From contig LUVW01000043.1 of the NCBI GenBank assembly GCA_001661515.1, positions 214,453-265,975 of the forward strand: a DNA stretch of 51,523 nucleotides, read 5' to 3'. A program made the position numbers and the translations under genes. Each line of letters begins with the position of its first letter. The first letter of the stretch is position 1. This stretch comes from Capniomyces stellatus (lineage: Eukaryota > Kickxellomycota > Harpellomycetes > Harpellales > Legeriomycetaceae). Below the pieces are notes generated by a model. It worked only from the letters and a program-made list of their open reading frames with translations. It was not told where the DNA came from and did no database searches. Shown one piece after another: positions 1 through 51,523 of the stretch.

Positions 1-29
1 TCCGAAGAGTCGAGTTTACGTGAGTCAAG

Positions 30-1517
30 TCATTCCAAGCTTAGTTCCTTGAAAGCAACTTTTGTTTCCTTTATTATTTGAATACAGTATTGTTTAAACA
101 TATTTTTAAGCTTCTTTAAAACTACAGAACTAGACCGTTTTATCACAGCTTCCTGCAAATAATCTATATAATCTGAATCATCAACATTCATGTCTTTCCA
201 CAGCTTCATTACTTTGGCCCTTACTTCACTAACTATTAAAGCAGATCTTTTACTGAATTCATCTTTTAAGTATTTTTCGATCATAGCAACGCTCTCTCTT
301 TCGATATTTTTTTTTACATCATTATCGGTCATCGCCACCGCCTTAATCTCAAGATTTTCAATCCCTTTGTCTAAATTAAATTCGTGATCTATTACTTCTG
401 TAGTTGACATTTTGTCAACAATTTTCTTTATATATACTTTTGAGACTTCCAAGAATCCTGCTGCTGCCTGTTTGAAAAGACCCTCGGTAAACACTTTTGC
501 TGTCACAGTCTGACGAATCTTATTATACTTTTTATTTATTCTTTTGATTTTGGAAACCTCGGCTGCCTTCCACTTGCCATACTCTTTTGGATGTGTAAGA
601 ACGTTTTTTGGTTTGAGTTTTGCTACTTCCATAATCCAGTCTATATGGTCTCTCACCCTTGTGTTTATTTTAACTTTTCGAGTGCTTCCTGACAAATGAT
701 CCAAACCTGCGTTTTTAAACTCATCAGTGATGCTTAGTTCGTATCCAGTCGAAACCAACCCAACTATTGCATTTTCGGATCCAGGAAAGTACACTGGTCC
801 TCCTGAATCCCCGCGAGCTGCTGATCCATCCCCCTCAACGTAGTAAAACAATCCACTGTGGGGGATGTGATCATTAACTTCAAGGTATTTTAAAGCATCG
901 CTTCTACTAATAAGACTCACATCCACCGCCTTCAATGGCTTTCCTGCAACAGTTATTTTATCCTTAGAGGTCTTACCCCACCCAGCAACTTTGACTTTGT
1001 ATGAGGAATCAACTTCACGATTGTAAATCTTGGCACATTTTATTCCAAGATTATGGAATTCCACATCGTCGACTCGTATCAGCGCAACATCATACCCATG
1101 TAACGTATCACGATAATTGGGATGCGCTACTACTTTACTCGCTTTGAACTTTTTTGCTCCACTTGCAAAATTGATCTTTGAATTGGCCGATATCTCAACT
1201 TTTAAATTATCAATATCTTCCAGATACTTTTTAACACAATGCGCAGCCGTAAGAATATAGCTCTTTGAAATTATTGATCCACCACAAAGATACACTGCAG
1301 TTTTGTCACCAATTTTCACTGAGACGTGTAAAGAAACAATGTACGGCAGCTCTTCTAACTCGATCTCACCACCTTTTATGATCCTCTTGCTTAAGCTTTG
1401 TCCTTCTCCAGAGCTACTTCCCTGACTCACCGTACCCGACCCCAGATCCGAAATCCAGGATCCTGACACTGATGCCAATGAGTAGCTGACCAGAACGCTG
1501 ACTGTACTGACTTTCAT
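30..1517 (-). CDS. Secreted S1-family (trypsin-fold) serine protease with long Lys-rich C-terminal tail
   Basis: A 495-residue intronless ORF. Residues 1-20 look like a signal peptide. A likely activation site follows at about R45/I46 (SKR|IIKGG), so it is probably made as a zymogen and secreted. The triad is complete: His93 in TAAHC, Asp143 in DVALIRV, Ser238 in GDSGGP. Cys78 and Cys94 can form the Cys42-Cys58 disulfide of the fold. The residue six before the catalytic Ser (chymotrypsin position 189) is Ser232, not the Asp of true trypsins, and the usual Cys191 is Ala234, so Arg/Lys specificity should not be assumed. The protease domain ends near residue 300 (HIDWIMEVAK). The other ~195 residues are Lys-rich, probably helical, and match no domain I know. 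A TATA-like motif lies about 90 bp upstream. The 3' end of the gene recurs exactly at 3953-4075. Confidence 0.9.
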   Translation of the reverse strand: MKVSTVSVLVSYSLASVSGSWISDLGSGTVSQGSSSGEGQSLSKRIIKGGEIELEELPYIVSLHVSVKIGDKTAVYLCGGSIISKSYILTAAHCVKKYLEDIDNLKVEISANSKINFASGAKKFKASKVVAHPNYRDTLHGYDVALIRVDDVEFHNLGIKCAKIYNREVDSSYKVKVAGWGKTSKDKITVAGKPLKAVDVSLISRSDALKYLEVNDHIPHSGLFYYVEGDGSAARGDSGGPVYFPGSENAIVGLVSTGYELSITDEFKNAGLDHLSGSTRKVKINTRVRDHIDWIMEVAKLKPKNVLTHPKEYGKWKAAEVSKIKRINKKYNKIRQTVTAKVFTEGLFKQAAAGFLEVSKVYIKKIVDKMSTTEVIDHEFNLDKGIENLEIKAVAMTDNDVKKNIERESVAMIEKYLKDEFSKRSALIVSEVRAKVMKLWKDMNVDDSDYIDYLQEAVIKRSSSVVLKKLKNMFKQYCIQIIKETKVAFKELSLE

Positions 1518-1603
1518 GACTGATAATATTGGTTCGCTGTTTGCTGATATTACTGCTTGAAATTGGTTTAGAATTGAGGAAATAAAACAGTGCTTTCCAC
1601 TCG

Positions 1604-1613
1604 GTATTTATAC
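1604..1613 (-). promoter_or_regulatory. TATA-like box of the serine protease gene
   Basis: On the minus strand this reads GTATAAATAC, about 87-96 bp upstream of the protease ATG, a plausible core-promoter position. Motif match only; no transcript evidence. Confidence 0.4.
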
Positions 1614-1686
1614 AAATAGACCTCGGGCCAAAATTACTAGAATCAGGCCCAACTCGACTCTCATCTTTGATTCTATAAAACAAACT

Positions 1687-1764
1687 ATGTACTCTATAAT
1701 TTATACTCTATACTCTACAAAACATACTCTATACTCTGTACTCTATACTCTATACTCTATACTC
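1687..1764. repeat. Imperfect (actctat)n microsatellite
   Basis: About ten 7-bp units of actctat with single-base and spacing variants, upstream of the protease TATA-like box. Confidence 0.8.
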
Positions 1765-2479
1765 CTGTTTTTGTCTTTTCTACAATGCAAACACACTTTT
1801 CGGCTAACATTCCCTTATTGTTGTTTGTAAACGTCATGTCTTTCTAGTAATACTTGGTCGGCTCAATTTCAATGCTACATGCTGCTGTAGGGTTGCTGGT
1901 TGGGGAGAAATAGCATCATCAGGTTTGATATATACCTGATTTCCTTGCTTCCAGAACTCTTTACTATTTTCATAGTATTAACCCTGAAGTTTAGTCGTTC
2001 CACTCGCCAATAGTTGGTGGTTTAAACATAGTTATGTTCTTTTTTGTGTTTAGCCGTGGTTTTTTGTTTTTCTATCTGTTTTATATTGGGTCGGACTGTT
2101 TCATGTTGAACTGAACTGTTTTATATTGAACTAATATGATTTCCACAATTTCCTTATATCTCCAAACAACACTTTAACATCATGGATTCGGCTTGATTGT
2201 AAATGGTATAGTTTATAATTGTTTACTTTCAGCACTATATATTACATTTTTTTATTGACAAAATTGACAAAATCTTTTTAAAGGTGTTGGTAATAGCTGC
2301 AGGTTGGCACAGGTACATGCTTACATACCCAACATTTTGCCCCATAATTCCTGCAATGTTAACATGCTCAAAAATATGATTAATTATTATCCCATTACTT
2401 CTCGTCCCGCTACAGTTAAACATTTCTTGATGACTTTGGATCATAGGGATCGTTTATTTACCAACATTTTCCAGTTTTA

Positions 2480-2650
2480 GCAATCAGGTTGTGCGTGTTA
2501 AAGTCAGGAATGAGGTTGCTGAAAGCGTCATTGAGACCGAATACTCGGGTTCATTTTTGGATAACAGGAACTTCCTTCTTTAGTCTCTCCTCCCCTCGAA
2601 TAACTCTCCAATCTGCTTTTTTGAGCTGAATTGAGAACAAGATCAGAATT
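2480..2650 (-). mobile_element. Degenerate relic of a non-LTR retroelement 3' end
   Basis: The minus strand aligns by eye over ~150 bp with the C-terminal coding part of the retroelement fragment at 4490-4620, at roughly 70% identity. Shared blocks include the segments for ELLGRGEL and SMTLATASFLTL, but the frame is broken. It is a third, older copy of the same element and is non-functional. Confidence 0.65.
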
Positions 2651-2696
2651 TGATGAGCTCTGTTAAAAGCTTTATTTTTATTTTTATTTTATTTTT

Positions 2697-2735
2697 TTGA
2701 AATTTATTAATATGAACGTTAATAAATGTATAAAG
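2697..2735. repeat. Dispersed palindrome repeat, copy A
   Basis: Contains atttattaat-atgaac-gttaataaat, a hairpin with ~10-bp arms (one mismatch) and a 6-nt loop. A near-identical copy lies at 14010-14045, and weaker similarity continues about 200 bp beyond both. This suggests a dispersed repeat family, perhaps the end of a MITE or non-LTR element. Confidence 0.55.
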
Positions 2736-3265
2736 TTTTACAGGTTAGCTATATTAAAATAGTATCAAGTTATTTCAGTTTGTTCTTTAGTGTCTTTTGG
2801 GTCAGTTAATTAAAAATGTTATTTTATCTTTACTAGGATCTTCATTAGGCTCAAAGGCAAGGATTTTTTTTTTTTTAATGTAATGGATTTATTTGTTTTT
2901 ATTGATATGATTTTTGGATTTTTGGATTTTTGGATTTAGAGTAGTTTGAATTGGCCAGGAAAGATTTGTGTTGCAACAATGCAACAAAGTATTAGCCGAA
3001 TACACTGGCTCTTTTCCTTGTTAAATTGTACCTTATGTAAACCAAAAAGTGGGCGCTTTTTTCAACAAAAATTCAAAAAGTTGCAAAGTAAATCCCAGTT
3101 TACTCGCAGCCAGAAATGTCTAGCAAGAAAGTGGTTCTTAGTTGCTGACCCAAAACATACCTACCAAACGCTGGTTATATATTTGCAAGATTTATTAATG
3201 GGAAATACACATCGAGTTGGGAAAAACACACGTCAAAAACACACTTTACATGACTGAAAAAGTCC

Positions 3266-3661
3266 AAAACTGTTTCCATTATGGTATTAACTTTGATTAA
3301 ATCGACTAAGTTGGAAATTCTGAGTTTAGTTTTGTTGTAACTGACATATTTTTAATGTGTAAGGCCATCATGTCGACTTGTTTTGGGTATTTGGTTTTGA
3401 TGTTTAAATGATTATTAATGCAAATAAACTGGGTATACTCAAATTATATATCAAAGTAATTGTAAGGTTTTTTCTCTCTTTTTATTGTTAATTTAATAAT
3501 ACAATATTGTAAAATATTACAAAGCTAGTGGAACACTATCTAAAAAAAGTTACTAATTCAAGTACTACCCTACTCCATTTCGTCCCTCTAGAGACACCGT
3601 ACCTTGACGGTGTTGATTCAGTGGGGCTGGTGATGTACTAACCTCATCGAGTCTTAGTAAT
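3266..3661. repeat. 396-bp direct repeat, copy 1
   Basis: Identical to 4077-4472 as far as I can read, at a constant offset of 811 bp. Copy 2 starts immediately after the N at 4076. The pattern is that of a tandem duplication or of overlapping contig ends that were not merged. The right end runs into retroelement-derived sequence. Confidence 0.9.
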
Positions 3662-3735
3662 AGGTTTTACATGTTAATGTCAAGAATGATGCTGTTACAA
3701 GCTTCATCGAGCTTGAGCGGTCAGGTTATATTTTT
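3587..3735 (-). mobile_element. Truncated copy of the non-LTR retroelement C-terminus
   Basis: The minus strand encodes part of the same reverse-transcriptase C-terminal region as 4376-4825. The coding part is identical up to 3661 and then diverges by scattered substitutions until similarity stops near 3735. Too short to function. Confidence 0.7.
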
Positions 3736-3952
3736 TTTTTGCTTTATTTAATTCCAATTATTAACAATAAGATAAAACTGTAAAATCACTACATCAAGGC
3801 GCTAAATCCGTCAACTCGGCACACACCATCTCCAAGTATGTGAAATGCACTGTAAAACCAAATAATAAAAGTAAAACCTCTACTACCCAGATTTTGTTGC
3901 CTTTTCGAGGTAATATTTCCTAATTTTATCACCAAAGCCTTTAAGCATACTT
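3736..3952. other. Intergenic segment with in-frame tail downstream of the second protease 3' end
   Basis: No separate gene is supported. On the minus strand, 3883-3981 continues the protease reading frame past its TGA stop for 32 sense codons, ending in TAG. The predicted peptide is Lys-rich and amphipathic like the protease tail. Confidence 0.4.
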
Positions 3953-4075
3953 TCCGAAGAGTCGAGTTTACGTGAGTCAAGTCATTCCAAGCTTAGTTCC
4001 TTGAAAGCAACTTTTGTTTCCTTTATTATTTGAATACAGTATTGTTTAAACATATTTTTAAGCTTCTTTAAAACT
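3953..4075 (-). pseudogene. 3' end of a second protease gene copy, cut by the assembly gap
   Basis: These 123 bp are identical to positions 1-123, covering the last ~30 codons and the TGA stop of the serine protease plus downstream sequence. The copy is interrupted by the N at 4076, so its remaining coding sequence is missing here. The simplest reading is the start of another tandem gene copy whose body was lost or collapsed. It may be an intact gene in the real genome. Confidence 0.8.
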
Positions 4076-4076
4076 N
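4076..4076. other. Single-N assembly join
   Basis: The only ambiguous base in the window. The 123 bp on its left duplicate the window start, and the 396 bp on its right duplicate 3266-3661. It is therefore a repeat-induced contig junction, not a miscalled base. Confidence 0.95.
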
Positions 4077-4472
4077 AAAACTGTTTCCATTATGGTATTA
4101 ACTTTGATTAAATCGACTAAGTTGGAAATTCTGAGTTTAGTTTTGTTGTAACTGACATATTTTTAATGTGTAAGGCCATCATGTCGACTTGTTTTGGGTA
4201 TTTGGTTTTGATGTTTAAATGATTATTAATGCAAATAAACTGGGTATACTCAAATTATATATCAAAGTAATTGTAAGGTTTTTTCTCTCTTTTTATTGTT
4301 AATTTAATAATACAATATTGTAAAATATTACAAAGCTAGTGGAACACTATCTAAAAAAAGTTACTAATTCAAGTACTACCCTACTCCATTTCGTCCCTCT
4401 AGAGACACCGTACCTTGACGGTGTTGATTCAGTGGGGCTGGTGATGTACTAACCTCATCGAGTCTTAGTAAT
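4077..4472. repeat. 396-bp direct repeat, copy 2
   Basis: Second copy of 3266-3661. Beyond 4472 it continues into the better preserved retroelement fragment, while copy 1 diverges. Confidence 0.9.
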
Positions 4473-4975
4473 CGGGTTGCGCGAATTAATGTCAAGAATG
4501 ATGCTGTTGCAAGCGTCATCGAGACTGAGCGGTCATATTCTTTCTTTTGGATAGCAGATGCCTTGATCTTTAGTTCTCCCCTCCCGAGAAGCTCACCTAC
4601 CAGCTTATTACGAGCTGAGTTGGGCGTAAGACTAAAGTCCGGTAAACTCTGATACGTGTTGTCAGGAATAAATTCCTTAAGAGTAATTTCTCTAGCATCG
4701 TCCCATTTGTTACAATCAATTAGGATGTGCTTTATTGTTTCTGGGTGTCTTCTGTGACACATTGGGCAGCATTTTTGTATTTGGTGTTTATGAACTTGCT
4801 GTTTGCTAGTCTCTCTGAGGTCCAAAAACGTTATGTTCTTATTTTTCCTATTTCTTTGATTCCTCTACTGTGCCCAGGGTATACTATTTCTAGTTCTGTC
4901 CAATTCGATCCTTTGTCAATGTCATGATCTATTATCCATTTTGTAATTTCGGACACGTCGTTTTTCAAGTGTCAG
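4376..4975 (-). mobile_element. 5'-truncated non-LTR (LINE-like) retroelement, reverse-transcriptase C-terminus
   Basis: The minus-strand ORF 4376-4825 encodes a Cys/His knuckle, CPMC-(x)6-ETIKH-(x)4-C, the zinc-binding motif after the reverse transcriptase of many non-LTR elements. Upstream, 4845-4960 encodes more of the same protein (WTELEIVYPGHSRG, then GKIRT) in a different frame ending in TAA, so there is a frameshift between them. No catalytic RT or endonuclease region is present. It is a dead 5'-truncated fragment; the two shorter relics nearby come from the same family. Confidence 0.75.
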
Positions 4976-5163
4976 ATCAACAAAAAAAAAACGTAATTCT
5001 AATTAAAACGATACAAATAAAGCATAGATTAATTACCAACACCTTTGTTAATATTAAAGTTGATAACAATAGTTAATTATAAAAGCTAAGCTTGACAAAA
5101 ATAAACAAACTATCAGTTGACTATAGCTAGTAGATAAATAATATAAGCGGCTAATAAAACTGA

Positions 5164-6888
5164 TTAGTGTTTACGGCGGCGGCCCAAATAGTGGTCTGGA
5201 GCATCCAAGTCATCTTCAAGACCACTGGCTTCTTGATGGCTCAAGTCTCTCTTTCCTGGCCATTGTGGTGGTGGGAATGGTGCGACTTGGTCGACAACAA
5301 CGTTTGATAGTCTCTTGGTCAAGCTAGACAGATCCAAGTCAAGCACGCCCTTAATAAAGTTTCCAATATCAGTGTTTTCGCGGTTTCCTCTCAACTTGTC
5401 GGATTGGTATCCATACGCATACAAGTTGACATCGATTGCTGAGTGTCCGTGTGTTGTCCATCCAAGCTGGGAGCGTTTGGAGACAAAGTGTGCGAGATTG
5501 TGACGCAAATCTACTGAATCTTTGGCTTCAGCGATTTCCATGACTTCAGCCTCGGTAAAGTTGGTTATACCGAACCACTTGGGGAAAACAGTTTCTTTGA
5601 TGGCCTTGGCCTTTGCGGTAACATTGCTTACGTTAGGGTCAGTTGATACGGTTCTCATAATAAAGTTTGAAATGAATTCAGTCGAGTTTGTGACTTTACT
5701 GATAACTTCAGGTTCCCAAATATACTCGGGGTATTCTTTAGTCAGTTGTCTGGCAACTGAGAGACCTCCGGTTTCGTGGTCTGAAACACTGATCATAACG
5801 GTGTTTGGATTGTCCTCAACGAATTTCTTGACTACTTCAACTGCATTCCAGTAGGCTAAGATGTCACGCAAATGGGCGGCAGGGTCGTTGGTGTGGGCAG
5901 CATGGTCAATCCTGGATCCTTCAATCATCAGGAAGAAGCCAGTGTTCTTGTTTTTGGCTGCGTTGTTGAGCAGGGCCAATGCTTTGGTTGACATTTCAGC
6001 CAATGATGGTTCGACTGCTGGATTTCTGTCAATGTCGTAGTTCATGTGGCTTCTAGTAAGCAGACTCATCAGTGGTAAAGTGGTGTTGAGCGAGAGGGAG
6101 TCAAACTCTTTACGTGTGCTGATGTATGTGAATCCTTTGGCCTTGGCTTCCTCAACAAGGTTGCGTTCATCCAATCTGCAACCGTTAACAGTGTCGGATT
6201 TTGGAAAGAATCTGCATCTGCCTCCACCCATCAAAAGGTCAGTCATAGGTCCCAGAGTGTAGTTTCCGATTTGGTGCTCGGCAATGAGATCCTCCATATC
6301 ACGGTCAGATACGTGAGCGGAAAATGCGGCAGGAGTCGCGTGTGTGATTCTGCTAGTTGCCACAAGTCCGGTAAACATACCCTTCAGCTTGGCTGCCTCC
6401 AGAACGGTTCCGCAAGGCTTCTTGTCATCAGTCACACCGATGGCTGCATTGTAGGTTTTAAATCCACATGAGAATGCTACAGCACCCGAAGCACTGTCTG
6501 TAACCAAACTGTCAGTCGACTTGGTTCGGGAAGATCCAACAAGGATGGAGTCCAATGGACTCATCCAGCTATCACCGAGTTTGTTTACGGTTTGGTAGTA
6601 CTGTCTAGCCATGGTTTCTGAGGCTGGGCCAAACCCATCACTAACCATGAGGATCACGTTGATTGGCTTGTCTACGCTACGCTTAACATCATCTCTTTTG
6701 AAAACTGAATCCATTTTCTTTGCTGGAGCAATAACTGTGACCATTCCGTACAATGAAATAGCAATAATCAATCCACCAAAAGCCAGTGTGGCGCGTTTGG
6801 CCCAGTTGACTTGTGGGCGACGCTTTTCAGCGCTGGTGTAGCCTGCGCTTTCCAATACGTGGTCTTGCATAGAGTCAATATTTCTCAT
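5164..6888 (-). CDS. PHO8: Vacuolar-type alkaline phosphatase (Pho8 family)
   Basis: A 574-residue intronless ORF for a metal-dependent alkaline phosphatase that hydrolyses phosphomonoesters, expected in the vacuole lumen. A short cytosolic N-terminus, one membrane anchor at about residues 33-53 and a lumenal catalytic domain give the type II topology of yeast Pho8. Visible active-site elements are MVSDGFG (metal-binding Asp84), VTDSASGA (nucleophile Ser132), IEGSRIDHAAH, SVSDHETGG, and the late HGHSAIDV metal ligand. N-glycosylation sequons are frequent. The length is close to Pho8 (566). The C-terminal ~45 residues (PPPQWPG to RRRKH) are low complexity. The start chosen is the first in-frame Met, giving the expected short cytosolic tail. 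No neighbour is functionally linked. Confidence 0.95.
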   Translation of the reverse strand: MRNIDSMQDHVLESAGYTSAEKRRPQVNWAKRATLAFGGLIIAISLYGMVTVIAPAKKMDSVFKRDDVKRSVDKPINVILMVSDGFGPASETMARQYYQTVNKLGDSWMSPLDSILVGSSRTKSTDSLVTDSASGAVAFSCGFKTYNAAIGVTDDKKPCGTVLEAAKLKGMFTGLVATSRITHATPAAFSAHVSDRDMEDLIAEHQIGNYTLGPMTDLLMGGGRCRFFPKSDTVNGCRLDERNLVEEAKAKGFTYISTRKEFDSLSLNTTLPLMSLLTRSHMNYDIDRNPAVEPSLAEMSTKALALLNNAAKNKNTGFFLMIEGSRIDHAAHTNDPAAHLRDILAYWNAVEVVKKFVEDNPNTVMISVSDHETGGLSVARQLTKEYPEYIWEPEVISKVTNSTEFISNFIMRTVSTDPNVSNVTAKAKAIKETVFPKWFGITNFTEAEVMEIAEAKDSVDLRHNLAHFVSKRSQLGWTTHGHSAIDVNLYAYGYQSDKLRGNRENTDIGNFIKGVLDLDLSSLTKRLSNVVVDQVAPFPPPQWPGKRDLSHQEASGLEDDLDAPDHYLGRRRKH

Positions 6889-7886
6889 TATGTTTTTATT
6901 TGGGTGTAAAAGTTCTTGTTCTGGGCTTGAGCTGTGGCAGTTGATATTTGGCTAGACTGTGCAGGTATTGTTTGCTATCAACTATTTATTGTTTATTGAT
7001 TAGAACTGGTTTGGGGTTGGGCCGTATAAAATCAAGTTGATTAGAATTAAAACGATCAAATCTAGTTTCTGAGCCTGGCTAGTATAAAGTTACAAAAAAA
7101 AATAGTATGTTTAACTCAAGAGTGTATAACTATGTATTCGGTAAAATGAATTTGGGAATTGTAACTTGAATTTATATGTTTTTTTTTCTTACTTTCCAGA
7201 AAACAAAAAGCAATTTGTGTAGTGGTTGGGGTTGACAAGCAGCCATGATATACTTGGATAAACAAGGAGATATTTCTAAAGCTGCAGGATAAAGTTGATC
7301 TTTATTTTTTGCATCTGTTTCAAGTTTCAAGCTCCTTAGGGAGTTAATTTTTTTTTTTCACTCGACTAAATTACATTAAAGCATTAAAATGGAAATAAAG
7401 GCATCGTTTTAATAAAAGAAAACAAAGAAAAAACATCCAACATGTCCCAAGTTGAAAGGAACAGCTTTTGTTGAATTGTAAAGTGCAGTTAGCTGAAAAT
7501 TAAATACAGGTTTTCCTTTGTACACATCCAATGGGAGAGTGTTTGTAAATAAAAAAACAGAAAAAGTCTTTACAAGTTGTTTGCATCTAGATGAGAATCA
7601 AGGGTTTTAATTTATAAAGTAAACCTCCTTATGAAAGCAACAAAGCAGATACTCATTATGTTTTGTTTTATATTGATATTTGATAATCAATATGTGTTGT
7701 TTTATCTTTTCATTTTTTTTCTTTTTAGTTTTTATTCACTTTTTTGATTTACAACTTTACTTTTAATTCGACAAAAGTCTATTACAGAGTAGATCTACTT
7801 TAGTGCAGATTCATACTTGAAATGGACTGCAACTCTCATTAAACATCAGAGCATATTCCCGATACAATATAAACACGACAGTATTT
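6889..7886. other. Intergenic region upstream of PHO8
   Basis: AT-rich DNA holding the PHO8 promoter. No gene, RNA or clear repeat is visible. Confidence 0.5.
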
Positions 7887-8354
7887 CTAACACCAAAATC
7901 GGTTACAATTATTAATAGTATAAGTTTCGGCCACGTGCTGAGTAAATTGGAATTGTTCTGGTAGGAGAGTCGGTGAGTGTTTCAAAAGGCGTAATATTTT
8001 ATTTTTTTGGATTTGTGAGTTTGATGGTTTGTAAGTTTGGTGGTGTGTTGATATTGATGGTATTGTTGATATTGTTACTCGACTTTGAAAAGAGAAATGA
8101 GTTCTGGAACGGGCGGGTAAACTTTGAAACATATCTGCCCAAATGCCACAGCAGCGAATGTGGGCGTTCCAGGCAAAGTCGTTCAACTTGGGATTGTTTA
8201 AATCAAGCATAGCTGGGCCTTGAAAAGCTTTAGTTTGCAAAGGCGCATAGCTATATAAACAGTTTGATTCAACCCAGTTCAAGTTAGATGAATGGTGTGA
8301 ATGTAACAAGTGAAATACTAGGGAATATGGCGGCAATGGATGTTGCATTAGCAC
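7887..8354 (-). CDS. Hypothetical ORF, doubtful
   Basis: A 155-codon minus-strand ORF I cannot assign. Its central part (about residues 45-95, with AMLDLNNPK and WNAHIRCCGIW) is more GC-rich and has a more protein-like composition than the surrounding desert. The C-terminal third is Ser/Thr/Gln-rich and looks non-coding. It could be one exon of a gene, a decayed gene, or chance. No signal peptide or motif is recognised, and it overlaps a shorter plus-strand ORF. Confidence 0.25.
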   Translation of the reverse strand: MLMQHPLPPYSLVFHLLHSHHSSNLNWVESNCLYSYAPLQTKAFQGPAMLDLNNPKLNDFAWNAHIRCCGIWADMFQSLPARSRTHFSFQSRVTISTIPSISTHHQTYKPSNSQIQKNKILRLLKHSPTLLPEQFQFTQHVAETYTINNCNRFWC

Positions 8355-10954
8355 AGAAACTTTGCTTTTTTACATAATTGTTGCTGTAAATATAATATTA
8401 TTGACATTTATATAAATATAAAGCACAAAACGACAATTTAATTAATTCAGGCAATGCACACATTTTCCCCTTCCATTCGTAATTTTTGTTTCAGGTGGAA
8501 TTGTTGAATGGTGGAATATTCCAAACACTATTTGCTCTTATTATTTATTTCTGACAGTGCTAAATTTGTTTTTTGCTTAGAGGAAGCTTGTCTTGTAGAG
8601 ACAAAAGTAGCCTATTGGTAAGTGTACTTGTTTAATTTTTCTTTATTCTTTTTCTCGCTTCTTTTGTCAAGTGCTACTTGGAATTATAAATAGGTTTGAT
8701 TCGGAGAAATCGAAAATAACAGGCGATTAGTATATTATTTAGCTCAAATGTCCTTTTTCTATAAGCCTTTTATTATAAAATATTTGCAATTTGTAACTTT
8801 TTTTTCTTCTCTTTTTTTTCCCTTCTTGCATACGGTTTATGTATTTTTCTCACTGTGTTTGAAATTAATCTAATTTAGAGCTTGACTTTTTATTCTTTAA
8901 TCCTTTGTTTATTCCCAGCGACTTCTCGCGCTTTTGATTCCAAGTGTTATTGACTTTTTTTTTACTTGTAGAAGCGAAGTTGCATTTGGTAAAAGTCAAT
9001 AGATGATTAATCACCCACTTTAACCATTTTAAGTTTTTTACGTAATCGTTGATTTTTTTTGATAAAAAAGTTTAGATTGCCGTTGTTAAATAAAGAAACG
9101 GTCGTATATGAATAAATGCGCAACTCGAGCGTGAAAAACCAAAGTTTTAGCATAAACTGTCGGAGGTCAGCCTATCAGTATATTAGATATAAATTACTGA
9201 GCATTTGTAACTGTTTTATCTGCACAATATAATCAGTGATGAGAGTTGAAAAATGTAATTATCAATCATTAATAACACAGCTTGGTTTAATGAAAAGTGG
9301 AATGGTCGGCTTAAAATTTAGTGGAGGACAATTTCAACGATGTGCAGCTCCATTGTATAAGCTAGTTTAATGGGAAGGGGGAGTCTGAATATGTATTTAA
9401 CTTCTGTTTAACTTCTGTTCTATTCGTACACCGTTAAATACAAAACGTGCTATATTATCCACGTTTATTTGGCAACTGTTTCTTCAAACCAGATGGGACT
9501 TGATTTGCTTGGTATCAATATTTGAAACGAAGCAACTAAAAAAAGCAAAAATAAAAATCATTCTTTTCGCTTTACTACTTTCATTCTTTCATTGCAACTA
9601 GCCTCGTTGAAATTGACGTTAGTTTTAAAACCATCGACAATCAAAACTTTAACGACTGAAAAATCAACTTTCCAGTTTTTTTTTTCACCACTTATTTTTT
9701 TTTTTTAATTTCAAGTTCCTAATGTGTTTTTATTTATTGTACTCTGATTGTTTTTTTTTTTGAAAAAATAAAAAGTTGGATAAATAGATGGGATAAAAAA
9801 AATCCAAATCTTTGTATTGGAATAGTCGCGTTAAATAAAACAAAAAAAACAAGGAGAAATCAGTACAAATGTAAATCCGGTTAAAACAAAACTGGTAAAA
9901 AGAGTCAAGGATCAAACATGGCTCTTTTTTTATAAAAATCGTGTATTTCAAATTAAGCTTTTCAACATTAATCAAAAGTAAACCGAACAGTTGAATTAGA
10001 AATAACCAAGACCAACAAATATAGTCCTTAAATTAAAGTCGATAGAAATTATATATAAACAGGAAGCAAGTTGCCGCTTTTTATTCGGTTTTTTTTATAC
10101 TATTAAACGGGCCAACAAGAATAGGAAGGCTTAGAGGATGTGATTAGTACAATCTCTTTTCATAAATTAGAATAGGCATACTAGAATATATTGTTTGCAA
10201 GTTGGTTAGAAAATACAAGACAAATCCGAACATCAAGAATGTTGTGAAATGCCCTTATTTCTTTAATTTTTAATTTTTATACCGTTAAACATCTCCAAGT
10301 TTTAATCGATTGCTATATAACTTGTTCTAGTCAAGTGTATCACCTTCTTTCCTTCCCACCCCACTTGAACACTATAATAGTCTTGAATGTCTATTTTTTA
10401 TTTTACCCCTATTTTGACGCTTTGGAATCCGCTATTTCCGCACCTTTAATTATTTTTTTCTCACTCTAACAGTTTGTTTTATTTAAACATAACATTGAAC
10501 GGCTTTGAAATCCACAAAGCCTCAAAATATATTGAATCATGAGTTTATAGTGATGTTCAGCTGAATGAGAAACACTAAATAAAAACAAACACATAAAACA
10601 AATATATTTCTTTGGCAATTATGTTTCTTGGGAAGTTAGGCAAAACTTTAGTGTGACAAGTAATTATTATGCACTTGATAATATTTCCAACCATGGAATT
10701 GCTATGATCGGATTTTTCTGATCAAAAAGTCTAGTTCGAAATCAACAATTCTTTTTCTGACCATTCTTTTATAAACAGAAAGATTCATGGTGTTTGAATG
10801 TCGTAAATAAATAAAAGGAGTTGTCAAAGTTTAAAGCAATTAAAATTAAAAGTTGTCAAAAAAAAAAAAAAAAAGTAAAATCAATGAAGAAAAAGAAAAA
10901 AGTAAAACAAGACAATGTGTAAAAAACAAAAACAAAGACAAAAAAAGAGGTAGG
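8355..10954. other. AT-rich gene desert
   Basis: About 2.6 kb dense in poly-A/T runs and stops in all frames. No supported coding, tRNA or structured RNA signal. The part next to 10954 is the 3' flank of YME1. Confidence 0.55.
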
Positions 10955-13558
10955 TTATGACCGGGGGGGATGATTTTTTATGGATATGGGGATGTCACTA
11001 ATGACGTCATTCATTTGTTTGGAGTCAAGAGTTTCAAACTCGACTAAGGCAGAAGCAAGCTTGTCAAGTTTGGCACGGTTTTCAGAGAGTAGTTTGTAGA
11101 CTCTGTTGTATGAATCGTTGTTGAGGCGTCTGATTTCGCTGTCTATAAGAGCTTTAGTTTCGGCAGAGAGGTAGTTGAAATGGTCAGAATCATAAGCAAT
11201 GTGGCCAACGAGGTCAGACATTCCAAACTGGGTAACCATGTTGTTTGCAATTTTAGTTGCCTTGAGGAGGTCGGAGGAGCAGCCACTGGTGACGTTTGGG
11301 TGGCCAAAGACTATGGACTCGGCAACGGTTCCGCCCATACAGACGTCAAGCATGGCCTGGTACTCGGAAAAGGAAAATGAGTCCTTGTCGAGCTCAGGCA
11401 GCTGGACAGTAACACCAAGGGCCATTCCGCGGGGGATGATGGTGGCCTTGTGGAGGGGAATGGAGCCCTTGGTGAGGAGAGCAACGAGAGCATGACCGCC
11501 CTCATGGTAGGCGGTGGAGACTTTAGACTCATTTGTGATAACAGCCGATTTCCTTTCATTGCCCATAAGAATCTTGTCCTTTGCGTACTCGAGGTCTTCA
11601 TTGGTGACGTACTTTGCGTTGGACCTGCTTGCCTTGATGGCGGCAATGTTGACGAGGTTGTTGAGTTCAGCACCAGAGAAGCCAACGGTTCCTCGGGCAA
11701 CAATACTCAGGTCAACAGACGAGTGAAGTGGAATGTTTTTGGTTTGCAGCTTGAGAATGGAAATTCTCCCGCGAACGTCTGGCAGCGGAACGTCGATGAT
11801 CCGGTCAAATCTTCCGGGTCTTGTCAGGGCGTTGTCAAGAGACTGCGGGAAGTTTGTCGCACCTATAAAGATAACACCGGTGGACTGGTCAAAGCCGTCG
11901 AGCTCAACGAGCAGCTGGTTCAGGGTTTGCTTCATGTAGCTCTGGTCGCGCTGGTTACGCTTCGACCCAATTGCGTCGATTTCGTCGATAAAAACAATCG
12001 AGGGCGATTTTTCCCGGGCGGCTGCAAACAGTTCCCGCAATCTTTTGCTCCCAACACCCACATAAATCTCGTCAAATTCCGCACCGCTCATAAAGAAAAA
12101 GGGCACTCCAGCCTCGCCCGCAACGGCTCTGGCCAACAGCGTCTTTCCTGTCCCTGGAGGTCCGGTCAGCAACACGCCCTTGGGTAAATGGCCGCCCAGC
12201 TTACTGAACTCCTTGGGGTCCTTGAGAAACGAAACCAGCTCCTGCAGGTCCGCCTTCGCCTCGTCGCACCCCTGCACATCCGAAAACGAAATCTTCACTT
12301 TCTGTTCAGGCACAAACTCCTTGGGCTTCGTTGACGTCTTCATCACCCCCGACCCCTCCAGAACCAGGTTCAAAAACGTTAGGATACAGAATGCATACAC
12401 CACCGTCCCAATCAGCCACCGTAGCGTCTTCCACACCATCGACCTTTTCTCCTCCTGGATAATCACGTGGATTGGCTCATCGTTCTGCCTCCCCTCCCCA
12501 TTAATCCCCCTACTCCCCAGAATGTCTCGGGCCTCTCCCATTTCCCCCAGTCCCATCCCGAGTCCTTCCCCGAGCTTTTTGAGTTTATTTTTGTTTCTGC
12601 TGATATTTTGTGCGTTTACCTCCCCATTACTGTTCAGCAGTTCCACCACCTTTTTCCCAGCCTCCTCATTTGTGCTCCCCATAACCCGCAGCCCCTCCAA
12701 GTATATATACAGTCTGTTCATGTCAATTTCTATATTCTGTTCTCGCGACCGCTGTTCTATATCTTCTACCACTTTTCTTCTTATCTCTTCCCTACCTCCT
12801 TTCCTCAAAACCCTCCAGTACTCTTCAACCTCTTCATCTATTTTCCCCTCTCTCCCTCCCTCTCCCTCTCCCTTTCCCCCTAACCCTAACCCTAACCCTG
12901 ACCCTACTCTTTCCTCTCCCCTCAACTTCATCTTCATATTCTCACTCTTACCGCTCCTCTCTCTGTACGTGTACATACTATCACTTTCTTCTCCGCTTCT
13001 CTTGTACCCTTTCCGCTCATTGTCGCTTTGGTACGTTTTTGCTCCATATCCCCCCCATCTATTCGTATGCACACTTGTTGAAAGCCCTCTTTTTGCTATT
13101 ATTCCCTGCATCCACTTTATTTTCTTCTCCTCCACTCCAAACATTCCCCGTGCCCCCCTGCTACCCCTTTCACTTCCCCTCCCTCTTTCCCTCGTTTCTA
13201 TCTCCTTAATCCCATTTTCCCCTTCTCCTACTTGTCTTTTAACCAAAACTACTCCTACCTCGTTTCCTCTCTCTTTCTTCTTATTCATTTTTATACCATT
13301 TTTTATTTCTCTTTTCACTTCCCCTTCTACTAGTATTTCCTTACTTATTTCCCAACTCTGTCCCTGACTATTTATTTGATTATGGCTTTGTGTTTGTGTT
13401 TGCTTCTGTCCTTGTCCACCATTATTGAATATCTGATTGCTAATCTGTGTCGCCGTCAAACTCATTGCTTGCGTTACCGAGTTCGGAAAGTTCGTTAGTA
13501 CTTCCTGTAGCTTTTGCCCAAACATCACCCCCTTATTACTCACCATCCCGAACGACAT
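10955..13558 (-). CDS. YME1: Mitochondrial i-AAA protease (Yme1/FtsH family)
   Basis: An 867-residue ORF without obvious introns. Yme1 is an ATP-dependent zinc metalloprotease of the inner mitochondrial membrane, active in the intermembrane space, that degrades misfolded and regulatory membrane proteins. Visible elements are a membrane segment at about 377-400, Walker A GPPGTGKT at 466-473, pore loop YVGVG near 499-503, Walker [11 protein letters not shown] at 521-530, an Arg-finger region ALTRPGRFD, and the zinc-binding HEGGH at 685-689. The C-terminal ETLD motif matches Yme1. At 867 residues it is longer than yeast Yme1 (~747) because of a low-complexity N-terminus. A presequence-like KRGLSTS occurs at residues 157-163, so the real start may be internal. 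Residues ~215-240 are encoded partly by telomere-like CCCTAA repeats. Confidence 0.95.
12878..12906. repeat. Interstitial telomere-like (ccctaa)n tract inside YME1
   Basis: Three full ccctaa units followed by a ccctga variant. On the coding strand this is (ttaggg)n and encodes Gly-Leu repeats (GLGLGLGG) in the YME1 N-terminal low-complexity region. Confidence 0.85.
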
Positions 13559-13559
13559 T

Positions 13560-13745
13560 TCTATTTCTATTTCTCTGTTTCTGCTTCTGTCTCTATTTCT
13601 ATTTTTTTTTTGTCTCGATTTCTATTTCTAATTTTCTATCACTACTTTTATATCTCTATCTCTATCTCTATTTCTATTTTTCTATCTCTATTTCTGTTTC
13701 CACTCTTCTATCTCCGTTTACGTCTCTCTATTTCTTTTCTTTTCT
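13560..13745. repeat. Polypyrimidine (tctatt)n tract upstream of YME1
   Basis: An almost pure C/T tract on the plus strand, mainly tctatt units (polypurine on the YME1 coding strand), directly upstream of the annotated ATG. It may be promoter, 5' UTR, or unannotated N-terminal coding sequence; the long artefactual ORFs across it come from this composition. Confidence 0.75.
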
Positions 13746-14733
13746 TTTTGTAATCTGTTTACTGTGAATTATCTTTTTATTTCTATAATTATAATCCTTA
13801 TTCTCGCCACAATGTCTCTTGCTTTTCTTTACAGCCTATTTAATTTACGTACTTTCTTCTATTTCGTTTATTTAAAGCTAGTAACTATTATCTTGTAAAG
13901 TTACTGTCCAAAATATCTTTAACTACTTTTGATTATTTTTCTTTGTATTTCTTTCTCTTATTTCTTTTTCTTTGTATTTTTCTTTTCTTGTATTTTTCCT
14001 CTTTTTCTATTGAAATTTATTAATATGAACATTAATAAATGTGAAATTTTATGAATGTTGCCATAGAAAAATATTCCCTATTTAATTCAAGATAATCTTT
14101 TCTTTTGGATTTAGGTGACTGTTGGTCGAAATATTATTTCATCTTTGTTAGCTTCTTTTGGCTCAAAAAACAAACATTTTTCTTTTTGTTTGTTTTATTT
14201 TTGTTTTTTATTCCATTCTTTTCTTTTTTTTTCTTTTTCTTCCTTTCTTTTTCTCTCTTTTCTTTGCCTTGGTATTTAGATTTAGGTCTCTGTTTTTTTT
14301 TTTTTGACATCATTCTGAATTTAACCACTTACTTGCTGGGCTGTCCAACTATTGGTCCAGAACTTGCCTTTATCTTTTATCTTTCAATTCTAGCTTTTTT
14401 CTTCTTTTTTTTTTCCTTCGCTTTTTTAGCCGCTATTTATTAAAATAGCCAAGAAAATTAAAACACAGACAAACACTCCAAATTTCTTTTACCTAACATT
14501 TTATTTTTTATTTCAATATTTTTATTCCAAGATTATGCATGTATATAACATGTATAACACGTGCAACATATGTACGTGTGTTTGTGTTTTATTAGATTCC
14601 CTGTCTTAAAAAGCTCCAGCTAGCCGTTGCCAAAACAAAATAAAGCAAAAAAAAAGAACGTAAAATTATTACAATCATTTACTGATCGCATAATAAAGTG
14701 AATAAATGAGTTTGAAAGGTTCAGCAATTCAGT
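13746..14733. other. Intergenic region between YME1 and the HIBCH homologue
   Basis: Contains the second copy of the dispersed palindrome repeat (14010-14045) with weak similarity extending to about 14300, then long T and CT runs. No supported gene. Confidence 0.5.
14010..14045. repeat. Dispersed palindrome repeat, copy B
   Basis: Reads gaaatttattaatatgaac then attaataaatgt, with perfect 10-bp arms around a 6-nt loop. It matches 2697-2735 with one substitution in the core. About 100 bp downstream both copies share weakly similar sequence around 'tcatcttt...ggctcaaa'. Confidence 0.55.
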
Positions 14734-17011
14734 TTAACCAACCCAACTGATGGTTTTAAACTCTTTATCCTCCTTGTTCAAAACTGTGTATCTATTCAAA
14801 ACGTCAGTGACCTTCTCTCTAACTCCAACTTTGTTGTTTGAGCTTTTGACAAAGATTTCGACAACCTCGTCAGCATTCAGCGCATTGTCGCCACTTCTAT
14901 CATCCTCTCCAATAACCACATTCTTTACTTCACTCTCGCTTGGGAGCGCGAATTTGCGGTATGGGTGTTCAAGGAAATCAATGTTGTTGTCAAACTTCAA
15001 AACCATTTTCTCACTTGGATTGTTAAAGTACGTGTCAATTATCTGTGCATTTGAAACGTCGTTAATTGTTGGTGGATCCCATTTAGGATTGTTTGTTTTT
15101 GACACCAGCAATTCTGTCACCCCCTCAACAAAATCTTTGCTCAAGATCATCTTCCCTGTCAATTGACTCTCCATATTCATGCATTGTTGCATTGTCATTG
15201 TTCTTGCTCTGTTCAACATTTCCAGAGTGACTTTTAGTGACGTTGGCGACATCTTTTCCAGCGTCTCAAGCGTCTCCTTGGCCCACTCGACATTCTTTGT
15301 TTCGTTTTTCAACGACTCAAATATCTTCTCTACAGTGCTGTGTCTGAAACACTCTTTAATCGACTTCATCAATGGCGCAAATGTAAATCTATACTTGTAC
15401 TCTGAACTCTTGAAGTCTGACTCCTCAACAAATTCCTCAATTGCTGAATTTACTGTTTCCATGTTGTCATTTGGCAGCTCCTGCAATCTCTTTTCAAGCA
15501 TTGGCAGTCTTTCTGATGGAACATAATGTGTTGCAAAACCCGAGTACAATGCATCAATTCCTTTAACTCTCGCTCCCGTAAGCCCCAAATACACACCCAA
15601 ATACGAGTCTAGCCTTGATAGCACAAATGATCCCCCTACATCCGTATAAAACCCGATCTTGGTTTCTGGCATGGCTATCATCGTGTTTTCCGTTGCTACC
15701 CTAAATGGTGCATGAACTGATACTCCTACCCCTCCTCCCACTATTCATCAACAATTCATTCAAAAATATTAGCCTAACAATCCCCACCCCACTTTTTTCA
15801 ATAAAAAAAATCAAAATCAAAATCAAAAACATAAGCAAAAATATAAAGATATCCGCGTATGGTGGTGTGATTTATTTACTTGTTATTCCGCCAATCATCG
15901 CTACTACCGGCTTTTTGACTGTTGACAACAAATGGTTCATCGAGTATTCATCTTTGAAAAACTGTGGCACAATCGGATCTCTGCTATTCTGTGCTGCCCC
16001 TATTCAAAAAGCAACAATCATTTACCAACACGTATATACATATGTTTAGTTTTAATGTTGACTTTTTCAAGTATTCATTATATATCGATATATAATTTAT
16101 CTGCTCCAAACCAAAAAAGAAAGTGAAAAAAAAGAAAAAAAGGCACGTAAACCAAACTGTTATACTAACATACGGCCAATACATTCAGTAAATAACTTAC
16201 AGACTACATCGCCACCAGCACAGTAAAACTTTGAGCTGTTTGACTTGATTACTATGTTGTTTACCAAATCTGATTTTGGCCATTCCTAAACAAATCAAAC
16301 CAGACACAACTTTTCCTTAGTACAATTCCTTCAAATCAAGTAGAAGCAAAAACTAGGAAATCAATTTTACAAAGCTTCATAGCGTTGTGTGTTGTGCTCA
16401 AACACCTCTATCTACGACCTGCTAGCGGTCTAAAAAACGAATTTCTTACCCGAAGATTCTTGGTAATGATTTTGAGCATGTTGTAGTTCAAAGAGTTGTA
16501 AACTTTAGGACGATTCAGGATCATATAACGCGTACCCAACTGACTCGATACCAAAACCTCGCTCTACCAAAATCATTTTATTTGCAAATCCGTAAATATC
16601 ACTGCCAGATCATTGATACTTTTTAATGAAAATCTCGACTGCCTGTCACTGCTCTATTAACCCTTTAATCTTCCTATTTTTTTTTTTTTCATCGATTTTT
16701 TATCGATTTTTAATTTCTTACCTTGTTTTCTTCCTATTTAATCCATAGTTTAAACAAAGCAGAAAAGATAGTTAATACCAATTCGTTATCAAAAGAAAAA
16801 CACCTTTTATACCGCCTTTTCTTATCTCCATCCACGCTTTACACTGTCAGACACAAATATACACGGCGATTAATACACAATAATATATAAAATAATTGTA
16901 AAAAGCTTGTCCTACCATCTTGGCTATAGTACTGGAAAAGTTTGACTTTCTCAATTGTCCAAATTGCTTGATGTTCAAGTTTTTTGTAGCATTTACTCTT
17001 GAAATAAACAT
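14734..17011 (-). CDS. EHD3: 3-hydroxyisobutyryl-CoA hydrolase, mitochondrial (HIBCH/Ehd3)
   Basis: A crotonase-fold hydrolase releasing 3-hydroxyisobutyrate from its CoA ester in valine catabolism. I reconstruct five exons: 17011-16916, 16563-16450, 16285-16201, 15999-15880 and 15740-14734. All phases agree and give 473 residues, close to yeast Ehd3 (500). Exon 1 encodes a Ser/Lys/Arg-rich presequence (RKSNFSSTIAKM). Family landmarks follow in order: YMILNRPKVYNSLN, FYCAGGDV, MIGGITMGGGVGVSVH (spanning intron 4) and MPETKIGFYTDVGGS, with the active-site Glu in the MPET block. Introns 2-4 have standard donors and TAG acceptors. The exon 1 donor (GTAGGA) is weak, so a small extra exon or another first exon cannot be excluded. 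Confidence 0.9.
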
Positions 17012-18138
17012 TATGTCCTTATTTTTTAATTTTCGCCTTGATCCTTTATTGCTTGATCCTTTCGCCTTTTTTTATTTTGTTGATTCTCACTTTTCGTCTA
17101 AAAGGTTCTATAAATAAGCTTTATTCCAAGAGTCACTAATGGATTTGAAAAAGTATAACGTCAAACTCGTTTTTGGTTAACGCTTTTCCTTTTCCTTTTT
17201 TCCTTTTCCTTTGATATTTAATTTTAATTAATGTGATTGACACTTTGTTTTTGTTTGTGTTTTTTCTTTCAGTTTTAGTTTTTCTTGCTTTCATATTTCA
17301 ATTTTCACGCTTGGATTTGATTTGGGATCTGATTTCCATTGCTTTTATTTTTTTTAGATATTATTTTTTTTGATTTTTACATTATGTTACTATTTGGTTT
17401 TCTTTCCCTGCGCATTTTCCATTCCATTTTCCCGTCCATGTTTCATATTTTCTGATAGTTAATTCAACTTTTTTTACTTTTAAATATCCAAAAATCATCA
17501 TCCTATTTGTCATTTGATTTTCGTTTTTCAGCTCAACTTTTATTATTATGCGGTAAAGCTGTCATTTGATTTTTTGTATTGTAGAAAATAGCCAAATGGA
17601 CTTTAGTTTTGGGGTTACGTTTGATTTTGGTACACACATTCTTAATATTTGGTAGTGATCACATCACCTCCTTACAAAGACTCTCCTACCGGGGTTCCCG
17701 TTTATTGTCAATGTAGCCAAAATCCAATTAGCAATCATGCTCACAGATGATCACAGCCACGCTATTTCAGCGTTATCATGCTACAGCTTGCTTATTTGGT
17801 CGGACTTCAGTCCGTGTAATCTTTTCAGTCAGTAAAACAAACTTTTCAATTTCCTAGGCCAGGAATTAGTTCTTTTTCTTTAAACTCTACAATAACACAA
17901 TAAAATCCAAGACATTTAACAAGTTTGGTATTAAACTATTTGGAGTCTTGTGGAGGAGATGAACAGATGTATAGTGTTTATAATTTATTTATTTTGGAAT
18001 GTGATTGTTCTTATCGATTTAAATGAGTTGTATTTGAATGTGTAAATGTGATATGAATAATAAAAGTGCGGATGTGACCCAAGGTACTAATGGTAAAGAT
18101 TATACAAAATAAGGGGCTTGTTTTGAAAAATGTCAGAG
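17012..18138. other. Intergenic region with a GC-richer hairpin island
   Basis: Promoter side of the HIBCH gene and 3' flank of the GT69 gene. Most is AT-rich, but 17650-17870 is distinctly more GC-rich and carries several short inverted repeats. No ORF is convincing. Confidence 0.5.
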
Positions 18139-19458
18139 TTATGTTATCTTTTTGTCATTGGTCGTATAGTCAACTAGCATAAGAGGCGGTCCGGGATGTT
18201 GGGTATTATTATTTACTAGCCCAAAACAGATTACTGTATTCGGACCGTCTTGAAATTCAAACGGCCTATCAATGTCCTTGTCAAGACTTGGTTTATACTT
18301 GTCATCTAAAAATTCAAAGTCACTAAATGTGTATGGAACCTCAACTCCTGGAACAATGATAACCCGGCGAAAGTTGTTTTGCCAAAAGTCATTGCAAAGC
18401 AGCGAGCACTCTGAGGCTGAGCATTCGCCCTTTTCAATATCCGATCTTCTGAACTTGAGGTTTACTGGTGGGTAAAACGGCTCAGGGTTTAATACTGTGG
18501 CACCGTTCCAACAGCACTGCGCTTGGAACGGAAGTGTCTTTTTAACTCTATTCATTGATGTTCCATGACCAGTCAAACTGCTTAAATCTTTTGAAAACAT
18601 ATTTCCGTTCAAATCACGAGCAACCCAAGTGTCTCTAAACCCGTGTTGAATTTTTAACTCGCCGTCTACTTCCGTGCTCATCATATCGTAGTCGATTGGA
18701 CATGTTATATCTGCCTTGTGTGTGTTTGACTGTAGTATCATTTCTAGAATATCATTTCGACAGAATAATATATCATTCAGGAACACTATTTTGTCATATT
18801 TAACACCGTTGTTGTAGTCCTCAGTTAGTGGCTCAAGAGCCTTGTTGCGGACCTTTGCCAGAAAATCAATTCTATGATATATACTTGGTTTTTTGGTCTC
18901 ATCAAGGTTAAACCTGTGTCTTATGTTGTACTTGTCCAGCATAGCAGAGAATTCACGTAGCTTTTCTTTTGTGTTGTCATCCGACCCACTTTCGTAAATG
19001 GAAAAATATATGTTCTCAGGTCCCAAAAAATCGAATACCCGGAGCAGTTCTTGCGCAAAATGTGGAACTAATTCCTCATTGTTGTACAAGTTGGCGGCGA
19101 AAAAGTACTTTGGGCTGTCGGTTTTTGGTATGTTTCTTACTGCTTTTTTGTAGTAGAAATCAGCACCTTCCAAATCGTACTTACTCACCATATACTCTGT
19201 GCTAAGAGGCAAAAGCGGCAGGTATCTGCCATAAACTTCGCGCGACTTGTCAAACAGTATTCGTCTTTCAGTCCGACACCGTTCTGCTGGTTCAATTCCG
19301 TAAGAGTTGCTGTTATCCCTGTCAAGGGTATTTTGTAAGCTTGCTATTTTGTACATGTTAATTTTGCCTCTTTGGTATCGTATATCACCAATTCCGCCAC
19401 TACGCGCTTGGTTGATGTTAATCAGAGCTAACGCAAATGCAGTTGTAAGTACCTTCAT
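18139..19458 (-). CDS. CMT1: Secretory-pathway mannosyltransferase, GT69 (Cap59/Cmt1 family)
   Basis: A 439-residue intronless ORF. It has an N-terminal hydrophobic signal or anchor (residues 1-20) and then the GT69 domain of fungal alpha-1,3-mannosyltransferases such as Cmt1/Cap59, which act in the secretory pathway on glycans or capsule-like polysaccharide. Visible family blocks are FFAANLYNNEELVPHF, ENIYFSIYESGSDDNT, a Tyr-His-Arg-Ile-Asp-Phe-Leu-Ala-Lys-Val-Arg-Asn block, KIVFLNDILFCRNDILE, ITCPIDYD, FRDTWVARD and CCWNGATVLNPEPF. The FLND segment takes the place of the acidic metal-binding motif. A TATA-like run lies ~145 bp upstream. Acceptor and linkage cannot be told from sequence; the symbol marks the family, not proven orthology. 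Confidence 0.85.
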   Translation of the reverse strand: MKVLTTAFALALININQARSGGIGDIRYQRGKINMYKIASLQNTLDRDNSNSYGIEPAERCRTERRILFDKSREVYGRYLPLLPLSTEYMVSKYDLEGADFYYKKAVRNIPKTDSPKYFFAANLYNNEELVPHFAQELLRVFDFLGPENIYFSIYESGSDDNTKEKLREFSAMLDKYNIRHRFNLDETKKPSIYHRIDFLAKVRNKALEPLTEDYNNGVKYDKIVFLNDILFCRNDILEMILQSNTHKADITCPIDYDMMSTEVDGELKIQHGFRDTWVARDLNGNMFSKDLSSLTGHGTSMNRVKKTLPFQAQCCWNGATVLNPEPFYPPVNLKFRRSDIEKGECSASECSLLCNDFWQNNFRRVIIVPGVEVPYTFSDFEFLDDKYKPSLDKDIDRPFEFQDGPNTVICFGLVNNNTQHPGPPLMLVDYTTNDKKIT

Positions 19459-22400
19459 GGTCTTTTGCTCTCAATGTACACGGGTTTATCCTGTTGAATA
19501 CACACAAGCTTATTTTTGCCAAGTATGCAGATTAGTTGAAAAGTTGACGACTTGTTTGAAAAACCACTTTATTTTTCTCTTCCCTAAATCGTCAGAGGCT
19601 ATATATATAATATGCGACTATTCTAATGCAGCCTCTGTTTTGGACATCGTCAACCATTTTACTTCTAGTAATCACAAAATATGTTTATATAAAGTGTTCG
19701 AACAAGAAAGTCGATTATAATCTCAATTAAAAAAAAAGAAAGAAAGTCGATTATTACTATCAAGTGGGCAATAATGGATTTGATTTTGCGAAACATTCAT
19801 GTTTTTAGGCTATTGTTTTTAATAGTTTAAACCTCGACACAGTTCGACATTCAACAATTGTTGAAAAATATATATCAGCTACTTTATCTTTTTTTTTTTA
19901 CAGCGATGTTTTGAAGTTTTTCTATTATTTCCAACAAAGGATAGCGAACAAGGCAAGTATCAAGTTGAATGAAAATGCTATTTACGCTCGCTTTCTCAGT
20001 AGGGCTGCTTTAAAACCAGTTACGCTGAGACTAGGCCGATAAGCGTTAGTTTGCTATATCACCCTTTGCAAAGAAAATAATATAAGATTTTGAAGGGTTG
20101 TTGAGTTCAACTCAGCCAGTGTATTAAACTCAGTGCCACTTGAAATAATGTTTAAATAGTGTTCATTTAAACATTTAATAATGTGGCTGATATGTCTACT
20201 TTGGCTCGGGTTTCTTGGATCAGTAATCCTTGTGTAAACTCGGCTCTCATAGACTTGCAGTATCACTGTGATCGGCAAATCTATACAGGTGGTTGGCGAT
20301 AGATGTGTGGTTGCGGGCCACCTTTTGTATTCGCATCCAGAATGTGTCTATACAAAGCCAGTATGTACCAACCGCTAAGGGTTTGCTAGTGTTCAGTTCA
20401 AGTGTTGCATTTCTTTTTTTGCTCCCAACTCCGCTAGTTTACTCGAGTTGGCAGGTGACTTGAAATTTTTTTGCTATCAGGGCAGCTCATTGCTTCAATG
20501 TGTAGTTTACCCTTGAACCATCCTATGTTGTTATTTCAATCAAGAAAGTTTGATTGTTGACCAGCAGCTGTTTGTATATACAATTATTGTGCTATTAATT
20601 GTTAGTTCCTGCCCTAACAATCCAACCAATATTATTATTAATAGCTTGTGTGCGTATACGAATTATTCTTATAGTTAGGATGTTTAAATGTAGTATCAGT
20701 AATTCTTAGGTAAACAACTTGGATTCATGCTTGTATTTTTTTTATTTTAAAAAAAGTATAATGATAAAATAAACAACTGCACTCACTTATTTGTTAAGTT
20801 GGGTTTTCCATTAAACATAAAGGCCTAGTTAGTATTAAAAAGGATAGTGTCAACGCATATTGTTGTTTGATAGTAGATATTCATTGTTATATACGTTACA
20901 AATTGTAAGCTGTCATTATGAGTGTTGCTGTTATTGTGAAAGTTTATTTTCCCATTGTGCTTTGAATAAATCAAACAAAAACCACTCAGCATTTCAATAA
21001 AAAAACGAAAACCACAAAGCTCTCAATTTCAATTTCAGAAATTAAAATCTGATGATTCTGTAGACAATAGCTCAACTCTAACGGTATAATCCACATAACT
21101 TCACACCATACATTATTGTTACCATTATATTAGGCAAGTAGGTGTAGATGTGTTTCAAATAAAAAGTTAAAAACCAAATACTATGAAAAAGAGAATTGGT
21201 ATAGAACAACCGAATCAGCACAGAACAGACATGTCGATATCCAACTGCAATAAAACACGTTTATAGCAATGACTTTATTGAGTTGGAAATAAAAAATATC
21301 AAGCTGGAGAGTCTACAAGAAGTACATCCAAACTATGAAAGTAAAATTAATCATAATCACAACTGGCGATTGTATAAAACAAACACATGTTGAAAGTTTA
21401 AATTTTCTGATTCTTTTTTCACTTGATTACTTGGTCTGTCAGGACTAGTTGATATTATTCAACAAATCAAGCAAAGGAGGTGGTACTCGATACTTCAATC
21501 ATTAATTCAACACATGTTTCTCAAGTAAAGGCAAATACAGCATATTCAAGACTTGGTTTTAATTTTATTGAACTGAAATAAAACATTTAAGATTAAATTT
21601 TCAATACCAATATGGCGATTAAAAATATTCCATGTTGATATCAACATTGCGGTATCGAGTCAGAGACCGTAATGTATAGACGTGTAAAGATTTTAAATCA
21701 CTAAAGTACCAACTGTTGCTTTGTGTGTTAAAATTGGAGTATATCCCCCGCAAGCAAAAGAGTTGATAGGCTATTTATAAAGATCGAATATAGCCTTGAG
21801 AATGTGTGGATGTACTATTAATAAGATATTTACTAGGTTGCCGGGGCATTAACAGTTTTATGCGGAGGTCCTTTTCCTAGCTAACAGAAGTTTTTATATT
21901 AAAATGTTCTAAATTTCAAAATTTCAAAAGTTCAAAAAAAACAAACTAAACGTATAAAAAGAGTTATAACCAGCTTCAACCATTAATTACGGTGCTTGTA
22001 TGGCTAGCTAGTTACACGGCTGGGAGGCAAGATGTATAATTAGCACAGTTGATTATACGAATATACATTTATTTTAAGTAAAGTAGAAAATAATTTTAGC
22101 TAAACAAAAAATTGGTTAGCATATTGGTTCAAATTATGAGCACAAAATCTGTCTTGCAAGATTAAAGAAGGTTAATGTTTAAAAATGGATACATGTATTT
22201 ACTCCCCACTATAAAGAATTAATTGTACTCTAAGGATCGATGGATACATATGTAAAAAAAAAAAAATCCAAACGCTTACAGACACTTTTAATAATAATAA
22301 AAAGCAAGTAAAAAAAAGTTATTATGTCAAAATTAACGCAGCCTGTATATTATTTAAAGATTAAGACTAAAATAACACCATCCATTCCAGTAAAAAAGAA

Positions 22401-22804
22401 AAGTCATGCTATTGGGATATTGAAAAAGCAATAGTAGTGTGATAACAATAAGCTCATTTAGCTAGTTTTGTTGAAAGGTATAGCGTATTTATGAGTTGGC
22501 ATCACGTCAGTATAAAATATCAGTAGAAATTTAAGGGTCAAGTTGACTAACAGAATAATATAAAATTGTTTTTAAAGAGTCAATAAAAAATAGTTGCAGG
22601 TTAGACTTTCTTCTTCTTCAAAAAAAAAGCTCGCGTAGTCATAATTTTTTTAAAAGTTATACAAGTAAGTTTAGCAAGATAAGTAGGGACGTTGATACAA
22701 AAAAGCACTCAAACATACAGCTCAATATATTATATTGACCAATTTCGAGATACAGTTTTAGAGTAACTACCAATACAAGACAAACACATCTAAGCGTTAA
22801 AAAA
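19459..22804. other. 3.3-kb AT-rich gene desert
   Basis: Stops are frequent in all frames; the longest ORFs are under 75 codons and carry no domain. I found no tRNA T-loop/acceptor pattern or clear repeat. The last ~100 bp upstream of 22805 would be the promoter of the next gene. Confidence 0.5.
19600..19610 (-). promoter_or_regulatory. TATA-like run upstream of the GT69 gene
   Basis: A tatatatata run about 145 bp upstream of the ATG. Motif only; such runs are common in this AT-rich DNA. Confidence 0.3.
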
Positions 22805-23647
22805 ATGGGGTTTAATTCGATATCAAGAGTCATTGTATTTTCGTTAATGAATTTTGCAATAACGAATCATGCCCAAATTGATACGGGGCTGGGTGCTATA
22901 CAAGACATCCAGGGATATTTGCTAGGAGGCAATGGAAACAACGGAGGATATGTTGGGGTGAAGCCGTTGGGGCCAGGAGGATATAACATGAAGCCAGGTT
23001 ACAATGATAATGGTAATGGCAATGGCAATGGCAATGGTGAAAGTGTTAGACCTACATATACGAGAACCAAGATAATTACAATTCCTAGACCAACCAGGAC
23101 AAAAGACCGCAATGCAAGAACAAAGTTTGTTGATATAACCATTTATGCATGTGGCGACGAAGAGTACTTGAAAAACGAGTGTAAAGTAAATGGTAAGCAC
23201 CCAACCAATGTATATAGCGGGTAAAGATTGATTTATGGCAGCTAAAGTACTTGAATGATTTGCGATTACTCATAAACTGTGTGTATGTATATATGTACAA
23301 AAAAAAATACAGCAAGCAAGGCTGCGGAAACAAAAACAGTAACAGTGACAGAGAGCGCAGAAACAGTTACAGAGACAGAGACAGAAACAGCAGAAGTAGC
23401 ACCAACAGACGAAGTAGCACCAACAGACGAAGTAACACCAACAGACGAAGTAGAACCAACAGATGAGGTAGCACTAACAGACGAAACAGCGGCAACAGAT
23501 GAAGCAGCGGCAACAGATGAAGCAGCAGCAACAGATGAAGTAATAACTACAGAGGAGGTGGTAACAACAGAGGAGACAACAACAGTTGAGGCAACAGCAA
23601 CAACAGTTGAAGCGGCACCAGCACCAGAACCAGCACCAGCGGCATAA
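22805..23647 (+). CDS. Secreted low-complexity protein with acidic Thr-rich (TDE) repeats
   Basis: Two exons, 22805-23192 and 23313-23647, joined by a 120-bp GTAAGC...TACAG intron in phase 1; the protein has 240 residues. Residues 1-23 are a signal peptide ending near NHAQ. Next comes a Gly/Asn-rich segment (GNGNGNGNGE), a basic segment with several TRT motifs, and a small two-Cys segment (YACGDEEYLKNECK). Exon 2 begins TKTVTVTE, a motif common in fungal wall proteins, then has ~18-bp repeats encoding (V/A)xPTDE and a C-terminus of Ala-Pro pairs. There is no hydrophobic GPI-type tail. It is likely an extracellular or wall protein, possibly O-glycosylated. Without the intron, exon 1 runs only 10 more codons to a stop, which supports the splice. 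Confidence 0.7.
23395..23545. repeat. Coding minisatellite, 15-18-bp units
   Basis: Tandem units such as gtagcaccaacagacgaa encode VAPTDE and variants in exon 2 of the secreted protein. Unit differences are multiples of three, so the frame is kept. Confidence 0.85.
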
Positions 23648-24189
23648 ATGAGACACTCAACATTTTTATTTAAAGAACTGTGATATTAGCTGAAATAGGA
23701 TCAATTGGGGTATATGATACTTTGCGGAGTGCCCATATAAAATTAGTTTAGACACAGAGATAAAGACATAGGAGCCAGAAATGTGGAGAGGGAAAGGAGA
23801 TATTGATAGTTAGAAGAGGAGTTTATAATAAAAAGAACCATTTAATTCTAAATAAATTATTTAATTAAAGTATAAAATTTATATTAAAAGTAGCAATCAA
23901 TCCAAGTATTGAATAAATAAACAAAAACATAAATATTTGGTTAATAACAGAGGGACAGTAGATGAAAGAGTTATGTCGAGTAGAGTTATGGATAAAAGAT
24001 ACATTGCAAAAATAAAGAGTGTCAGAGAGAATGGATAGTGTAGCCAAGTAAGCATGCAGATAAAACATTAGATTTATTAGAGGGTAAAACCGGCTATATG
24101 TACAAGAGGCATGAAAAGAGTATAAAAAAGAGAATAAAAACCAAGAAAAAAACCAAAAAGAAAGTTAAAAAAATAAATAAATAACGAGA
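23648..24189. other. Intergenic region between convergent genes
   Basis: 3' flanks of the secreted repeat protein (plus) and PLK4 (minus). AT-rich, no gene seen. Confidence 0.5.
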
Positions 24190-27083
24190 TCAAAAGCCCA
24201 AATAGGGTAAAAATCTTGGCAATAGCTTGAGTTTTCCCTTTATTGAAGGGGAGATGGAGTGATCGATGGATACTTGGATAGGAAGAACAAATGCGCCTGG
24301 ATCAGGAGGACACTCCCAGTAAAAAGCGATTTCAGAGCCAGAATCAACAAGAAGTTTGGAGCCATCATTAAACAAGAGCATGAACTCGTGGCGGTCAGAG
24401 TTTTCGTCGATGACATTTGCAGAGGAGTGGAGGTTATTGTAGCTGTTGTTGTTGTTTGTTGGGGTTGGGTGTGATGGAGAGTAGACTTTTCTGGCTTGAC
24501 ACCACCCGATGTTTGGAATGAAACAGAATTGGTTTGACTTTAAAGAGTTGCTGGGGTGGGAGTTGAGGGGGTGGGATTGTTGGGGTTGGTGTGGAGGAAG
24601 AACGGGGTTGTTTGGGGGGTTTAGGCTAAATTGGGGGGTGGGGTGGGGTTTATACTGGGTAGGCATATGAGGTAGATGGGGCTGATTTTGATTTTGATTT
24701 TGATTTTGGAATTGATTTTGGTTGGTAATAGAGTTGAGATTGGCGTTCATTGGTAGCGTTGAGGATCTGATGGTCATAACTGGAGAGTTTGAGGAGCGGT
24801 TGGCCAGGTGATTTTGGTTGTTGAGGCGGTAATCAGAGCTGGCAAAAGTGGGTGGTGGTTTACTGGAGTGGTGAGCAAAGTTGGCAGGATTTGAGCTCGG
24901 GAGAGGCTGGAGGTGAGCAATTGGCAGAATTCGTTTCTTTAGAGAGCTTGGGACAAAGGCTTCAAAGTCAATGTCAGAGCGGATGTGGACCGGGTACTTT
25001 ACAGATCCAGTGAACATCGGGCTTCTTGGGTCAGTTCCGTTTTCCCAGGCAGAAACAACAGTCTCGGCAGTAGTGCACAGATCAAAGCATTTCCGGACGT
25101 GAGCAACTATTGGCTCTAAACGGTGGGGAATTGACTCGGGCCAGCTGCTGCTATTGGCTGGATTTGACGGCAGCAGCGGCAACCGCTGGATTTCGTCAGG
25201 CAAACCAGAGTTGCTCGGAATCCGAACCTCAAGCATCTGTTTCTGTCGCGAGTAGTGCACGTGGATTGAGTTGTAGAACGTCACGTGGAGATCGGCAAGC
25301 GGCAAGTTTTCCATGTACATGGCTTTGGCCTGAGGCGTCTTGAGAACAATCTAATCAAACACATCTGTGGTTCAGTGTCCGCTAAAGTGGCTATGGTGAT
25401 GCACGCAGCAGCCAGTAGAAGTCTAGGCAAATATATATATAGAGATGTAGTTTAATTGGTTGGTTTACCTTTGGCGTCTTTGATTGGACCAGCTCAACAA
25501 ACTTGTGCACATATTTGGTTTTGCGTTTTGTGTCAGAGTCCATTTCGTCGTATATAAGGGGCTGTCTGCCTAGTGCCTTGGACTGGTCCAGAATTGCTGT
25601 TCCCGAGGCAAAAAACAACAGGCACTGCAGGGCGGGATCTATCAGAATCAGCTGCGAGTCTCCTGAAAACTCGGCCTTGATTCGGTTGTCAGGCAGAATT
25701 TCAATTACTGCATATTTGGTCTTTTGTCTGATTGGCTCCAAATGCGCCGTGTTAAAGTCTATGTACTTCGTAGCTGCTTTGGTGCTGCTTGGCCTGTTTG
25801 CGGCTGCAGTGTTAAGCGATGCTGCTGGTTTTGATTGGCTGGAATCAAACATCTCAGCCATGGCATTTACAAGAACCGAATTCTTGTGGATCGAAAGTTT
25901 TCCCATTCTATGCTCAATGTCTCCCCTGTCAAAGTCTGTGTTTTTCTGCAGTTGGTCGCCACTCTTACCAATCTTGTTGCCATAGTCGTTGTTGCTGTCG
26001 TTTACCAGATGGCTGCGCCTCTTCCTTAGACTCGGTTGCTGGCTGGGCTCCGCTGCGTAAACCGAGAGTCTTGGCAAGTGTCTAGACGTCAAAATCGGCT
26101 TGAAAAACGCGTGGTTAAACAGCTGGTTTATAGTAAGCCTGCTTGAGGGGTCTTTGGACGTCAGTTTGCGGCACAGATCCAATACCTCAAAACTGAGGTC
26201 AAGCCGCGATAGCTTCGAGTCAACCCCATCAGCAATCTCGCGGTCGGTTGGCGACTTTCCCGTCAGAAAGGTAACCAGCAGACACCCCAGCGTCCACATG
26301 TCCGATGCCAGCCCATAAGGCTTGCGCGCCATTACTTCTGGTGAAATGTAGTTTGGTGTTCCGCAAAACGTTGTTGGGTCTGTTGATTTGTTGCTCATTT
26401 GCGTTGCCAGCCCAAAATCCGTGATTTTCACCTCCATATCTCTTGTAATTACCAGGTTTCTCAGCTTCAAGTCCCTGTGCAGAATCCCCTGCTTGTGCAT
26501 ATACGCCACCCCCCTCCCCAACTGCAGCATTATTCCCCGGATCTCCTCCTCGCTTAGCCTTGCCAAGCTTTCTTCCTGCTCCCTCTCCCCACTCCCCATA
26601 TCATAGCCATATTCACCCCCCTCTCGTATCCTCTCTATCCTCTTTCGCTCCTTTAAATACCGATACATATCCCCCCGCTCGCACAGCTCCATCACCAAAT
26701 ACACCCTTTTATCATCCTCAAAAAAATCATACACCCTTACAATCGACTCGTGTCTCATCTGACTGTGTATCGACACCTCTGCCGCCAACCGCGAGCGCAG
26801 TGCCTCGTTCTTCAGCTGGCTTTTCTCCGTGATCTTTATCGCCACTTTTTTGTCCATTCCCCATTTCTCCACATTTCTAATCGATGCTCGATACACTTTG
26901 CCGAATCCCCCAGACCCTATTTCCGCCTCTATTTCAAAGTCCTACACGTATTTCCAACCACATATATATACATTTAAAAGTACCAGTTGTTTTTAATGAC
27001 CCCCATTTTTTATCCCTTGATAATTCCAATTTATTCAAGTCAAAAAGCATGGAAATTATCGCATGCAATGTACTTACATCCAT
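24190..27083 (-). CDS. PLK4: Polo-like kinase 4 (PLK4/SAK) with cryptic polo box and PB3
   Basis: Three exons: 27083-27078 (six coding bases, Met-Asp), 26941-25469 and 25350-24190; 879 residues. The kinase domain is at ~4-284: glycine loop GSGGFGKVY, VAIK lysine (Lys38), HRDLKLRN, DFGLATQ, and activation segment TFCGTPNYISPE. PLK4 is indicated by YDFFEDDKRVYLVMELC and by the regions after the kinase. The cryptic polo box starts ~403 with LEPIRQKTKYAVIEIL and runs across intron 2 via KFVELVQSKTPK to MENLPLADLHVTFY. PB3 at ~768-879 has IPNIGWCQ and LLFNDGSKLLVDSG. Polo-family Plk1/Cdc5 lacks this arrangement. Known role: initiating centriole duplication. Oddities are a ~25-residue insert in the kinase C-lobe entry (after YLKERKR) and an Asn/Gln-rich linker before PB3. 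The gene is divergent from CDC45. Confidence 0.93.
24684..24722. repeat. (gatttt)n coding repeat in PLK4 linker
   Basis: On the minus strand it encodes alternating Asn-Gln (NQNQNQNQ) between the cryptic polo box and PB3; likely a flexible linker. Confidence 0.8.
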
Positions 27084-28090
27084 AGTTTGTTAAATATTAA
27101 ATATATCCTGCTTTTTTTTTCTTTGCCTTTTCTATCGACAGTTTACGCGACAGGTCCTTACATTACTCTTTCTATCTTTTTAGTCCAACTTTTAGGAAAT
27201 GGAATAAAGCGCAATAATGGATTGAAAATTACCAATCGAAACTAGTAGCCAGCAAATTGAATTATAAATATACAACCTCAATTTAAAGGTTATTGTGATA
27301 TTGTGTTTTAAATAAAGACAAGTGTAAGTATTTCTGTTGACTCAAGACGTGAAGTATGCTTGTAAACAGGCTTAATAGGACATTAGCTATCTAATTCCAA
27401 TTTTATTTTATTTTTTTGCGTGTTTTTATCTTTTTGCGTGTTTTTCTTTCTTCTGGGAATTCAAGTACCATGATTTTAATTTGGCCAGATATTTTTCAAA
27501 ATTAACACTAAATTGAAAGAAAACGCTATTCTAAAAAAAAAACAAAAAATTTGGAAGGTTTTTCGTGAATTTACGCCTAACTTGATGTTATTTGCTTAGC
27601 TAAATCCCGGTGATGATGATTATATATATTTTTTACTATTGTTTAAACCAAACAAATAGTACAGGCCAATTAAAGCTCAATATTTGTTTACTTTCCAAAA
27701 AAAAAATAAAAAAAACACAAAAACAAAACAAGGTAAACACACAGTACAGATTTTTTTAAAAGCACAGTCAAAAGTAAAATAAAAATAAAACAAACCAAAA
27801 CATAGAATCGAAGAGCAAAGAGAATACAAGCTTTGAAGAATATGAATGAATCAAACAGTTAATGATATGATTTGTATTTCACAACTTATATTTTGCAAAT
27901 TGTATACCCCAAATAAATAGAAATTCACTTTATAGTACAAAGAACAGAAATAAAGTCGAATAAAAAAAAAGAGTAGGAAGAAAGAAGAGAGGTGGGAACA
28001 AAGGCTGGGAGCAAAAAAGAAATAGGAAAAAGAGTGTAAAAAGGGCAGATATTATAGAGAAGCAAAGAGTAAAGTATTAGAATAGAAACA
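27084..28090. other. Divergent intergenic region between PLK4 and CDC45
   Basis: About 1 kb of AT-rich sequence holding both promoters. No ORF is supported and I could not identify a known cell-cycle box by eye. Confidence 0.5.
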
Positions 28091-31000
28091 ATGGTTTACT
28101 TGAGAGCAGATCAGTTTGAAGAAGGGTACAAGAGGATATTGGATGGAGCAGCAGAAGCAGTGAAGGGAGGAGTTGGAGCGTGCTCGGTATTGGTGCTGGT
28201 TGCAAATGATCCTGATGCAATTTGCGCAGCGCGAATATTGTTTGTAAGTTTGTTTGAGTGAATAATTACATGATAAATACAATAAAAAAAAGCAAACTGA
28301 AGCGGATATTGGAGTAGGAGGCAAGAGAAGGGATAAAAGTTGACAATTGAAGTGGACTTGAGAAGGATAAAGGAGAACAAAGCATGTAAAGTGAAGTATT
28401 GTAATGTAATGTATTATAATGTAAATATCAAATAGACAATGTTGAAGCACGATTTTGTTGCCTACAAAATGGTACCGGTATCTTCATATGCAGACATAAA
28501 CAGGTGTAACGAGGAGTTGATAGTGAACAATGACGAGGTAGGTGAAACATAGAGGGAGAGAAGAGAGTATTTAGAATAACATAAAGCAAAGGTGGGAAAT
28601 CGAGGAGGGAGAGAGAGTGAGCGTTAGTGAGCAGAGGGCTAAAACTTGTAGACTTAAAAATGTAGCTGAGGACAGTGGTGTTGGTGAACTGTGGTGCTAC
28701 AGTGGATATGCAAGAGAGCATACAGATGCATAGCAAGCTGACGGCGATAATTATCGACAGCCATCGTCCATATAATTTATACAACGTGTTTTGGAACGAA
28801 CAGGTTAGTGAAAGGAAGAGAATTGAGCAAATATAGAATGGGCTGACGTAATGAATAGAGTGGAGTAGGTGAGTTATAAAGAAAAGAAATTGGTGGTATT
28901 TATGATTGGGTAGATACTGACGTTGGATGACGGGGATTTGGACGAGCTGGAAAAAGTCAGAGAGGCTTTCAACTACTTGGAGGTAAGTTGAGAGAAGAGG
29001 GGAAATGCAGATATGGGAGTGGGGGGAGTGGAGTGGATGGTAGAGAGGTGTTGATTTGAAAGAGATAGAAGTTGAATTTTGTAAGTGTTGGTGATTTGTG
29101 AGATAATAGTTTGGTGAGGATATGGACGGGGGTAATGGGGGAGATAGTGACGAGGATGAGGAGGGTGAGGATGGAGACGGTTATGGAGACGAAGGCAGCG
29201 ATGGAGAGCAAGATCTAAGGAAAAGAAAAAAGAGTAGCAGGGAAAGCGAGGATGAGGAGACGGATATAGAAAGCGAAGGGCACAATGGGGCAAAGAGAAA
29301 TAGAGAAAGAAGAGAAAATAAGGAAAAAGTAGATAAGGTAAGAACGAATGCGAGTAGAAGAAGAAAATAAAGAAAAGTTTGTAATGTAGTGTAGAGTAGA
29401 GTTATAAAAAAAATAAAGAAATGTATGTTGTATTGTGGAAAATAGGCACAAGAGTTTATAGATAGGCAAGAGAAGCGGGCAAAGCGGCGAGCAAAGCGGG
29501 AGGAGAGTCGGATGGAAATAGCCGAATACTACAGCCAAGGGAGCTACTACGGGCAATCAGCGGCAGTGACGGTGTACCAAGTAGCAGAGCAAATGGGAAG
29601 ACCAGCGGTGGTAGATACGGTGTGGTGGGCAATAGTGGGGCTGACGTCGCAGATATGCAATGATCAAATCGATGCTGAAGGGTACTCGATGGTGGTGGCA
29701 AGTCTTAAGGATACGGTGATGCAACTGAGCAGTCCAGAACTTGGGGAGCAAAACAAGACAAATTCAGGATCAGGATCAGGATTTGGATTGGGATTAGAAA
29801 GTAAGGAAAGAGGTAATAGTAATAGTAATAGTAATAGTAATAGTAGTGTGAGCAACAAAACAATAAACACGGATTCACAGCAGGACACGTTTAGCAGTTA
29901 CGACAGCCTAAGGGATTATGGACGCGAACACGAACACGAACGCGAACGCGAACACGAACGCGAACACGAACGCGAATACAGTAGTTCAGGAGTAGAAAGG
30001 GGTGATCTGAGTGGGGCAGAAAAAACAAAACCACACGTGGGGGCTGAGGGGCTCGAAAAATATCTGAACAATTCAAAGTCAGTAGTTCCGCAAACAGGGA
30101 TTTTCTGCTCGACCGAGTTCAGATTCTTTCTGGTGCGGCACTGGTCGCTGGAAATGGCAATGAAGTACAGCACGTTTGTTTCGACGCGTTTAGCTACGTG
30201 GTCGACTAAAGGGAAGTCGTTGTTTGGACTTGTGATTGCCAAGTTGGGTTTGGCTCTTTCGGAAACCCGGATGAGCTATGCACACTTGGATCCCAAGCTC
30301 AAGACTGAGCTGCCCGAACGCTGGCTACGCGTGTCTGCCGACTACAATCTGGACGGTGCAAGCTACAGCTCGTTTGTCCGGGCCTTTGGGTGGAGGTACC
30401 CGCTTACTAGTGCGTCTGACCACGTGTGGGCTACAACTGCCCTGCTCTGCTCAGCCTCTTCTCCTGTCTCCTCAGCCTCCTCAGCCTCCTCAGCCTCCTC
30501 TCTGTCTGTTCCGCTCTCCGCTACCTCTTTTAACTGGAAAGACGGCTTCTTCCAGGCTTACGACTCTTTGTCCGATATGAAGGTCCTGCAATCTGGACTG
30601 CGGCTGGCTATGCAGATCCAGTCTGAAGTCGTCAAGCTCGGCTCTCTTATGCTTGAACATCGCTCCGTCAAAACCCTCAGCCGCTTTAGACTCGCCATCA
30701 TCTCCGACGACGTTTCCTCAAACCTCCCCTTTTTGCAAAGCCCCCTTGTTCTCTTGCAACTTGGCCATTTCTTAATTGATGCTTTAAGAGTAAATTCTTT
30801 TTTTCTTTTTTCTATTTATTTCTATTATCGTTTCTATTATTGTTTCTATTATTATTTCATTTCATTTTATTATATATTCTTCATATTTAGAATCATGGCA
30901 GGAAACAACACGTGTCTCTACCCTTTGTCATTGCCGCCTTCAATCATGCATCCCAGGACTACTCTGTGCTTGGCATTGCTCCCCCCGAATACTCTGGATC

Positions 31001-31190
31001 CTTATCTTCCAGCTCCAGCCTATCTTCCTCTTACTCTGGCGATGCCCGCAACAAGTTTGGGTTGATGTTTGAACAGGCTGCAAACGATTGCAACGCCTCA
31101 ATACTCAATTCTTACTTTCATGCTAACGTTGTCTCCATTTCAGCCGAAAGTTTGCCCTTATTTGTAGATAAACTAAGACGTCACATTTAA
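28091..31190 (+). CDS. CDC45: DNA replication initiation factor Cdc45
   Basis: Seven exons: 28091-28243, 28436-28537, 28666-28803, 28914-28982, 29110-29337, 29446-30789 and 30891-31190. Every junction is phase 0 with GTAAGT-like donors and TAG acceptors, giving 777 residues. Cdc45 is the non-catalytic CMG helicase subunit that joins Mcm2-7 and GINS at replication forks. Family landmarks are VLVANDPDAICAARIL, YKMVPVSSY, VVLVNCGATVDM, IIIDSHRPYNLYN, the acidic DEDE-rich insert followed by KRRAKREE, DTVWWAIVGLTSQ, FRFFLVRHWSLEMAM, and the C-terminal SLPFVIAAFNHAS and GIAPPEY. Longer than human CDC45 (566) because exon 6 has Asn-Ser and Glu-His/Arg repeats (~29800-29975) plus a Ser-rich insert (~30450-30520). 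It converges with DRG2, about 234 bp away. Confidence 0.95.
29813..29975. repeat. Two coding microsatellites in CDC45 exon 6
   Basis: (aatagt)n encodes Asn-Ser repeats at about 29813-29847, and (gaacac/gaacgc)n encodes Glu-His/Glu-Arg repeats at about 29926-29975. Both are in frame and lie in a region absent from compact Cdc45 proteins. Confidence 0.85.
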
Positions 31191-31424
31191 TTTAATTTAA
31201 TTCAATTTCTTTATTTTCTAACTTTTTGCTTTTTGCTTTTAACTTTTTTGCTTTTAACTTTTTAACTTTTTAACTTTTTATTTTCAACTTTTCCGCCAAT
31301 CAATTCTTTATTTTGTCAGTATAAGCTGCTCAAAAAGCCATATCATCAATATTACCAAAAATAATTAATTAATTAATAGACATTTAAACGCTAATATCCC
31401 GACTCTGCTCACTTCTCTCCTCTT

Positions 31425-33999
31425 TTACTTTTTAACTATTTGAATAACATCTTCATTCTCTAGCTTGTGATGTGGCCCTACTCTTTGTGGGTTATGTTTG
31501 GTTGATCTCCCCTATTTATATATATCTCGCCCATTAGTTTATTTTCAATTCAATTCAATTCAATTCAATTCAATTCAATTCAATTCAAATCCACAATCCC
31601 TTCTTTCCAAAATCACCAATCAACTCCTGTCACTTTACTTACCCAAACTGCCGCATATCTGAAGTTATCTACCAAAGACCTGTGAATTGCATGACACTAC
31701 ATAATTTCCATCGTTGTATATATATATATATTTTTTTTTTTAGCCAACACCCCAATCCAGTCTAGTATACTCCACCTTGATCCCATCTTTATTCCAACCT
31801 GTTTCGTTATATTCAGTTGGCAATCCAAATTAATAACTTACCGCTGTTTCCACTGTTGCGCCGCTTCTCAGTATCAATCCAGTATCAAAGTCAGGATATT
31901 CTATGTTTAATCATCCAATATTTTCCCAATTACTATCCGTTTGGTTTCTTTCTTTTTTTTAAATTTTTTTTTCTTGCAACCCATTAATAGTTTGTTATTA
32001 AAGGCCATTTCTCCTTGTCTTAAATACTTTGAGAATCTTACCTGAATGCTTCTTGGTATACACCCTCAACAAGTTCAAATGTGTCCAAAGTCCCTCTTTC
32101 ATTGTATCCATATTCAGGTCATGTTCAACACTATTATTTAATGCCAAATGTTAGTATTTCCTATTGCATTTCGACAGTTCACAATTTACAATTCACAACT
32201 CGTTGTTCACCATCATTAAAGACACCATTAATGACATCACCAATTAAGCCTATTCCTTCAACTTTATTTTCATGACTTGACATCCTTATTCCCGTATTCT
32301 CATATTCTCGTTTAATTTACCTGACAACCACTGTATTATCTTCGCGAGCAATCTTGTCCACTTCTTCAATCGTAATCTCGTCGATTTTGTTGTAAACCTA
32401 CATGACATCCATTCCCATCCATTAATTATCGACTTGTCCCTGTTGTATTACAGCTAATTGTGCATCTCCATCGTTTGGTTTTATTTTCTTCCATATAATC
32501 AAATATATTAATATAATTTTTTGATTTACGTATAAGCACGGCAGGTAAATTCTGTTTCCAACCACAACATCAATAAACTCGTCAACCGTTACGTCTTGGC
32601 GAACCAATACCTCAGCATTGAATATACCTATTGATGTCAAACACAATCACACATTGTTGGTTTTTTTTTCTTTGTCTGTCAATCTGCTTCTGGCTCCAAT
32701 TATATTATCAGATTGGTTATCTTACGGTATTGGTGAAGAATGTCAACCACCATTCGCTCTGTTATGTGGTTTTGCTTAACTATAGCGTTGTAACTAATCC
32801 CGCCTCCCTTTTTAACCTACAGCCAGTTTTTTAACCACCAAATCTCCTGTCAGTATCTTCACGCCCTTAGTAGATTGGCTGTTTAGTTGCCATAAATATA
32901 CATATATGCGCTCACTAACTTTGTAATAGATATCCGGGATCTTTTTATTCAGCCTGATTCCAACAGCCTCAAGCTCCTTTTCCAAAAGCTCCCTATTTAC
33001 CCACCATTATGTTTTTAATTGTTTAATACCAACCACGCCTTGGTCTCTATATCCTACTCTTTACTCTCTATTATCTTTCCCTTTACTCTTTGTACTATGC
33101 CAACTTTATACTTGCCTTTGTGAGTGCGACTTTGTAGCATCAAGCATCATAAGCACCATATCTGCTGTTCTTGCAACCGCAATCACCTGTCTACCACGAC
33201 CCTTTCCTATTTTTATTGTATTTCTCTGTTTAGTTTACCAAAATTTCACACCATTCCGCTTCAATCAAAAAAAAATCACAATCTAGCCCTATCTCCTCTT
33301 CTCCCTTCCACTCTGAATCTACATAACGCACACCTCACTTTAAATTAAATTTACCTTCTGAGGCTCCTTGAATAATTCCTGGCAGATCAAGAATCTGGAT
33401 ATTCGCACCCTTGTAGTAAAACTTTCCTGGTATACAAGTAAGCGTCGTAAACTCATATGATGCCACCTCTGATGTCGTTCCCGTTAATTTGCTCAACAAT
33501 GTCGATTTACCAACTGAAGGAAATCCAATAAGCGCCACTCTCGCATCTCCTGATTTCAACACATCAAACCCTTCTCCCTGTTCAATTAAACATTGTCATC
33601 ATTGTTACTGCTACCACAATTCCCCAATACCCATCCTCATTTTACTTACTGGCCTTTCTTTGGCAAAAAAGTGTTTTTCTTTTTTTTTCATATTTAAATC
33701 TTTCTATTTGTCCTTACTTTGACGCTGGATTCCTTTGGATCCAATAATTCTGCTCGATATTTTGCAAGCTTGCCCTTCAGCAGTCCAAGATGGTACTCGG
33801 TCGCTAAATAAACCCAGATTCAGTATTCCTCATTCTTTTATTAAAAATACAATAAATTCAAAGCTGCCAACAACACACTTTCTTTTCCCAATCGCCTTTC
33901 ACTTTACTTTTTCTCCTTTGCTTTTTTGTCTTTACCTTTATTTTTTTGAGTACGATTGATTTCTCGCTCAATATCTGCAATTTTTTCAAGGATTCCCAT
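31425..33999 (-). CDS. DRG2: DRG-family translation-associated GTPase, DRG2/Rbg2 type
   Basis: Twelve exons: 33999-33936, 33803-33718, 33577-33355, 33206-33116, 32992-32920, 32816-32726, 32627-32530, 32397-32321, 32130-32042, 31900-31842, 31696-31643 and 31511-31425. All phases close and give 363 residues, matching human DRG2 (364). DRG GTPases bind ribosomes and support translation together with DFRP partners (Gir2 for Rbg2). Motifs in order: [15 protein letters not shown]1 [18 protein letters not shown]3 DLPGI followed by [54 protein letters not shown]4 VYNKIDE, a TGS domain with [31 protein letters not shown], and the ending [11 protein letters not shown]. Intron 4 uses a GC donor. It is far more intron-dense than its neighbours. 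Confidence 0.95.
31546..31587. repeat. (caatt)n microsatellite in DRG2 intron 11
   Basis: About eight perfect caatt units in the last intron of DRG2, between exons ending at 31643 and starting at 31511. Confidence 0.9.
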
Positions 34000-34819
34000 T
34001 TTTAACTGTTTTCCCCAAAATCTTTCTCTCGTTCGCTATCGATTCTCTTGCTTTATCCCTACTGAGATCTACACACAGAATTCGTGTTATATAATGTAGT
34101 TCCACTGTAGCTTTATATCCAAATATATGTATATAAATATATATAATTGGATTAAGAAAAATGTATAAAGTAGAAAAAGAAAAAAAAGAAAATTTTCGAG
34201 GTCAACACATATTTTAATTTATCCTTAATAATCGAATCTTTAGTTGAAACCAATAAACATTTCGATTTTGTCAAGGAAATGACTTAAATAAAAGGGCCAA
34301 TCGATTGACAAATCTTGATCAAATCCCAAAGCTGTTTATTTTGCTTTTGGTGCTTTTGTAAATGCAAAAACCTTCTGTTTTAATCAGACTGATCGGTTCA
34401 GGCAAACCCTCCAACTCTTTCAAAAATGCAGAAATGTACATAGTTATCCCAGACTAATTCGCCCGGGTGCTATACAATTACATATTTACCTACACTAGAC
34501 AAAACCACAAACATAATTGTAAGCTCAATTAAAATCGCTGCAACAAACAAGAATAATGCCTCTCTTGGTTTGGCGCTTTGTTGGTAATAGAAAGTAACTT
34601 TTAGGAAAAGCAAAGGTCATAAAGCCAACTAATATTTTTTTTGTATTAGGATTACTCAAGCCAACTAATTCTTATTTTTGTCTAAATTTCAACGGTTGGA
34701 TAAAAGTTTCTCTTTGGCCATTGTGTTATTATTATTTTTAGTATTATCTTTATTATTATATTAATATTATTGCTAATATTTCATAAAATAAAGTCTGATA
34801 AAAAGAAAAAAGCAAAGTA
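34000..34819. other. Intergenic region between DRG2 promoter and ABCG gene 3' end
   Basis: AT-rich; holds the DRG2 promoter. No gene, RNA or notable repeat. Confidence 0.5.
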
Positions 34820-36709
34820 CTAAATCCAAATATACTTTGGCTTTGATCGGAACCTCAAAAATAGGTAGGCCAGGATGGTAAAAAACAAGGCAATGCACAT
34901 ATTGATCAATACACATTGGTATATTTTGAACCTAGTCATATTATATGACTCCAAAACAGCCTCACCGGTAGGGAAACAAGTCGTACCTTCGATTTCTCCA
35001 CAGTCAAAAACCCTCCCAGTGAACTCGTTCTGCATGATAGCCATAAAGGTGTAGTATACGTGACTGATATATCTGATCCAAGAAAGAGCATCTGGGACTG
35101 ATTCGGTATTCACAGCGTTTCCGCCATATATAAGGAAAACCGAAAGGATGATTGGGGATATGATTGATGCTACCTCAATCGATGATACGGCGGCAGAAAC
35201 AGCCATTGCAAACCCAAATGAGGCCAGTGCCGTGGTCATGTATACTCCAATGTAAATAAAGTAGTTGGCTGCAACTGGTTTGAAATTGGCCAAAAAATAT
35301 ATCCCTGTCAACATAATAAAGTTCTGAACAATGATAATCGGAAGCTTTGTGAATATTATTGAAAGCAAGTAGGACGATATTCTGTACGAGCCACTTGCTC
35401 TTTCCCTAGTCATTACAGACTTATCCCGAATCAGTGCGTTTATATTTGGCATAACAACAGGGAATACCAGATTGATAGAAATCAAAAATATCAGGCCAAT
35501 TCTGTTCTGTACCGCTGCAAATCCTATTCCCTCGTTAAAAAATGTAAATCCGATTATTAGCATAGTTATAATCGCGCTCATAAAAGCCGAAATCAGCACT
35601 GTTCTATCTCTAACTTGACGCAACCAAGATCGACGTAACAGCAAAAAAAACTCGGATACCCAAGGGTTTTTAAAATTTACATAGTCATCCTCTTCCACTA
35701 TCTCGTTGATATGTACGTGCTTAGTGTCCAGTTTGTAGTCAGATGTATCGATTGATCCGTCGTACGAATTTATTGTTGTGTCATCTTTTGATAGCTTTCC
35801 TTTCAGTTCGATAGGGGTTTTTTCCATTTGGTTATGCTCTGCCCACGACCGCTTCAGTTTCTCAACTCTCTCGGTGGATTCTGCTAATATTTCAGGCGAA
35901 AATGTATCAATGGTCATCAAGTTTATAAAGAAGTCTGCTGGATTTTCTTGCCCAGGGCATTTGTACCCTAAACCGGCAAAGTAAGCCAAAGCCTCGTTGG
36001 TTGGTCCGTTGTAAACAACTCCTCCTGGTGCAAGCAATATGACTCTGTCGAATAGGGCATATGTTCTCGAACTAGGCTGATGGATGGATGAGAGAGTGAT
36101 GATGTTCTTTTCTTTGGTGATATCGCGAACCAGCCTAATAACACTTTCTGCAGAGTTTGAGTCAAGTCCTGATGTTGGCTCATCAAGCATAATCATCTGC
36201 GGATCGCTTACCATTTCAACTCCAATGGAGACACGTTTCCGTTCACCTCCTGAGACGCCTCTAACCTTCTCATCACCAATCATGGTGTCTCTGGACTTTG
36301 ACAACCTCAAATTCCTGATCAATTCCTCAACGCGTTCCTTTTTGTCCTGCTGGCTGTAGGTACTGCCATCCACTCTGAACTGGGCGGCATAGAGCAGGGT
36401 TTCGTACACAGTGAGTGTTGGGAACAGCAGATCGTCCTGTTGCACATACGCAACTGTTTTTTTGAATTCGGCAGGCACTCTTTTCTTTCCGTTAAATTTT
36501 ATCTCGCCTGTGATGGTTCCGCTTGTGGTTCTTCCAGCAAGGATATTCAAAAGCGTGGTCTTTCCTGCACCTGAACTGCCAATAATGGCGACGGTCTCTC
36601 CGCTGTTTACTTTCCCACTGACTCCTGTGAGAATGGTTTTGTACTTGGCATCCTTCCCGCTGCCAATCTTCACGGTGTATTCAATATCTTTGAACTCTAG
36701 TGTAGTCAT
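34820..36709 (-). CDS. ABCG-type (White/BCRP-like) half-transporter, copy 1
   Basis: A 629-residue intronless ORF with the reverse NBD-TMD order of ABCG half-transporters, which dimerise to move lipids, sterols or xenobiotics across membranes. NBD: Walker A GSSGAGKTT at 44-52, Q-loop YVQQDD near 89-93, signature VSGGERKRVSIG from 152, Walker B MIMLDEPTSGLDS from 172, and the H-loop His210 in SSIHQPS. A charged linker (~275-365) leads into about six membrane segments between 375 and 625. The start is an in-frame Met directly before the conserved LEFKDIEY strand. It is a tandem paralogue of the gene at 38242-40146 in the same orientation; about 500 bp of their NBD coding sequence is nearly identical while the rest has diverged. 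Substrate unknown. Confidence 0.93.
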   Translation of the reverse strand: MTTLEFKDIEYTVKIGSGKDAKYKTILTGVSGKVNSGETVAIIGSSGAGKTTLLNILAGRTTSGTITGEIKFNGKKRVPAEFKKTVAYVQQDDLLFPTLTVYETLLYAAQFRVDGSTYSQQDKKERVEELIRNLRLSKSRDTMIGDEKVRGVSGGERKRVSIGVEMVSDPQMIMLDEPTSGLDSNSAESVIRLVRDITKEKNIITLSSIHQPSSRTYALFDRVILLAPGGVVYNGPTNEALAYFAGLGYKCPGQENPADFFINLMTIDTFSPEILAESTERVEKLKRSWAEHNQMEKTPIELKGKLSKDDTTINSYDGSIDTSDYKLDTKHVHINEIVEEDDYVNFKNPWVSEFFLLLRRSWLRQVRDRTVLISAFMSAIITMLIIGFTFFNEGIGFAAVQNRIGLIFLISINLVFPVVMPNINALIRDKSVMTRERASGSYRISSYLLSIIFTKLPIIIVQNFIMLTGIYFLANFKPVAANYFIYIGVYMTTALASFGFAMAVSAAVSSIEVASIISPIILSVFLIYGGNAVNTESVPDALSWIRYISHVYYTFMAIMQNEFTGRVFDCGEIEGTTCFPTGEAVLESYNMTRFKIYQCVLINMCIALFFTILAYLFLRFRSKPKYIWI

Positions 36710-38241
36710 GGTGTTTCCATGTATATATTTTTTTGTTGTTGATAATTATACACAAACCAGTCGACCAGTCTATAAATTGTACTTTTTTTATCAGGGCTGG
36801 ACCCTATTCTATTATTGGGTTGTCTGTACTTACAAATTTACAAGTTTAAATAATATATATCTATATATATGTTTATGTTTATGTCTCAAGAAACACAAAA
36901 GTATTGACAAGTGAATGTGGTGGGCATAGTTAACTACTTATAGTTGGTCTTTGAGCTATCTGCTTTAAATTTATATAAATGGTGTGTTTAAAAGCAAATC
37001 CTTTTAGGCACTTTTGACTACATTAAAAGCTTGTGTTGTTGAATGCCTTTAAACTACTAACACAGCTTCAGTTATTTAGACTTTGTAGCCAATTCCAGAT
37101 CATCGCAAATTGTTTATTAGCAATAAACATACTATTGGGATACTAAGCTTTACTACAAAAGATTTGTAAACCGAAGCGTTTGTACCTTTGGTTTGATTTG
37201 TAGCATCGATACCATCTTCTTGGGTCATAAATGTATGCTGCTGCGTTAAAAGCGTCAATTAGCGGTGTTTGGAAGCGCTTGTTTTTATACCTATTGCTAT
37301 TATTGCTGAGATCACTTGGTTAGACGTATTTGTGTTCAAATCTCAACTCTGTTGGAGCTCTAAATGTGCTTCCATTGTTTGTTTACCGTTTTTTTATTTT
37401 TATTTTTACATTCTGCAATCAACCGTCTAATTATCCATCTCTATTCGAGTAAACATTTGCTAAAATTATTGCAAATCTAAACTCGCCAATGGTTTACTAT
37501 TTACTTTTGTTATTTACTTTTCGTTGTTATTAGTTAAACATGCCAAAAAGTACACTTGTTCGATTTTAATAAAAAAAAAGGAAATATTATTTGACAAGAA
37601 TGATCAGCGTTTTACACTCGGTACCAATGGAATTATTAAAGTTTAAGGCTTTTTTTTTATTGAGATTTTTAAAGCTTTTATTGTTATTGGTGATAATACT
37701 TTTATTTTATTTTATTATATTTTATTGAAATAGTAATAATATTTTTTTTTTATTAAAAAAAATATTAAATTCAGGTTGCTTGTCAAGTGCTTGGTTCTTC
37801 CATGCCTCAGATAAAACCAAGAAAAGTTGAACTGTTCTATTAGATCTGCGCTATTAATTATTTGGTTTGGGTAAACTATCATTATATATAGTCGTACCAA
37901 TACCAGTGTCTACAACCAGAATCAAAAAATGAATAAATAAAAATGCAACCATAGCTTATATATCTCTGTAACTATTGTTGTAAAAGGTTAAAGCCAGCAA
38001 AGTGGATATTGAAAGTCGGTTTAGTTTAGTCAAGTGCAAAATAATAAAACTTTTCTCTTGTTCAAATCTATAAAATACAAAAAAAAAAAAGGAAGCTTTG
38101 CTCTATTAGAACAGGTTAAAAAATACCAAAATTAAAGATTAAATATAAATACACTATAAATGAGTATTATATGAATAGATGTACAGATGTACGTGTGTTA
38201 GCAAGTATAAAAACGAAAAGAGCTGGTGGTAAAAGATCTTG
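36710..38241. other. Intergenic region between the two ABCG genes
   Basis: About 1.5 kb, AT-rich, holding the promoter of copy 1 and the 3' flank of copy 2. No gene is supported. Confidence 0.5.
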
Positions 38242-40146
38242 TTAGATCCAAATATATCTGGGCTTTGATTTAAACCTCAGCAACAAATATGCCAATATAA
38301 TGAAAAGCAAAGCTATAGCAAAATTGAAAGCCACGCACTCGTAAATAGAAAATTTAAGCAAACTGTACGACTCTAAAACAGCTTCGCCAGTGGGGTAGCA
38401 CGCTGTTTTTCCATCAAGGACACAGTCAAACACTCTTCCTTTAAACTCGTTCTGCATAACGCCCATATACGTAAAGTAGGTGTAGCTTATGAATCTAATC
38501 CAGGACAGCGCAGCGGGCACAGTGTCTATGTTGACAACATTTCCACCGTAAATGATAAATACGGAAAGCATAATTGGAGCAACAATCGATGCCACCTCGA
38601 TTGAGGCCACGGCAGCTGAGACAGCCATTGAGAAGCAAAAAGACACTGCAAGTGTGGATGTGTAAATTCCCAAGTAAGTAAAGAACTTGCCCACATCTAG
38701 TTGGAACTTTGTTAAGAAATAAATGCCACTTAGCAGCACCAAGTTCTGGATCAAAGTGATTGGGAGCTTTGTAAAAACTACAGACAGCAAATATGTAGAG
38801 GTCCTGTAGGAGCCGCTTGCTCTTTCTCTCAGCATGATAGACCGTTCTACTATCAGCGAATTAATCAGCGGCATAACCACAGGAAACACCATGTTGACAA
38901 CCAGCACAAACACCAGTCCAATTTTGTTTTGTGCTGTTGCAAATCCTTCTCCTTCGTTGAAATATGTAAAGCCAATCAGAAGCGTTGTGATTATTGCACT
39001 TGCAAGCACAGAAAAAAACACGCCTATATCCCTTGACTGAAGGGTCCAAGATCGACGCGTTAAGCATATAAGCTCGGATATCCAGGAGTTTCTAAAATCG
39101 ACAAATTCAAATTCTTCGCATGGTTTTTCAGCTCCATAAAACAAGATGTCGTCATTCTCAAAAATATAATCAGAGCCACTCACTTTGCTTTGGTATGTAT
39201 CGAAGTTTAGAGTTGAAGTGTCAGCCAATTCAATACTGCTATAATCCCCGCCATTTTTTTCGATTATTTGGCTACGCTCTGCCCACGACCGCTTCAGTTT
39301 CTCAACTCTCTCGGTGGATTCTGCAAACAATTTGGATGAAAATGTATCAATGGTCATCAAGTTGATAAAGAAGTCTGCTGGATTTTCTTGCTCAGGGCAT
39401 TTGTACCCTAAACCGGCAAAGTAAGCCAAAGCCTCGTTGGTTGGTCCGTTGTAAACAACTCCTCCTGGTGCAAGCAATATGACTCTGTCAAACAAAGAAT
39501 ACACTCTGGAACTAGGCTGATGGATGGACGAGAGAGCAATGATGTTCTTTTCTTTGGTGATATCACGAACCAGCCTAATAACACTTTCTGCAGAGTTTGA
39601 GTCAAGTCCTGATGTTGGCTCATCAAGCATAATCATCTGCGGATCGCTTACCATTTCAACTCCAATGGAGACACGTTTCCGTTCACCTCCTGAGACGCCT
39701 CTAACCTTCTCATCCCCAATCATGGTGTCTCTGGACTTTGACAACCTCAGATTCTTGATCAGCTCCTCAACCCGTTCCTTTTTGTCTGACATATTTGAAG
39801 TTTTTGAGCAGACTCTAAATTTAGCAGCGTAAAGCAGGGTTTCATACACAGTGAGTCTAGGGTATAGAAGGTCGTCCTGCTGCACATACGCAACTGTTTT
39901 TTTGAACTCGCGTCTATTTCTTTTCTTTCCGTTGAATTTTATATCACCGGTGATGATCCCTGTTGTTGCTCTACCAGCAAGGATATTCAAAAGCGTGGTC
40001 TTTCCTGCACCTGAGCTGCCAATAATGGCAACAACCTCACCGCCATTGATTACTCCGCTTACTCCGGAGAGAACATTTTTATATCCAGCTTTTCCGTTCT
40101 CTGTTTTGAAGCTGTAGCTTACGTCTTTGAATTCCAATTTGACCAT
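38242..40146 (-). CDS. ABCG-type (White/BCRP-like) half-transporter, copy 2
   Basis: A 634-residue intronless ORF, upstream tandem paralogue of the 34820-36709 gene. It has Walker A GSSGAGKTT at 43-51, signature VSGGERKRVSIG, Walker B MIMLDEPTSGLDS, H-loop SSIHQPS, a charged linker, then a six-helix membrane domain ending in the shared C-terminus LRFKSKPRYIWI. The linker (about residues 295-360) and membrane domain differ clearly from copy 1, so the pair may differ in substrate or expression. The ~1.5-kb spacing argues for separate promoters. As half-transporters the two could heterodimerise; that is inference only. Confidence 0.93.
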   Translation of the reverse strand: MVKLEFKDVSYSFKTENGKAGYKNVLSGVSGVINGGEVVAIIGSSGAGKTTLLNILAGRATTGIITGDIKFNGKKRNRREFKKTVAYVQQDDLLYPRLTVYETLLYAAKFRVCSKTSNMSDKKERVEELIKNLRLSKSRDTMIGDEKVRGVSGGERKRVSIGVEMVSDPQMIMLDEPTSGLDSNSAESVIRLVRDITKEKNIIALSSIHQPSSRVYSLFDRVILLAPGGVVYNGPTNEALAYFAGLGYKCPEQENPADFFINLMTIDTFSSKLFAESTERVEKLKRSWAERSQIIEKNGGDYSSIELADTSTLNFDTYQSKVSGSDYIFENDDILFYGAEKPCEEFEFVDFRNSWISELICLTRRSWTLQSRDIGVFFSVLASAIITTLLIGFTYFNEGEGFATAQNKIGLVFVLVVNMVFPVVMPLINSLIVERSIMLRERASGSYRTSTYLLSVVFTKLPITLIQNLVLLSGIYFLTKFQLDVGKFFTYLGIYTSTLAVSFCFSMAVSAAVASIEVASIVAPIMLSVFIIYGGNVVNIDTVPAALSWIRFISYTYFTYMGVMQNEFKGRVFDCVLDGKTACYPTGEAVLESYSLLKFSIYECVAFNFAIALLFIILAYLLLRFKSKPRYIWI

Positions 40147-42420
40147 ATTTTATCTGAAAGAATCCACAGCTTGTTGCTTTAATCTGATGCTGTACGAGAT
40201 TATGGTCTTGGCTAAGCCGTTTGAATAGGAAAAGGAAAGTATATTTTAGTCGGGTGTGAATAAAAATCAAAATTCAATATCGCAAAGTACTAATGTTCTT
40301 CATATAAACATATCACTGCCTTTAAAAGTTACAACTATAGGAGCTGGATTGTTGGTATACTAAGAAGACTCAAATCCTGGGCACTTGAATGGGGTTATTT
40401 ATGTAGTTTGCCAAAAATGGGGTTGGCATTAGGTTTGAATTTAGTCAAATAACCAGCGTTTAAATAAAATAATAAGCATCAGTATTATGTATGCCCTTTT
40501 AAGCAGTATTAGCGTATAGACTTCCATTTATAAATATACCTGTTTATTTTGGTTTAGCCAGATAAACACCATGGTAAATATTATTTTTATACCCCTCCAG
40601 TAGTTGCAATTAAATGCCAAGTGTATACAGCAGTAAATTTACTTTGACTTTAACGAAACATACACTCACACTATTGAGGCCAACTTAACCTGATGTGTTT
40701 TAAGGGTTGGATTTATTTCAGGTTAAGCTAAATTTAGTTTTGTTTGTGATTTTGAAAGAATGTCGAGTGATGATTTTTTTTACTTGGGTTGGTATTAGCA
40801 TTGGAACTAGGATTAGAAATAGCATCGGAATTGGAAATAGTATTGGAGTTGGAAATAGTATTCGAATTGGAAATATTATTGGAATTGAGAATAGTAATGA
40901 AGTTGAAAATAGTGTTGGAATTGGGAATAGTATTGGCATTTAATCGGTCAATATTAATAAATGACAAACAAACAAACGAGAATTGAAAGAAAAACAATAA
41001 TAACAATAGGAGGTATATTAAGTAGCTAAATCGGAGTCCAGCCAATAAATACTCAGCCTAATATAACTTTGGTTTAAGTCCAAAGTAGAACAGAGAAAAT
41101 ACGTATCGATATGGTAATTGTATGTTCAAAATAAAAGTTTTGAGCTTTCAGATGCTTGACACAATTTTTGCTAAATGGAACCATCAACCGGTACCAATAA
41201 GTATCGAGTGATATCTAAGTCAAATAACGGTCAAAAAGAAAAAAACGGCGCTGGATTATACAGGCGGTTAGAGTAGACCGAGATATCGACATTGGGTTGT
41301 GTTATGTGCATATGTCATCTAAATGCAGCGGTAGTATGCAGCAGAATGCAGCGCAGATATACGATATTGAAAGGTGTGAGTGGTAAGGTTATCTGGGTTT
41401 TTTTTTGTGAATACTAGAGTTACGCTTGGATTTAAGTATCAAGCGTTGTAAGCAATCAAAAAAGCAGTAGTGTAGCTAGTAAAAAAGATAATGTTGCTTA
41501 GGATGATTTGGCCTACTTTAGAAATTTGGGTTGGATAGTCAAAATAAATAAAGCAAGGATATCTCCCAATGGTCTTTTTATCGAGGGATGGGCAGTAAAA
41601 ATGTATAGAAAATAAAAGAATATTCTGGAAAAGTTTTAAAACAATCAAATGTAATTCGACAGATTAAGTGAGGCTTGAGGAGAGATTTCTTGAAAAAGAA
41701 TGAAAAAGGATGAAAAAGTCATGGATCCCAAATACTTGATTGAATCTAGAGTTAGATAAAGAATTTGAAGAAAAAATATGGAAAATTAAATTAAAGCCAA
41801 TTTAAAAAAAAAACAACATTTTATTGGTCTAAATACCAAGTAGAAAATTAAAAGCAGGTGGGAACTGGAGGGAATATGATTAAAAAAGGGGAATAGTGAA
41901 GCTCAAAATAAATCTGGTAAATAAAAAGTCTCTAAAATCAACCAGAATAGTGATTTTGAAAAAAAAAGGGAAAAAAAAAGGGAATGGAAAAGAAAAAAAG
42001 AAAGCGAGAGCAAATCGAAAATGCTGAAAACGATAAATGAAAATTTAGCTAGCCATTAAGTTGATTGGAAAAGTAAATTGTTAATAGTTATTAGTATTAA
42101 AACCAATTAATAATGTAATAATATAAAAAAAAGAAAAAAAATGGAAGGAGAATATTAAAAGCATAAGCAAGGTAGGGTATATTAAGCACCAGAAATAAAG
42201 AAAGTCTACCTTGAATATCGAGAATTATTCAACTTAATATCTTTCTTTTTTATTATTATATAATTTGGATTCCTTTTCTCGGTTTAGATTTTGTTGCTTT
42301 GACTCTAAAAGTTTGAATTGAAAAAAAAGACTACCTGAAAACCAAAAGCAAAACCAAAACACAAGGAAGAGTAAAGTAAACAAAAGTCGCTTGGAAAAAA
42401 ATAGCAAGTTTGATAACATA
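40147..42420. other. Intergenic region between ABCG copy 2 and AHA1
   Basis: About 2.3 kb, AT-rich, with a minisatellite at 40797-40942. ORFs across the minisatellite on both strands reflect its composition. The last few hundred bases are the AHA1 promoter. No gene is supported. Confidence 0.5.
40797..40942. repeat. Imperfect minisatellite, units of ggaattggaaatagtatt
   Basis: Roughly eight 18-bp units with substitutions. All unit lengths are multiples of six, so long ORFs appear on both strands. No gene context is seen. Confidence 0.75.
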
Positions 42421-43696
42421 ATGACACAGGCAAATTGGAAAAACGTTAATAACTGGCACTGGACAGAGAAGAACTGCTTTGCGTGGGCAAAGTCGTATTT
42501 TGAGGAGAAGCTGACAGGAATTGAGACGACTAAGGAGGGGACTAGAGTGGTGGTTGATTCAGTGAAAGCTATCAAGGGGGATGTGGCATTGAATCAGCGC
42601 AAAGGCAAGGTGATTACTCTGTTTGATTTGGAAATGGAGTTGAAGTGGAGCGGAAAGAATTCAAAAGGTACCGAGGCGAACGGGGTTATAACGATTCCAG
42701 AGGTGGCACATGACACAGAGGAAGATGAATATGTGTTTAATGTGAAGGTTGAAAAGGAGGATTCGGAAAGTTGGCAAATCAAGGAGGTGGTTAGACTTTG
42801 TTTGTCAAAGGAGATCGTAAAGGTTCTGGCCAGCTTTTCAAAGGAGTTGATTAAACAAAATCTTGAGGATGTGTATATTAAAGATGGCGACAAGGCGGCG
42901 CAAAAAGAAGGGGAGGATGGCGAGGTGAAGGCAGAGCTTGTGCAGAAAGTAGCTGCCTTCAAAGCAGGGGAGTCAGGACTTACGCTGGCAGCAAAAACTG
43001 CCACAAATCTGACAACAGGAACACTAAAAATGAAAACAGAGTTCATGGCATCGGCAGAAAACGTGTTTGATGCGCTTACAAATGCTGAACGCGCAAGTAT
43101 CTGGTCACGAGGCCAAGCTAAAGTATCAGACAAAGCAAATGAATCATTTGAGCTGTTTGGACAAAACGTAACTGGTCAAAATATTGAGCTTGAAAGACCA
43201 GCAAAAATTGTGCAAAAATGGAGGATTTCCAACTGGGCTGCCGACCATTACTCCACAGTTACTATTACCCTGAACCAAAGCGAATCTTCGACCATACTGG
43301 AACTTGAACAAACTGGAGTGCCAATTGGCGAGGTTGATGCTACTGAAAAGAACTGGGACCATTATTACTGGGCACCAATCAAATCGACATTTGGGTAAGT
43401 GGGATGTACTTTATTTACATTTATACTAATGTTTCAATTTATGCTTTTATTTGTGGATTGTCGCGGATCTGTTTTTTTTTATTCTATTGAACGTTGATCC
43501 AAGTTATGTCACCATATCCAACCAAGTAGTTTGGTTTGGTTTGGTTTAGTTTGACATGTTATTATTGTCATTTTTTTTTTAATTCTTCATATCCGCACTC
43601 AGCTTTCAAGATAAAACCAAAAGTTCATGGAAGTTGATGGATAGTCGAAAATCTGGCATTGACAAGTTAAATACTGGCAAAACTCGTTTGTGCTAG
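42421..43696 (+). CDS. AHA1: Activator of Hsp90 ATPase (Aha1)
   Basis: A cytosolic co-chaperone that binds Hsp90 and stimulates its ATPase. Exon 1 (42421-43394) has the N-terminal Aha1 domain (NWHWTEKNCFAWAKSYFEE) and the C-terminal START-like AHSA1 domain (KTEFMASAENVFDALTN, ending in HYYWAPIKSTFG). I choose Met at 42421 because MTQANWKNVNNWHW matches family N-termini; an in-frame Met ten codons upstream is less likely. Exon 1 ends at a GTAAGT donor within the STFG codons. The best acceptor I see (CACTCAG) starts exon 2 at 43603, giving a 355-residue protein with a 31-residue basic tail. Family members usually end a few residues after TFG-x-G, so the terminal exon is uncertain. Confidence 0.9.
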
Positions 43697-43811
43697 TCTA
43701 TTTTTGACAATACCATTTTTAAAATATCTGTACTTTTATAACCTCCAATGCCGAGATGATTTTTGGTTTAAAGAGAAGGAAAAAAATTATCGCAAACTAA
43801 AAGATGGCTAA

Positions 43812-43922
43812 AAACCAAGTCAACAAACCAAGTCAACAAACCAAGTCAAAAATCAAATCAACAAATCAAGTCAAAAACCAAGTCAAAAAACCTAGTCAAC
43901 AAATCAAATCAACAAATCAACC
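43812..43922. repeat. Imperfect ~10-bp tandem repeat (caagtcaaca)n
   Basis: Units of caagtcaacaaac and variants (caaatcaaca, caagtcaaaa) repeat about ten times between AHA1 and the small ORF at 43963. Confidence 0.75.
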
Positions 43923-43962
43923 AAAATACGGTTTGAATAAACTTAAATAACATAGAAAGCAA

Positions 43963-44184
43963 TTGATATATTGGACCCCACCACCATATAAAGTCGAGGC
44001 GAGTTTTAAACCAAAATCATCGAGGATGCTTGGAAACAACACTAATAAAAAAACACATCGCCTAAAAAAAAGAAAAGGTGGTAGCGGGGATGTAAAGCTA
44101 ATATCTGGAAGCTGGGCTGCCTATGTTGGTTTTGTTGCAATAACAGCCACGGCAATCACGATTGGCTACTTGTATAAAGCGTGA
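43963..44184 (+). CDS. Small putative tail-anchored membrane protein
   Basis: A 73-codon ORF. The N-terminal half is strongly basic (KKTHRLKKRKGG); residues ~50-71 form one hydrophobic segment (SWAAYVGFVAITATAITIG) near the C-terminus, followed by YLYKA. This is the layout of tail-anchored proteins of the ER or outer mitochondrial membrane, similar in shape to RAMP4 or small Tom subunits, but I recognise no family. An internal Met at residue 22 could be the true start. It may be the last exon of a longer gene, or chance. Confidence 0.35.
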   Translation: MIYWTPPPYKVEASFKPKSSRMLGNNTNKKTHRLKKRKGGSGDVKLISGSWAAYVGFVAITATAITIGYLYKA

Positions 44185-44785
44185 ACAACTAACTAAATCA
44201 GCCAAAGAGAACAAAAAGTAAAAGAAAAACAAAACAAAAAAAAGAAAAAAAAGTTGAATTAAACCGAGTTGGTTGAAATTGTGCATTCAAGTGTCAACCT
44301 ACTTTAAAAACGCAAATTCGCCCAATACACAGCATACTATCAATTGTTACGATTGTTGGTTGTATAGTACTGATTTGACTTTAAGGCATATATTTTCACG
44401 ATCACAACTTTGCATCTTGCTTGATTTTAAAACGCTTGGCAGTCATTAAAAGTATTTGACATCTCGAACCTGCATATAACCAAATTTCTTAATTGATTGT
44501 AACATTGTAGATGGGGATTCTCTGTTTAAGGCTCATTTCCCGACTTTATTATTATCATTTTTTTTTTTTTTTAAAAAAAGCATCCTATATTTATATATAT
44601 ATTTTTTTCTTTTTCACTTTTTTTTCTTTCACTTTTTTCCGAAAAAAAACTCCTAGATTGCGTTTAACAAAATGGATCAAAATATACTAGCATAAATGTG
44701 GATATTTGAAAATGTGAAAGTACAAGTACAGATGTATACTGTAAACTTGATAAGCTAAAAGTAACCAAGCCTGACCTAGCCTGGC
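44185..44785. other. Intergenic region
   Basis: AT-rich with long T runs (about 44560-44640). It holds the 3' flanks of the small ORF and of the J-protein gene. Nothing else is seen. Confidence 0.5.
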
Positions 44786-46039
44786 CTAGTTTGGTTTGTT
44801 TTTGTTTTTGTTACTGAGCATCCGCTTTTGAATCTCCATAAACTCCTCTTCAGTTGGTTCATTGGTGGTGATTAAGGACGGCTTTTCATTAGATTTGCCG
44901 ATCCTATTGACGTTGCTGGAGCCTTTTGCGGATTTATTTGGCTTGGATTTAGAGTTGGATTTAGAGTTGGATTTAGAGTTGGATTTAGAGTTGGAGTTGG
45001 ATTTTGGCTTTGGTGCGTATTTGGCTTCCAAGTTGGCAACAATGGAGTCAAGATAGCCTCCTTTGCTTCGGTTCTTTTGTTGAATCAGGGCCATCAAATC
45101 TTTGGTGTCGTCGTCCAAATCCTCATCGCGAGTATCTTTTCTATCGTTGGATTTACTGTGTTTGTGATCTTTGGAGTTTGATAGTCTGTCTGCCTTGATT
45201 TTTTTCAGCTTGTCGTCAAGTCCTAGTTCTTTTCTTAGTTCTATTGCTTCCTGCTCCTCGTTTTCCATATCCCTCTTTCTTTTGTTTATGTTTTTTTTGG
45301 AAGTGCTTTCCTTGTACAGCTTGGTTGCTTTTATTTCTCCGCTTTGTATTGCCTTGTTAATTATGTCAACAAACCGAATATCCCCAAGGTTTTCATAATC
45401 GGATAACATTACGTTCTCTAATATTCTGTTCATATCTCCATCAAACTCGACATATGCTTTAACCACATCGGAGCGCTCCTCTTCTGACCCAATATATTTC
45501 TTTTGAAAGTCCTCAATCGTCGTTGAATCAACCACACCTGTCCACAATTCTCTAAAGTAGCTGTCCCAGTCCTTGCCCATATCTTCCCAATCCTCACCAC
45601 AACCGTCTTCTATATCTTTTACCCGTCCGTACTTGTCATACAGGCTTTTTTTGTTGGGATCTGATAAGATCGTATATGCGTAACCAACGCTTTGGAATCT
45701 CTTGTTTGTTTCTTCAAGCTTCGACTTGTCAAGTTGTTTGTCAGGATGAGTTTTCAGGGCCATTATTCTGTACGCTTTTTTAATCTGTTCAGGGGTAGCA
45801 CCTAGATCCAGGCCAAGTGTTTTGTATAAGCCATACTTTTCCTCTTGCTCCTCATTTTCAATAACCTCCAGATCGTCCAAGTCATTTTCGCAATCTATTG
45901 TATCGCTGGCATTTTTAGTAGACATCTTTGCGTTGGTGTTAGCTCTAGTATTAGCTCTAGTATTAGCTTTGGTATTATTTGTACTCTTCTTGATTGAAGT
46001 ATTTGATGTAGTCATAATGAATTTTTTTTTTTTGGTCAA
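44786..46039 (-). CDS. DNAJC9: J-domain co-chaperone of the DNAJC9 family
   Basis: A 417-residue intronless ORF. The J domain is at ~69-140 with the Hsp70-activating HPD at 98-100 (LKTHPDK) and the closing SLYDKYG. The following region matches DNAJC9 segment by segment: DWDSYFRELW, DFQKKYIGSEEERSDVVKAY, FDGDMNRILENVMLS, RFVDIINKAIQSGEI, and RKELGLDDKLKKIKADR. Human DNAJC9 is a nuclear histone H3-H4 chaperone recruiting Hsp70; the conserved C-terminal part suggests the same role. The N-terminal ~65 residues are Thr/Asn/Lys-rich, and the C-terminus has a Ser-Asn-Ser-Lys repeat from a 12-bp coding repeat. A second in-frame Met eight codons downstream (MTTSNTS) may be the real start. Confidence 0.92.
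   Translation of the reverse strand: MTKKKKFIMTTSNTSIKKSTNNTKANTRANTRANTNAKMSTKNASDTIDCENDLDDLEVIENEEQEEKYGLYKTLGLDLGATPEQIKKAYRIMALKTHPDKQLDKSKLEETNKRFQSVGYAYTILSDPNKKSLYDKYGRVKDIEDGCGEDWEDMGKDWDSYFRELWTGVVDSTTIEDFQKKYIGSEEERSDVVKAYVEFDGDMNRILENVMLSDYENLGDIRFVDIINKAIQSGEIKATKLYKESTSKKNINKRKRDMENEEQEAIELRKELGLDDKLKKIKADRLSNSKDHKHSKSNDRKDTRDEDLDDDTKDLMALIQQKNRSKGGYLDSIVANLEAKYAPKPKSNSNSKSNSKSNSKSNSKSKPNKSAKGSSNVNRIGKSNEKPSLITTNEPTEEEFMEIQKRMLSNKNKNKPN
44944..45002. repeat. 12-bp coding repeat in DNAJC9 homologue
   Basis: Units of gatttagagttg (plus strand) encode SNSK repeats on the minus strand, close to the C-terminus. Confidence 0.85.
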
Positions 46040-46361
46040 ATAAGCAGAACACTAGTATAAACAGAAATCGTTGTATGGTAGTATTATTATACAAATGAAG
46101 GACATCAATAAAAAAAATTAAAAAAAAGAGAAAATTATACAAAGGTCGCTTTTAAAATTAAAATGAATAGACGGATATCGTTGATTGGGTATATTTATTT
46201 AAACAAAGTTGAAATGTGGCGATAAAGTACACAAAGATAGCCAATAACAGGTGGGGGTGAGGGGAGAATATAAAGTGTAAACAATAAATACAAAGGTAAA
46301 AGGTAAAAGATGAAATAAAAAGAAATAGAAAAAACAACCCAGAATAAAAGTAAAGAGAGTC
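46040..46361. other. Intergenic region between CDC4 3' end and the J-protein promoter
   Basis: 322 bp, AT-rich, with no gene; it holds the J-protein promoter and CDC4 terminator. Confidence 0.5.
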
Positions 46362-49231
46362 CTAGTTTGAGCCATTAAGACACCTGTAGTTGGAGGCGGG
46401 AATATGCAAATCAACCTGGTCGGAACCAAAATCCAAAACCTCGAGAAAAGTAGAATCGTTTTTTCTGACAGCAGCAATGAGGCGGCGATCGTTGAACTTG
46501 ACTTGCCAAATGTTGGACAAGCCAACGAGAATGTCACGAACATAAAGACCGGAGCGCAGGTCCCAAAGCTTAAGGGTAGAGTCGCCGCCGCTGACGACTT
46601 TGGCACCATCGTGCTGGAAACAGGTGATTGGGGAGGAGTGGCCTTCGAGGACAGAAATAGGGTAGCCAGATGAGGGATCCCAGACACGTAATGTGGCGTC
46701 GGCACCGGCAGAGACGAGGCGGTTGTGGTCAAGAGAAAGCAAGCCAACGAGTGTGGAGTGGCCAACAAGGGTTCGTAGGCAGGCGCCGGTATCAAGAGAC
46801 CAGAGTCTGATGTCGCCATCCATGGAGCCAGAAAAGATGATGCGACGGTCAGGATCGACGACGATTGAATAGACTTTTTCGGTATGGCCAACAAGGGTTT
46901 TCAAGCAGGAGCCGGTGAGAACGTCCCAAACGCGAACAGTGTTGTCGTAGGAGCCAGACACGATTAGATTGCCAAGGGAGGAAACGGCACGGACGGATTG
47001 GGAGTGGCCATTGAGGATGTGTTTTAAGTAGGGGTTAGAATTGGGAGGAACAATTTGGGTATTTTGAGATTGAGAGTTTAGATTAGGGATAAAAGGACTG
47101 GAAGTAGTAGTAGTGGTGGTGGTGGTGGTGGTGGTGGTGGTGGTGGCTGTTGAGGACAAAAGGAACTGGGTGCGGGGGTAGTAGGAGTGGTCGGTTCGAA
47201 GGTCGGGAAGTTCCCAGACTCTCAGAGTACTGTCGCGACTTCCGGTAACAAATAGGGGGGAGGAAGGCTCGTAGATGGGGCGAATTCCGGCTCTTTTCTG
47301 GGCAAGAGTGCGGATGTCTTTGGGGATCATAAGCTGCAGACACCTGACTGTGCTTGCGTGTCCAGAAAACACGTGGGTGCATCTGCCAGATTCGGCGTCC
47401 CACACACGTACGGATCTGTCAGTTGACCCCGACACGACTGTGTTTCCTATAAGCCCAAGAGCCCAGACTCCGCCTTCGTGGCCTCGTAATTCCTGTCTGA
47501 TTGCACCGTCGTTTATGCCGTATACCAGAATCATTGTGTTTTCAAAGCCTGCCACTACCTTGTCGTTGTCAAACAGCAGACACGTGACCACCTCGTTGTC
47601 CTGCCCGTGGAACTCCAGACGTGTTGCACGGCCTGTCTTCCACCGCTGTTCCAGAACATACCGCTGGTGGTACATTTGCTTGTATCCGTTGACTGCTGCC
47701 AGCCGGTCCTCATTCTCATCACCGTCCTCATCCTCACCATCACCGTCCTCATCCTCCCTAAACGCTCTTGCTCCTGCCACGCTTGGCGGCGACGGCAGAC
47801 TGTTTTGCCGCCAGTAGTCTTGGTCTGTTACTCCGCCGGTAACTGCCGCCGATCCCGCCGATCCATGATCCACCGTTCTTGATTGCCTTCTGCTGCTTGC
47901 TGCTGCCAAGTAGTCTGGCCTTTCCACTGGTCTCATGCGTATGTGCCCACAGCTCGGCTGTAGATTAAACTGGTGTACTATTTCTGGTCTCACTCTGTTT
48001 TCTGCACACTCGTACCCGTCCCTTCTCAGCCGGTCCCTCCATACCCCCGCACTCTCCTTGCCCTCTATCAATCGCTGCCACCTTCTCGATACACATCCCG
48101 CTCTGCACAGACTCTTCACGTCCATAAATCGCATAATCTGGTTCGACAACTCTACTGGAAGTTCGCTGAAAAAGTCTCGCTTCAGTGCTGGAATCGCCGT
48201 GTTTGACACAAACTGCAGAACTTGCCGGTTCGACCTCCTTAGCAGGTGTGACATCATGTACAGCTGCAGTGTCGTTGGCAGTTCTGTATATATCTCTATT
48301 ATTTCTGGTAGCTTGTATATTCCGCTCAACTCTTCCCTATCCATTTTTTCTTGCTTTACCTCCTCTCTTACTATTACTCTGCTTTTTGTATTTTCCATTT
48401 TCTCTTTTTTCTCGTTTATTTCCCACTCCATTCTCTCCACTTTTGCTTCGCTTCTTACTTTCCCTCCTCTTCTCCTATACCTTCCCCCTTCCCCCCTTCT
48501 GCCAATCTCCATTACACTCTCCTCGCTCTCTTTACATGACTCTTCGCTCTCTACCGACGAACTTCCTATATCCATCCTCAACCCATCCACTTCCATCACC
48601 AACTCTCTATTTCTGTTCCTTTCCTCGTCAATCTCTCCTTCCATGTCTTCTATCTCCTATATCATTCCATATTTCTCTCTTTTAATTCTATTCCTCCCCC
48701 TCTTGCCTATTTTATTACCCCCTTATTTCACTATTATACTCTACTTACACTGCTCTCTCCCGTCTCCTCTTCAAATCCCGCTATTTCTTTTCCAAACTGC
48801 GCCACAAACTTTGTTAGACCCTTTGGAATCGGCTCCTTTGCCAACGGATATTTCTCTCCATCTCCTCCAATCTCTTTCCTAACCCCGCTGATCCTCACTT
48901 TTGGGTATTCTGTTGTTGTAGTCACCGTTGTTGTCACCGTTTTCTTTGTCCCATACATTATTGATAGCTGCGTTCCCATCTTTGTTCGGTTCTTTGTCTT
49001 GCTCTTGCCCTTGCTCTTGTTCTTATTCTTGTCCCTGACCTTCGGTCCCCACCCCCCCTCCTTATCTCTTTTTACTATCTGCCCTGCTACGTCTCCACCA
49101 CTACCACTCCCGTCTTTACTCTTTTCCTTCCCATCAACCTTACTCTCCTCTTTATTCTCTCCTCCTATATTCCTCAAGTCCATGTTCTTGCTTTCGTCTC
49201 CTATTTTCAACGTTGTAACTTCTCTATTCAT
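46362..49231 (-). CDS. CDC4: SCF ubiquitin-ligase F-box/WD40 subunit Cdc4 (FBXW7)
   Basis: Two exons, 49231-48749 and 48656-46362, phase 0, GTAAGT...ATATAG, intron 93 bp; 925 residues. Cdc4 recruits phosphorylated targets (CDK inhibitors, cyclins) to SCF for ubiquitination, mainly in the nucleus. Exon 1 carries the fungal Cdc4 N-terminal signature, TVTTTVTTTTEYPKV then YPLAKEPIPKGL. Exon 2 has a charged stretch, the F-box (FFSELPVELSNQIMRFMDVKSLCRAGCVSRRW), the linker YKQMYHQRYVLEQRW, and about eight WD40 blades from GQDNEVVTCLLF to NIWQVKFNDRRLIAA; many end in RVWD or RLWS. A poly-Thr insert of about 14 residues sits between WD40 blades. If exon 1 is not the first exon, the N-terminus could be longer. 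Confidence 0.95.
47104..47147. repeat. (ggt)n trinucleotide repeat encoding poly-Thr in CDC4
   Basis: Roughly 13 ggt/agt units on the plus strand give a Thr run between WD40 blades of the Cdc4 propeller. Confidence 0.9.
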
Positions 49232-50544
49232 CGGTTTCTCCCCGCTTTCCTGACCCTTCCATCTTCTGCCATCCTTTTTCCTTATATTTTATCCCATTAT
49301 CAGGTTAATACCTCACTAATCATTCTACCTATTTTTATCTATTTACATTCTCTTTTATTCATTTTCACTCTCAACCACTCTATTACTTACTCTATTTCCA
49401 TCTGTATATCGCTATGACCCCAAAGAAAAGTATACGCCCTCTAATTTCCGTAAGCCTAATACAGTACCCCCGTTACACAAACTTTTATAACTTAATTTAA
49501 ATATATCTCCAGTTTTACCACTAACTTTTGGCTAGCGCGAATCGAGATTCTCTAATAGATTAACTATGCTTTCTATTAAATAATATCTACTATTATAATA
49601 AAACTAAGATTGTATATACACTAATCCAATAAATTATGAAGCACCTTAACATTATTTGGTTTAAAGCCAGGTTCCTCATTAGCGCCTTTATAACCTTCAA
49701 TTATATTTTACATTTCCAACTCTCCACACTTATGCCCCAAATTAATTTACTTTACTTGAACTCTATTTGCCGTATTTCCTGAAAAAGTTATTTCTAATTA
49801 ATAAATTGGCCAACTGAACCCAAAACATTATCTTAAATTGATTCCATATAAAAATGCAAACTTTACTATCACAATTATCTAACTCTAATTTGATTAGTTG
49901 TATCGTTTTAAAACAATCAAAACTTATGGAGATTCTCCCAACTCTAAATGTAAATAAACTTATCCAATTTATTATATTATCTACTTGACCCCTATAAAAG
50001 TCTTTTTAACTAGCTCCTAGTAACTAGTAGCAAGCTTTTCTTAAACCAATGCAACCATGACTAGTACACTGCATTTGACTCTTTAAAACCAATCTGCTAG
50101 CTTTGAATGATACAAAGCATACACGACAAATCAAACATTTTTTTAAACTGCTAAATTAAGAAGTTTCGATCACTTTTATTAAAGCTGTTGGTTAATATCA
50201 TAATAATAATACACTGAGTGCACAATTGTTATTTTAACATCAGAAATGTATTATATGGTGTTATATATTGATAAGGGTGTGTTATTGTTGATTGATAGTT
50301 GGGAATGATAAAACAGAATAAAAGAAAAAAATATAGAGTTGTTCAGTCGAAGAAACGGATGAGAGGTGCATATACTTGCCTAGATTGTTGTTAGAGTGGC
50401 AAAGAGACCAACGAAAATAAAACAATTAATTGTGTGAATGAAGGGATATGGGATAGTGCAATTGATGGGGGTAATACAATCCATATTGTAACGCTGTCCA
50501 AATATAAACATCCATGGTTGGTTTAGGATGGGGAAAATAAACAG
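49232..50544. other. Intergenic region upstream of CDC4
   Basis: About 1.3 kb of AT-rich DNA with the CDC4 promoter. No ORF of interest, RNA or repeat is supported. Confidence 0.5.
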
Positions 50545-50645
50545 TTGTGTCGCGTGTTTGATATGTTGTTGTTTAGAAAGAGTTGGAGCAATGACATTTT
50601 GATAGTGGTATTAAAACAACAATGTCAAACTGGGCAAGTGAAGAT

Positions 50646-50850
50646 GGGTAAAGTAAATAAATCAGATAAAGTAAATAAAGCAAATATAGCAGATAAAGTA
50701 AATAGAGTGAATAAAGCAGATAAAGCAGATAAAGTAAATAAAGCAGATAAAGCAGATAAAGTAAATAAAGCAGATAAAGCAGATAAAGCAGATAAAGCAG
50801 ATAAAGCAGATAAAGTGAATAAAGCAAATAGAGAGAATAAAGTAGATAAA
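50646..50850. repeat. 9-bp minisatellite, (gataaagca/aataaagta)n
   Basis: About 22 units of gataaagca and variants. The 9-bp period keeps three frames open, so the plus strand reads as Asp-Lys-Ala repeats and the minus strand as Leu-Tyr-Leu or Ala-Leu-Ser repeats. The plus-strand ORF 50545-50925 has no non-repeat part that I recognise, so I do not call it a gene. Confidence 0.85.
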
Positions 50851-50936
50851 CGCCAAGTCAACACCATCAACCAATTATGGATTGAGTGGTCTATACATCT
50901 GAATGTCTGTGCACTTCCAAAATAAAGCGAGAACAA

Positions 50937-51191
50937 TCAAACTGATTGTGGAAGTGGAAATGGAAGTGGAATCGGTGCTAGATTTACAAGGTCAGAATTT
51001 AAATTGGGATATGGATATGCCTGATTGTTCAAGTGGGCAGCAACAATGGCTGGATAAAAGGGTGAATAGACACTAGCCAATGTATTGGGAGTGTGGGATG
51101 TGGGGGCCGTGGACTTGGAAAGTGAAATAGAGCATTCGATCAAATTACATAACAATAACAATAACAAAATGAATGATAATAACAATAACAA
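50937..51191 (-). CDS. Possible small secreted peptide, doubtful
   Basis: An 84-codon ORF with a Leu-rich hydrophobic N-terminus (~18 residues) that would act as a signal peptide, then a Pro/Ser/Asn-rich mature part with no Cys after the signal region. The Leu run comes from an aataacaat simple repeat, so the hydrophobic start may be an artefact. No family recognised. Confidence 0.2.
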   Translation of the reverse strand: MLLLLSFILLLLLLCNLIECSISLSKSTAPTSHTPNTLASVYSPFYPAIVAAHLNNQAYPYPNLNSDLVNLAPIPLPFPLPQSV

Positions 51192-51523
51192 TGAAATAAA
51201 AATGATAATGATAATAATAATTATATATAAAATAAAATAATAAAGATAACAGTTACAATTACGATGATAGTATAGTATAATATAACAAAGATAACAGTTA
51301 CAATTACAATGAAAATAATATAGTCTATTAATGATAATTACAATAACGATGAAAATAATAATACGATATGGTAATGATAATAATAGTAATTTATAACAAC
51401 GGCAATTATACTAATAATGGTAATGATACTGATACTGATACTAATACTGATACTGATACTGACAATAAAAACAAGACTAACAAATGGGAACGGATAATGG
51501 TATGAATAAACAGTAAATGCGAG
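51145..51523. repeat. Simple-repeat-rich end of window
   Basis: Dominated by aataacaat, aatgataat and, at about 51425-51465, gatact-type units (actgatactgat). No gene seen; the window ends inside it. Confidence 0.7.

Follow-up and report, generated by a model that had tools for sequence, protein, structure and literature searches.

Why should a fungus without flagella keep a gene for PLK4, and what could the kinase do there? In animals, the cryptic polo box (CPB) places PLK4, STIL bound to the polo box PB3 activates the kinase, and PLK4 recruits SAS-6; the CPB serves centriole targeting and PB3 serves STIL binding, and SAS-4/CPAP is the builder of the centriole wall. We address the question in a 51,523-nucleotide stretch of Capniomyces stellatus DNA (the window; GC content 37.5%) and in the assembly to which it belongs (24.51 Mb in 59 contigs).

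According to the available text of a 2019 survey, chytrids are the only fungi in whose genomes SAS-6, STIL, CPAP, CEP135 and CEP295 had been identified, and the PLK4 gene too is missing from yeasts; a 2018 review, in its accessible part, likewise describes PLK4 as lost from yeasts and present in chytrids. A 2026 survey (PMC13358043) reports in its main text that 132 of 342 flagellar orthogroups also occur in non-flagellated fungi, and proposes non-flagellar roles for many of the retained signalling and cytoskeletal proteins; the same main text, supplements aside, makes no mention of PLK4, SAS-6, CPAP, SASS6, CENPJ or polo. Our literature search recognised no report of PLK4 or SAS-4 in Kickxellomycotina, where the supplementary tables of PMC13358043 and PMC10406608 may list them, and no paper holding both PLK4 and Smittium.

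Identity and architecture of the PLK4 gene

On the minus strand of the window, positions 27083-24190 encode, in the spliced reading, a protein of 879 aa in three exons. The exon model is based on homology and splice signals: both introns are GT..AG, the frame is open across all three exons and the stop codon ends at 24190. The first-pass annotation had put forward the same three-exon model, and its coordinates and length were reproduced exactly. The features are as follows.

27078..27083, minus: exon 1, coding for MD (ATGGAT, then a GTAAGT donor)
26942..27077, minus: intron 1, 136 nt, GT..AG
25469..26941, minus: exon 2, residues 3-493 (kinase, linker, PB1)
26102..26938, minus: kinase domain, residues 4-282 (Pkinase, E=1.1e-63; best four PDB sequences are PLK4)
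25481..25756, minus: PB1 half of the cryptic polo box, residues about 398-489 (match to human PLK4 CPB)
25351..25468, minus: intron 2, 118 nt, GT..AG, interrupting the CPB
24190..25350, minus: exon 3, residues 494-879 and stop (PB2, low-complexity linker, PB3)
25036..25480, minus: PB2 half of the cryptic polo box, residues 490-598, with intron 2 within (Plk4_PB2, E=3.7e-14)
24193..24540, minus: PB3, residues 764-879 (model pLDDT 81.3, pTM 0.71; best rows human and fly PLK4 PB3)

The kinase motifs, cryptic polo box and PB3 that had been claimed for this protein are all present. GSGGFG starts at residue 11, VAIK at 35, HRDLK at 157, DFG at 177 and GTPNYISPE at 196; the CPB motif HLEPIRQKTKYAV starts at residue 402 and IPNIGWC at residue 771. 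Pfam places Pkinase and Plk4_PB2 over cut-off (E values as listed) and Plk4_PB1 under it (E=0.0014, residues 398-428 only). Compared with human PLK4, the kinase is longer by an insert of some 26 residues in the region from about 103 to 130, and one pattern found no phosphodegron-like DSG motif in the protein.

Solved structures rank PLK4 first for each domain. The best four of the 484 PDB sequences matched by the kinase at E<=1e-20 are PLK4, with 190-193 bits against 151 bits for the best PLK1 among the matches listed. For the CPB, the seven best of eleven rows are PLK4 chains (E from 1.7e-13, for human PLK4 CPB structures, to 3e-5), and the remaining four are noise (E 0.98-2). The fold prediction that the first-pass annotation had proposed for PB3 gave a polo box, and its match ranking puts PLK4 PB3 (human, fly) first, with Plk1 polo boxes almost equal.

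A kinase tree of 11 rows, in which Aurora and the genome's own Plk1-like kinase are long branches, sets the gene outside the Plk1-3 branch: human PLK1, PLK2 and the Plk1-like kinase stand apart at 93/92, and the gene is sister to its Smittium homologue (98/95), the pair then being joined by Mycoemilia and the database protein P0005 (100/99). A single PLK4 group that includes the animals is weakly supported (51/46), with Aurora on the PLK4 side. A genome search with Plk4_PB2 (PF18409) returned a single match, the window's PLK4 gene, which shows that the search is able to detect a diverged domain and sees one PLK4 in the genome. One further polo-box gene, with a kinase and POLO_box in a 1147-aa open frame, lies on contig C25 (L013 2904-6344, minus). 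Like PLK4, this Plk1/Cdc5-type protein is a polo-family kinase with C-terminal polo boxes; it differs in its POLO_box pair, in having no Plk4 domains listed and in its separate branch. Its linker is very long and of low complexity.

Read from sequence, the gene is near certain to be a true PLK4. The choice of PLK4 over Cdc5/Plk1 is upheld by Pfam, the solved-structure ranking, the kinase tree and the separate Plk1-type kinase in the genome. That the gene is instead a relic, a contaminant or a mis-annotated Plk1/Cdc5 kinase might be argued from the weak support for one PLK4 group, with Aurora on its side, and from the Plk4_PB1 score under the Pfam cut-off. We hold this to be very improbable: it is largely refuted by the intact catalytic motifs, the frame open over three exons, the separate Plk1-type gene and a tree that groups the kinase firmly with Smittium, Mycoemilia and P0005 and keeps the Plk1 type apart. 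The presence in the window of a fungal-type CAP59 mannosyltransferase also speaks against it.

The CAP59-type gene (18142-19470, minus; Pfam: Cryptococcal mannosyltransferase 1) belongs to a family active in fungal capsule and wall synthesis. Two similar, adjoining ABC half-transporters (34823-36745 and 38242-40149, minus), the first identified by Pfam as ABC_tran plus ABC2_membrane and the second read by eye, are likely a tandem duplication. An open frame at 4376-4864 (minus) contains a CPMCHRRHPETIKHILIDC stretch that looks, by eye, like a retroelement reverse-transcriptase tail. A gene for an F-box and WD40 protein of the SCF-adaptor type (46365-48656, minus) lies at a distance of about 19 kb from PLK4. 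An adaptor of the F-box/WD40 type brings about PLK4 degradation in animals; here the proximity is probably due to chance, because the one pattern applied found no DSG-type degron in PLK4.

Relatives of the gene and the apparently flagellum-less host

A protein-database search with the C-terminal part of PLK4 (residues 370-879) gave four matches among 6376 candidates at E<=0.001: Smittium culicis, Mycoemilia scoparia, a sturgeon and an abalone. Smittium belongs to the Harpellales and Mycoemilia to the Kickxellales, both within Kickxellomycotina. The Smittium culicis protein (P0001, 834 aa), named PLK4 in NCBI, is alike in architecture and length class and aligns to 97% of the query region with 36% identity; identity is 55% in the kinase and 52% in the CPB and only 30% in PB3. 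By BLAST, its CPB matches at 248 bits and its PB3 at 40.4 bits, where 200 shuffles of each reached at most 25.8 and 24.3 bits, respectively. In a model of the whole Smittium protein (pLDDT 61.3, pTM 0.38), residues 389-584 and 741-829 have strand-helix patterns that hint at polo boxes; a fold search with this model gave kinase domains (PLK1, PLK2, Aurora, others) throughout the 50 matches listed and says nothing on the CPB.

The Mycoemilia scoparia protein (H4219_004529, hypothetical; P0002) and the unnamed ENA protein P0005, which starts within the kinase domain, are more distant (kinase 39-44%, CPB 34-37% identity). Neither bears the PLK4 name in database listings; both have a kinase and Plk4_PB2 over cut-off and a PB3-like end, and for both Plk4_PB1 is absent from the listing at E<=0.1. 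The PB3 core is 40% identical to that of Mycoemilia over 80 columns. Animal PLK4/SAK (human, sturgeon, abalone) has kinase, CPB and PB3 in like order and is, among solved structures, the top match of each; kinase identity to the sturgeon and abalone proteins is about 37-38%. The window's protein differs from animal PLK4 in the kinase insert and, by the one pattern used, in the lack of a DSG-type degron.

The linkers behave differently from the domains. With composition correction off and the stretches of low complexity, they have no significant match to those of Smittium PLK4 (20.0 and 17.3 bits), and linker 2 reaches 25.8 bits (E=7.5e-4) with the sturgeon protein and linker 1 reaches 21.6 bits with P0005; these scores are not zero, but composition was taken as their cause and they were rejected as homology. 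That conservation is concentrated in three working domains, in two orders, while the linkers diverge argues for a working protein under selection on function.

The gene is thus a further member of the known PLK4 family, whose Smittium homologue is already named PLK4 in the databases. The public Smittium culicis entry contradicts the expectation of the first-pass annotation that, among fungi, PLK4 would be found only in flagellated ones, and means that the window fungus is not alone among flagellum-less fungi. No Coemansia PLK4 was found in the protein-database searches (6376 candidates; 7991 candidates sharing most words). The second of these, a C-terminal alignment search, returned P0002 itself and P0005 but missed P0001, so that names missing there mean little.

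The host had been read as a zygomycete-grade fungus without flagella, and both its genome content and its PLK4 relatives bear this out and point to Kickxellomycotina, which the accessible part of the literature treats as part of Zoopagomycota, a group described there as non-zoosporic. A search for axonemal dyneins, suggested at the outset, led to one heavy chain, cytoplasmic dynein 1: the genome has one AAA_6 place at E<=0.001 (four candidates scored), a 1348-aa dynein piece scores 1635 bits with cytoplasmic dynein 1 versus 715 with the best axonemal chain, and the genome profile search found no axonemal heavy chains at E<=0.001. Six places, all six scored, resolve into four tubulin genes: alpha and one beta by eye, a second beta at 591 bits against solved structures, and gamma at 110 bits, compared with 57.5 for beta, again against solved structures. 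None of the tubulin places in the genome search is delta or epsilon tubulin. As far as sequence can tell, this gene content fits a lineage without flagella.

Search for centriole genes elsewhere in the genome

The first-pass annotation had also called for a search for centriole proteins, and this was rewarded in part: a probable SAS-4/CPAP gene came to light, and SAS-6, STIL and CEP135 were not found in searches that had no positive control in a fungus. A genome search with Tcp10_C, the SAS-4/CPAP G-box, gave two matches, which lie within a 482-base span of contig C16 and are each under cut-off; one of 14 control genomes also gave a sub-cut-off match (Corynebacterium glutamicum, a bacterium). 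The two matches belong to the following gene, next to which a GH16 protein is encoded.

C16:626066-628283 (L012 3567-5784), plus: SAS-4-like gene, eight exons, seven in-phase GT-AG introns

Its product of 366 aa has the G-box at its C-terminal end, and Pfam lists nothing beyond it; a version one residue shorter scores 38.6 bits against Tcp10_C (cut-off 36; E=8.3e-10). For the last 139 residues, five of 13 structure rows are CPAP/Sas-4 (E 7.6e-10 to 2.7e-8) and seven are an unrelated series of repeat proteins (8pra at 6e-7), of which 8prj outranks CPAP because eight pieces, none over 7.0 bits, add up in its score. None of 130 database candidates was a relative at E<=10. On this evidence the gene is a probable SAS-4/CPAP.

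SAS-6 gave no match with Pfam SAS-6_N at E<=1 or with the human and Chlamydomonas N-domains as queries at E<=10, and neither STIL_N nor the CEP135 N-terminus matched the genome at E<=10; all of these searches ran without a fungal positive control, and domains split by exons lower their sensitivity. A POC1 query, likewise run without such a control, hit 85 WD40 places with no clear orthologue among them; identity was 37% at the best-scoring place and reached 45% in short pieces. Since the PF18190 search of the genome also failed to reach E<=0.001 although the gene is present, the empty SAS-6, STIL and CEP135 searches are not read as absence.

These results bear on two rival accounts. PLK4 and SAS-4 could have been retained to serve a spindle pole body that has no centriole, with the kinase controlling its duplication or microtubule nucleation and with the cartwheel and the nine-fold core gone; the empty searches for SAS-6, STIL and CEP135, run without a fungal positive control, and for delta and epsilon tubulin in the genome would agree with this. 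SAS-4/CPAP is, however, a builder of the centriole wall. A nine-microtubule cylinder has, moreover, been reported in a spindle pole body of the Kickxellaceae, in the accessible part of the source, and we judge the acentriolar account rather unlikely.

Alternatively, PLK4 might work wholly off the pole and serve polarity, septation, general cell-cycle signalling or some other pathway, with the SAS-4-like protein unrelated to it. Its diverged linkers would suit such a role, as would the non-flagellar functions proposed, in the main text of the 2026 survey (PMC13358043), for retained proteins; against it, the CPB and PB3 are conserved and the same genome keeps a SAS-4 homologue, and we find it improbable.

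A possible role at the spindle pole body

We favour, as reasonably probable, a reading in which PLK4 and SAS-4 maintain a reduced remnant of the nine-fold centriole inside the spindle pole body and PLK4 licenses its duplication; the localisation and partners of PLK4, the organelle itself and the duplication role of the kinase are what we infer here. PLK4 would have been inherited vertically in Kickxellomycotina after loss of the flagellum. As in animals, the kinase would form dimers through its CPB, which would also place it on the spindle pole body, and PB3 would bind a STIL/Ana2-like partner. Once per cycle, active PLK4 would then license the duplication of a short microtubule cylinder with nine-fold symmetry. 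This cylinder would be a centriole reduced to singlet microtubules, whose wall SAS-4/CPAP would help to build.

A remnant of this form is proposed because of three points, each drawn from the accessible parts of the sources or from taxonomy. In the 2018 review, the spindle pole body of Coemansia reversa, a fungus described as having neither flagella nor a centriole proper, holds a cylinder of nine microtubules, 68-71 by 80-100 nm, that is perhaps a degenerated centriole and whose molecular composition is called unknown; Coemansia is in the family of Mycoemilia; and sanchytrid fungi, which have no delta or epsilon tubulin, are reported to have centrioles of nine singlets. The probable SAS-4/CPAP gene favours an organelle over reuse of PLK4. 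Against the organelle stand the failure to find SAS-6, the review's own description of Coemansia reversa as having no centriole proper, the observation, in the available text of its source, that Plk4 of Drosophila, when produced in fission yeast, failed to localise to the spindle pole body, and the lack of a Coemansia PLK4 among the sequences retrieved, which leaves family membership as the only tie to the species whose cylinder was imaged.

A bolder version of the remnant reading, which we think quite unlikely, would have Kickxellomycotina build and duplicate a nine-fold singlet cylinder with a minimal module of PLK4 and SAS-4, having lost a recognisable SAS-6 cartwheel, CEP135 and delta/epsilon tubulin. 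If true, this might be the smallest known centriole-making set, and a stage midway between the centriole and the spindle pole body might still exist in living fungi.

The retention of PLK4 together with a probable SAS-4 in flagellum-less fungi would go beyond the published surveys cited above, and we did not find it in print. Such a pair in a lineage of this kind would mean that the machinery for duplicating centrioles persisted after the flagellum was lost. It would also supply two candidate proteins for the nine-fold cylinder of Coemansia, and with candidates named the transition that turned a centriole into a spindle pole body becomes directly testable. Coemansia reversa belongs to the same subphylum as the fungus studied here and to the same family, the Kickxellaceae, as the PLK4-bearing Mycoemilia; its nine-microtubule cylinder is known from microscopy.
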